Assembly: GCA_029260535.1 (NCBI GenBank)
Contig: JAJDDA010000230.1
Location: 1 to 45,904, forward strand
Source: Phycisphaerales bacterium
GTDB lineage: Bacteria; Planctomycetota; Phycisphaerae; Phycisphaerales; UBA1924
DNA: 45,904 nucleotides
Direction: 5' to 3'
Part shown: positions 1 through 45,904 of the stretch, one piece after another
How positions within the stretch are numbered: position 1 is the stretch's first letter
Layout: every line of letters begins with the position of its first letter
Program-made: the position numbers and the translations under genes
Notes under the pieces: model-generated
Databases searched by the model: none
The model's input: only the letters and a program-made list of their open reading frames with translations
What the model was told of the DNA's origin: nothing

Positions 1-2
1 AG

Positions 3-299
3 GGCGAGGGGTGCTCGGAGTGCATGAACTCGGGCTACAAGGGCCGGGTCGGTGTGTACGAGATCCTCCGCGTGACGCCCTCGGTGCAGCGCGTGATCGA
101 GAACGAGGGCGGCACAAACGAAGTCCGGGACGCGGCGTTCAACTCCGGTATGCGGCTGATGTGGCAGGACGGACTCGAGAAGGCGCTTCAGGGGAAGACA
201 ACGATCGAGGAACTCGCCAAGGTGCGCGCCGGGTTTGATGATGTCGAAGGGGACGAGGCGCCAGAGGCCTCAAGCAAGTCTGGGAGGGTCGCGGCATGA
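3..299 (+). CDS. GspE/PilB-type secretion ATPase, C-terminal end (partial)
   Basis: Only the last 98 residues are present; the gene begins before the window. The reading frame opens with a C-S-E-C pair followed by G-Y-K-G-R-V-G-V-Y-E-I-L. This is the end of the zinc-binding tetracysteine region and the segment after it in GspE/PilB hexameric ATPases, which power pseudopilus or pilus assembly from the cytoplasm. Walker motifs lie outside the window. The tail (D-E-A-P-E-A-S-S-K-S) is hydrophilic and variable. The stop codon overlaps the next start as ATGA at 296-299, so translation is probably coupled to gspF. Whether it is strictly GspE or PilB cannot be decided from this end; the pseudopilin set that follows favours a type II secretion-like system. 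Confidence 0.9.
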   Translation, partial: GEGCSECMNSGYKGRVGVYEILRVTPSVQRVIENEGGTNEVRDAAFNSGMRLMWQDGLEKALQGKTTIEELAKVRAGFDDVEGDEAPEASSKSGRVAA

Positions 300-1504
300 G
301 TGCGATCAGCTTCCAGTACGTCGCCATCGACCGTGCCGGCAAAAGGCACAAGGGTGTGACGAGCGCCAATGACCAGCAGGACGCGTTCCGCCGTGTCACG
401 GCGCTGGGCATGACCCCGATCAAAATCGCGACGACGAAATCCGCCTCGTCGAACAATATTGCCAAGGGCCGGATCTCACCGGAGCAGGTCGGCGCGTTCT
501 GTTATGAACTCGCGGTGCTGCTTCGGGCGGCGATCCCGATCGCTGACGGTCTGCGCTCGATCGCGGAGCAGGAACCCAAGAAGGGGATGCGGAACCTCGT
601 CACCGACATGGCGACGAAGATCCAGTCGGGGTCCACGATCACCGACGCGATGGCGCCGCACCGCAAGGTATTCGGCGATGTCTTCGTCGAGACGATACGC
701 GCCGCGGAGCAGTCCGGCACTTTGGTGAAATCCCTCGAGCACCTCGCGGAGATGCTCGAGCAGCAGGCGGAATCTTCCAAACAACTCAAGCAGGCGATGG
801 TGTACCCGGCGCTGATCACGTTCGCGCTGGGTGGCGCCGCGACGTTCCTCATCGCGGTGGTGGTCCCGAAGTTCGCGACGATGTACGCGTCGCGCGGGAT
901 CGACCTCCCGTTCCTGACGCGGATGCTCGAGGCGGTCGGCGTCACGATGCAGACGTACTGGTGGATCATCCTGCCGATTCTGATCGGCGGCGTGTTCGGG
1001 CTCCGCGCCCTGTGGCGGAACCCGAGGGCGGCGCTGAGCATCGACCGGGTGCTGAACCGTATCCCGTACATCAACAAGGCGATCCAGGGTGTCGCGGTGG
1101 CGCGGTTCACCAGGATCCTCGGCATCAGCCTGGGATCGGGCCTGAGCCTGATCGATTCGCTGGAGATGGCCGGTCGCTCGACCGGCAGGCCTTTGCTGAT
1201 CCTCGAAGCGAATCGGATGTCGATGGGTGTTCGCTCCGGCGATCGCATGGGCGACATGCTGCGCGAGAGCACGTACATCCCCCCGTTTGCGCGGCGGATG
1301 CTCACCGCGGGTGAGGAGTCGGCGGAGCTTACGAAACTTTGCGGCGTTGTCGCTGATCATTACCAGCGGTTGTCGGCGCACCTGATTAAAAACGCGGCGA
1401 CCGTGGTCGAGCCGGTGCTCATCGCGGTCCTGACCGGAGTCGTTCTCGTGATCGCGTTGGCGATCTTTATGCCGATGTGGGACATGGTGAACCTCGTCGG
1501 ATAA
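296..1504 (+). CDS. gspF: Type II secretion/type IV pilus inner-membrane platform protein GspF/PilC
   Basis: A 402-residue protein of normal family length that forms the inner-membrane platform on which the GspE-type ATPase acts. Two T2SSF domains are visible, at about residues 65-190 and 265-390, each with the helical pattern ending in a membrane segment. Hydrophobic spans lie near 172-192, 220-240 and 370-393. The family pattern V-Y-P-A near 169 and its second-repeat counterpart V-E-P-V-L-I near 371 are both present, as is G-E-E-S-A-E-L at 339. The start is fixed by the ATGA overlap with the upstream ATPase. It leads a run of pseudopilin genes, so it is part of one assembly operon. Recognition is secure; the split between T2SS and T4P use is less certain. 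Confidence 0.95.
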   Translation: MSAISFQYVAIDRAGKRHKGVTSANDQQDAFRRVTALGMTPIKIATTKSASSNNIAKGRISPEQVGAFCYELAVLLRAAIPIADGLRSIAEQEPKKGMRNLVTDMATKIQSGSTITDAMAPHRKVFGDVFVETIRAAEQSGTLVKSLEHLAEMLEQQAESSKQLKQAMVYPALITFALGGAATFLIAVVVPKFATMYASRGIDLPFLTRMLEAVGVTMQTYWWIILPILIGGVFGLRALWRNPRAALSIDRVLNRIPYINKAIQGVAVARFTRILGISLGSGLSLIDSLEMAGRSTGRPLLILEANRMSMGVRSGDRMGDMLRESTYIPPFARRMLTAGEESAELTKLCGVVADHYQRLSAHLIKNAATVVEPVLIAVLTGVVLVIALAIFMPMWDMVNLVG

Positions 1505-1561
1505 CACGTCTTTCCTGCCGGGACTTTCCGGCGATTTCCTTTGCATGATGGAGTTACAACA

Positions 1562-2056
1562 ATGAACCCGACGAACCGTATCAATGCCAATGCCCGCAGG
1601 GCGTTCACGCTCATCGAGCTGGTCGCCGTGATGGTCGTCCTGGCGATCCTTGCCGGCGTAGCGATCCCGAAGTACTTCGATTACGCCGATCGCGCCAAGG
1701 CCGCATCCACCGAGGGCACGCTCGGCGGCGTCCGCACCGGTATCGCCGGCTTCCTCTCGGACTCGGCGATCTCCGGCGCTGCGGCGTATCCCACGGCTGT
1801 TGAGCTCGGGACGCTGGGCACGGTGATGCAGCAGGCGATCCCCGAGAACCCTTACAACGGGCTCAACACGGTCGCGAACATCACGGTGCTCGCCAGCGCC
1901 ACCAACCGCGTGGTCGCCAACCCCACCACGATCGGCTGGAACTACTACGTGGACAACGCCTCCGACCCGCCGGTCGCGGTCTTCTGGGCGAACAGCTCTG
2001 ATGATACGACCAAGCTGGATTCCGGCGGTACAGCGATCACCGCCAACGATCTTTGA
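1562..2056 (+). CDS. Major pseudopilin-like protein (GspG/PilE type)
   Basis: A 164-residue prepilin with a short basic leader followed by the type III signal A-F-T-L-I-E-L-V-A-V-M-V-V-L-A-I-L-A-G-V (about residues 14-34), where the glutamate after F-T-L-I is the conserved Glu5 of mature pilins. The helix continues into I-P-K-Y-F-D-Y-A-D-R-A-K. Prepilin peptidase would cleave before the F-T-L-I-E segment. The start at 1562 is preferred over an in-frame TTG at 1541 because a GGAG at 1550-1553 lies eight bases upstream and the shorter leader fits prepilins. The C-terminal half is a globular region ending W-N-Y-Y-V-D-N and A-V-F-W-A-N. It probably forms the shaft of the pseudopilus built by the surrounding genes. 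Confidence 0.9.
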   Translation: MNPTNRINANARRAFTLIELVAVMVVLAILAGVAIPKYFDYADRAKAASTEGTLGGVRTGIAGFLSDSAISGAAAYPTAVELGTLGTVMQQAIPENPYNGLNTVANITVLASATNRVVANPTTIGWNYYVDNASDPPVAVFWANSSDDTTKLDSGGTAITANDL

Positions 2057-2084
2057 ATCCGGTTTGAGTAAGGATTGATCCCAC

Positions 2085-2627
2085 ATGCAATCGTGCGCCG
2101 ACGCAACAAGGGCCGGGCGTCGAGGGTTCTCCCTCGTCGAGTTGATCGCTGTGATGGTGGTCATGAGCGCTCTGGCCTTCAGCGCGGCGCCTGCGGTGCG
2201 CTCCATGACGAGCGCGAGGCAGGGGGCGATGTCGAGGCAGCTCGTTCGTTTGATCGAGCTGGCTCGCGCCCATGCGACGGCATCGGGGCAACCGACCGGG
2301 CTCGTTTATGACAGCGCTTCGGGGGCGTTTCAGCTCCGCCGGATCGCGAGCGATGGGGCGTCGCCGACCGCGACACCGAACCCGCTGGGCGGGACGTACG
2401 ATGATCTGGTGCTGTCGGTCGAATACCCGTCGGTCGCCGTGACCGGCTTTGTCACCGGTGATGGCAACGCGAAGCATCAGGCGATCTGGTTCTCGTTCAA
2501 CGGGACGCCGGAGATCCGAGATGGTTTGGGTGGGTACCTGTCCGGTTTCACGCAAGACGCGGTGATCACGACGACCGGCTCGCACAGCGTCACCGTCAGG
2601 ATGACTTCCGGGGCGATCGAAGGATGA
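2085..2627 (+). CDS. Minor pseudopilin, GspH-like
   Basis: A 180-residue protein with a prepilin signal: a basic leader (R-A-G-R-R) then G-F-S-L-V-E-L-I-A-V-M-V-V-M-S-A-L at about residues 13-30, including the conserved Glu five residues into the mature chain. After the helix comes M-S-R-Q-L-V-R-L-I-E-L-A-R-A-H-A-T-A-S-G, a pattern typical of GspH/FimT pseudopilins, followed by a beta-rich domain. The position directly after the major pseudopilin supports the H assignment. The end overlaps the next start by four bases (ATGA at 2624-2627), indicating coupled translation. Individual letters for minor pseudopilins are inferred from order and length. Confidence 0.85.
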   Translation: MQSCADATRAGRRGFSLVELIAVMVVMSALAFSAAPAVRSMTSARQGAMSRQLVRLIELARAHATASGQPTGLVYDSASGAFQLRRIASDGASPTATPNPLGGTYDDLVLSVEYPSVAVTGFVTGDGNAKHQAIWFSFNGTPEIRDGLGGYLSGFTQDAVITTTGSHSVTVRMTSGAIEG

Positions 2628-3115
2628 GCCGGCGTTCTCGCAACACGATCCGGAGACGGGCGTTCACGCTGGTGGAATCGCTGGCGGTGGTGGTCGTGCT
2701 CTCGATCGCGGTCCCTCCGGCGGTGTCGATGATGGTGGATGCGGCGAGGACGCAGGCGGATTCGGTCAAGATGACGAGGGCGACGTGGTTCGCCACGTCG
2801 ATTCTTGAGAACATCATCGCTGATGTGAACTCCGATGATGTCAACCTCGGGTTCAGCGCACTCGATGACAGCAACGCGTACCTGACTACGGCTACAACAG
2901 GGTTGAACAACAGGTTGAGCGCGGTGATCGCGCATTACAGCGGGTTCGGGCTCACGCACAGCGTGCAGATCGGGGCCCTCTCGGATTCGACGGGGGCGGT
3001 CTCCGGGACTCCATCAGAGAATGTCTTCCGGACGATCACTGTTGGGGTGACATGGACGAACATGAACGGCGTCAGCAGGACGCTGAATATCGGCGCGGTG
3101 GTGACGGACCTGTGA
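2624..3115 (+). CDS. Minor pseudopilin, GspI-like
   Basis: A 163-residue prepilin-like protein. The basic leader ends R-R-R and is followed by A-F-T-L-V-E-S-L-A-V-V-V-V-L-S-I-A-V (about residues 13-30). The F-T-L-V-E-S-L form is common in GspI/PilV minor pseudopilins. The rest is a small domain with many Asp, Ser and Thr residues. Start and stop both overlap neighbours: ATGA at 2624 upstream, and the stop TGA at 3113-3115 shares its last base with the next ATG. This arrangement places it inside the pseudopilin operon. Its expected role is in the pseudopilus tip complex; that is family knowledge, not something the sequence alone proves. Confidence 0.82.
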   Translation: MSRRSRNTIRRRAFTLVESLAVVVVLSIAVPPAVSMMVDAARTQADSVKMTRATWFATSILENIIADVNSDDVNLGFSALDDSNAYLTTATTGLNNRLSAVIAHYSGFGLTHSVQIGALSDSTGAVSGTPSENVFRTITVGVTWTNMNGVSRTLNIGAVVTDL

Positions 3116-3630
3116 TGATGAAACGAGTCTTGACACAACGCGGGTTTACGCTGATCGAGCTGATCGCCTCGATGGTGGTTCTGGGTGTTGTCGCCTCGGT
3201 GTCGGCGCCGTTGATCGGTGCGGCTTCTGATTCGTTCGTGACCTCGGCGAACAACCGGGACGACATCGAGCGCCTGGCGCACGCGATGGATCGCACTGTG
3301 CGGCTCTTGCGCGAAGCCCCGGCGACCGCTGCGGGGTCTGGCCTGCCTGATATCGCGGTGGCGGCGACAGACAATATTGAGTTTGCAGATGGCTCTGAGT
3401 TGGAGCTGGTCGGGGCGACGCTGATGCTGACCCCTGCCGGGGGCGCCGCGTCACCGCTGTGCACAGGGGTGAGCGCGTTCGAGCTGGCCTACCTCGCCGA
3501 GGACGGTCTGACAGACACGATCGCTACTCCACAGATCTCGCAGCGGATCGAGGTCCGGATTGTTGCAGGCGGTCATGAACTGCGATCGTCGGTGTTTTTT
3601 CGCGTTGCGATGGGGTCACCAGCGCCATGA
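3115..3630 (+). CDS. Minor pseudopilin, GspJ-like
   Basis: About 171 residues, with the prepilin signal R-G-F-T-L-I-E-L-I-A-S-M-V-V-L-G-V-V-A-S-V near the N-terminus. Two adjacent ATG codons at 3115 and 3118 could both serve as start; the first overlaps the previous stop codon. The downstream region contains D-D-I-E-R-L-A-H-A-M-D-R-T-V-R-L-L-R-E-A, a helix followed by a beta-rich domain, as in GspJ/PilW proteins. It ends in an ATGA overlap with the next gene. An in-frame extension upstream to 3052 is open but reads through the end of the previous gene and has no prepilin character, so it is not used. Confidence 0.82.
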   Translation: MMKRVLTQRGFTLIELIASMVVLGVVASVSAPLIGAASDSFVTSANNRDDIERLAHAMDRTVRLLREAPATAAGSGLPDIAVAATDNIEFADGSELELVGATLMLTPAGGAASPLCTGVSAFELAYLAEDGLTDTIATPQISQRIEVRIVAGGHELRSSVFFRVAMGSPAP

Positions 3631-3998
3631 AACAACAAGGGATGAAACCGATTAGGCAACGCCGTGCGGTGGCGCTGATTATCGCCGTCGCATTGCTCGG
3701 CGTGACGAACCTGATCGTGACGGGTGTGATCGTGGCGTCCGGGGATGATTCGTACATCGGTCGGCTCCGTCTTGATGCGATCCGCAGCGAGTACGCGGCG
3801 GAGTCGGGGATGATCGCGGCGATCAAGCAGCAGATGGACGATGCGTCGTCTCCGCTGACCGGGACGATCTCGTATCCCTGGGGATCAACCGCGACGATCA
3901 CCGATCCGTTCGACGCCTCGCCAGCGGTTCCGGGAGAGCTGACCGTTACCGGGACGTCGGGGCTGGCGCTGCGGCGGATGTCGGTCACGATCGAGTAG
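3627..3998 (+). CDS. PilX/GspK-like N-terminal membrane protein, short
   Basis: A 123-residue protein that starts basic (K-P-I-R-Q-R-R) and continues with a membrane helix A-V-A-L-I-I-A-V-A-L-L-G-V-T-N-L-I-V, then R-L-D-A-I-R-S-E-Y-A-A-E-S-G-M-I-A-A. The E-Y-A-A-E-S-G pattern after the helix is characteristic of PilX N-terminal and GspK-type proteins. It is much shorter than full GspK (roughly 300 residues), lacking the large alpha domain, so it is either a minimal PilX-like subunit or a reduced GspK. It overlaps the pseudopilin before it (ATGA) and closes the pseudopilin block. The prepilin glutamate is not obvious, as is usual for GspK-type subunits. Confidence 0.7.
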   Translation: MKQQGMKPIRQRRAVALIIAVALLGVTNLIVTGVIVASGDDSYIGRLRLDAIRSEYAAESGMIAAIKQQMDDASSPLTGTISYPWGSTATITDPFDASPAVPGELTVTGTSGLALRRMSVTIE

Positions 3999-4021
3999 CG
4001 CGTCTGGTCCGGGAACCCCGG

Positions 4022-4177
4022 ATGTCCGAGAACGATCGTGACGGCGCGAATCCACTTAAGAAGGTGTCCGATCTCGACGACGATGAATACCGGTCTCTCT
4101 CGCAGGGATCAGCGACCGATCGAACATACGCAAAGAGCAGAGAACAGTGCCAAACAAGCGTCTCATCATCGAATTGA
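4022..4177 (+). CDS. Possible small hydrophilic protein (51 aa), doubtful
   Basis: Between the PilX-like gene and the PilM-PilN gene there is an ATG-initiated frame of 51 codons. It encodes a highly charged, Ser/Asp-rich peptide without hydrophobic segments (for example D-L-D-D-D-E-Y-R-S-L). The first half uses mostly G/C at third codon positions, like its neighbours, but the second half does not. It overlaps the next gene by 31 bases in another frame, and no clear Shine-Dalgarno sequence precedes it. It may be a real small protein or simply the leader region of the downstream gene. No function is proposed. Confidence 0.22.
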   Translation: MSENDRDGANPLKKVSDLDDDEYRSLSQGSATDRTYAKSREQCQTSVSSSN

Positions 4178-5817
4178 CACCGGGCGGCATCGACGGCGCT
4201 GTGATTCAGCGTGGTCGGGTTGCGCGGTCTGCGCATGTGGAGATTGATCCGTCACTCTGGCGGCAGGCCTGGGAGGAGGGCCTGTCGCTCTTTGACGGGA
4301 AGTTGTCCGAGCTGGTCAACGAGCTCGGCGCGGTGGGGTGTGTGGCAGAGGTCGCGTACCGATCGCCGTCTTCGTTCGTTGAAGTGATCGCGGTCCCGGC
4401 GACGGGGTCCGCGGCGCTCTCGGCGGCGCACCTGGCGATGGCGGATCACGTCGGGTTCGATCTCCGGACCAACCCGATGTGCGTCCACCCTGTTGCGAGC
4501 GCGACGATCAAGGATGTTCGGGTCACGCACGCTCTGGCGATCGCGGATCTGGCCAGCGCTTCGAATACGCTCTCCGAATGGGTGAGCCGAGCTGGATGCC
4601 TGCTGAGCAGGGCTTGCCCTTCGAGCGCCTTGGCGATGGAAGAGGCGGTTGTCAGCGCCAGTGGCGGAAAATCATCCTCGGTTTCGGCGCGGGTCTTTGT
4701 TGATCGGCATTGCTCGATCCTGACCGTGTCGGAGAACGGTTCGGTCCGGCTTCTCCGCCGAATCGAGATCGGGATCGAGGACATCGTGGTCGCGATGACG
4801 CGGCCGATCGTCCGTAATGATTCAGAGAACGAATCCGTTTCGCTCAAGCCGGCAAGGGCCCGAGAGATCCTTTGCGGTTCTGGTGTTCCTGGATTTAAGT
4901 CAATCGTTGATGAATCGCTGGGTCTGACTGGCAGGGATGTGCTCCCGCTGATCCAGCCGGTGCTCCAGCGGTTGGTGATCGAGATCAAGCAATCACTCCG
5001 CTTCGAACTCACCGATGCGGAGCGCGACACGATCCAGATCGGGTTTGGCGGCCCCTTCGGGGCGACGCCCAACCTGGCGCCGATGCTTTGCGAGCAGATC
5101 GAGATTCCCGCAGGTGGCGTCGATCAGCAATGCGAGGTGGTGGCCAGCCAGCCGTTCATGGGTGATCAATCCAGGGCGAAGCAGCTGCACGGGCTGATGG
5201 CGAAGTACTCGCTGATCGCAGAAGAAATCGAGTCCGATCAGCGGTTCGCGTCGATCACGAAGGGGCTCCGCGTCGGCGCCGTCGCGGCGGTCCTGGCGCT
5301 GAGCGGGATCGCGTACTTCACGCACACACAGATCAAAGAACAGCGAGCCTCGGTGCAGCGCCTCGATAGCGCGATCGGGACCATCGATCTGATTGTTGCA
5401 ACGAACAACGAGATTCAGGCCAAGATCGGTGTTCTTGGCGCCACGACCGTGCGCATCAACGAGGCGATCAGCGCCAGCGCATCATGGGCCGACACGCTCT
5501 CGGCGATGCCGGCGTTGATCCCATCGACGGTTGTGCTGACGACGATCGAGGGGAGCGAGGCGTCCGAAAACGCGGGGCCTCGGCTGGACTTCGCCGGTGT
5601 CGCTCGCGGTGACGGTGAGCAGTCCGGCCAGGCGGCGCTCAACATCTTTATTGAATCACTGAACGCGTGCCCTTTGGTTGCTGGCGTTGAACTCGGAGCG
5701 ACCAACCGGATGGACGAGGCGGACGGCGCCGAGTCGCTCGGGTTCTCGATCGTGGTCAACCTGATCCCGATGCCTCATATGGAAGTCGCCTCGGTGCAGA
5801 GCGGAGCTGCCAATTGA
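4147..5817 (+). CDS. PilM-PilN fusion (GspL-like) assembly protein
   Basis: A 556-residue protein with two parts. Residues 1 to about 350 resemble the actin-like PilM/GspL cytoplasmic domain: L-I-I-E-L-T-P-G-G-I-D at the start, a central R-V-F-V-D-R-H-C-S-I-L-T-V strand pattern, and an R-L-V-I-E-I-K-Q-S-L-R-F region near 280. A single hydrophobic segment near 375-393 is followed by an extracytoplasmic part with a short coiled region (R-A-S-V-Q-R-L-D-S-A-I-G-T-I) and a PilN-like ferredoxin-fold domain. PilM and PilN are separate in most type IV pilus systems, whereas GspL combines both, so this is a GspL-type arrangement. GTG at 4147 is the start. The gene ends overlapping the next start at 5814. 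Confidence 0.8.
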   Translation: MPNKRLIIELTPGGIDGAVIQRGRVARSAHVEIDPSLWRQAWEEGLSLFDGKLSELVNELGAVGCVAEVAYRSPSSFVEVIAVPATGSAALSAAHLAMADHVGFDLRTNPMCVHPVASATIKDVRVTHALAIADLASASNTLSEWVSRAGCLLSRACPSSALAMEEAVVSASGGKSSSVSARVFVDRHCSILTVSENGSVRLLRRIEIGIEDIVVAMTRPIVRNDSENESVSLKPARAREILCGSGVPGFKSIVDESLGLTGRDVLPLIQPVLQRLVIEIKQSLRFELTDAERDTIQIGFGGPFGATPNLAPMLCEQIEIPAGGVDQQCEVVASQPFMGDQSRAKQLHGLMAKYSLIAEEIESDQRFASITKGLRVGAVAAVLALSGIAYFTHTQIKEQRASVQRLDSAIGTIDLIVATNNEIQAKIGVLGATTVRINEAISASASWADTLSAMPALIPSTVVLTTIEGSEASENAGPRLDFAGVARGDGEQSGQAALNIFIESLNACPLVAGVELGATNRMDEADGAESLGFSIVVNLIPMPHMEVASVQSGAAN

Positions 5818-6407
5818 AACAGGAACAGAGCAAAAAACTGATCCCAGAAGCGGTCATCATCGTGGCCGTTCTCTTCGGATTGTGGTCGGTCGTGGTGTCG
5901 CCGATGCGTGACGAGCTGGGGCTCGCCAGGGCGGCGAGTCAGGACGCGATCGAGCACACCAGGATCGCTGGAGATCCTGAACTGTCGATCCCCAGGCTCA
6001 GCGCGGTCAGATTCAAGGTCGATGACGCGATCGGGGAGATCGATCGGCGCAGCGCCGTCGTCAGTGATCAGACCGCGCTGCAGGCGGAACTCACAACGAC
6101 CGGAGAAGCAACCGGGGTCCGGATTGATCGGGTCAGCCCGGCGCAGACCCGCGCCTCGGGCAGCTCCGGTTTCGATGATCGATCGGTCTCGTTCGAGATC
6201 GAGTGCTCCGGGTTGTACCGGGACATTGTCCGGTTTATCAGCGTGGTCGAGCACGGTGTCGGTTTTACGAGGATCGAGCGGATTTCGGTTCGCCCTGATC
6301 GGTCAGCGGGAGGGTCCGCAGTCCGGGCGAGGCTCCGCACGACGCATTTCGCCTTTGATACATCGCCGCCTCCGGTCGAGATTGATCCAACCGGACAGGG
6401 GAACTGA
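5814..6407 (+). CDS. PilO/GspM-like assembly protein
   Basis: A 197-residue protein with one N-terminal membrane segment (A-V-I-I-V-A-V-L-F-G-L-W-S-V-V-V, about residues 12-28), then a charged helical stretch and a compact alpha/beta domain. That is the layout of PilO/GspM, which pairs with PilN/GspL in the inner membrane. The start is a TTG at 5814 that overlaps the preceding stop codon; no later start would keep the membrane helix. The domain includes L-Q-A-E-L-T-T-T-G-E-A-T-G-V-R-I, matching the PilO pattern in which a helix leads into the first strand. Position between PilM-PilN and PilP fits the standard MNOP order. Confidence 0.75.
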   Translation: MKQEQSKKLIPEAVIIVAVLFGLWSVVVSPMRDELGLARAASQDAIEHTRIAGDPELSIPRLSAVRFKVDDAIGEIDRRSAVVSDQTALQAELTTTGEATGVRIDRVSPAQTRASGSSGFDDRSVSFEIECSGLYRDIVRFISVVEHGVGFTRIERISVRPDRSAGGSAVRARLRTTHFAFDTSPPPVEIDPTGQGN

Positions 6408-6409
6408 TC

Positions 6410-6949
6410 ATGAGCAACCGATCAATCGCCACACCACGCAACGCCGGTATCGGCGCGGTTTCCGCCCCGGTGCTGCTCGTGGGCGTCCTCGCGATGCTCC
6501 ATCATGTTGCTGAGCCGCACTCTTCGGTTGCGGATGTGCAGCCTCCACAGGATCCGGATTCGATCGTCGCAAGCCTGGTCGGCGGCGTCAGCGCCGCGCA
6601 GCAGGAGGCGATGCGGTTCTGTGAATCGCTCCCGGAGTTGGACGCAGACGCGTCACCCTTCCCGATCGTCGAAGTCGGGGCGCCGTCGATCGATGAGCTG
6701 CTCGACCCGAACAGCGGCTCGTTGGATGAATCCATGGATGCCCTCTCCGGGCTCCTGGTCACCGCGATGATCGCGAGCAAATCCGGGAATATCGCCCTGA
6801 TTAACGGCAAGGCACAGCGTGTCGGCGATGACCTGATCGGTGGCTGGAAGGTCAAATCGATCGATGCGCAGGATGAGATCGTTGTCCTGGTGAGCCCTGA
6901 TGGGAAAGAGCACGCGCTGAAGATCGACCGGACGGGATCGGTGCGGTAA
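6410..6949 (+). CDS. PilP/GspC-like assembly protein
   Basis: A 179-residue protein beginning two bases after the PilO-like gene. A hydrophobic segment at about residues 13-32 anchors it. The C-terminal 60 residues contain A-L-I-N-G-K-A-Q-R-V-G-D-D-L-I-G-G-W-K-V followed by strands, ending in G-K-E-H-A-L-K-I. This is the small beta domain of PilP and the homology region of GspC, which contacts the secretin in the periplasm. No lipobox was seen, so it is closer to GspC in topology. No secretin (PilQ/GspD) gene follows in this window, so the partner must be encoded elsewhere. It is the last gene of the assembly cluster. Confidence 0.75.
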   Translation: MSNRSIATPRNAGIGAVSAPVLLVGVLAMLHHVAEPHSSVADVQPPQDPDSIVASLVGGVSAAQQEAMRFCESLPELDADASPFPIVEVGAPSIDELLDPNSGSLDESMDALSGLLVTAMIASKSGNIALINGKAQRVGDDLIGGWKVKSIDAQDEIVVLVSPDGKEHALKIDRTGSVR

Positions 6950-7238
6950 TAAGGGTTTTTGCTGGTCTCTCTCGAAACGAGCAGAGCATCTGCGAACCCT
7001 GGTCACCCGGATTCCCCTGAAATGTGGGTGATCATCGTTCCCGACGACGCTCGATGATCGTGTACAAGGTCCAATATCCATCCCATAAACTCGTTGGTTT
7101 GCCCTGAAATGGCCGATAACGCTCATGGCGCGAGGCTCGCTTTGGCGCGATCTTTGTGGTCATTTTCGGACCAACGTTGTTGATTGGTTCTGTAGTCATT
7201 TTCAGTCTCATCCCAAGATGTAATCACGAGATCTCACC
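6950..7238 (+). other. Non-coding region before the two-partner secretion genes
   Basis: No convincing gene is seen. The 15-base sequence tgtggtcattttcgg at 7155-7169 recurs as tgtagtcattttcag at 7191-7205 (13 of 15 identical, 36 bases apart), with a small inverted pair accaa/ttggt between them. CCCTGAAATG occurs at 7015-7024 and 7102-7111. These repeats lie just before a promoter-like TTGACA and could be regulator sites. No strong hairpin with a T-run follows the PilP/GspC-like gene, so termination of the assembly operon is unclear. Confidence 0.45.
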
Positions 7239-7266
7239 TTGACACGTCACGCTCATCCGGTACGTT
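7239..7266 (+). promoter_or_regulatory. Candidate sigma70-type promoter for tpsB
   Basis: A perfect TTGACA lies at 7239-7244. A weak TACGTT follows at 7261-7266 with 16-base spacing. Transcription would begin near 7273, about 25 bases before the ATG at 7299. The -10 match is only three of six, so this rests mainly on the exact -35 box and its position. Confidence 0.3.
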
Positions 7267-7298
7267 TACATTGGCGTCCTTCGAATGCAATTCGTTTG

Positions 7299-9593
7299 AT
7301 GTCAGTACGTTATGGGAATACCCGAGACACCGGCCTGCACAGCCGACCTTCGGGATCGAGTCACCCCTTTCAGAGGCGGATCTATACCGTGGCACACGGC
7401 GCTGCGCTGATGCTGATGACAATCGCGATGGGTGTCGGGACAACCGACGCCTGGGCGGTGTCGCCGCGCGAAGTCCCGATGATGCTGTCGTCAGCGGCGG
7501 TTGCTCAGCAATCTGCCGGGGCGTTGATCACCGAGGTCCGGGTCGATGGGCTCGAGGCTTGGGGTGTTGTAGATTCAAACCCGGAGTCGATCCGTGTCCG
7601 GTACACCCGTTCAGCCGAGGGCGTGTTCACCGCCGCGGTCGATCGCGACCAGGCGGTCACCGTGCAAACGCTCGGCGAACTGCTGGGCGCGAGCGCCGAC
7701 GAGCAGGGTATCGAGCAGGGGATCCTGCTCGATGGCTCGGCGATTGAAGAAATCACCACCGGTGTCCGGGGCTGGATGCTCCGCACGCTCGGCAAAGACT
7801 ACGGCGAGCAGAGCCTGCCCAGCGCCGACCTGCAGGGTTCGACCCTGATCATCACGGTCGAGGCGCCTGGCCCCGGCGTTGGTGAGGATGGCCCCCACGC
7901 CATCTCCGGTGTGCGCATCGAAGGCCTGAGCCAGCTCGGGATGTCCGACAGCGCGCTGCTCGCTTCTCCGTTCGAACTCACACCGGTGCGAGGTGGGCTG
8001 ATCGCCCGTCGCGCCGGTCTTGCTATTGAATCGATCCCGCTCGGCGAGCTGGGCACGGGTGATGAACCCGCGCAGCTGTACGGTTCGGCCCTGCGGCAGG
8101 CGGGGGCGACGATCGTCCGCGTGTACAACAGCAACGGTCTCCGCGGCATCCGTGTCGCCGGCCGCATCGATGGGCAGACGCTCGTGCTGACGATCACCGA
8201 AGGCGTGATCGGCGAGGTCCGCACGCTCGGCTTCGAAGAAGACGAGGCGGTCGAGATCGCAACCGGTCTGAGCGAGCGCATCAGGCGCCGTTCACCGATG
8301 CAGCCTGGCCAGCTGGTCAACATCGACGCGATCGATGAGTTCGTCCACCGCGTGAACCGCCACCCCGGACGCCGGGTCGATGTGGCGCTCGCGCCTGGCG
8401 AGCAGACCGATCGGCTCGTGCTGGATTACCTGGTGGCGCAGAACGATCCGCTGTTTGTCTTCGGGCAGTTCTCGAACACCGGCACCGATTCGACCGGTGA
8501 TTGGCGCGAGCGTTTCGGGCTCGTGCACTACAACCTGTCGGACAACGATGACATCTTCACCGCGGATTACACGACGTCCGATTTCAAGGACTACCACGCG
8601 TTGACCGCGAGCTACGACCGCCCGTTTGACACTGACGCCCCGGATGACAGCCTCCGCTGGCGCGCCTTTGTGCAGTTCGTCCGGTACGACTCGAGCGATG
8701 TCGGCTTCGCCGGTCGCGACTTCACCGGTAAGACGTTCAGCGCCGGTGGCGAGGTCGTTTGGAACTTCTGGCAGGACGGCGCGAAGTTCGCGGACCTCGT
8801 CGGCGGCATGCGGTACATGAGCGTTGATGTTGATGATAATTTCTTCTCGACGTCCGCGTCGTCGCCCTTCCTGCTGCCCTACATCGGGGCGCGGTACGAG
8901 GAGCGGACGGATCGTTCGAGCACGAACGCGGCGCTGACACTCGAAACGAGCGTCGGCTCGGTCGTTGATAATGACGACCTCGATGCGTTGGGCCGATCCG
9001 ATGTGGATGATGATTTCACCATCCTGCGGTTCGATGCGACGCACTCGTTCTTCCTTGAGCCTTTGCTCGACAAGGCGTTCGGCGCCGAGGGTTCAACCCT
9101 CGCACATGAGTTGTACTTCTCGGTCCGTGGGCAAACGTCCTTCGGATCGCGCCTGCCCCCGAACTTCGTGACGGTCGCCGGCGGGTTCTACTCCGTTCGC
9201 GGCTACCCCGAATCGTTCGTCGTCGGTGATCAGGGCTTCGTCGCGACCGCGGAATACCGCTACCACATCCCCAGGGGCCTGGCTCCTGGCGAGGTCGGGA
9301 CGTTCGGCGATCAGCCCTTCCGTTGGCGCCCGCAGCAGACGCTGGGGCGGCCTGACTGGGACCTGATCGGAAGGGCGTTCATCGATGTGGGCCGGACGGT
9401 CAACGAGGACCGGCTCGCGTTCGAGACGGATCAGACGCTCGTCGGCGCCGGTGTCGGTGCTGAGCTGGCGATCAAACGGAACTTCTCGCTCCGGCTCGAT
9501 CTCGGGTTCGTGCTCAAGGAAGCCACGAACGATGTCTCGACCGAGGAAGAGGGCGACAGCAGGCTGCACGCGCAGATCACGATTCTCTACTAA
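7299..9593 (+). CDS. Two-partner secretion outer-membrane transporter (TpsB, ShlB/FhaC family)
   Basis: About 764 residues from the ATG at 7299 (an upstream in-frame TTG at 7239 is part of a likely -35 box). A long basic N-region precedes a hydrophobic stretch ending A-W-A, a plausible signal peptidase site. POTRA-like segments follow: V-R-I-E-G-L and L-V-L-T-I-T-E-G-V-I-G-E-V. Then come the ShlB-family patterns N-R-H-P-G-R-R-V-D-V-A-L-A-P-G-E and F-S-N-T-G-T-D-S-T-G-D-W-R. The beta-barrel half contains Y-S-V-R-G-Y-P-E, matching the conserved VRGY of the plug loop in FhaC, and the chain ends I-T-I-L-Y with a C-terminal aromatic typical of outer-membrane barrels. It should export the TpsA protein encoded 140 bases downstream. 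Confidence 0.92.
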   Translation: MSVRYGNTRDTGLHSRPSGSSHPFQRRIYTVAHGAALMLMTIAMGVGTTDAWAVSPREVPMMLSSAAVAQQSAGALITEVRVDGLEAWGVVDSNPESIRVRYTRSAEGVFTAAVDRDQAVTVQTLGELLGASADEQGIEQGILLDGSAIEEITTGVRGWMLRTLGKDYGEQSLPSADLQGSTLIITVEAPGPGVGEDGPHAISGVRIEGLSQLGMSDSALLASPFELTPVRGGLIARRAGLAIESIPLGELGTGDEPAQLYGSALRQAGATIVRVYNSNGLRGIRVAGRIDGQTLVLTITEGVIGEVRTLGFEEDEAVEIATGLSERIRRRSPMQPGQLVNIDAIDEFVHRVNRHPGRRVDVALAPGEQTDRLVLDYLVAQNDPLFVFGQFSNTGTDSTGDWRERFGLVHYNLSDNDDIFTADYTTSDFKDYHALTASYDRPFDTDAPDDSLRWRAFVQFVRYDSSDVGFAGRDFTGKTFSAGGEVVWNFWQDGAKFADLVGGMRYMSVDVDDNFFSTSASSPFLLPYIGARYEERTDRSSTNAALTLETSVGSVVDNDDLDALGRSDVDDDFTILRFDATHSFFLEPLLDKAFGAEGSTLAHELYFSVRGQTSFGSRLPPNFVTVAGGFYSVRGYPESFVVGDQGFVATAEYRYHIPRGLAPGEVGTFGDQPFRWRPQQTLGRPDWDLIGRAFIDVGRTVNEDRLAFETDQTLVGAGVGAELAIKRNFSLRLDLGFVLKEATNDVSTEEEGDSRLHAQITILY

Positions 9594-9733
9594 GTGGAAC
9601 CACGTCCGGCGAGGTGCGTCGGATTTCAGATACAGGCAGAATTTTTTACGAGTTCAACAACCACAGATGAGTTGGGTTTGACCGATCGTCCCCATGCACA
9701 GGGACCGACCGAAAACCGTTCGGAGGAGATGTT

Positions 9734-12700
9734 ATGACAAATTCAAAGACTACGACAACGACCGTACGCGCCGCCAGCCTTGCCGCGATGGTGATCGCTT
9801 CGGTTGCGCTTCAAGCCCACGCTGACCGCCGCAGGGGTGGTGTGGGCGCCGGCGCCCAGACGATCCCGGGTGTTCAGGTGAAGGATATCGGTCGGGGCTC
9901 GGCGGTCTTTGACGCCGCGGGCAACGTCCTGAATGTCACCGTCTCCAACAAGACGATCATCAACTATGACAGCTTCAACGTCGCCGAAGGCTCGACGGTG
10001 AACTTCATCCAGCCCGGCGCGAGGAGCCGCCTGCTCAACCGCATCGACTCCACGACGCCGTCGTTTATCGATGGCTCGATCAACGCCAACGGTCTGGTGT
10101 ACCTGGTCAATCCTTCCGGTGTGCTGTTCGGGCCGAGCTCGGTTGTGAACGCCGCGGGCTTTGTCGCGGCAGCCGGGCAGATCTCCGACAGCGATTTCCG
10201 TCGTGGTGTCGATCGCTTCACGAACCTGAGCTCCGGTATTTCGAACCTGGGTCAGATCAACACGACCGATATGGCGCAGCTTGTCGGCAAGAACGTCGCC
10301 AACTTCGGTTCGATTGTCTCCACCAACGGGATCGTGACCATGTCCGCCGGCGAGAGTGTCTACCTCTCTGAGCAGGGCGACCAGATCATGGTCCGGATCG
10401 AGAACCCGGGCTCGACAGCGATCGACGGCGTGACGGGGCGTTCGACGTCCACCGCCTCGGTTTCGAACGCGGGCACGATCACCGGTGAGTCGGTCATCTT
10501 CACGACCGGCGACCTGACCTCGGTCGCGATGATCGATCGTGGTCACGCAACGGTCAGCGGCTCGCGGATTACGATCGCGGGCGAGGTGAACACGCAGACC
10601 GGGGATGTCGAGATCGCCGCGCGCGACGTGCGCATCTCGAACTCCGCGGGATTCTTCAACAATTCTGATTCCGCCGAGGTCAGCGAGAGCCTGATTGCCG
10701 GCGCTCTTCGCGATGGTTCGGATGTCACGATCTCGGCGACCGGCGTTGATTCGGTCAACGGCTCGATCGCGTTCGAGAGCGGTCTGGACTACTCCGGTGT
10801 GCAGGGCGGCTCGCTCGCGCTCAACGCGAACAGCGATGTCAGGGTTCAAGGGGCGATCGGCGGCGGCGCCGCCGACTCGCTGAACCTGGCGCTCAACGCC
10901 GATGCGGACGCGAATTTCTCAGGCAGTGTCTCGATCCGTGACACGATCGATCTTGGTTCTGGCGATCTCACCATCGTTGGCGCCCACGTCGGTATTCACG
11001 ATGACATCACAACGACCGGCACCGTGAGTATCGCGCCGTCGCAGCCGTTCGCGAGCATCGGGCTCGGCGATGTGCGCGGTGCGTTTACCCTGAGTCAGGA
11101 CGAACTGAACCACATCAGCGATGGCGCTGAGGCGATCGTGATTGGTGACGAGAACGGCAGGCACGTCGTTACGGTCAACAACGCCACGTTCCGCGATCCG
11201 GTCGTGATCAACTCGCCCGGCGAACGCGGCAAGGTTTATGTCGATGGCGCGTTCCGCGGTGTTGATGACGCCTCGATCACGATCAACGGCTCCGGTCACA
11301 CGACCATCCTCAACGCGGATATGACGACCGAGGGCATGGCGATCACGATCAACGACAGCGTGCTCGTCGGTTCCGGTGTCTCGAGTGTCGCCATCGCGAC
11401 AACGGACAACGGGAACGCCGGTGCGGACATCACAGTCAACGGCACGATCAACAACCAGGCCGCCGACCCCGCGACGGATTCGCTCCGCATCGACGCGGGC
11501 GCCGGGGATGTCGCGCTCAACGGCGCGGTGGGTGATGCGAGCAGGATCCTGATCCTCGAGGTCACCGGCAGCCGCATCGAGGTCATGGACGTCAACACCT
11601 CGTACCGCCAGACCTACAACGGTGATCTGGTCATCAACGGTGTGTCGCTGAGTGTTTCCGACCTGGATGGCGCGAAGATCGCGATCAACGGCGACACGCT
11701 GCTCGCCAATGATGTGGTCATCGATGCGTTCCACGACATCGATTTCAACGGAACTGTTGATAGCATCGATGGTGTCCGTCGCGATTTGACCGTTAATTCG
11801 CAAGAGACGCTGTTCGATGGCGCGATCGGCGGAACGAACGCACTCGGCACGCTCATCACCGATGCGAAGGACGTGCTGTACGATGCCAACGGCGACGGCG
11901 TCCTGAACTTCCGCGACTTCGACATCGTTTATGCCAACCTGTTCACGAGCAATGCTGCGGCGGATCTGAACAACGACGGCGTTGTGGATACCGCGGACCT
12001 CGGTCTGGTGCTTGGCAGTCGGCAGGTCACCAGCCTCAACGGCGACGTCAACGCCGATCGGGTTGTCTTCGGCGATCCGGTCGAGCTCTTCGCGAGCAAC
12101 GTGACCGTCACGGCGACCGATTCGGTCGACTTCCGCGACACGGTCAACAGCCAGGTCTACGAGAACAACGGGCTCGACGTGATCGCCCCTGACACCCGCT
12201 TCGGCGGTGTCGTCGGTCGCGCCGAGACGCTGACGCACCTGACGACCGATGCGCAGGCGGGCACGACGAGCATCGACACGACGGACATCTTCGTCCTGGG
12301 TGACGGCGCTACGTTCGGTGACGACGTCACGATCGATACGACAACGACCATCCACGGTCTGGACTCGGGTGATGTGCTTTTCCAGGAGCGCGTCAATGGT
12401 CCTGAGGGCCTGACGGTTGAAACCGCTGGGCTGACCAACTTCGGTGGCGCTGTCGGTGACGACACCGCGCTGGCGCACATCGTCACCGATGCTCCGGGTT
12501 TGACCCGGATCAACGGGCCGGTCGCGAACACCACCGGTGACCAGACCTACAACGACACCGTTCTCCTCGATGGCGACACGGAGATGACCGCCGCGAACGC
12601 GACGTTCAACTCCACGGTTGATTCGGAATCAGGCGAGAACAACGACCTGACGGTCAACGCCGACAACACACTCTTCGCGAGCAATGTCGGTTCGAACCAG

Positions 12701-14215
12701 GCGCTCGGCTCGCTCATCACCGATGGGCAGGGCACGACGACGCTCAGCGGCGATGTCACCAGCCACGGCGACCGCGTCCAGTTCGGTGATGACCTGGTGC
12801 TCAACACCGATGTGAACATCACCAACACCGGCGCCGGCGGGGTCTTCTTCCACAAGACGATCAACTCGGACAACGCATTGACACCCCGTGACCTGACCGT
12901 TGTTGTCGACAACACAGTTCTCGGGAACGACATCCCCACGATCAACTTCGGCGGCAACGTCGGTGTGACCAACGCCCTCGGCGATCTGCTGCTCGGCGGC
13001 GGTCGTTCGGATGTCCCGGTGGTCGCGACGATCATCGCTCGTGAGCGTGGCGCCGATGGCGAGCCCACCGGCAACCCGCTCTTCTCGATGACGTTCCGCA
13101 CCGCCGGCAACTTCAACATGGGTCAGAACGAGAAGCTGACCACCGTCGGTTCGCTGAACATCGACGCGAGCGGCTCGGCGTTGCTCGGCGATCTCTCTGT
13201 CCGGAACAACCTCTCGGTGCAGGCGCCGACGATCATGATCCGCTCGAGGGTTGCCGGCGATGTGCTGGCGCCCAACGGTGATCTGATCGCTGACGAGGGC
13301 CTGGAGATCATCGCGGGTGAACTGATCGACTTCGCGGTCGCTCCCACCGTGCTCAACGGTGTGAACCCCGACCCGATCATCTCGACCTCGACTTCGAGCT
13401 TCTCGGCCAATCTCAGCGGTCTTGAGCACGTCGAGTTTGGCTCGGCGATCTCGAACCTGAACCTGTTCCTCGCTGAAGTTGGTGCGGATGTCGTGCTCGA
13501 TCTCTCGGTCGTGGCTCCCATGATGCCGCCGAACGATTCGAGCGATCTGGCGAGGCAGGATCCCCAGCTGCGTCCCTTCGAGGACTATGTGAACCCGCTG
13601 CATCCTGATGCTGGCCTGCTCAGCACCGCTGGTGTCCCTGCGACGAACCCCGCGCTGGCGCACCTGGTGTCTCGCACGCTCGGCGCCGCCCTCTACAACG
13701 ATTTCAGTGCTTCGAACCCCTCGAACGAGGGCGCGTACAACGGGTTGATCAACACCCGCCGTCTCGCGTGGGCTTCCGCAGCGGACCTGATCGCGAGCTA
13801 CACCGCGGTTGCTGGTGCTGAGAACGAGAACCTTGCTTCTGCCAGGACTGCACTCGGCGAATCGTTCGCCAGGCTTGCAGGGCAGCCGATGCCCGAGATC
13901 AAGACCGCGCTGGAGCCAGGTTGCCTGAACTACCTGCGGACCGGTGAGGAGCCGGACGCGATGGCCGATCTCCGCTCGCTGGCGATCATCCTCGCGGCGA
14001 TCGACGAGATGGGGATGACCAACTTCGAGCGTGCGGTTGTTCGCTCGAACATCCTCGGTCGTTGCCGTCCCGAGGGCGTCTCCGAGGACCGCTTCGAGAC
14101 GCTGGTCGAGGGTTACCGCGGCGCCTTCGCCGAGGCGGAGCAGGCATACGAGGCGGAGCAGAAAGCCGGCCCCGGGGCCGCTGCCGAGCCCGAGGCTGAA
14201 GAAGCCGCGGAGTAA
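9734..14215 (+). CDS. TpsA-type filamentous haemagglutinin exoprotein with internal dockerin-like module
   Basis: A 1493-residue secreted protein preceded by a strong GGAGGAG at 9722-9728. A signal peptide ends A-H-A near residue 30. The TPS (haemagglutination-activity) domain follows, with V-Y-L-V-N-P-S-G-V-L-F-G-P (about 125-137), the NPxG hallmark recognised by TpsB. The middle is a long beta-helix-like region rich in Asn, Asp, Gly and Thr. From residue 694, units recur every ~80 residues (F694, F823, F903, F981, F1072; pattern F-x-G/S-x-V/I-G-x-x-x-A/T-L). Two dockerin-like loops (D717-A-N-G-D-G and D744-L-N-N-D-G) sit inside the first unit. The only two cysteines are C1397 and C1444, close to an acidic Ala/Glu-rich C-terminus. 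It is expected to be exported by the upstream TpsB and stay surface-attached or be shed. Confidence 0.92.
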   Translation: MTNSKTTTTTVRAASLAAMVIASVALQAHADRRRGGVGAGAQTIPGVQVKDIGRGSAVFDAAGNVLNVTVSNKTIINYDSFNVAEGSTVNFIQPGARSRLLNRIDSTTPSFIDGSINANGLVYLVNPSGVLFGPSSVVNAAGFVAAAGQISDSDFRRGVDRFTNLSSGISNLGQINTTDMAQLVGKNVANFGSIVSTNGIVTMSAGESVYLSEQGDQIMVRIENPGSTAIDGVTGRSTSTASVSNAGTITGESVIFTTGDLTSVAMIDRGHATVSGSRITIAGEVNTQTGDVEIAARDVRISNSAGFFNNSDSAEVSESLIAGALRDGSDVTISATGVDSVNGSIAFESGLDYSGVQGGSLALNANSDVRVQGAIGGGAADSLNLALNADADANFSGSVSIRDTIDLGSGDLTIVGAHVGIHDDITTTGTVSIAPSQPFASIGLGDVRGAFTLSQDELNHISDGAEAIVIGDENGRHVVTVNNATFRDPVVINSPGERGKVYVDGAFRGVDDASITINGSGHTTILNADMTTEGMAITINDSVLVGSGVSSVAIATTDNGNAGADITVNGTINNQAADPATDSLRIDAGAGDVALNGAVGDASRILILEVTGSRIEVMDVNTSYRQTYNGDLVINGVSLSVSDLDGAKIAINGDTLLANDVVIDAFHDIDFNGTVDSIDGVRRDLTVNSQETLFDGAIGGTNALGTLITDAKDVLYDANGDGVLNFRDFDIVYANLFTSNAAADLNNDGVVDTADLGLVLGSRQVTSLNGDVNADRVVFGDPVELFASNVTVTATDSVDFRDTVNSQVYENNGLDVIAPDTRFGGVVGRAETLTHLTTDAQAGTTSIDTTDIFVLGDGATFGDDVTIDTTTTIHGLDSGDVLFQERVNGPEGLTVETAGLTNFGGAVGDDTALAHIVTDAPGLTRINGPVANTTGDQTYNDTVLLDGDTEMTAANATFNSTVDSESGENNDLTVNADNTLFASNVGSNQALGSLITDGQGTTTLSGDVTSHGDRVQFGDDLVLNTDVNITNTGAGGVFFHKTINSDNALTPRDLTVVVDNTVLGNDIPTINFGGNVGVTNALGDLLLGGGRSDVPVVATIIARERGADGEPTGNPLFSMTFRTAGNFNMGQNEKLTTVGSLNIDASGSALLGDLSVRNNLSVQAPTIMIRSRVAGDVLAPNGDLIADEGLEIIAGELIDFAVAPTVLNGVNPDPIISTSTSSFSANLSGLEHVEFGSAISNLNLFLAEVGADVVLDLSVVAPMMPPNDSSDLARQDPQLRPFEDYVNPLHPDAGLLSTAGVPATNPALAHLVSRTLGAALYNDFSASNPSNEGAYNGLINTRRLAWASAADLIASYTAVAGAENENLASARTALGESFARLAGQPMPEIKTALEPGCLNYLRTGEEPDAMADLRSLAIILAAIDEMGMTNFERAVVRSNILGRCRPEGVSEDRFETLVEGYRGAFAEAEQAYEAEQKAGPGAAAEPEAEEAAE
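11813..13005 (+). repeat. Degenerate ~80-residue repeats in TpsA
   Basis: Protein-level repeats begin at F694, F823, F903, F981 and F1072 (bases 11813, 12200, 12440, 12674, 12947). Each has F-(G/A/D)-(G/S)-x-V/I-G followed by A/T-L and usually a T-D motif about 15 residues on. Spacings are 129, 80, 78 and 91 residues. The first interval is longer by about 50 residues, the length of the dockerin-like pair at 717-768. A related L-N-G-A-V-G occurs earlier at residue 595. Confidence 0.75.
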
Positions 14216-14283
14216 GGCGCCTGTGGATGAAACAGGCGACCCACAAGGCGGGTCGCCGAGAAGTTTTCTGGTTGAATTGAACA

Positions 14284-14322
14284 CGACCCCGATCGACGAA
14301 ATGTCGGTCGGGGTTGTTTTTT
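14284..14322 (+). terminator. Rho-independent terminator after tpsA
   Basis: A 14-bp stem (14284-14297 with 14303-14316, two G-U type pairs) with loop gaaat is followed by six T at 14317-14322. A separate perfect 8-bp hairpin GGCGACCC/GGGTCGCC lies upstream at 14235-14257 with a weaker T-run. Together they end the tpsB-tpsA transcript just before the convergent lipoprotein gene. Confidence 0.85.
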
Positions 14323-14327
14323 CGTGG

Positions 14328-14672
14328 TCAGTCGAGTTCGGTGGATTCGAGGACCGTGGCGATCGCGGTGATGTCGCCGGTGACCAGGAGCATCCCGAGC
14401 GAATCGCCGGCGATGAACTCGGGGCTGCCGTCGGCCGCGAAGGCAAAGACCATCGGGGATTGATCGCCCGAAGCGGAGTCGAGCAGCCAGAGCCCGACGG
14501 AATCGCCGGTCATCCGCCAATCGCCGCTGGAGGCGAGGCTGCCGTCAGCGATGGGAAGCCGCAATTCAGAGTCGGCCAGCACGAAGCTCGCCGAACGACT
14601 GGAGCTACAACCACTCAGCACGGCGGCAGATGCCGTCAGGGCAGCGAGCCCACAGAACACAGATGTACGCAT
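14328..14672 (-). CDS. Small lipoprotein of unknown function
   Basis: A 114-residue protein starting M-R-T-S-V-F, chosen because GGGGAG lies seven bases before this ATG and the N-terminus is then a lipoprotein signal: a hydrophobic stretch A-L-T-A-S-A-A-V-L-S-G-C with the lipobox L-S-G-C at about residues 19-22. Longer in-frame starts exist upstream but would place the signal in mid-protein. The mature part is acidic with a repeated strand-like pattern (W-R-M-T-G-D-S-V-G-L-W-L-L-D; E-F-I-A-G-D-S-L-G-M-L-L-V), suggesting a small beta sandwich. No family was recognised. It converges on tpsA with the tpsA terminator between them. Confidence 0.7.
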   Translation of the reverse strand: MRTSVFCGLAALTASAAVLSGCSSSRSASFVLADSELRLPIADGSLASSGDWRMTGDSVGLWLLDSASGDQSPMVFAFAADGSPEFIAGDSLGMLLVTGDITAIATVLESTELD

Positions 14673-15040
14673 TGCGAAACTCCCCAGGTGGAGGCCAAAC
14701 CGATCCTTCTCTGTATCGGTTGGGCCGTTGGGGCGCTGAAGCCCCCGGAATAAAGCACTCTCATACCATGCGTACTGTCCGATAACACGCGCATTTTCTG
14801 AGATTCTGTGACACCTCAGCCTGATTAATCCTTGCATCCGGCGTCGTGATCTGGTCATTTAGGGGTCGATTTATTGTCTCTTCCGGGCCCCGAATCTCGC
14901 ATATCTTCAGGAAGCCTGCTCTTTTGGATCGGATCCCGTAATTCCGAGCCGCTTTGTGGGTGTCTAACTGTCTGTCAAATCGATCGTTCTGTCTGTCATC
15001 GCGGGCCTAGCTCCCGGCCTTCCCCTGAGGATGTCTCCGA
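14673..15040 (+). other. Non-coding region with a direct repeat upstream of the protease genes
   Basis: This 368-base stretch separates the divergent lipoprotein gene and the first metalloprotease. No gene is supported. CTGTCTGTCA occurs twice, at 14968-14977 and 14989-14998, exactly 21 bases apart (two helical turns), with a small palindrome atcgat between the copies. A tgaggatg ribosome-binding site precedes the ATG at 15041. No convincing -35/-10 pair was found. Confidence 0.5.
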
Positions 15041-16504
15041 ATGAAACGCCAACTCGCTCTCTCGTTTTTCGCAATCACCGGCACGATCGCCGGCATCGCA
15101 ATCACCAATTCCTCCGCGCCGATCACGGCTGACATGTCCGAGGCGCTGCCCGCCGGTGACGTGTCCCAACTCGCGCATTGCGTCGAGAGTGACTTCGTCA
15201 GCACGATCTTCGCCCCCGGGACCGACCCGAAGGTTGTCGAGCGTGTCTCGCGGGCCATCGAGAACCTCAACGCCGGGCAGCGCTTCCAGCCCGGCAACCG
15301 CTGGCCCGGCGCCGACAACACGCCGGTCACGATCACTTACAGCTTCCCTGCGGATGGGATCAACATTCCCAACGGTGTCGGCGAGGGCGCCGGTCCCAAC
15401 AACCTGAACTCCACATTGACCGGGCAGTTCGGCTCTTCGAGCACCTGGAAGAACAAGTTCGCGCAGATCTTCCAGGCTTGGGAAGACATCACGGGCAACG
15501 TCTACATCGAGGTTTCCGATGATGGCGCCGCGATGGGTTCGTCAGGTCCATTGCACGGCGGCTCTGGTCGCGGCGATATCCGCATCACCGGCAAGAGCAT
15601 CGACGGCAACTTCGGCATCCTCGCGTACAACTCGTTCCCCGGTAGCGGTTCCGGCGGCGACATGGTGATCGACACCGATGAGTTCTGGGCCAACTCCAGC
15701 CAGGACTTCCGCTTCTTCCGCAACACGCTCTCGCACGAGCACGGTCACGGCATGGGCTTGTTCCACGTCTGCCCCATCACGCAGACCAAGCTGATGGAGC
15801 CTTTCCTGACCACCGCCTTTGACGGCCCGCAGCACGATGACATCCGCGGCGCCACGCACCACTACGGCGATTTCTACGAGCCCAACAACAACGCCGCCTC
15901 CGCTGGCTTCCTCGCGTCGCTGACCGGCCCCGGCTCGTTCCCGTTTGTGCTCGATGACATGGCGCTTCGTGATGACGCGGATGAGGATTTCTACTCGTTC
16001 ACCATCGATGGCGCCGGCTCAGTTGATGTTGAGGTCCGTATCGTTGGTGCGGTCTACGAGAACAACCCGCAGGACCAGGCTTGCGCCCCGACGGGCAGCA
16101 CGTTCGATTCGACCGCCCGCATCGACCCCGATCTTGCGGTTCTTGATACCGACGGTGTCACCGTGCTCGCTTCGGTGGACGCCAACGGCCTCAGCGGCAA
16201 CGAATCGCTGACCGGTGTCGTGCTCCCCGCTGCCGGGACGTACTTCATGCGGGTCAGGCCCGTGAACAGCCCCGGCGTCGCGCAGATCTATGACCTCGCC
16301 GGGACCGTCACGATCGATGCGATCATGTCGGTGGACTGCATCGCGGATCTGAATGATGACGATATCGTCGACACCGCCGATCTGGGCATCCTCATCGGTG
16401 TCTTTGGGACGAACTCGCCCCTCGCTGATCTCAACGACGACAACATCGTTGACACCGCTGATCTGGGCATTCTGATCGGCGTCTTCGGGACCTGCACCGA
16501 GTAA
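15041..16504 (+). CDS. Secreted M10 (matrixin-like) metalloprotease with dockerin-like tail
   Basis: A 487-residue protein with a signal peptide (about residues 1-25). The catalytic domain carries the extended zinc motif H232-E233-x-G-H236-x-x-G-x-x-H242 and a Met-turn candidate at M252 (K-L-M-E-P-F), then Q-H-D-D-I-R-G-A-x-H-H-Y-G, the usual end of matrixin domains. Residues about 290-430 resemble a pre-peptidase C-terminal (PPC) beta sandwich, with D-D-A-D-E-D-F-Y-S-F and A-A-G-T-Y-F-M-R-V. The last ~50 residues are two near-identical loops of the form D-L-N-D-D-x-I-V-D-T-A-D-L-G-I-L-I-G-V-F-G-T, a dockerin-like Ca-binding pair. It should be an extracellular zinc endopeptidase. A paralogue follows immediately. 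Confidence 0.9.
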   Translation: MKRQLALSFFAITGTIAGIAITNSSAPITADMSEALPAGDVSQLAHCVESDFVSTIFAPGTDPKVVERVSRAIENLNAGQRFQPGNRWPGADNTPVTITYSFPADGINIPNGVGEGAGPNNLNSTLTGQFGSSSTWKNKFAQIFQAWEDITGNVYIEVSDDGAAMGSSGPLHGGSGRGDIRITGKSIDGNFGILAYNSFPGSGSGGDMVIDTDEFWANSSQDFRFFRNTLSHEHGHGMGLFHVCPITQTKLMEPFLTTAFDGPQHDDIRGATHHYGDFYEPNNNAASAGFLASLTGPGSFPFVLDDMALRDDADEDFYSFTIDGAGSVDVEVRIVGAVYENNPQDQACAPTGSTFDSTARIDPDLAVLDTDGVTVLASVDANGLSGNESLTGVVLPAAGTYFMRVRPVNSPGVAQIYDLAGTVTIDAIMSVDCIADLNDDDIVDTADLGILIGVFGTNSPLADLNDDNIVDTADLGILIGVFGTCTE

Positions 16505-16580
16505 CAAGCACCGCAACACTTTGATTGACTAACAACATCCCGCATCTTTCGCACCTTCATTTCAAACGGTCCTGACAACC

Positions 16581-18026
16581 ATGAAGAACACCATTGCCTG
16601 CTCGCTTCTTGCGGGCGCTACTGCGCTCGCCGGTGCTGGCGCTCATCTCACAACCCCGACAGCCCCGATCGTGCAGGAGGTCTCGCAGACCGCAATGACC
16701 GGCGCTGAATGCACCGAGGGACACGTCGCCAGCGCGCTCTTTGCGCCGGGGACCGATCCCAAGGTCGTCGAGCGGGTCTCGCTCGCGATCCAGAACCTGA
16801 GCGATACGCAGCGCTTCGAGACCACCGGTCGTTGGCCCGGCGCCAGCGGCGAGCCGGTCAACCTGACGTACAGCTTCCCCTCAGATGGGCTGAGCATCCC
16901 CAACGGCATCGGTGAAGGGACTAATCCCAACACGCTTCACGCCACGCTCAACGCGAGATTCGGCTCCGAACCGGTCTGGCAGGCGCTCTTCGTGCAGATC
17001 TTCGATGACTGGGCTGCCGCGACCGGGAACACGTACACCCTGGTGTCCGACGACGACGCCGCGTTCTTCAATTCCCCCGGTCCTCTGAACGGCGGATCGG
17101 GTCGAGGTGATGTCCGCATCGTCGCGAAGCCGATGGACGGCGGCAGCGGTGTCCTTGCTTACAACTTCTTCCCCGGCGCGACCGGCGGCGAGATGGTCCT
17201 CGACAGCGCCGAGTTCTGGAACTCCGGTGGCGGCACCTTCCGGTTCTTCCGCAACACCCTCGCTCACGAGCACGGGCACGGCCTCGGCATCCTTCATGTT
17301 TGCCCCATCCAGCAGACCAAGCTGATGGAGCCGTTCCTCACCACCGCGTTCGACGGTATCCAGCACGATGACATCCGGGCGGCGCAGTTCCTCTACGGCG
17401 ACCGGTTGGAGCCGAACCAGAACTCCGGGGAGGCGACAGATCTGGGCGTGTTCTCTGCGGACGGTGGCGGTGGCTTTGATGATCTGTGCATCCGGAACAA
17501 TGGCGATGACGACGTCTTCGCGGTTGAGCTGACCAACTCCGGGACGATCAGCGCGACGGCTTCGCCGTTCGGTTTCTCGTACTCATCAGGTCCGCAGACT
17601 CAGGCGTGCAACTCCGGGACAGCCATCAACTCGATGGCGACCGGCGACCTGGTCCTCGAGGTGCTCGACACCGACGGTTCAACGGTTCTTGCCACGGCCG
17701 ACGCAACCGCTGCGGGCAGCGCTGAATCGCTCGCCGGTGTCGTCGCCCCCGCTGCCGGGACGTACTACATCCGCGTGCAGGGCGCGTTCGGGTTCGTCGG
17801 CAACACGCAGACGTACGACATGGACTTCAGCGTGACCGTTGACGAGGTGCTGGCGTGCATCGCAGACCTCAACAACGACGGCGTTGTTGACACGGCTGAC
17901 CTCGGCATCCTGATCGGTGTGTTCGGGACGAACTCGCCCCTCGCTGATCTCAACGATGACAACATCGTTGACACGGCTGACCTTGGCATCCTGATCGGTG
18001 TCTTCGGGACGTGCACCACCGAGTAA
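16581..18026 (+). CDS. Secreted M10 (matrixin-like) metalloprotease, tandem paralogue
   Basis: A 481-residue protein colinear with its upstream neighbour, starting 76 bases after it. A signal peptide covers about residues 1-21. The zinc motif is H229-E230-x-G-H233-x-x-G-x-x-H239, with a Met-turn near M249 and the Q-H-D-D-I-R ending. The PPC-like domain (for example N-N-G-D-D-D-V-F-A-V-E-L and A-A-G-T-Y-Y-I-R-V) and the two C-terminal dockerin-like loops are also shared. Shared landmarks include F-A-P-G-T-D-P-K-V-V-E-R-V-S in the N-terminal region. The pair is a tandem duplication. No terminator is seen between them, so they may be cotranscribed; a strong terminator follows this gene. Natural substrates are unknown. 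Confidence 0.9.
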   Translation: MKNTIACSLLAGATALAGAGAHLTTPTAPIVQEVSQTAMTGAECTEGHVASALFAPGTDPKVVERVSLAIQNLSDTQRFETTGRWPGASGEPVNLTYSFPSDGLSIPNGIGEGTNPNTLHATLNARFGSEPVWQALFVQIFDDWAAATGNTYTLVSDDDAAFFNSPGPLNGGSGRGDVRIVAKPMDGGSGVLAYNFFPGATGGEMVLDSAEFWNSGGGTFRFFRNTLAHEHGHGLGILHVCPIQQTKLMEPFLTTAFDGIQHDDIRAAQFLYGDRLEPNQNSGEATDLGVFSADGGGGFDDLCIRNNGDDDVFAVELTNSGTISATASPFGFSYSSGPQTQACNSGTAINSMATGDLVLEVLDTDGSTVLATADATAAGSAESLAGVVAPAAGTYYIRVQGAFGFVGNTQTYDMDFSVTVDEVLACIADLNNDGVVDTADLGILIGVFGTNSPLADLNDDNIVDTADLGILIGVFGTCTTE

Positions 18027-18058
18027 TCGGTCGTGCGGCAATCTTGTGATTTGTTGAA

Positions 18059-18089
18059 CGCCCGACGGATTCCCGTCGGGCGTTTTTTT
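18059..18089 (+). terminator. Rho-independent terminator after the protease pair
   Basis: A perfect 10-bp stem, CGCCCGACGG (18059-18068) pairing with CCGTCGGGCG (18073-18082), has a four-base loop and is followed by seven T (18083-18089). The T-run overlaps the stop codon of the convergent gene. Confidence 0.9.
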
Positions 18090-19068
18090 AATCGTCGTCC
18101 GCCATGACATCCAGCGTGAAGACGACCATCCAGTGGTCCGACCATCGTTCCTTGAAATCGGTTTCGTCGAGACCCCTGGCGCGGGTGTACCTGTCGAAGA
18201 AGACGCCGAAGCCGGGCGATGCGAATTCCGGTTGATCCGCCGGGACGAGGATGCGATCGAGCGAAGAGCCTCGCCAGTAGGTAACGGCGTCGGAGTCGTT
18301 GAGATCGAGCAGGCCAGCGCGCTCGAAGGCCTGAATGGATTCATCGCTGGTGCTCTGGCTGTTGGTGTCACCGATGACGAGGATGTCGTGATCAGAGAAC
18401 CTGGACGCCACGCGCGGGAGCGCCGCGGCGAGCACGCCGGCTTCTTCGGCGCGATGGACAGCGAAGCCGCCGCCGTAGTCGCTCTTCATGTGGATCGGGA
18501 TGATGACGAAGTCGGTCGCGCCCTCGCCAGCCGAGAAGTGCAGCGCCCGGGGTGGCCGCGCCCAGACCCTTTTATCTTGCGCGCTGGTAATGCGGTCGAT
18601 GGGGACGGCGTAGCCGTTGGGGGAGTTGAGTAGCGTGACTGATTCGGCATCCCACAGCACCCCGGCGTTCTGGTTGCTCGACGAAGACGGGAACACCACG
18701 TGCCACCAGTCGCCGCCGTGCTCTGAGTCGAGGATCTCGCACGCCCGGTTGAGAGCGGCGTTGGTCGGCGACCCGTCGGCGGCGTTCGCCGCGACCTCCT
18801 GCAGCGCGAGGACACGGACGCCCGACGCGGCGATGTAGTCGGCGAGATCCTCAGGGGATTGCCGGATCCCCTTCGCCGGCCCCGACCGGCGGTTGGGCTG
18901 CCCGAGCCATTCGATGTTCCAGGAGCCGATGCGGAGGGATTCGGCGGGCTCGGTCGGGTGCTCAGGCGCCGGAACTGGCGGGGGTGATGTTCTCGGCCAG
19001 TTGACCGTGACAACAACCACGATGAGCAAGGCCAGCGCCAGGAATATTCTGTTCCGATCGGTCTTCAT
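18088..19068 (-). CDS. Endonuclease/exonuclease/phosphatase-family protein, membrane-anchored or exported
   Basis: A 326-residue protein with an N-terminal hydrophobic segment (residues about 8-23) and a Pro-rich linker, then a complete EEP-fold catalytic domain. The family landmarks appear in order: I-G-S-W-N-I-E-W-L-G (Asn for metal), A-L-Q-E-V (catalytic Glu), I-P-I-H-M-K-S, V-I-G-D-T-N-S (Asp/Asn pair), S-L-D-R-I-L and S-D-H-W-M-V (final Asp-His). This superfamily includes Mg-dependent nucleases and phosphodiesterases; the exact substrate cannot be read from sequence. The W-N-I-E-W-L-G form is common in secreted nuclease-like members. It probably acts in the periplasm or outside the cell. 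It converges with the protease operon and is divergent from crcB. Confidence 0.88.
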   Translation of the reverse strand: MKTDRNRIFLALALLIVVVVTVNWPRTSPPPVPAPEHPTEPAESLRIGSWNIEWLGQPNRRSGPAKGIRQSPEDLADYIAASGVRVLALQEVAANAADGSPTNAALNRACEILDSEHGGDWWHVVFPSSSSNQNAGVLWDAESVTLLNSPNGYAVPIDRITSAQDKRVWARPPRALHFSAGEGATDFVIIPIHMKSDYGGGFAVHRAEEAGVLAAALPRVASRFSDHDILVIGDTNSQSTSDESIQAFERAGLLDLNDSDAVTYWRGSSLDRILVPADQPEFASPGFGVFFDRYTRARGLDETDFKERWSDHWMVVFTLDVMADDD

Positions 19069-19130
19069 CGAGGCACGATGACGGCTCGGATCGCGTCGTG
19101 CAATCGTCGGCGGTAGTCTGATCTTTATAG

Positions 19131-19538
19131 ATGCTTACCAAAATCACCCTTATCGCGATCGGTGGGGGGTTCGGGGCGGTTGCCCGGTTCCTCCTTGCCG
19201 CTTGGGCCATCCGGATGTGGCCCAACTTCCCCAGCGGGACGCTCGCGGTGAATCTGCTCGGGTGTCTGCTGATCGGGATCGCGATGCCCTTCTTCGCCGG
19301 TCATGAGCCCCGATTCCGCGAGGAATGGCGGCTGCTGCTGATCATCGGGTTCCTGGGGGCCTTTACCACCTTCTCGACCTTCGCCTACGAGACGTTCGTT
19401 GAGGGCGACGCCGGGCAGTTTGGGAAGGCCTTGGCCAACATCGGGATCAGCGTTGTCGGAGGGCTGACGCTGGTCTGGATCGGGTATCGGCTGACGGATC
19501 GCCTCCTGGGCATGTCCGGTGGGCTGAGCGGGGGATAA
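19131..19538 (+). CDS. crcB: Fluoride exporter CrcB/FluC
   Basis: A 135-residue protein with four hydrophobic helices, the normal size for FluC fluoride channels, which act as antiparallel dimers to expel fluoride. The three family signatures are intact: G-G-G-F-G-A-V-A-R-F near residue 11, P-S-G-T-L-A-V-N-L-L-G near 34, and G-F-L-G-A-F-T-T-F-S-T-F near 73. The T-T-F-S-T-F segment holds the phenylalanines that line the pore. It starts 62 bases from the divergent nuclease gene. No crcB-motif fluoride riboswitch was recognised in that short leader, so control by fluoride is not evident here. Confidence 0.95.
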   Translation: MLTKITLIAIGGGFGAVARFLLAAWAIRMWPNFPSGTLAVNLLGCLLIGIAMPFFAGHEPRFREEWRLLLIIGFLGAFTTFSTFAYETFVEGDAGQFGKALANIGISVVGGLTLVWIGYRLTDRLLGMSGGLSGG

Positions 19539-19579
19539 AATGGGGACGGTTTGGGGCTGTTTCCCGGTGCGGGGAGCCC

Positions 19580-19607
19580 TTGAACCGCTGATCCCGCTGG
19601 CTACACT
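19580..19607 (+). promoter_or_regulatory. Candidate promoter for rpsL-rpsG
   Basis: TTGAAC at 19580-19585 and TACACT at 19602-19607 each match four of six sigma70 consensus bases with 16-base spacing. They lie about 110 bases before the rpsL start, giving a leader typical of ribosomal protein operons. Confidence 0.4.
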
Positions 19608-19716
19608 ACTCGGCCCATCGCCGGACTCCGGCGGTGGTATCAAATGATGGATCAATGGCCGGTGGGGCCGATCCTGTTTTCTCAGACCGGTTTTTGACTC
19701 TTTGAAGAGGCCTGCA

Positions 19717-20088
19717 GTGCCCACAATCAACCAGCTCATCCGCAAGCCACGCCGCCCCCCGTTCGCGAAGTCGAAGGTGCGCGATATCGAACACTGCCCG
19801 CAGAAGAGTGGCGTCTGTCTTCAGGTGAAGACGGTTACCCCGAAGAAGCCGAACTCCGCGCTCCGGAAGGTCGCTCGTGTGCGTCTGTCCAACGGCAAGG
19901 AAGTCACTGCATACATCGGCGGCGAGGGTCACAACCTGCAGGAGCACTCCATCGTGCTCGTTCGCGGAGGCCGCGTGCCTGACCTTCCCGGTGTGCGTTA
20001 CCACGTCGTCCGCGGCTCGCTCGATTGCCTCGGCGTTGACGGTCGCAAGCAGGGTCGCTCGAAGTACGGCGTCAAGCGCGGCAAGTAA
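19717..20088 (+). CDS. rpsL: 30S ribosomal protein S12
   Basis: A 123-residue protein starting at GTG 19717, six bases after a GAAGAGG ribosome-binding site. The sequence [10 protein letters not shown] and the core [15 protein letters not shown] are diagnostic of S12. It also has the [11 protein letters not shown] segment and the [15 protein letters not shown] loop near the decoding centre. The wild-type-like lysines of K-K-P-N-S and R-V-P-D-L-P (the sites of streptomycin resistance changes in other bacteria) are present. It is followed by rpsG after 131 bases, the first half of the classic str operon. Confidence 0.98.
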
Positions 20089-20219
20089 GACAACTTATCT
20101 CCTTGTGAATGTCACAAGGTTTTCGGCAAGTAATCTCGGGACGTCTGCCCATGACCCCGGGGTGAACAAACGGCGCTGGTTTCACGACCGGCGCAGATGA
20201 GCCACAAAGGAGCATCACC

Positions 20220-20714
20220 ATGGCAGGGCGCATTACCAAGTCGGAGCAGCAACTCCGCCCCGATTCACGATTCAACGACCTGGTCCTCGCAAAGTTCATC
20301 AACTGCGTGATGCTCGACGGGAAGAAGACCCGCGCGACGCGCGTGATGTACGACGCGATGGACGAGATCGAGTCTCGCCTCAAGAAGGAAGAGAACGAGA
20401 ACGCCCCGGAGAGCGCCCTGGCGGTCTTCCTGATGGCGATCGAGAACGTCAAGCCGCAGGTCGAGGTCCGCTCCAAGCGGATCGGCGGCGCCAACTACCA
20501 GGTCCCGATGCAGGTCCCGCGCAAGCGGCAGCAGTCGCTCGCGTTCCGCTGGATCATCAACGCTGCCCGCGGCGAGAAGGGGCGTCCGATGTCCCGCAGG
20601 CTCGCTGACGAGATCTACAACGCCGCTCGTGGCGAGGGCAAGGCCATGACCATCCGCGAGCAGACGCTCCGCATGGCCGAGGCGAACAAGGCGTTCGCGC
20701 ACTTCGCGCGCTGA
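20220..20714 (+). CDS. rpsG: 30S ribosomal protein S7
   Basis: A 164-residue protein, slightly longer than the usual ~156. The S7 landmarks are present: F-I-N-C-V-M-L-D-G-K-K near residue 25, then R-S-K-R-I-G-G-A-N-Y-Q-V-P, R-W-I-I-N-A-A-R and a basic C-terminal helix ending F-A-H-F-A-R. S7 binds the 3' major domain of 16S rRNA and initiates assembly of the head of the small subunit. An aaaggag element lies just before the ATG. An acidic insert (K-K-E-E-N-E-N-A-P-E) accounts for part of the extra length. fusA and tuf, which often follow, are absent; a terminator comes directly after. Confidence 0.98.
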   Translation: MAGRITKSEQQLRPDSRFNDLVLAKFINCVMLDGKKTRATRVMYDAMDEIESRLKKEENENAPESALAVFLMAIENVKPQVEVRSKRIGGANYQVPMQVPRKRQQSLAFRWIINAARGEKGRPMSRRLADEIYNAARGEGKAMTIREQTLRMAEANKAFAHFAR

Positions 20715-20740
20715 TCAGTCGACATCAATTGATTTGTTTG

Positions 20741-20770
20741 CAAGGCCCGGTGATTCACCGGGCCTTGTTT
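20741..20770 (+). terminator. Rho-independent terminator after rpsG
   Basis: A 12-bp perfect stem (20741-20752 with 20756-20767) and three-base loop, rich in G/C and ending CCTTG, is followed by tttattt. It closes the rpsL-rpsG transcript, showing that the operon stops after two genes. Confidence 0.85.
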
Positions 20771-20879
20771 ATTTGAAGGCGGTTGTGGTTGCGCCGGATC
20801 CCGGGATTCGCGGGGCCTTATCCCAGGCGTGGGAGCATTCGGTACACTGCGGTGTCCGTAATTGCCTGAGGAGCCGATC

Positions 20880-21281
20880 ATGTCCAACCGACAGACCGTC
20901 ACGTCCGGAACCGTGTGGGAATCGAAGATCGCGTATTCGCGCGCGATCCGGATCGACCGCCACATCCGTGTTGCCGGGACCACCGCCGCCGATGAGACCG
21001 GGCACGTCGTCGGGCACGGCGACGCCTACACGCAGGCGAAGTATGTTTTTCACAAGATCCAGAAGGCGCTCGAGGAACTGGGCGCGAGCATGGACGATGT
21101 GGTGCGCACACGGATGTACCTGACCAACATCGACGACTGGACCAAGGTGGGTGAAGCGCACGGCGAGTTCTTCCACACCGCGCGTCCAGCGGCGACGATC
21201 ATCGAGGTCAGCCGGCTGATCGTGTCGGACGCGGTGGTCGAGATCGAAGCGGAGGCGGTGCTGCCGCCTGATGCGGAATAG
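20880..21281 (+). CDS. RidA/YjgF-superfamily protein lacking the catalytic arginine
   Basis: A 133-residue protein, the normal size for the trimeric RidA/YjgF superfamily. GAGGAG lies just before the ATG at 20880. Family features include H-I-R-V-A-G-T-T near residue 31, a Q-A-K-Y-V-F-H-K-I-Q-K-A-L helix, V-V-R-T-R-M-Y-L-T-N-I-D-D-W, and the C-terminal strand I-E-A-E-A-V-L. In true RidA enamine/imine deaminases the segment is F-P-A-R-S-C-V-E-V, whose Arg is catalytic. Here it reads R-P-A-A-T-I-I-E-V, with Ala in place of that Arg. It therefore probably belongs to another Rid subgroup without RidA deaminase activity. It is single-gene, after the rpsG terminator. Confidence 0.88.
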   Translation: MSNRQTVTSGTVWESKIAYSRAIRIDRHIRVAGTTAADETGHVVGHGDAYTQAKYVFHKIQKALEELGASMDDVVRTRMYLTNIDDWTKVGEAHGEFFHTARPAATIIEVSRLIVSDAVVEIEAEAVLPPDAE

Positions 21282-21293
21282 GTCTCGATTTGT

Positions 21294-21674
21294 TTACCGG
21301 CCTCTTCGCAGCAGGAACGAGTGATCATTCGATGCCCATGGTCTGACGACCTCCCAGCCCTGCAATCCGAGTGTTGCCAGGTGCTCGATCTCAACCGGGC
21401 GCACGAGGCGGAGTTTCGGTTCACCGTTGATCCGTTCCGGGTTGCGGATCTCGGGGCCTTCCATAAAGAACGAGCCGGTGTTGGTGAAGACGACCGCGTC
21501 CTGCGCCCTGAACTGGATGACCGCGTACTCCCACGTGTTGGGAATGCCCTGGTTCGCCTGCGCTGAAGGGCGCCAGATCGAAGCGATCACCACGATCGCG
21601 AGCATCCCGATCCAGACCGGGCCCCACTGCCGAGGGTTTGTTCTGGCGCTGAATCGGCTTTGCTGGTGTGTCAT
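21294..21674 (-). CDS. Small DUF4177-like protein with N-terminal membrane segment
   Basis: A 126-residue protein with GGAG before its ATG. A basic N-terminus is followed by one hydrophobic segment (W-I-G-M-L-A-I-V-V-I-A-S-I, about residues 21-33) that could be a signal anchor or signal peptide. The remaining domain has the pattern W-E-Y-A-V-I-Q-F ... L-A-T-L-G-L-Q-G-W-E-V-V ... F-L-L-R-R. That arrangement (W-E-Y strand, L-N/A-x-L-G-x-x-G-W-E-x-V helix-strand, closing strand with basic residues) is that of DUF4177, a small fold of unknown function. The match is by eye. The gene is divergent from the repeat protein at 21834 and convergent with the RidA-like gene. Confidence 0.65.
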   Translation of the reverse strand: MTHQQSRFSARTNPRQWGPVWIGMLAIVVIASIWRPSAQANQGIPNTWEYAVIQFRAQDAVVFTNTGSFFMEGPEIRNPERINGEPKLRLVRPVEIEHLATLGLQGWEVVRPWASNDHSFLLRRGR

Positions 21675-21833
21675 GGCTTGCTCTCCGGGGGTGTGTTGGC
21701 GTGTCCTGGTGGTGGGAACGGAATTTTCTTGGAATCTGGCGAGCTCTCTTTATACTGCAACAAGCGGTCAAACCGACGGGATCCTTGCACGGGGCCTGTC
21801 GGCGGGGGAGAGCCGCTGAGGAGTCGATCCCCG

Positions 21834-23474
21834 ATGACATACCTGAATAGACGCTTTGCTGCCGCTGTGGTTTCGTCGCTCGTGGTCGCTGGCGGCGCGA
21901 ACGCCGGCTTCCAAACGATCGCGCTGCTCGGGCAAGACGCGCCCGAAACGGGCGGCGCGACGTATGGCAACCTGCTCGGGGGCATATCGGTTGATGAATC
22001 GGGCGACGTTACGTTCTGGTCAACGCTCAACGGTGTGCCGAGCGGGACCAATACCGCCGCGTTCCGCAGCGTTGATGGTGTGATCCAGAAGATCATGCAA
22101 GAGGGCGACGAGGCCCCCGGGATGCCGGGCAAGACGTTCAGGCAGATCGGCGGCCCCAACTACAGCGCGTCGGGTGCGCTGGCGATCAACCTCCGCCTCG
22201 ATTTCAACAACGAGGGTGTGGACTTTGAAAACGACTGGGGCCTGTGGGCCGATATGGGTTCGGGGCTCGAGCAGATCGCGCAGGAAGGCTCGGCCGCGCC
22301 TGAAACAGGTGGTGCGCTGTTTGATCGCCCGGGCGATCCGATCCTGAGTCCGGGTGGTGACCTCGCGTTCGTTGCTCGGCTCAAGAACGAGGGCAAAGTG
22401 AACGCGGACAACGACAGCGCGCTGTGGCGGAAAGTCAGCGGCGGATCACTGGAGTTGCTTGCACGAGAGGGCATGCTCTCGCCCGGGATCGAGGGCGGCG
22501 AGTTCCAGTTCGTGAGCACGCCGAGCATCAACTCGAGCGCCGTCACCGCGTTCTCCGGGTCGGTGCGGAGCGTCATGGGAGAAGCCCGGGGTGGGATCGA
22601 TTTCTCGAACAACTCCGGCATCTGGGTTGCCGACACGGCCGGGAAGATGGAACTCGTCCTCCGCGCCGGCGAGCCGGCCGTCGGTGTCGAGGGTTTCGTC
22701 ATCGACGGGTTTACACAGAGGCCCCTCATCAATGAGTCGGGCAACCTCGCGGTCATGGCGAGCATGACCGATCCCAACGCTGAGGCCCGCGGTTTCGGCG
22801 ATTCCGGGGTCTGGGTCTCGTCCGAAGGGGAGTTTGAAAAGATCGCATCGACGCGGGACATCGCGCCCGGCGCTGGCGGTGTGCAGTACCGGTCGTTCCT
22901 CTGGTCCGCGTTCAACGATAAGGGTGAAGTCGCGTTCGGCGCCTACCTCGACGATCCGGTCGGGGCTCGGGGTTCCGAGCTTCCCGAGGGGCTCTGGAAA
23001 CACACGAGCGACGGGATTGAGACGATCGCCATCACCGGTGATACAGCGCCCGGCGCCGACGACGCCAGGTTCGCTTCGCTTGCATCTCCGGTGATGAACA
23101 ACCGGGGTGATGTGGTCTTTCGGGCACAACTGGCGATCGAGGGTGATGTGACGTTCGACAATGGTTCCGGGATCTGGGCGTATGTCGCGCCGGGTGAGGG
23201 CCGGGGCGCTGGGATGCTGATGAAGGTCGCGCGCGCGGGGGACAACTTTGAAGTGGGTCCCGGCGATACCCGCGTGATCAGATCCGTTGATGTGCAGGGC
23301 TCCGGGGTGGAATCATTCGAGCCGACACCTGCGCTGAACGACTCGGGGCAGCTGGCGATCCGGCTGAGTTTCACAGACGGCTCGGTGGGTGTGTTCCTGT
23401 TCCAGGTTCCGACTCCGGGGAGTGGATCGGTTCTGATCCTTGTGGCTATGACGGCGATTCGCCGCCGGCGCTAG
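21834..23474 (+). CDS. Secreted NxxGxxAF-repeat protein with C-terminal sorting-like tail
   Basis: About 546 residues starting M-T-Y-L-N-R-R, with GAGGAG upstream; longer in-frame starts read through the promoter region. A signal peptide ends A-N-A near residue 24. At least eight repeats of roughly 60 residues share a core such as I-N-E-S-G-N-L-A-V, F-N-D-K-G-E-V-A-F-G, M-N-N-R-G-D-V-V-F and L-N-D-S-G-Q-L-A-I, interleaved with G-D-x-A-P-G. This NxxGxxAF-type repeat suggests a beta-propeller-like surface protein. The C-terminus has P-T-P-G-S-G-S, a short hydrophobic stretch and R-R-R-R, resembling PEP-CTERM-type sorting signals seen in this lineage. Function is unknown. It overlaps the convergent PadR gene by 29 bases. 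Confidence 0.78.
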   Translation: MTYLNRRFAAAVVSSLVVAGGANAGFQTIALLGQDAPETGGATYGNLLGGISVDESGDVTFWSTLNGVPSGTNTAAFRSVDGVIQKIMQEGDEAPGMPGKTFRQIGGPNYSASGALAINLRLDFNNEGVDFENDWGLWADMGSGLEQIAQEGSAAPETGGALFDRPGDPILSPGGDLAFVARLKNEGKVNADNDSALWRKVSGGSLELLAREGMLSPGIEGGEFQFVSTPSINSSAVTAFSGSVRSVMGEARGGIDFSNNSGIWVADTAGKMELVLRAGEPAVGVEGFVIDGFTQRPLINESGNLAVMASMTDPNAEARGFGDSGVWVSSEGEFEKIASTRDIAPGAGGVQYRSFLWSAFNDKGEVAFGAYLDDPVGARGSELPEGLWKHTSDGIETIAITGDTAPGADDARFASLASPVMNNRGDVVFRAQLAIEGDVTFDNGSGIWAYVAPGEGRGAGMLMKVARAGDNFEVGPGDTRVIRSVDVQGSGVESFEPTPALNDSGQLAIRLSFTDGSVGVFLFQVPTPGSGSVLILVAMTAIRRRR

Positions 23475-24021
23475 TTTTTTCGAACATCGCGTTCCTGATT
23501 TCGCGGATCCACTTGATGCGTGCGCGCACGGTGTGCAGGCCGCCCCTTGCGGCGTGGTAGTCGATCAGATCACCGGTCTGCTGATGATTCTTGCAGTGGC
23601 GCTCGATGATTTGTTTCTGCTCGGTCAGCGCCAACTCCGCGTTGTCGAGGAATGTTCGCCGCTTCGATGCGGTGAGCGCCGAGAGGAAGTGCAGGCGGAC
23701 GCGGATCGGGTCGTAGTCGCTGGCTTCATCGCGGCCCATCGGGGAGTTCAACCAGTCGATCAGGCGCCATTTGCCGGCAGGGGTCAGGCGGTAGGCTCGG
23801 CTCGCTCGCTTGCCGGTCGCTTGGGAGGCCGAGGCGACGAGGCGCCTGGCTTCGAGGCGGGCGAGCAGCGGGTAGATCGCTCCGGCACTCCCGCTGAAGA
23901 TGGTCGAGGGCGAATCGAGGAACTCCTTGCGGATCCGGTAGGGGGTCACCGGCCCCAGGCGGTGGATGACGCCGAGCGCGGCGAGCTCGAGATCGCTCAG
24001 CTTTGGTGTGTTGACCGGCAT
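23446..24021 (-). CDS. PadR-family transcriptional regulator
   Basis: A 191-residue protein from the ATG at 24021 (M-P-V-N-T-P-K-L-S-D); a start at 24069 is also possible. The N-terminal winged helix is clear: L-S-D-L-E-L-A-A-L-G-V-I, Y-R-I-R-K-E-F, G-A-I-Y-P-L-L-A-R-L-E-A-R-R-L-V and S-R-A-Y-R-L-T-P-A-G-K. These are the PadR hallmarks. The C-terminal half is helical, as in class 1 PadR dimerisation domains. It is divergent from the aspartic-protease-like gene, and the shared control region holds a perfect 23-base palindrome, so it probably represses both genes. The ligand is unknown. Confidence 0.9.
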   Translation of the reverse strand: MPVNTPKLSDLELAALGVIHRLGPVTPYRIRKEFLDSPSTIFSGSAGAIYPLLARLEARRLVASASQATGKRASRAYRLTPAGKWRLIDWLNSPMGRDEASDYDPIRVRLHFLSALTASKRRTFLDNAELALTEQKQIIERHCKNHQQTGDLIDYHAARGGLHTVRARIKWIREIRNAMFEKTSAGGESPS

Positions 24022-24074
24022 GCGGAAAGAACCCCTGGGTTTCTCGCCTGATGCAACCTCGGGGCGCATCAGGG

Positions 24075-24097
24075 ATATAGTACGAATCGTACTATAT
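24075..24097. promoter_or_regulatory. Perfect palindrome, probable PadR operator
   Basis: ATATAGTACGA, one central base, then TCGTACTATAT forms an uninterrupted 11+1+11 inverted repeat. It lies between the divergent PadR gene and the secreted protease-like gene, 22 bases before the ATG at 24119. The outer arms are A/T-rich and could include a -10 element in both directions, so a bound dimer would block both promoters. Confidence 0.75.
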
Positions 24098-24118
24098 GGC
24101 CTTAACAGGAGACCCGCC

Positions 24119-25324
24119 ATGCGCAAGAAAAACATATTGCTCGCCCTCGTGCCGATCGCCCTGCTGATCGGTGTTCACAGCCCCTCGGGGTTCGCCGAGC
24201 CGGAGCGCGTCGAAATGACGAGGCCCGCGACGCCGACCGCGACCGTCATCGAGGGCGGGCGGACCGAGGCCCGACTGCTCCGAGCGGGGCACATCCCGGC
24301 GGTGATGGCAACCGTGAACGGGAAGGGGCCTTACCTCTTCGCGGTGGACACGGGGACCTCCGCGACGCTGCTCGTCGATTCGGCGTTCGCCGAGGAACAT
24401 GGCTTCGAGGTTGTCGGCGAGATGATGGCCAGGGACGGCATGTCCGGCGCGGAGGTTCCGATGTCGCTCATGGAGGTGGGCACGCTGGAGATCGGCGGGG
24501 CGAGATTCGAGGGCCTCGTTGGTTCATCGCATGACTTCTCCCCGATCGCGACCGCGCTCGGCGCGGACATGGCCGGGATCATCGGGTTCGGGCTGTTTTC
24601 TGATTGTGTGTTCACGGTTGATTTCCATCTCAACAAGGTGGTGATCGAGGACGGCGCCGCGCTGGCGCATGACGATCCTGGTGTCGTGCCGTTGATCGCG
24701 GAGATCGGGATCGCGGATGTCTCAATCGAGATCAACGGTGAGCAACGGCGAACCCACATCGACACCGGCTCCCGGGGCGGTGTCATGGTCTCGAACGATT
24801 ACTTCGAAGGGCTGGAGTTCACCTCGGAGCCGAGAGTGGTCGGGCAGGGACGGACCGTGTCGTCAGTATTCCAGATCTTCCAGGCGGACCTGGTCGGGTC
24901 GCTGCGCATCGCCGGGTTCACGGTGGATGACCCGCCATTGCAAACGTCGAAGATCATGGACCACGGGAATGTCGGGATGCAACTGCTCTCGAACTTCACG
25001 TTGACGTTCGATCAGCGCAACAGCCTGATGCGGTTCGAGCGGCCTCGCGGCGCAGGCCCAGTGAAGATCAAAGAACCGCGGAAGCGGCTCGGGATCCAGC
25101 CTTCGATTCAAGGTGATCGGGTCATGCTCGATGCGGTGATGACAGGGTCGCCGGCGCACGCGGCGGGGCTGCGCGAGGGCGACCGGATCGTCGCGATCAA
25201 CGGCAAGCCGATCGCGGAGTTGCGGGGACCGGCGCTGGGCAAGGAGATGCGGGTGCGCCCGTCGATCGTGTTCGTTGTTGATCGTGGGGGAGAGGAACGG
25301 ACGATCACGGTGACGATGGAGTAG
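24119..25324 (+). CDS. Secreted retropepsin-like aspartic protease with PDZ domain
   Basis: A 401-residue protein preceded by AGGAG. A signal peptide ends near residue 26. Two aspartyl-protease-like lobes are present, with V-D77-T-G-T-S and I-D215-T-G-S-R-G, followed by G-I-I-G-F-G-L-F and the matching hydrophobic segment in lobe 2 (M-Q-L-L-S-N-F). The domain pair thus resembles a pepsin-like or duplicated retropepsin fold. A PDZ domain follows at about residues 325-400 (R-L-G-I-Q-P, A-A-G-L-R-E-G-D-R-I-V-A-I-N-G). Both catalytic aspartates appear intact. It likely acts in the periplasm or at the surface; substrates are unknown. Its promoter overlaps the palindrome read by the divergent PadR regulator. 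Confidence 0.85.
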   Translation: MRKKNILLALVPIALLIGVHSPSGFAEPERVEMTRPATPTATVIEGGRTEARLLRAGHIPAVMATVNGKGPYLFAVDTGTSATLLVDSAFAEEHGFEVVGEMMARDGMSGAEVPMSLMEVGTLEIGGARFEGLVGSSHDFSPIATALGADMAGIIGFGLFSDCVFTVDFHLNKVVIEDGAALAHDDPGVVPLIAEIGIADVSIEINGEQRRTHIDTGSRGGVMVSNDYFEGLEFTSEPRVVGQGRTVSSVFQIFQADLVGSLRIAGFTVDDPPLQTSKIMDHGNVGMQLLSNFTLTFDQRNSLMRFERPRGAGPVKIKEPRKRLGIQPSIQGDRVMLDAVMTGSPAHAAGLREGDRIVAINGKPIAELRGPALGKEMRVRPSIVFVVDRGGEERTITVTME

Positions 25325-26123
25325 CGGGTGATGGCATGCGGCTGTTGCAAGTGCCGCACTCGGGGCAGGTCTTGACTCCGAGGTTGCGCATGTTGTAGCC
25401 GCACTCGAAGCAGAGCCACCAGCGGTTGTAGCGGACTCGTGCGGGGATGGCCCAAGAGAGGACTATGGCGAGGAGGAGGGGGTTCCAGGACCAGCACATC
25501 AACGAGACCCCGGTGGTTCTTTCGGAGCCACGCAATGCGACGAATAAAAACGATCGAATATTGCTGAACTCAAAAGCAATCAGGTATGTGATAAATACCG
25601 CCGTCATGCCAATGAGAACGCTCTTCGACCTTGTTGCGAGTGTTAGAGTGGCTAAGAGAACGGTGCTAAATATTAGAAATGAATAGGTAGCAGTATTACC
25701 CCATTTCCACGAGTTGGACAACTTGAGGAATGTCGGGTTGAATTCGATCTGTGTCCTTACGATTGGAGTCAGGATTGCAAGCAAGATGATCGTGATGATC
25801 CACCACGGATTGATGCGGCGAGGATGTATTTGAAATGCAAGAAGCACCATCGAGAGGCCCCAAAGGTCAAAGAATGGCAAAGGCCCGTACGGAGGGGCAG
25901 AGTTGAGTCTGTGACTGCCGAGGAATGCGCGTTCAAACCATTTTTCGGCGTCACTTCCGAAGGTGGTGTTGACAACGTGGAGAAGGCGGTGATCCGGGTT
26001 CTCCCGGAGTACGAAAACAGCTAGTGCCCCGGCGATCGCCAGCAACACCCATCCCATCCAGCCAAACCCGAGCAGTGGTTTTTCAGGATGCGAGATTCGA
26101 TAATGTGAATCGCGAGTTTTCAT
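25305..26123 (-). CDS. Multi-pass membrane protein with C-terminal zinc ribbon
   Basis: A 272-residue protein from the ATG at 26123, which overlaps the stop of the upstream gene (26120-26123). About six hydrophobic segments are seen (for example W-V-L-L-A-I-A-G-A-L-A-V-F-V-L; I-I-T-I-I-L-L-A-I-L; F-L-I-F-S-T-V-L-L-A). The C-terminus is C-F-E-C-G-Y-N-M-R-N-L, then C-P-E-C-G, a treble-clef-like zinc ribbon. No transporter or enzyme motif was recognised. The region is clearly richer in A/T than its neighbours. The end overlaps the convergent protease-like gene by 20 bases. The same kind of ribbon ends another membrane protein at 37014-37517. Confidence 0.7.
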   Translation of the reverse strand: MKTRDSHYRISHPEKPLLGFGWMGWVLLAIAGALAVFVLRENPDHRLLHVVNTTFGSDAEKWFERAFLGSHRLNSAPPYGPLPFFDLWGLSMVLLAFQIHPRRINPWWIITIILLAILTPIVRTQIEFNPTFLKLSNSWKWGNTATYSFLIFSTVLLATLTLATRSKSVLIGMTAVFITYLIAFEFSNIRSFLFVALRGSERTTGVSLMCWSWNPLLLAIVLSWAIPARVRYNRWWLCFECGYNMRNLGVKTCPECGTCNSRMPSPATPSSP

Positions 26124-26458
26124 CGGATCAAGCCTATTGCGACGAGCGCCCCGATTGCTCCGATGATCCAGCCAGCGAGATCGACCAGCGCACAGATCCC
26201 CAGCCAAATGTGATAAAGCACATCTGCGACTTCCCAGGCGCCGAGGATGACTTTGCCGAAGCGTGTGTTCCACAAGAGATAGAGAATGCCGCACACGCAT
26301 CCGAGAGCAGGGATCAACCAGAACCAGATCGGGAGGTCGGTCCAAACGAAGAAAACGATCGAGATCGCCCCGAGCGTGGGCGTCGAGACCAGCACGAACC
26401 GAGTTTCATATCGGATCGCTCTCTCTTTCTTGGATTCCGATTCGACATCATTGTCCAT
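26120..26458 (-). CDS. Small membrane protein of unknown function
   Basis: A 112-residue protein with a charged N-terminus (E-S-E-S-K-K-E-R) and three or four hydrophobic segments (T-L-G-A-I-S-I-V-F-F-V-W; F-W-L-I-P-A-L-G-C-V; W-L-G-I-C-A-L-V-D-L-A-G-W-I-I-G-A-I-G). No family was recognised. Its stop overlaps the start of the zinc-ribbon membrane protein gene (26120-26123), so the two are translated together and may form a complex. There is no Shine-Dalgarno sequence upstream; instead a consensus TATAAT lies six bases before the ATG, implying a leaderless or nearly leaderless mRNA. Confidence 0.65.
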   Translation of the reverse strand: MDNDVESESKKERAIRYETRFVLVSTPTLGAISIVFFVWTDLPIWFWLIPALGCVCGILYLLWNTRFGKVILGAWEVADVLYHIWLGICALVDLAGWIIGAIGALVAIGLIR

Positions 26459-26464
26459 CGCACG

Positions 26465-26470
26465 ATTATA
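26465..26470 (-). promoter_or_regulatory. Consensus -10 box placing transcription start at the ATG
   Basis: On the minus strand TATAAT occupies 26470-26465, with exactly six bases between it and the ATG at 26458. A standard start site would fall on or next to the A of the ATG. No good -35 element was found at 16-18 bases. Confidence 0.5.
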
Positions 26471-26529
26471 CCCGAGCCTTCGCTCCGCTCAGACTCAGCG
26501 TCCAAAAGGGGCAGATCGGGCGCCTATTG

Positions 26530-26559
26530 AAAAAGCCCACCCCGTCAAGGGTGGGCTTT
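26530..26559 (-). terminator. Rho-independent terminator after atpD
   Basis: On the minus strand AAAGCCCACCC and GGGTGGGCTTT form an 11-bp stem with a six-base loop, ending in a run of five T. It begins 26 bases after the atpD stop codon. Confidence 0.85.
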
Positions 26560-26584
26560 CGTATGAATCAGTTGTCAGAACGAA

Positions 26585-28216
<1,632 letters not shown>

Positions 28217-28236
28217 TCATGCTGGAGACCCCCGCC

Positions 28237-29091
28237 ATGCTCGATTGCCTTATCCCGCTGCTCGCTTCTGTTGAGGGTTCCGGAGCCGTCGGGGCTGGCC
28301 TTGGCGGGCTGCTGACCGTCGAGAACGGCCTGGCGCTGCTGACCCTGACGGTGCTCGAGATCGTCCTGGGGATCGACAACATCGTCTTCCTGGCGATCCT
28401 GACCGGGCGGCTCCCCGAGAACCAGCAAGCGAAAGCCCGGAGGGTCGGGCTGCTGCTGGCGATGGGCATGCGGATCCTGCTCCTGATTGGGATCGCGTGG
28501 ATCATGAGACTGACGGCGCCTCTGTTCACGATCCCGTTCGCCTTCCTCGGTGAGTACGAGGTCGATGGCGAGATGGTCGCGGGGTTGGCGATCAGCGGCA
28601 AGGACCTGATCCTGCTCATCGGCGGGCTCTTCCTGATCGCCAAGGCGACCTACGAGATCCACGACAAGCTCGAGCACCCGCAGCCGGACGCGCTGCACCC
28701 CGGCAAGGGCAAGGTCGTGGCGACGTTCGGCGGCGTTCTGGTGCAGGTGGTGGTGATCGACGCGGTCTTCTCGCTCGATTCGGTGATCACCGCGGTGGGG
28801 ATGGCCGACCGGATCGAGGTGATGATTACCGCGGTGGTCATCGCGATCGGGGTGATGATGATCTTCGCCGAGGCGATCAGCAGCTACATCGAACGGCACC
28901 CAACGCTGAAGATGCTCGCGCTCGCATTCCTGGTGCTCATCGGCGTGCTGCTCGTCGCCGATGGTTTGCACCAGCACATGCCGCGTGGGTATGTCTACTT
29001 CGCGATGGCGTTCTCGCTCGGTGTCGAGATGCTCAACATCAAGGCGATCCGCAGCAAGGGCAAGAAGGCGGCAGCGACCAGCAAGGAATGA
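28237..29091 (+). CDS. TerC-family membrane protein
   Basis: About 284 residues from the ATG at 28237, ten bases after a GGAG; an in-frame ATG at 28219 is the alternative. Seven or so membrane helices are visible. Family patterns are L-E-I-V-L-G-I-D-N-I-V-F-L-A-I-L near residue 35, with its acidic D-N pair, and the second-half counterpart V-I-D-A-V-F-S-L-D-S-V-I-T-A-V. These acidic residues lie in membrane helices and are conserved in TerC/Alx/YkoY proteins, several of which export manganese or help metallate exported proteins. The substrate cannot be assigned here. The C-terminus is basic and cytoplasmic. It is divergent from atpD. Confidence 0.9.
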   Translation: MLDCLIPLLASVEGSGAVGAGLGGLLTVENGLALLTLTVLEIVLGIDNIVFLAILTGRLPENQQAKARRVGLLLAMGMRILLLIGIAWIMRLTAPLFTIPFAFLGEYEVDGEMVAGLAISGKDLILLIGGLFLIAKATYEIHDKLEHPQPDALHPGKGKVVATFGGVLVQVVVIDAVFSLDSVITAVGMADRIEVMITAVVIAIGVMMIFAEAISSYIERHPTLKMLALAFLVLIGVLLVADGLHQHMPRGYVYFAMAFSLGVEMLNIKAIRSKGKKAAATSKE

Positions 29092-29100
29092 TCGCTCGGG

Positions 29101-30843
29101 TCAGGTCCCGAAATTCGCGATGAGCTGCCCGAGATCGGCGGTGTCCACCGTGCCGTCACCGTTGATGTCCGCGATGAGCGTCGATGAGCCGAACGCCGCG
29201 ATGAGGATGCCCAGGTCGGCGGTGTCGATCGCTCCATCACCGTTGCAATCACCGGGGGCGCCTGCGACGACCGTCAGGGTCTGATTGATGGCGACGTTGT
29301 TCATCGTGGTGACAACGCCGTTGGGCCATTCGATCAGGAGTTCGTCGATGACGGCGCTCGAGCCGAGCCCGAAGTGGGCGGAGAACTCGCTGGCGCTCAG
29401 GTAAGAGCCCTTCCCGCAGATGATGCCGCTCTGGGTGACGCCCCCTGTTGTCGCGACAACCTTGGCGCCGAACCCGTCAGGGGCAAGGCGGTCGTTGGCG
29501 CTGGTGTCGAGGAAGACCCGGAGCCAGTTGGTGTCGGGTCCGGCGAGGTCATTGCGAAGGAGCATCAGGTCTTCTTGCCAAGAGAGGATGACGACGTCCT
29601 GATCACCGTCGTTGTCGTAATCGAGGCTGATCATCCCTCGTCCCTGACCGGTGTGGGCAAACCCGCTCGCTGCAGCGGTGTCGGTGAATGTCATGTCGCC
29701 GTTGTTCATCCAGAGGTAGGAGGGGTGGTTGGGGTACGCGTCGCACCCGTTGCACCCGGTGTCGAACCACCCGTTGGTTTCGAGCAGGTCCAGGTGCTGG
29801 TCGTGATTCATGTCCATCATCAGGGCGCCCCAGCCCCAGCCTCCGAGGTTCACTCCCGCGGTCTGCGAGATCTCGTTGTAGGTGTGCGAGCCCTGGTTGA
29901 TGAACAAGCGGTTCCCGTTGATGGAGGAGACGTACCAGTCCATCAAGCCGTCACGGTTGATGTCGCCGAGCGTCATTCCCATCGCGTTCGTAGCGGGGTC
30001 GGGGACAATGCCCGCGAGGACGGCGTCGTCTGTGAATGTCCCGTCGGTGTTGTTCGAGAGGTAGGCGCTGGTCTCGTAATCGCCGCAGATCATGATCTCG
30101 GGGTACCGATCACCGTTCATGTCGGCAAAGCACGCGGTGAACCCGTGCGTTTCGGTTGACGCCGTCCCCGATGCGGCGGTGACATTGGTGAACGTGCCGT
30201 CGCCGTTGTTCTGGTAGAGATGGTTCCCGTCGTTGAAGTAGGATTCGGGTTCGTTGATGTTGGGGAGCCCGAACCAGCCGGTGACGTACAGGTCGAGATC
30301 GCCGTCGAGGTCGTAATCACCGAAGACCGCGCCGAGCCCGTTCGGTTCATCGGCGTCGCTCGTGTTGACCCCTGCGAGTGCGGCGACATCGGTAAACGAG
30401 GCGCCCGCGTTGTTCTTGTAGAGGCGGTTCATCCCGGGCGCCGGGGACGACGCGGCGGGTCCGAAACTCGTAACGAAGAGGTCGAGGAACCCGTCATTGT
30501 TGTAATCACCCACCGTTGCCGAGGCGCCGCGGTGGAGGCCATCTATCCCCCAAGCCGCCGCCTGATCGGTGAATGTCCCGTTGCCGTTGTTGATGTAGAG
30601 GCGGTCAGGTGTGGACGCTCCGCTGATGACGTACAGATCCTGATATCCGTCGTTATTGAAATCACCGGCGGCGCCACCGGCGAGCATGCCGTAATAAAGT
30701 CCTGATCCGGTGTGCGTGGTCTGCACTCCGGCGGCAACGGTTTGGTCAGAAAACGCGGGTGGCGCCGCGTTCGTCGTATCGATACAGTCGGAGACAAGCA
30801 GCGCACCGATAGCGCAAACGATTCCCATCGATGTCGTCGTCAT
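29101..30843 (-). CDS. Secreted FG-GAP/VCBS propeller protein with UnbV/ASPIC and dockerin-like tail
   Basis: A 580-residue protein with a signal peptide ending T-N-A near residue 26. Seven calcium-loop motifs of the form D-x-N/D-x-D-x-x-x-D/E (D-F-N-N-D-G, D-Y-N-N-D-G, D-Y-D-L-D-G, D-M-N-G-D-R, D-I-N-R-D-G, D-M-N-H-D-Q, D-Y-D-N-D-G) mark a seven-bladed beta propeller. An ASPIC/UnbV domain follows at about 437-520 (N-W-L-R-V, H-F-G-L-G, I-E-W-P-N-G-V-V). The last 50 residues are two dockerin-like loops (C-N-G-D-G-A-I-D-T-A-D-L-G; I-N-G-D-G-T-V-D-T-A-D-L-G). Probably surface-attached and involved in adhesion or polymer binding. A close paralogue lies upstream at 31130-32863. The stop lies nine bases from the convergent TerC gene. 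Confidence 0.9.
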   Translation of the reverse strand: MTTTSMGIVCAIGALLVSDCIDTTNAAPPAFSDQTVAAGVQTTHTGSGLYYGMLAGGAAGDFNNDGYQDLYVISGASTPDRLYINNGNGTFTDQAAAWGIDGLHRGASATVGDYNNDGFLDLFVTSFGPAASSPAPGMNRLYKNNAGASFTDVAALAGVNTSDADEPNGLGAVFGDYDLDGDLDLYVTGWFGLPNINEPESYFNDGNHLYQNNGDGTFTNVTAASGTASTETHGFTACFADMNGDRYPEIMICGDYETSAYLSNNTDGTFTDDAVLAGIVPDPATNAMGMTLGDINRDGLMDWYVSSINGNRLFINQGSHTYNEISQTAGVNLGGWGWGALMMDMNHDQHLDLLETNGWFDTGCNGCDAYPNHPSYLWMNNGDMTFTDTAAASGFAHTGQGRGMISLDYDNDGDQDVVILSWQEDLMLLRNDLAGPDTNWLRVFLDTSANDRLAPDGFGAKVVATTGGVTQSGIICGKGSYLSASEFSAHFGLGSSAVIDELLIEWPNGVVTTMNNVAINQTLTVVAGAPGDCNGDGAIDTADLGILIAAFGSSTLIADINGDGTVDTADLGQLIANFGT

Positions 30844-31129
30844 AACAAGGGCCTCTCAGCCTTGCGGACGTGGCACAACATGCGTGGAAAATGTAAGACT
30901 TAGACGGAATCGGGAGTCGGCTACGCGGAATCCCACGCCCGCGTCAATCCGGCGTCGCCCTCAACCCCCGAAGAGAGAACAGCCTCCTTGAAGACCAAGG
31001 CCGGCTTACCCCCCAGGCAAGGCCGGTGTTTGGTCGATTGAGCTTTCAGCATAGCAGAAAACCCAATAAATCAACATAAAAAAATAACGTCGACAGCGGC
31101 GATGCTGGAGGATCAGCACCGCAAACGGA
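30844..31129 (-). other. Region between the two propeller genes, with promoter and hairpins
   Basis: No gene is seen. Reading the minus strand after the upstream paralogue, a nine-bp stem (31099-31107 with 31114-31122) is followed some ten bases on by ATTTTTTT, a possible terminator. A TG-extended TATGCT (31053-31048) with TTGATT (31074-31069, 15-base spacing) could start the next gene. A GC-rich interrupted hairpin (30993-31005 with 31021-31035) would then lie in its ~200-base leader. Confidence 0.4.
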
Positions 31130-32863
31130 TTAGCTCCCAAAGTTGGCGATGAGCTGCCCGAGGTCGGCGGTGTCCACCGTGCCGTCACCGTTGATGTCCG
31201 CGATGAGCGTCGATGAGCCGAATGCCGCGATGAGGATGCCCAGGTCGGCGGTGTCGATCGCGCCATCGCCGTTGCAATCACCGGGGGCGCCTGCGACGAT
31301 CGTCATGTTCTGGTTAGCGGCGACATTGTTCATCGTGGTGACGACGCCGTTGGGCCATTCGATCAGGAGTTCGTCGATGACGGTGCTCGACCCGAGCCCG
31401 AAGTGGGCGCTGAATTCGCTGACGCTCTGGTAGTTGCATTCCCCGGTGATCTGGGCGTGCCGGGAGATCCCGCCTGTGGTTGCGGTGACTTTGACGCCGA
31501 ACCCGTTGGGGGCGAGGCGCCCGTTGGCCTGTGTGTCGAAGAAGAGGCGGAGCCAGTTGGTGTCGGCGCCTGTGGTGTCGTTCCGGAAGAGCTGCATGGC
31601 GCTGTCGTACGAGAAAATGACGACATCGAGATCGCCGTCGTTGTCGTAGTCGATGTTGGACATTCCTTTGCCAGGGGCGGTGTGGTCGAACCCGCTCGCG
31701 GCGAACATGTCGGTGAAGGTGAGGTCGCCGTTATTGATCCAGAGGTGCGAGGGGGTGCATGGGCACGGGGAACAGCTCGCGTCCTCGCAGAATCCGTTGG
31801 TCTCGGCGATGTCGAGGAACCCGTCGTTGTTGTAGTCGCCGAAGAGCGAGCCCCAGCCCCAGTTGCCCAGCTGCACGCCGGCAGGGCCCGCCATCTCGGT
31901 GTACGTGTCGCCGCCCATGTTGAGGTACAGCGCGTTGACGTTGATCGACGTGACGTACCAGTCGAATAGGCCGTCGTTGTTGAAATCACCGACCGCCATC
32001 CCCATCGCGTTGGTCGTGGGGTCGGGGCTGACACCGGCGAGGACGGAGTTGTCGGTGAATGTCCCGTCACCGTTGTTGGTGAAGTAACGCGTGGTCTGGA
32101 AGTCACCGGTGATCATGAGTTCGGGGTACCGGTCGCCGTTCATGTCTGCGAAGGTTGGGGCGAACCCGTGCACGAGCGGGCAGTCGACGCCCGCGGTGAC
32201 CGTGGAGTCAGTGAACGTGCCGTCGCCGTTGTTCTGGAAGAGGCGGTTGCCAGCGGTCATCAGGGGGCCGCCGAAGGCGCCGTCAGCGAACCACGCGGTG
32301 ATGAACAGATCGAGATCGCCGTCGAGGTCGTAGTCGCCGAACGCCGCGCCGAGCCCGTTGGGGCCATCGGGGTCGGTCATCGCAACACCCGCCGACGCCG
32401 CGACATCAGTGAAGGTGTTGTCGCCGTTGTTGTGGTACAGGCGATTCTTTCCGGCTGCCGCGTTGTCCGCGGTCAGCCCCCAGCTGGTGACGTAGATATC
32501 GAGCCAGCCGTCACCATCGAAGTCGCCGGTAGCCGCGGCGCACCCCTGGTGCGGCTCGTCAACGCCCCACGCGGTTGCCTGATCGGTGAACGTCCCGTTC
32601 CCGTTGTTGATGTAGAGCAGGTCGGGGGTCAACCCTCCGGCGACGACGAACAGGTCCTGGAACCCGTCGTTGTTGAAGTCACCGACAGCGCCACCGGCGA
32701 TCATTTTGAAGAACGGTCCGGGGAAGACGAACGTATGCGAGCACGTCACGCCGGCGGAGGCCGTCTGATCTGTGAAGATCGGCGGTGATGCCTGAACCGT
32801 TGCGGCGCACAGGAGCGCGCCGGAAACGCAGAGTATGGAGGCTTTGGCGGTGCGTGAGGTCAT
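31130..32863 (-). CDS. Secreted FG-GAP/VCBS propeller protein with UnbV/ASPIC and dockerin-like tail (paralogue)
   Basis: A 577-residue protein colinear with the gene at 29101-30843. A signal peptide ends V-Q-A near residue 25. The seven Ca-loop motifs are D-F-N-N-D-G, D-F-D-G-D-G, D-Y-D-L-D-G, D-M-N-G-D-R, D-F-N-N-D-G, D-Y-N-N-D-G and D-Y-D-N-D-G. The UnbV/ASPIC domain and the C-terminal dockerin-like pair are present. A cysteine-rich insert (D-A-S-C-S-P-C-P-C-T) lies where the paralogue has G-C-N-G-C-D. The last ~90 codons are almost identical in DNA to the paralogue although the propellers have diverged. Upstream 32864-33092 holds no recognisable gene. Confidence 0.9.
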   Translation of the reverse strand: MTSRTAKASILCVSGALLCAATVQASPPIFTDQTASAGVTCSHTFVFPGPFFKMIAGGAVGDFNNDGFQDLFVVAGGLTPDLLYINNGNGTFTDQATAWGVDEPHQGCAAATGDFDGDGWLDIYVTSWGLTADNAAAGKNRLYHNNGDNTFTDVAASAGVAMTDPDGPNGLGAAFGDYDLDGDLDLFITAWFADGAFGGPLMTAGNRLFQNNGDGTFTDSTVTAGVDCPLVHGFAPTFADMNGDRYPELMITGDFQTTRYFTNNGDGTFTDNSVLAGVSPDPTTNAMGMAVGDFNNDGLFDWYVTSINVNALYLNMGGDTYTEMAGPAGVQLGNWGWGSLFGDYNNDGFLDIAETNGFCEDASCSPCPCTPSHLWINNGDLTFTDMFAASGFDHTAPGKGMSNIDYDNDGDLDVVIFSYDSAMQLFRNDTTGADTNWLRLFFDTQANGRLAPNGFGVKVTATTGGISRHAQITGECNYQSVSEFSAHFGLGSSTVIDELLIEWPNGVVTTMNNVAANQNMTIVAGAPGDCNGDGAIDTADLGILIAAFGSSTLIADINGDGTVDTADLGQLIANFGS

Positions 32864-33092
32864 GAGGATCCCCCTTCAACTATTATCTCTGTAGGGCGGT
32901 ATGAACTCGTGTCGCGAAAACGACGCCCGCCCAGTGATGATGTCGCATATCGATATCGGAATCGACGCATTTTTGGTACGTCAATAGATTACTCCGTCAG
33001 CCATCGGATCTATTGCGAAAAAACGGCTCAGGGCCTGATTTTGATCGATTGCGACACGCAGGATGTCCTTGTGGGACCCCGATCTCGAGCAA

Positions 33093-34106
33093 TCAGTTTG
33101 CGAGGCGGTCGAGGATGACGGCGATCGCCGGGGCTTCCCTTGGCTCGGCGCCGACAGCGTTTCTCGCAGCTTGCGTGATCCCGGCGCTCTTGAGCATGGC
33201 TCGGTGGTTGTCGGTGAGTTTGACGGTGTCTTCGCCCACGCCCTCGGGGATCGCTGACCAGACCGGGACGACGCCGTCGCCGAGTTCGGTCCCGATGTCC
33301 GCAACCTCAACGCCTCCGGCGATCACGCCGTAGATCGCCGTCAGCCGAACACCGACCGGCCAGGGGCGTTCGTTGAGTTCAGTGAGGAATTCGGAATCGA
33401 TCGCCAGGTCCTTGCCCGCCTCGCCGGAGCCGTCGGAGCGCATCCCGGCGGGGGTCGGTCCGCCGTTGACAATCGCGTCCGACCAGCGGACCGTCTGCTC
33501 GCGCCACTCGGCGATCAGGCGCAACCCGGCGAACGGTGATCCGAGGAACGGTGTTCCGACGGTGATCCAGCGTTCGACATCGGGGAGGTCGTCGTGCCCG
33601 GTCATCGTGCCGGCGTAGATCGCGTCGCGCGTCAGGCAGTCGCGTGTCACGAGGCCTCCCATCGAGTGGCAGACGATGTCAACACGTTGCACGCCTCGGC
33701 TTTTGAGTTGGCGCATCGCGACGTGCATGAGTTCGGCGGACTCGGCGATCTTCTGGTCGTTGGGATACTCGAAGTACACCGGGGTCAACCCGGCGTCCGA
33801 AATCGCCGGCGCGAGGTCATCGAAGATCGTGCCGGGTTCGTCGAGCCCGTGCACGAGCAGGACGAGGCGTTCCGGCAGCGTGTCGGCGTCGGTCAGCGCT
33901 GTCCAGTGGTCGTTCTCATCGAGCGTGAGCAACCGGTAGCCGGAAGGGGATTCGATCGGCGCAATGATGTTCGACACCACGCCCTCGGCGGCGATGTCCG
34001 CTCGTTCGATCGGGTCACCACCTCGAACGATAATCACCGCGCTGACCGTAGCGAAGACCACGAAAAACAGGATCGACGAGATGCGCCAAGCTTTGCGGAG
34101 TTTCAT
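33093..34106 (-). CDS. Alpha/beta hydrolase (lipase/PGAP1-like), membrane-anchored or exported
   Basis: A 337-residue protein with an N-terminal hydrophobic helix (I-S-S-I-L-F-F-V-V-F-A-T-V-S-A-V, residues 9-24) acting as anchor or signal. The hydrolase core has V-L-L-V-H-G-L-D-E-P-G near residue 82 (oxyanion region), V-C-H-S148-M-G-G as nucleophile elbow, and candidates D277 (L-G-D-G-V-V-P) and H301 (T-D-N-H-R) completing the triad. The T-V-G-T-P-F-L-G-S segment after the nucleophile is typical of lipase/PGAP1-like and phospholipase members. Cys replaces the first Gly of the usual G-x-S-x-G. It lies 49 bases after acnA on the same strand and might be cotranscribed, though no functional link is evident. 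Confidence 0.85.
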   Translation of the reverse strand: MKLRKAWRISSILFFVVFATVSAVIIVRGGDPIERADIAAEGVVSNIIAPIESPSGYRLLTLDENDHWTALTDADTLPERLVLLVHGLDEPGTIFDDLAPAISDAGLTPVYFEYPNDQKIAESAELMHVAMRQLKSRGVQRVDIVCHSMGGLVTRDCLTRDAIYAGTMTGHDDLPDVERWITVGTPFLGSPFAGLRLIAEWREQTVRWSDAIVNGGPTPAGMRSDGSGEAGKDLAIDSEFLTELNERPWPVGVRLTAIYGVIAGGVEVADIGTELGDGVVPVWSAIPEGVGEDTVKLTDNHRAMLKSAGITQAARNAVGAEPREAPAIAVILDRLAN

Positions 34107-34155
34107 CGCCAGTTATTCGTTCTTCACGGGTTTCTCTTTCACCGAGATGCCGAGA

Positions 34156-36873
<2,718 letters not shown>

Positions 36874-36894
36874 GGGTCTGCTCCGCGTTATTCG

Positions 36895-36928
36895 GTTGGT
36901 CGGGATCCAAAGTTGGTCGGGATCCAAA
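36895..36928. repeat. Exact 17-base tandem repeat upstream of acnA
   Basis: GTTGGTCGGGATCCAAA occurs twice head to tail (36895-36911 and 36912-36928), 22 bases upstream of the acnA start. GGATCC is the core of each copy. It may be a replication slip or a paired regulatory site. Confidence 0.9.
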
Positions 36929-37013
36929 GAGGGATCGCTCAATCACTTTAGATCGGCTGGATCAGGATGTCAGATTGGCAAGGCCCGGAGATCGGCTGGT
37001 CAGGCGAAAAAAC

Positions 37014-37517
37014 TCAGCCCCGGCGCCCGCATTCGGGGCACACCCCGCCAGCGAGCCCCTGCAGGTTGTATCCGCATCCCAGGCACAGCCCCCTGCGGGT
37101 GATCGATCGGGCCCGCAGCCGCCTGCCGTGACGTGCAGGGAGCATGGTTAGCGCGATGCAGCCAACGGCGGCGCTGCCGACGAGCAGCAGCGCGAGGGGT
37201 TCGCCGAACAGCCCGATCGCCCAGATCGTGGGTGGTGTCGCCAGACCGATCGAGCCCCAGAGCGGGTTCACCGGGATGAACCGGCCGATCAGCCACGCCG
37301 GCGCCATCGCGGCCAGCGGCGCCCCGAAGAGCCCTGCCCAGAAGAGCGACGGCGCGACGGCGCCCCACATCGATTGCTGCGCCAGGCTCGCCAGCGCCAT
37401 CATGTACTGCGCCGAGACCGCCAGCGCCGCAAGGAACACCGCCGCATCGAGCGATGTGCACACGAATGGATCGTGCTCAGGCTCGCGCCCCGTGATATTC
37501 GCACAGGGCTGGTTCAT
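37014..37517 (-). CDS. Membrane protein with C-terminal zinc ribbon
   Basis: A 167-residue protein with about four hydrophobic segments (A-A-V-F-L-A-A-L-A-V-S-A; S-L-F-W-A-G-L-F-G-A-P-L-A; W-G-S-I-G-L-A-T; L-A-L-L-L-V-G-S-A-A-V-G) and a basic loop, then a cytoplasmic-looking zinc ribbon, C-L-G-C-G-Y-N-L-Q-G-L and C-P-E-C-G. No enzyme or transport motif was recognised. Its start overlaps the stop of the M61 peptidase gene (37514-37517), so the two are translationally coupled. The ribbon matches that of the unrelated-looking membrane protein at 25305-26123. What the ribbon binds is unknown. Confidence 0.75.
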   Translation of the reverse strand: MNQPCANITGREPEHDPFVCTSLDAAVFLAALAVSAQYMMALASLAQQSMWGAVAPSLFWAGLFGAPLAAMAPAWLIGRFIPVNPLWGSIGLATPPTIWAIGLFGEPLALLLVGSAAVGCIALTMLPARHGRRLRARSITRRGLCLGCGYNLQGLAGGVCPECGRRG

Positions 37518-39397
37518 CGAGGAGTGGCGATCTCCGCGATGTAATCGGTGGCGCCCTCGATCGGGACGAGCCTCGCGTGGCGGAGCCCGCCGTCGTAGAC
37601 GAGCGTCTTGCCGAAGAACTTACCGCCGAACTTGACGAGCAACTGGATCTCACCGGTGGTGACGGATTCCCTGACCGCCTCTTTCAGCGCCGCGGTGGAG
37701 AATTCCTGATCGTTGACCGCGACGATCGTCATGTCGTACGCGAGCTTGGCGTCGTCACCGATCGAACCGAGCAGCAGCGTGGTGATCACGCCCTCCTTGT
37801 CGACGGAAAAACCGAGCGATGTGCGGAGGTCGAGGCCCTTGTCCTTCTTGATCGCTTTCGCCTGCAGTTTCGTCGGCTCCTGCACAAACTCCAGCGTGTA
37901 GCCGAGCAACCCCGGCAGCTCGATCGCCAGCTCCTGCGCGGGGGATTCGATGCGTCTCGCGATCTCCGCGTCCCAGTCGGTGCTGGGGTCGATTGTGTGC
38001 AGCGCTTCGACGACATCCTGCCGGGTGTATGTCGAGGGGCTCCCCATCGGGCCCCGGACCGCGTCGAAGAAGAGCCTGCAGAAATCGTCGAGGCTCCGCT
38101 CGTTGCGCGAATTGGCGCGGATCGTCGCGTCGGCCTCCATCCAGAAGAGCGCGCCGTCGCCGTAATAGTCCTGGCGCCTCCGCATTTCTTCCCACGACTT
38201 GCTCCGGTCGCGGAGCCGGCTCTGCCCTCGCGCGGTATCGACGACCGGGCGCCACCGCCTGCCGGACTGCAGCTGATACCGCATGATGTTGTTCGTGATC
38301 GTGTGGGTGTACTCGTCGGGTGTCAGCAATCCCGCGCGGACCGACAGCACGTCGTCCATGTAGCTCGTCAGGCCCTCGTACACCCAGAGCAGGTCGGTCA
38401 CGCCGGCCTCGTGGAAGTTGCGAGTCAGCAGCCCTTCCGGGACGCGGAGCTTGCCGTTCCAGCAATGGATGTACTCGTGCGGGATGACGCCCATCTTCGA
38501 GCCGTCGGGTTTCTCGCAGTCCGTCCAGGTGTCGCTTTTCATCGAGATGAACGTGCAGGTGTGGTGTTCGAGGCCGAACCCTGGGACCTCGTCGGACACG
38601 AACGTCAGGTAGTCGAACCGATCGCTCGGGAAAGGACCGAAGACTTTGACCGCCTGCTCGTGGACGCGTTTGAGTTTCTCGGCGCGCGCCTCGGGCAGGA
38701 ACAGATTCGATTGGTCGCGCGCCACGCCGTGCAGGTAGTGGTCGGGGATCTCGTCGGTGGAGAGGTCCACGGTTTTGAGGTGCTCGCCGAAGATCGCGGG
38801 GGAATCGACCAGCTCCGCGAGTGAGACGTTGTCGTACTCGATCTTGCCATCGGCAGTGCGTGCGGCACGCAACGGCGTCGCGATTGACCAGCCCTCGGGC
38901 AGCGTGATCGTCGCGTCGATCAGGAGCTCGTCCTTGTCGGCATCCTCCGGATAAAACAGGACGGTGTTCCAGTTGATCCCGCCGAGTGTCGGCTCGCCGT
39001 AGCTGTCGGTGGATTTCGAGTTCGTCGTCGGCTGGCTCGCGATGTAGGTCAGCCGCACGATGACGTGCTTGTCCCATTCGGGGACCTCGGTGATCGTGAT
39101 GCGCGTGTCGTGCGTCGGGTCGCGCCGCCAGGGGAGGATGCGTCCTGATTCCGTCTCGGCGCGGAGGTTGACGACGTTCTGGATCGGCCCGCTCGGGTTG
39201 TGGTTGCCCGGGGTCCACTGGACGTACCGGATCACCGTCTCGCCGGCAGTCGCCGGGATGGCGAGCGTTGCGTGGATCAGTCTCCGCGGCGCATCGGTCG
39301 CATCCACGTCGAGGCGCATCGAGGCGCCCAACGCTGACGTGACCCAACACAGCGCGATGGCAAGAGATAACAACGGGGTTTTATTGTTCAGGCGCAT
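37514..39397 (-). CDS. M61-family (glycyl aminopeptidase-like) peptidase with PDZ domain
   Basis: A 627-residue protein with a signal peptide ending near A-L-G-A (residue 25). The N-terminal domain is beta-rich (W-T-P-G-N-H, a known M61 pattern). The catalytic domain shows G-F-G-L-E-H-H-T near 273, the zinc motif H307-E308-x-x-H311-C-W-N, and E341 in L-W-V-Y-E-G-L-T-S-Y. These are the M61 signatures, including the E-G-L-T-x-Y motif that supplies the third ligand. A PDZ-like domain sits at the C-terminus (S-L-G-F-S-V-D; T-I-V-A-V-N-D-Q-E-F-S). It should be a periplasmic metallopeptidase. Coupled by ATGA overlap to the zinc-ribbon membrane protein. Confidence 0.9.
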   Translation of the reverse strand: MRLNNKTPLLSLAIALCWVTSALGASMRLDVDATDAPRRLIHATLAIPATAGETVIRYVQWTPGNHNPSGPIQNVVNLRAETESGRILPWRRDPTHDTRITITEVPEWDKHVIVRLTYIASQPTTNSKSTDSYGEPTLGGINWNTVLFYPEDADKDELLIDATITLPEGWSIATPLRAARTADGKIEYDNVSLAELVDSPAIFGEHLKTVDLSTDEIPDHYLHGVARDQSNLFLPEARAEKLKRVHEQAVKVFGPFPSDRFDYLTFVSDEVPGFGLEHHTCTFISMKSDTWTDCEKPDGSKMGVIPHEYIHCWNGKLRVPEGLLTRNFHEAGVTDLLWVYEGLTSYMDDVLSVRAGLLTPDEYTHTITNNIMRYQLQSGRRWRPVVDTARGQSRLRDRSKSWEEMRRRQDYYGDGALFWMEADATIRANSRNERSLDDFCRLFFDAVRGPMGSPSTYTRQDVVEALHTIDPSTDWDAEIARRIESPAQELAIELPGLLGYTLEFVQEPTKLQAKAIKKDKGLDLRTSLGFSVDKEGVITTLLLGSIGDDAKLAYDMTIVAVNDQEFSTAALKEAVRESVTTGEIQLLVKFGGKFFGKTLVYDGGLRHARLVPIEGATDYIAEIATPR

Positions 39398-39445
39398 ATC
39401 TTTCGGATCCTACAGGATCAGCGATGAATGGATGCCACCGGATCC

Positions 39446-39487
39446 AAAGAAAAAGGCCGCCGATCCTCTTGCAAAGGATCGGCGGCC
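39446..39487 (-). terminator. Rho-independent terminator of the sigma/PDZ operon
   Basis: A 13-bp perfect stem (39455-39467 with 39475-39487) and seven-base loop are followed on the minus strand by TTTTTCTTT. It lies 59 bases after the stop of the 660-residue PDZ protein gene and before the M61 peptidase gene, so it separates the two transcripts. Confidence 0.92.
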
Positions 39488-39545
39488 CCAAGGAGACGCC
39501 GCTCGGCAGCGCACCGGAGCACCGGTGAACCAGCCGGCTACGGCA

Positions 39546-41528
39546 TTAGTCGATTTTTTCCGCGAGCCGCTCGAGCAAGGATTCGATCCGCTCCATGCGC
39601 TCTTCCAGTGACTCCAGCCGATCCGCCAGGCCCTGGTTGCGATCAGCAAGCCGGTGCGTGAGATGGGGCGCAGCCGGCGCCGGTGCGCCGTCCCGCTCGA
39701 CATTGAAGAAGACCTCGCCCTGACCGCCGGGGAACGTGAATGACTTGCCTTTCCCGCCGGGGCCCACGCGGAACATACCCTTGCCCGGCTCGCCCTCGAT
39801 CACGACGAACGAGTTGCCCTCTTCGTCGTCCTCGCCGGGAAAGAACTCGATGTTGGGCATGTCGACATTGAATTCGAATTCTTCGAACTGGTTGCCGAGC
39901 TGGCTGAGCTGCGCCTTGATCTGCGCCATCGTTTCTTTGTCGAGCTGGCCATCGAGTTCGCCGAGTTTCAGGAGGATCGATTGGATGTCCTCGTTGCCGC
40001 GCTGGCGGTGTGTCCGCTGCGTGTTGAGATGCCGCTCGACGCGTTCCTTCGCCCTGCTCAAGGCGCGTTGGGCCTGGCTGTGCTCGCGTTTCACATTGTC
40101 GCGGGTTAACCCTGGCAGTACCCGCTCCCGCCCTTTCACGCCTGGTGCGTCAACCCAGGCGCCGACACTGTGCTCAGTCGGAGCTTCGACCAGGTCGAGC
40201 ACGAAGGAGTGCGGATCGCCGCCGCGGAGGACTTTGAGCTCGACTTTCTCGCCTGCGCTCTTGGACCCGATGATCTTCTGCAGCATCGGTGTGCTGATCC
40301 CGTCGTGACCATCGATATTGGTGATGATGTCGAACCGGCGGAGCCCTGAGAGTTGCGCCGGCATCCCGTCCATCACGCTCTCGATCATCACCACGCCCTC
40401 GGCGTCAACACCGAGTTGTGAGGCGAGCGCATCGCTGATGGATCCGAGGGTGACGCCGATCATGACGCGCTGCTCGAGAATATCGGCGGGCGCTGTCTGA
40501 TCGTCGGTCACCACCCAGGCGCCGGTAGTTTCACCCTCTGCGCCGGCTAAAGCGAGCTTCAGATCGGCGATCCCGGCGAGTCCGTCGCCGGTCACGCTGA
40601 TGCCCGAATCGCTCATCACGCCGTGGCCATCGCCGAAGAACATGATGTTGTTCTCGTCATCGGAGAATTCGAACACCTCGTTGTCATCCGAGCTCCAGAC
40701 GTTGTTCCCGCCGCCTTTGATGATGAAGCTCTTGCCGGCCTTGCCTTGCTTGCCGATTTTCTTGTGCTTGAGGATCTCGTGGATCTTCTTGTTGTTCTGG
40801 TTGTTGCTGAGATCGATGTGCTCGCCATCGATGATGACCTCGATCCTGATCTCGCCATCGGCGTCGTCGATCCCGAGATCACCCATGCTGAAGTCACCAT
40901 CGCCGAGGCGCTCGATGATGACCTCGTGCCGCTCATCGCCATGGAGATTGTGCAGTTCATGCAGTTCATGCAGTTCATGAAGCTCGTGCAGCGGGGCGTG
41001 CTTGCCGCCGAGGCGGATCGCCTTGCCACCCTTTAAACCCTTCAGTCCCTTCAGTTCCTTCAGGCTTTTGAGTTCGTGGAGACCGTGCAGGTTATCAAGA
41101 CCGCTGAGATCGATGGTCTCGCCGTTGATGACGATTTTGATCTCGCCACCGCCGCCCGACCGGCCGTCGATGCGGTGCTTGATGACATCGATAATTTCGC
41201 CAGACCCGCCGCGTGACATCCGGATTGCTTGAGGGGCGCTGCTCCCGGAGCAGCAAACAGATCCCTTGCTCTTCGTAGTGAGGCGATCGACGAGGACCTT
41301 CCCGCCAAACCTGGGTGCGGCAACCCTGCCGTGCGAACCTTTGGACTCATCGAGTTCGATCACGACAACCTGCTCGCCGCCATCGCCAGATCGGGAGACC
41401 CAGGTTTGCGAACTTTCCGGGCCATGATCGCAGACCTTCATCATGTGCTCCGCGTTGGCGGCGCCCGCGATGCTCAGCGAGCAGATCCCGCCGGCGAGCA
41501 TGGTCAGTGTTTTTATTTTCCTAAGCAT
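39546..41528 (-). CDS. Exported PDZ-domain protein with Leu/His tripeptide repeats and coiled coil
   Basis: A 660-residue protein with a signal peptide ending A-N-A near residue 26. Residues 141-165 have Leu at every third position (L-K-E-L-K-G-L-K-G pattern) and residues 180-197 repeat L-H-E four times, then L-H-N-L-H-G. Each follows or precedes a strand pair ending G-E-x-I-D-L-S (about 128-142 and 225-241), suggesting an internal duplication. A PDZ domain spans about 356-450 (M-I-G-V-T-L-G; G-L-R-R-F-D-I-I-T-N-I-D-G). A charged helical region follows, then an acidic segment, and a C-terminal coiled coil (632-658). No protease domain is attached. It is the last gene of the sigma/anti-sigma operon. 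Function unknown. Confidence 0.8.
   Translation of the reverse strand: MLRKIKTLTMLAGGICSLSIAGAANAEHMMKVCDHGPESSQTWVSRSGDGGEQVVVIELDESKGSHGRVAAPRFGGKVLVDRLTTKSKGSVCCSGSSAPQAIRMSRGGSGEIIDVIKHRIDGRSGGGGEIKIVINGETIDLSGLDNLHGLHELKSLKELKGLKGLKGGKAIRLGGKHAPLHELHELHELHELHNLHGDERHEVIIERLGDGDFSMGDLGIDDADGEIRIEVIIDGEHIDLSNNQNNKKIHEILKHKKIGKQGKAGKSFIIKGGGNNVWSSDDNEVFEFSDDENNIMFFGDGHGVMSDSGISVTGDGLAGIADLKLALAGAEGETTGAWVVTDDQTAPADILEQRVMIGVTLGSISDALASQLGVDAEGVVMIESVMDGMPAQLSGLRRFDIITNIDGHDGISTPMLQKIIGSKSAGEKVELKVLRGGDPHSFVLDLVEAPTEHSVGAWVDAPGVKGRERVLPGLTRDNVKREHSQAQRALSRAKERVERHLNTQRTHRQRGNEDIQSILLKLGELDGQLDKETMAQIKAQLSQLGNQFEEFEFNVDMPNIEFFPGEDDEEGNSFVVIEGEPGKGMFRVGPGGKGKSFTFPGGQGEVFFNVERDGAPAPAAPHLTHRLADRNQGLADRLESLEERMERIESLLERLAEKID
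40942..40995 (-). repeat. Nine-base tandem repeats encoding (Leu-His-Glu)n
   Basis: tgcagttca occurs three times exactly (40951-40959, 40960-40968, 40969-40977), flanked by diverged copies. The unit is nine bases, so gain or loss of copies would keep the reading frame and change only the number of L-H-E tripeptides. Confidence 0.85.
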
Positions 41529-41599
41529 TGGCGTTGAGCCTCCTGATTCGGCGTAGTTGTTGAGCCGTGGTGTGGTGTTGTTTATGACAAGGTTGTTGG

Positions 41600-42616
41600 T
41601 TACGCGGGGACCGAACGCGTTCTGGCCTTGGGCGCCATCTCGGACGCGTCGATAGCGCCCGGCTTCTTCTTCTCGGGGGCGGGCGCCGCCTTGGGTTGTG
41701 TCGGCGCTCGGAGCAACGGCGCCCAGTGCGGGATCACGACGCGTCTCGGCGCTCGAATGTGGCCATGGAGTTGTGATTCGAGCATCCGATGGAGCGCTTC
41801 CAGTTCGATCGCATCGTCAGATCCAAAGTTGAACGCGTTGAAGGCCGGCGCAAGAGCTGGTGAGGCGTCGAGCACGACCTCGATCGTTTGGCGCTGCCCG
41901 GTTCGGATTAGTTCGACCGAGACGGTTTCGCCGGGTTCGTGAATGCTCAGGGAATCAGCGAGCGTTTTGGCGCCGAGCGGCTCGCCGTCGATCGCGATCA
42001 GCACGTCGAACTGCTGCAGCCCTGCCGCATCCGCTCCGGAGCCTGGGGTGATGAACTCCGCGACGACCCCGCACTCGATATCGAGTTGCGCAAGCATCGC
42101 CTCGTCGGCGGGGGTCACCTTGACGCCGAGCGTGGCCCTCGCTCCGGGGACCGCCGGTGCGAAGGCGCGGTCGAACGAATGGAACGCGAACCCGGCGTCG
42201 CCGATGGTCGGGTTGGACTTGCTCGTCTCGAACGCGACCTCGCCGTCAGGGTCGAGGATGCGAACCGTGTCGCCCTCCTCTTCGAGTGTGTACTCGCCGT
42301 GGGCTTCAATCTTTTTGAGTTTGCCGTCGGCGATCGAGACCTTGAACCCGCCACGCTCATCGTGGGTCGTGATCGAGGCGCTGTTGGAAGTTGTTGTGAC
42401 AGACGAGGTGTCCTGGCAGGGGATCACGCGGACTCCGATCTGGCGATCGAAGTCGTCTGCGTTTTGCACCAGAACCGGCGCAACCTCGGCGGCGGCGGTC
42501 GCCGGCAGCTCGATGACGTTGTGGAGCAGGTCTCCCAGCATCGGGCGCCACTGGGCGCTCGCGGTGAGCACCGCGCCGGCGGAGATCATCAGTGTTGTTT
42601 CGATCGCTCTGTTCAT
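41600..42616 (-). CDS. Exported PDZ-domain protein
   Basis: A 338-residue protein with an N-terminal signal-like segment (T-L-M-I-S-A-G-A-V-L-T-A-S-A, residues 8-21). A beta-rich domain with D-G-K-L-K-K-I-E and E-E-E-G-D-T-V-R-I-L-D-P-D-G precedes a PDZ domain at about residues 161-250 (T-L-G-V-K-V; G-V-V-A-E-F-I-T-P-G-S-G-A-D-A-A-G-L; F-D-V-L-I-A-I-D-G-E-P-L). The C-terminus is Pro/Lys-rich and probably disordered. No catalytic domain is present, so it is a binding or scaffolding PDZ protein. It lies 45 bases after the anti-sigma-like gene and 71 bases before the larger PDZ protein, on the same strand, all likely one operon. Confidence 0.82.
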   Translation of the reverse strand: MNRAIETTLMISAGAVLTASAQWRPMLGDLLHNVIELPATAAAEVAPVLVQNADDFDRQIGVRVIPCQDTSSVTTTSNSASITTHDERGGFKVSIADGKLKKIEAHGEYTLEEEGDTVRILDPDGEVAFETSKSNPTIGDAGFAFHSFDRAFAPAVPGARATLGVKVTPADEAMLAQLDIECGVVAEFITPGSGADAAGLQQFDVLIAIDGEPLGAKTLADSLSIHEPGETVSVELIRTGQRQTIEVVLDASPALAPAFNAFNFGSDDAIELEALHRMLESQLHGHIRAPRRVVIPHWAPLLRAPTQPKAAPAPEKKKPGAIDASEMAPKARTRSVPA

Positions 42617-42661
42617 TGAATCCCTCCAGATGAAGGCGGTGTGTGTGCTGGTGCGTGTGTA

Positions 42662-43288
42662 TCAGATCGGGTCGGAGGCCTGGATGACTCTCGGCTCGAT
42701 CGGGACGGGGGTCGCCCTGCCCTGATCGTCTTCACCGAGGCCGTACACCCCGTTGACGACCTCGCGCTCGAGCAGCTGCCGGAGGTAGATCACCTCGACG
42801 CGAACGCCGTCGGGCATCGCCCTGGCCTCGACCATCACCTTGGGCATCTCGCCGATGTACCGGCCCTCTTGCTCGCCGACCGAGCGGTATTGATTCAGCG
42901 CATCGTCCGCGCTGGCGGGGACAATACTGATCCCGGCCTGGTTCGTCGGTGTCAGTTCGGGGTTGAACATCGGAACAAGGTCCGCCCCAAGCCACGCGAG
43001 CGCCACCGCAGCGGCCATCGCCCAGCCGATCCACGGGCTGAACCGGCGCGAGAAAACGTGCTCGGCGCCGGCGCCTGCGATACCGAGGGGCAGCTCGATC
43101 GCGTCGGCGGCTTCAACGGCGACACCAACCGCGGTGCGGAGGTTGGCCGCGTCGCGCTGCTCGCGAGCGAGTTTCTTCCAGACCTCGGGTTCGAGCGCCG
43201 CGAGCTGCTCGAACGATTCCCAGTCCTTTGATGTAGCCTCGTCGTCAACGATCCGGCTGATCAGGATGTCGGTGTTGGTTGGTTCCAT
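42662..43288 (-). CDS. Probable anti-sigma factor (single-pass membrane protein)
   Basis: A 208-residue protein beginning with an acidic/helical cytoplasmic part (I-S-R-I-V-D-D-E-A-T-S; L-E-P-E-V-W-K-K-L-A-R-E-Q) of the kind found in RseA/RskA-like anti-sigma factors. One hydrophobic helix lies at about residues 85-103 (W-I-G-W-A-M-A-A-A-V-A-L-A-W-L), leaving a ~100-residue extracytoplasmic domain. No H-x3-C-x2-C zinc motif is present, so it is not a ZAS-type factor. The anti-sigma role is inferred from topology and from its place 54 bases after an ECF sigma gene. Released by proteolysis, it would free the sigma factor. Confidence 0.72.
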   Translation of the reverse strand: MEPTNTDILISRIVDDEATSKDWESFEQLAALEPEVWKKLAREQRDAANLRTAVGVAVEAADAIELPLGIAGAGAEHVFSRRFSPWIGWAMAAAVALAWLGADLVPMFNPELTPTNQAGISIVPASADDALNQYRSVGEQEGRYIGEMPKVMVEARAMPDGVRVEVIYLRQLLEREVVNGVYGLGEDDQGRATPVPIEPRVIQASDPI

Positions 43289-43342
43289 GATTGCGCTCCC
43301 AAGTTGCGCTCCATCGCACTGCTATTCCGTCTGGTCTTCCGT

Positions 43343-43957
43343 TCAGGCCCCGGCGCCCTGGCTCTGGCCCTGCGTGATCCGCATCGTTGCGGCTTCCTGT
43401 TCAAACTCGATCTCATCGCGGACCATCCGTCTGGCTCTCGCGATCCTGGTCTCGATTGTCGTCACCGGCAGCTCGAGCGTCTGCGCGATCCGCCGGTAAC
43501 TCATCCCCCGGACACACCGCAGCAGCAAAGGCTCGCGGTAATCCGGGTGCAGCCTCTGCGCCGCTTCCAGCGCGCGAACCGCCTCGTTCTTGAGCGCCTC
43601 CGACTCGTCGTTTTCCGGCGCCGGCGCCTGCTCGACGTCACCACCGGTGGGCACGAGACGCAGGCGGACTTTCCGCTTCCGACCGGCGGCCCTCGCCGCG
43701 TTGATCGACACCGTCCGAAGCCAGGGGCGGATCTTGCTCGGATCACGGACATCGTGGATCCGGCGGACGAGCGTCATCGCGACTTCCTGCAGGAGATCGT
43801 CCAGCTCGGCGTCCTTCGGCTTGTGCGCCAACAGGATCGCCGCCACCCAGCGGCGGTTGTCCGACCAGACCTCTCGGAGCCACGCCTGGTCATCCTCACC
43901 GTGGTGATGGTGATCAGCCGCCCCGCTGCCCACGAGTTGTCCGCGTTCTTCGCTCAT
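43343..43957 (-). CDS. ECF-type RNA polymerase sigma factor
   Basis: A 204-residue sigma70-family protein. Region 2 covers about residues 30-95 (D-D-L-L-Q-E-V-A-M-T-L-V, R-P-W-L-R-T-V-S-I-N-A-A-R), including the polymerase-binding D-L-L-Q-E-V motif. Region 4 covers about 125-182, with the helix-turn-helix G-M-S-Y-R-R-I-A-Q-T-L-E-L-P-V-T-T-I-E-T-R-I-A-R-A. Regions 1.1 and 3 are absent, as expected for ECF factors. The N-terminus has a His run (D-H-H-H-H-G). It is the first gene of the operon with the anti-sigma-like and PDZ genes, and is divergent from tatC. Confidence 0.9.
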   Translation of the reverse strand: MSEERGQLVGSGAADHHHHGEDDQAWLREVWSDNRRWVAAILLAHKPKDAELDDLLQEVAMTLVRRIHDVRDPSKIRPWLRTVSINAARAAGRKRKVRLRLVPTGGDVEQAPAPENDESEALKNEAVRALEAAQRLHPDYREPLLLRCVRGMSYRRIAQTLELPVTTIETRIARARRMVRDEIEFEQEAATMRITQGQSQGAGA

Positions 43958-44137
43958 TCAGAGAGTCTTGATGCGCTCCGATCGCCGATCCGGGCGCCTT
44001 CCCGAGATTTTTCGCACCGCCCCAGTGCCCGGCGTATCCTCACCGCTCGGCATCGCTTTTTATACGGCTCCGGGCTTCGATTGTTGCCCGCCCTCCTGTT
44101 CTCGGACGCTCCAGTGACACCACCCCCGCACCACACC

Positions 44138-45085
44138 ATGTCCTTCGGCGAGCACCTCGATGAGCTGCGAAAACGCCTGATCCACGCCCTGCTGGGCCTG
44201 ATTCCCATCTTCGTCGTCGCCCTCGTCTTCGGGGGGCCGATCCTCGAATTCCTGATCGTCCCCGCCGAGGATCAACTCCGGGCGGCAGGACAGGCCAGCC
44301 GGCTCCAGGCAACAGGCCCCGCCGAGGTATTCATCGCGTATATCAAGGTCGCCCTGGTCCTCTCGATCCTCGTGGGTGGTCCCTGGCTGATCTATCAGGT
44401 CTGGCTCTTCGTCTCGCCCGGTCTTTATAAGAACGAACGGCGGTTCGTCTACGTCCTCATGCCGCTTTCAGCAGCACTGACCGTGGTGGGGATGATGTTC
44501 CTCTATTGGGTCATGCTCCCGGTGATGCTGGGGTTCCTGATCACGTTCTCATCCAATATCGCCCAGACCTCCGCATCAACGGCGCCGTTGCCTGAGGGGA
44601 TCGTCCTGCCCATCGCGCCGATGCTTACCGTCGATCCGACCGAGCCACCCCCCGGCGCCTTCTGGTTCAACGACAGCCTGCACGAACTGCGCTTCGCGCT
44701 GCCTGATGCGGACGGCGAGGGCGTGGCGCAGATCCTGGGAGTTCCCATGACCGGCGGCGCCCTGATCTCGCAGCAGTACCGCGTCAGCGAGTACATCGGG
44801 ATGGTCTTCGGGCTCGGCATCGCTTTCGGGATCGCGTTCCAGCTCCCGCTGGTCATGCTCCTGCTCGGGTGGTCAGGGATGGCGGATCCGAGATTCCTTG
44901 CGAAGCAACGCAAGTACGCGCTGCTCGCCTGCGCCCTCGCCGGCGCGATTCTGACACCCGCCGACCCCGCGTCGATGGTCCTGCTCGCCGGGCCGCTGTA
45001 CGGGCTCTTTGAGGTTGGACTGCTGCTGATGCGGTTCGTCCCGTCGCGCAAGCCGACCACCGATGGCGCCATGGGAGCCGACTGA
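44138..45085 (+). CDS. tatC: Sec-independent protein translocase TatC with enlarged periplasmic loop
   Basis: About 315 residues from the ATG at 44138; a GTG at 44114 is an alternative. The N-terminus M-S-F-G-E-H-L-D-E-L-R-K-R-L is diagnostic of TatC, which binds twin-arginine signal peptides. S-P-G-L-Y-K-N-E100-R holds the conserved glutamate in the first cytoplasmic loop. Six membrane helices are expected. Between the third and fourth, residues about 140-212 form a loop some 60 residues longer than in E. coli TatC (contains D-P-T-E-P-P-P-G-A-F-W-F and P-D-A-D-G-E-G-V). Later landmarks L-L-G-W-S-G-M-A-D-P-R and L-T-P-A-D-P-x-S are normal. The stop overlaps the tadA start. No tatA/B gene is nearby. 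Confidence 0.95.
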   Translation: MSFGEHLDELRKRLIHALLGLIPIFVVALVFGGPILEFLIVPAEDQLRAAGQASRLQATGPAEVFIAYIKVALVLSILVGGPWLIYQVWLFVSPGLYKNERRFVYVLMPLSAALTVVGMMFLYWVMLPVMLGFLITFSSNIAQTSASTAPLPEGIVLPIAPMLTVDPTEPPPGAFWFNDSLHELRFALPDADGEGVAQILGVPMTGGALISQQYRVSEYIGMVFGLGIAFGIAFQLPLVMLLLGWSGMADPRFLAKQRKYALLACALAGAILTPADPASMVLLAGPLYGLFEVGLLLMRFVPSRKPTTDGAMGAD

Positions 45086-45642
45086 TGCCCGGGTTGCTCA
45101 CTCGGCTCAAGATGACGCTCGGGCGGGTGCTCTTCGGGGCAACCGAGCCGGCCCTCGATCCTTCCGCCGCGACCCCGACGGATATCGAGATGATGCGCCG
45201 AGCGCTGAGCCTCGCAGAGAGCGCTGCAAAAGAAGACGAGGTCCCCGTCGGCGCGGTGGTGTACCGCACCGAGACCGGCGAGATCCTCGCGCAGGCGTCG
45301 AACCGCCGAGAGTGCGACACCGATCCATCGGCGCACGCGGAACTGATCGCGATGCGCAGCGCCGCAGCACAGCAGGGGGATTGGCGCCTCAACGACTGCA
45401 CGGTGGTCGTTACGCTCGAGCCTTGCCCGATGTGCGCCGGGTTGATCGTCAACGCAAGGGTGGGCCGTCTCGTCTTCGGCGCGAGTGATCCCAAGGCCGG
45501 CGCGGTGGTCTCGCTCTACGAGCTGTGCTCGGACCGCCGGCTGAACCACCGCATCGAGGCGATCGGCGGCGTGCTCGCGGCGGAGTCTTCGGAACTTCTG
45601 AGGGAGTTCTTTCGGAGCAAGCGCGGAAAGAAATCGCAGTAG
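45085..45642 (+). CDS. tadA: tRNA-specific adenosine deaminase TadA
   Basis: A 185-residue zinc deaminase that converts the wobble adenosine of tRNA-Arg (ACG) to inosine. Zinc and catalytic residues are present: A-H84-A-E86 and L-E-P-C114-P-M-C117. Around them are V-P-V-G-A-V-V and the closing G-R-L-V-F-G-A-x-D-P-K-A-G-A-V, typical of TadA as opposed to other cytidine/guanine deaminases. An N-terminal extension of about 30 residues (M-P-G-L-L-T-R-L-K-M) precedes the domain. Its ATG overlaps the TatC stop codon (TGATG), so the two genes are cotranscribed. A guanine deaminase is a less likely alternative. Confidence 0.92.
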   Translation: MPGLLTRLKMTLGRVLFGATEPALDPSAATPTDIEMMRRALSLAESAAKEDEVPVGAVVYRTETGEILAQASNRRECDTDPSAHAELIAMRSAAAQQGDWRLNDCTVVVTLEPCPMCAGLIVNARVGRLVFGASDPKAGAVVSLYELCSDRRLNHRIEAIGGVLAAESSELLREFFRSKRGKKSQ

Positions 45643-45643
45643 A

Positions 45644-45904
45644 TCAACGCCGCGCCGCATCCTCATGGGTCTTCCAGAAATGCTCGAAGCTCGCACGGAT
45701 CGAGAACCCTTGCGCCCACAGGTGTGCCGTATCGCCCATCACGCGCCGCCGATCCGCATTGCGGAGGAGATCAACGATCGCATCCGACCACACGTCGGCG
45801 TCGTCCGCGGAGAGCACGATCCCCGTTGCGCCGTCATCGACCACCTGCCTGGGACCACCCTGATCACTCACGAGCACCGGGACGCCCGATGCCTGCGCCT
45901 CGAG
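45644..45904 (-). CDS. Glycosyltransferase family 4-like protein, C-terminal part (partial)
   Basis: The gene enters from beyond the window; 86 codons are present. The visible part begins L-E-A-Q-A-S-G-V-P-V-L-V-S-D-Q-G-G, the E-x-A-x-A-x-G-x-P-V motif that binds the nucleotide-sugar phosphates in GT-B (family 4) glycosyltransferases, then G-A-T-G-I-V-L and a C-terminal helix (W-S-D-A-I-V-D-L-L). The donor and acceptor cannot be judged from this end. The stop codon is one base beyond the convergent tadA stop. Confidence 0.88.
   Translation of the reverse strand, partial: LEAQASGVPVLVSDQGGPRQVVDDGATGIVLSADDADVWSDAIVDLLRNADRRRVMGDTAHLWAQGFSIRASFEHFWKTHEDAARR

Follow-up and report, generated by a model that had tools for sequence, protein, structure and literature searches.

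The locus analysed here raises the question of how exported PDZ proteins that carry no protease domain could take part in the signalling of an extracytoplasmic function (ECF) sigma factor. It lies in a window of 45,904 nucleotides, the whole stretch of DNA that was analysed, and had been predicted from the sequence alone to encode an envelope-signalling system of four genes, two of them for PDZ proteins. In our analysis a unit of sigma factor, anti-sigma factor and stand-alone PDZ protein proved to be conserved, whereas the four-gene, double-PDZ form did not hold as the unit.

The Operon and Its Conservation

The four genes lie on the minus strand (Table 1) and are separated by gaps of 54, 45 and 71 bases. 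This layout, including the terminator, agrees with the original prediction and was borne out by the open reading frame coordinates and by a strong hairpin. An M61 peptidase encoded downstream was rejected as a fifth member; it adjoins the operon in only four of 48 loci and sits behind the terminator.

Table 1. Features of the sigma/anti-sigma/PDZ operon in the window
Feature	Position	Strand	Basis
Candidate autoregulatory ECF promoter, GCCCGG-N13-GCGCATC	43965..43998	-	Coincides with motif site in 41/47 orthologous loci
ECF sigma factor, 204 aa, regions 2 and 4	43343..43957	-	Pfam, NCBIfam, orthologues
Single-pass anti-sigma factor, 208 aa, without Pfam family	42662..43288	-	Orthologues, AlphaFold model
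Cytoplasmic anti-sigma domain, residues 1-62	43103..43288	-	VIA-align to class I domains
Transmembrane helix, residues 84-104	42977..43039	-	Helix in AlphaFold model
Flexible periplasmic C-terminal tail, ...QASDPI, candidate PDZ ligand	42665..42694	-	Last-residue conservation
Exported small PDZ protein, 338 aa, without protease domain	41600..42616	-	Pfam, fold match
Carboxylate-binding loop Phi-G-Phi (L163-G164-V165), small PDZ protein	42122..42130	-	Conserved in operon PDZ proteins
Exported large PDZ protein, 660 aa, PDZ 358-443, HEL repeats	39546..41528	-	Pfam
Intrinsic-terminator-like hairpin, 17 pairs, 10 G-C, then T run	39453..39489	-	Directly 3' of fourth gene

Among 48 loci from relatives in Phycisphaerales genomes, the sigma gene lies upstream of the anti-sigma gene in 47 and a PDZ gene lies directly downstream of it in 47, so that the gene order is retained for these three genes. 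The gene tatC is divergent in 36 loci. Since a second PDZ gene, as in the window, is present in just seven, the conserved unit consists of an ECF sigma factor, a membrane anti-sigma factor and an exported PDZ protein. The same order is found in dozens of genera and also in other orders, where the proteins have diverged, and the operon therefore reflects more than chance; that its genes are accidental neighbours in a compact genome, forming no functional unit, can be set aside with near certainty. Our literature search met no description of this gene order, which may have been mentioned before as an ECF subgroup.

The Sigma Factor and Its Anti-Sigma Partner

The sigma factor matches Pfam families Sigma70_r2 (PF04542) and Sigma70_r4_2 (PF08281) as well as NCBIfam TIGR02937 (63.8 bits against a cut-off of 42.9) and, with sigma-70 regions 2 and 4, no region 3 and a length of about 200 aa, it fits the ECF sigma factors. 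Histidine clusters in this protein and in the large PDZ protein had been singled out earlier, and this point did not survive comparison: the N-terminal HHHH occurs only in the window's genome (1 of 47 sigma factors) and the large PDZ protein has HEL repeats that its relatives lack. Metal sensing via these clusters was dropped because they are not conserved.

Orthologues of the anti-sigma factor were found in 43 of 61 relatives, with 28-47% identity. The protein matched no Pfam family above the cut-off, and a sequence-profile search against solved anti-sigma factors gave no match. Assignment to the RseA family (PF03872) was rejected, with no RseA_N match in 31 genomes, where the E. coli control was positive, and none in 46 members of the family. 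Structural comparison was more informative. For residues 1-72 of the AlphaFold model (pLDDT 84), VIA-align gave Z-scores of 6.2 to RsiW, 6.0 to RslA and 5.2 to MucA, which are middling values but stand well above the next unrelated row (Z 3.6). By these matches the model belongs with the class I anti-sigma (ASDI) domains, which consist of three helices plus a fourth, and the 208-aa protein is predicted to adopt that fold in its cytoplasmic part.

The positive-inside rule favours an N-in orientation in 36 of the 48 anti-sigma factors and the opposite orientation in six. The zinc motif HxxxCxxC, already thought to be missing from the window's protein, occurs in none of the 48 relatives, 28 of which lack cysteine altogether; about 44% of class I anti-sigma factors do not carry this motif (PMC7406223). 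The pairing of the two genes in 47 of the 48 loci suggests that the protein may bind and inhibit its cognate sigma factor.

The Stand-Alone PDZ Proteins

The small PDZ protein comprises a signal peptide, a beta domain (residues 70-132) and a PDZ domain (residues 160-252). Pfam PDZ_2 matches it with 35.3 bits and the large PDZ protein with 39.2 bits. The model of the small protein superimposes on DegQ PDZ1 with a Z-score of 17.3 and an rmsd of 1.4, and by structural match it shares the fold of the peptide-binding PDZ domains of DegS and AlgW. The carboxylate-binding loop is intact in all 53 PDZ proteins from such operons, and the small PDZ protein carries both the fold and the loop of an HtrA-type PDZ domain.

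Scanning with Pfam revealed PDZ domains in all 33 partner proteins from relatives, and protease or MucB_RseB domains in none of these. Neither the window's two PDZ proteins, for which Pfam yields PDZ only, nor the scanned relatives gave a Trypsin match, in accordance with the earlier view that the PDZ domains are not attached to proteases.

The C-Terminus of the Anti-Sigma Factor

The last residue of the anti-sigma factor is V, L, I, M, F, Y or W in 42 of 48 family members, against a background of about 10%, and a hydrophobic end was also found in 23 of 30 further anti-sigma factors constituting an independent set. The property is sharply confined to position -1, where the hydrophobic fraction among the 48 proteins is 0.88, compared with 0.08-0.31 at positions -10 to -2. 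In the comparison sets a hydrophobic last residue is rare (35/334 neighbouring ORFs, 5/36 TatC, 3/36 sigma factors and 1/53 PDZ orthologues). A stop/start overlap was rejected as the source of the hydrophobic end, the last codons being varied (TAT, TAC, ATG, ATC, TTC and CTC).

A relationship to the PDZ gene emerged from distant anti-sigma factors. All 14 of those encoded beside a PDZ gene end in a hydrophobic residue, in contrast to 8 of 40 encoded without one, and the ten PDZ-gene neighbours scanned are PDZ proteins without a protease domain. Because related genomes are not independent, the p-values for the comparison sets (Fisher, about 1e-27) and for the distant proteins (1e-7) are both too small. 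In a first control set, five of 12 distant anti-sigma factors without a PDZ neighbour ended hydrophobically, three of them from one lineage (ALGTF); a large ORF beside the ALGTF proteins was examined as a PDZ protein and discarded, having no PDZ match and only a weak STN match. Within the family, about 12% of the tails do not end hydrophobically, most of the loci concerned retaining the PDZ gene, and in G019, a genome where the PDZ gene is relocated, the tail ends in Q. The comparative evidence links the anti-sigma C-terminus to the PDZ protein, and the tail looks as if it has been shaped to fit the exported PDZ protein encoded next to it.

Promoter Motif and Candidate Regulon

The motif TGACGG-N13-GCGCATC is found ahead of the sigma gene in 41 of 47 loci (39 of 47 in leave-one-out scoring), with no matches on the reverse strand and 0-1 in shuffled controls. 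In the window, GCGCATC lies at 43976-43970, 12 bases ahead of the sigma ATG; this copy, at 11.7 bits and only 7.2 leave-one-out, is weak when taken alone. The possibility of separate promoters, raised earlier, applies in part: a separate copy stands before the PDZ gene in 15 of 46 loci (none in the reverse-strand and shuffled controls), though not before that of the window.

The candidate regulon was searched by pattern. Matches outside the operon are intergenic in 29 of 53 cases and precede genes for HtrA (three genomes), MoxR (two), LTXXQ-like proteins (two) and S41 (one); the motif also precedes the relocated PDZ gene of G019, the only genome with no PDZ gene in its operon. The HtrA sites are not universal within the family. 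HtrA-upstream matches that read as a TEVMARRI-like peptide in the preceding gene were dropped; since in genome G012 (L290) the peptide is nearly kept and the DNA site is broken, coding is the simplest explanation for their conservation. Occurrence before the sigma gene and, in relatives, before envelope-stress genes would be in keeping with a sigma-E-like envelope stress response, with the window's own copy being weak, and the sites before envelope-stress genes lend support to a probable envelope role for the operon.

Relationship to Known Systems

The closest parallel is the E. coli sigma-E/RseA/RseB system with DegS and RseP, which likewise combines an ECF sigma factor with a single-pass anti-sigma factor free of a zinc motif and a periplasmic partner whose gene comes next in the operon. 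A motif on HtrA and folding or quality-control genes is a further point in common, and autoregulation and PDZ recognition of C-termini would be two more. The differences are that the anti-sigma factor here falls outside the RseA_N family, a PDZ protein and not RseB serves as periplasmic partner, the operon's PDZ domains stand alone and not on proteases as in DegS and RseP, the intact anti-sigma tail itself bears the C-terminal hydrophobic residue, and the promoter motif is distinct. In the AlgU/MucA/MucB and AlgW system of P. aeruginosa, the MucA cytoplasmic domain ranks with the best structural matches to the anti-sigma factor, and the AlgW PDZ domain with those to the small PDZ protein, but here a PDZ protein takes the place of MucB and the operon has no protease gene.

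The class I fold is shared with B. subtilis SigW/RsiW and M. tuberculosis SigL/RslA, although RsiW carries the zinc motif (5wuq is a zinc-bound form) that is absent from this family; we know of no PDZ partner operon for either pair. HtrA, DegP and DegS share the HtrA-type PDZ domain, but in place of their trypsin-like domain the PDZ proteins here have a small beta domain, together with tails of low complexity or coiled coil.

A Proposed Mechanism and Its Alternatives

The conserved operon, the anti-sigma fold, the PDZ-linked hydrophobic tail, the intact PDZ loop and the promoter motif lead us to favour, with moderate confidence, an autoregulated sigma-E-like envelope-stress switch in which the stand-alone PDZ protein would bind the anti-sigma tail. 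The cytoplasmic domain of the anti-sigma factor would hold the sigma factor, and the last residue of its flexible tail would serve as ligand for the exported PDZ protein, bound much as RseB is on RseA but through PDZ recognition of a C-terminus. Under stress, C-termini exposed on misfolded envelope proteins, for instance, could lure the PDZ protein away, and the uncapped anti-sigma factor may then be degraded by PDZ proteases (HtrA, S2P). The sigma factor so freed would transcribe its own operon and genes of envelope quality control, with the PDZ gene often transcribed separately. More tentatively, the operons may represent a widespread ECF class of the Planctomycetota whose anti-sigma factors carry their own C-terminal PDZ ligand, gated by a periplasmic PDZ protein that senses by competition, with misfolded-protein C-termini displacing it and exposing the anti-sigma factor to proteolysis.

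A rather unlikely alternative is that the tail chiefly serves to dock PDZ proteases (DegS/HtrA, RseP-type S2P or Prc) that start anti-sigma degradation, the stand-alone PDZ protein being a decoy or adaptor for such tails or delivering the anti-sigma factor to a protease. E. coli RseP needs a hydrophobic C-terminal residue on cleaved RseA, which fits this alternative, as do the motif on HtrA genes in three genomes and the presence of HtrA-like proteases and a split M50 (S2P-type) match in the window's genome. The PDZ tandem of RseP is treated in PMC7728848. Such proteases would, however, also be expected where no PDZ gene adjoins, and there the distant anti-sigma factors mostly lack the hydrophobic end, which 8 of 40 carry.

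Less likely still, the sigma and anti-sigma factors form an ordinary pair and the PDZ protein, as a chaperone-like or scaffold effector, is only a product of the regulon and plays no signalling role; the hydrophobic end would have some other use, membrane association for instance. This would fit because the PDZ gene can have its own promoter copy, even when unlinked, and G019 retains the PDZ gene with a tail that ends in Q. The association of tail and PDZ gene in distant lineages, the sharp confinement of hydrophobicity to position -1 and a carboxylate-binding loop that never varies all argue against an effector without a signalling role.

Significance for the Planctomycetota

Little is understood of how the Planctomycetota sense envelope stress, and for many of their ECF systems no input has been assigned. 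The sigma/anti-sigma/PDZ set suggests an undescribed route by which planctomycetes sense envelope trouble, and one of their ECF systems now has an anatomy, a promoter motif and a candidate regulon, together with a prediction that comes down to one residue, the one at the very end of the anti-sigma factor. If the proposed switch is correct, the recognition of C-termini by PDZ domains, as seen in DegS and RseP, would have passed from protease to a distinct partner protein and been aimed at the anti-sigma factor itself.

Conservation of the operon

The window derives from a draft genome of 3.1 Mb, and the relatives available in named collections are mostly MAGs of Phycisphaerales and Planctomycetota. 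All the minus-strand genes of the original prediction, their gaps of 54, 45 and 71 bases and the terminator at the operon end were reproduced on the window. Pfam and NCBIfam domain searches identified gene 1 as an ECF sigma factor, while genes 3 and 4 encode exported proteins, each with a single PDZ domain and, as originally predicted, no protease domain in Pfam. The gene 2 product matched no Pfam or NCBIfam family, and a Pfam family was likewise absent from 46 aligned relatives of this protein.

Searches of 61 relatives recovered an orthologue of the anti-sigma in 43, mostly in a single copy per genome and with 28–47% identity. Among the 48 loci, a sigma gene lies upstream of the anti-sigma gene in 47, a PDZ gene follows immediately downstream in 47, and a divergent tatC gene is present in 36. 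The upstream sigma gene was undetected in genome G003, where the locus (L052) carries the anti-sigma gene, the PDZ gene and the promoter motif described below. Two PDZ genes occur in just 7/48 loci, including the window and several of family f4; therefore the conserved unit is sigma/anti-sigma/PDZ and the double PDZ arrangement is a variant. Clear anti-sigma orthologues are restricted to several families within one order, and matches in other orders are weaker and involve the N-terminus.

Features located in the window
Feature	Position	Strand	Remarks
Candidate promoter (motif copy)	43965-43998	minus	position right; score only 7.2 when left out of training
tatC	44138-45085		divergent from sigma gene, with which it shares the intergenic region
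Nine-base tandem repeat	40951-40991		in large PDZ protein; codes HEL repeats (LHELHELHELHELHNLHG); absent from relatives
M61 glycyl aminopeptidase	37514-39397		immediately beyond operon terminator; weak C-terminal PDZ match; adjoins operon in 4/48 loci
17-base tandem repeat	36895-36929		two perfect copies (GTTGGTCGGGATCCAAA)
81-base repeat	16341-16491		resembles dockerin or EF-hand-type pair (DLNDDNIVDTADLGILI)

Fold of the anti-sigma

In an AlphaFold model built with 46 sequences (pLDDT 84), the cytoplasmic domain is helical, residues 84-104 form a membrane helix, the periplasmic part folds as an alpha/beta domain and the C-terminal tail is loose. A plain Foldseek search yielded no significant match, and MucA, RsiW and RslA domains were prominent by target coverage in the output. 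On re-alignment, RsiW, RslA and MucA ranked top (Z 6.2, 6.0, 5.2 and 5.2; next row 3.6). No member of the family carries a zinc motif, and class I anti-sigmas commonly lack one (PMC7406223). The sigma and anti-sigma are predicted, with high confidence, to form a pair.

Promoter motif and candidate regulon

The motif TGACGG-N13-GCGCATC is located upstream of the sigma gene. With a refined matrix it was found there in 41/47 loci, and in 39/47 when each locus was left out of training, with controls yielding 0 (opposite strand) and 0–1 (shuffles). In 15/46 loci the motif occurs a second time, in the interval that separates the anti-sigma gene from the PDZ gene, against 0 in two controls. Autoregulation by the sigma factor is very probable in the family.

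The strict pattern gave more than 100 matches in 61 family genomes and the reversed pattern a handful; 29 of 53 inspected matches outside the operon are intergenic. Genes downstream of matches outside the operon include those for HtrA proteases (three genomes), MoxR ATPases (two), LTXXQ-like exported proteins (two) and an S41 peptidase, with one member each of the HtrA, S41 and LTXXQ-like groups confirmed by Pfam and the others assigned by sequence inspection. Many HtrA-associated matches in other genomes lie within coding sequence, at the end of the gene that precedes, and are left out of this count. In genome G019 (loci L084 and L251) the PDZ gene is gone from the operon and the promoter motif is kept, 68 bases upstream of a PDZ homologue that is not linked to the operon (L251); the anti-sigma tail there lacks a hydrophobic end.

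The anti-sigma tail as a candidate PDZ ligand

In 42/48 anti-sigma proteins the last residue is hydrophobic (V, L, I, M, F, Y or W), as it is in 23/30 of an independent set, compared with 35/334 neighbouring ORFs and with 5/36 TatC, 3/36 sigma and 1/53 PDZ orthologues. The effect is limited to the final position, where the hydrophobic fraction is 0.88 against 0.08–0.31 at the preceding nine.

The control used distant anti-sigmas belonging to other orders and families, divided by the adjacency of a PDZ gene. Hydrophobic ends occurred in 8/8 with and 5/12 without such a gene in the first set, and in 6/6 and 6/33 non-family loci, respectively, in the second (6/28 after removing weak matches in long ORFs from those without). 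Pooled and deduplicated, the sets gave 14/14 against 8/40 (p 1e-7, the true value being less extreme owing to shared ancestry). Ten PDZ neighbours scanned all carry a PDZ domain and none a protease domain. At three loci (L148, L149 and L158) the anti-sigma ends in ALGTF and the downstream protein of 402–419 aa is not PDZ but shows a weak STN match, and is possibly another kind of C-terminal partner.

The Phi-G-Phi carboxylate loop is kept in 53/53 PDZ proteins, and the small PDZ domain of the window superposes on those of DegQ, AlgW and peptide-bound DegS. Judged from sequences and models, tail pattern, intact loop and fold match constitute the signature of a candidate C-terminal PDZ ligand, and the tail probably binds the operon's own PDZ protein.

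Implications for signalling

The system resembles the sigma-E plan (PMC8103513) in its sigma, anti-sigma and autoregulation, but departs from it in having a stand-alone PDZ partner and an intact anti-sigma with a PDZ-ligand-like end. In the mechanism that appears most likely, the PDZ protein would cap the anti-sigma tail and let go of it under stress, after which PDZ proteases would degrade the anti-sigma; the role of stress-released cap is assigned to the PDZ protein only tentatively.
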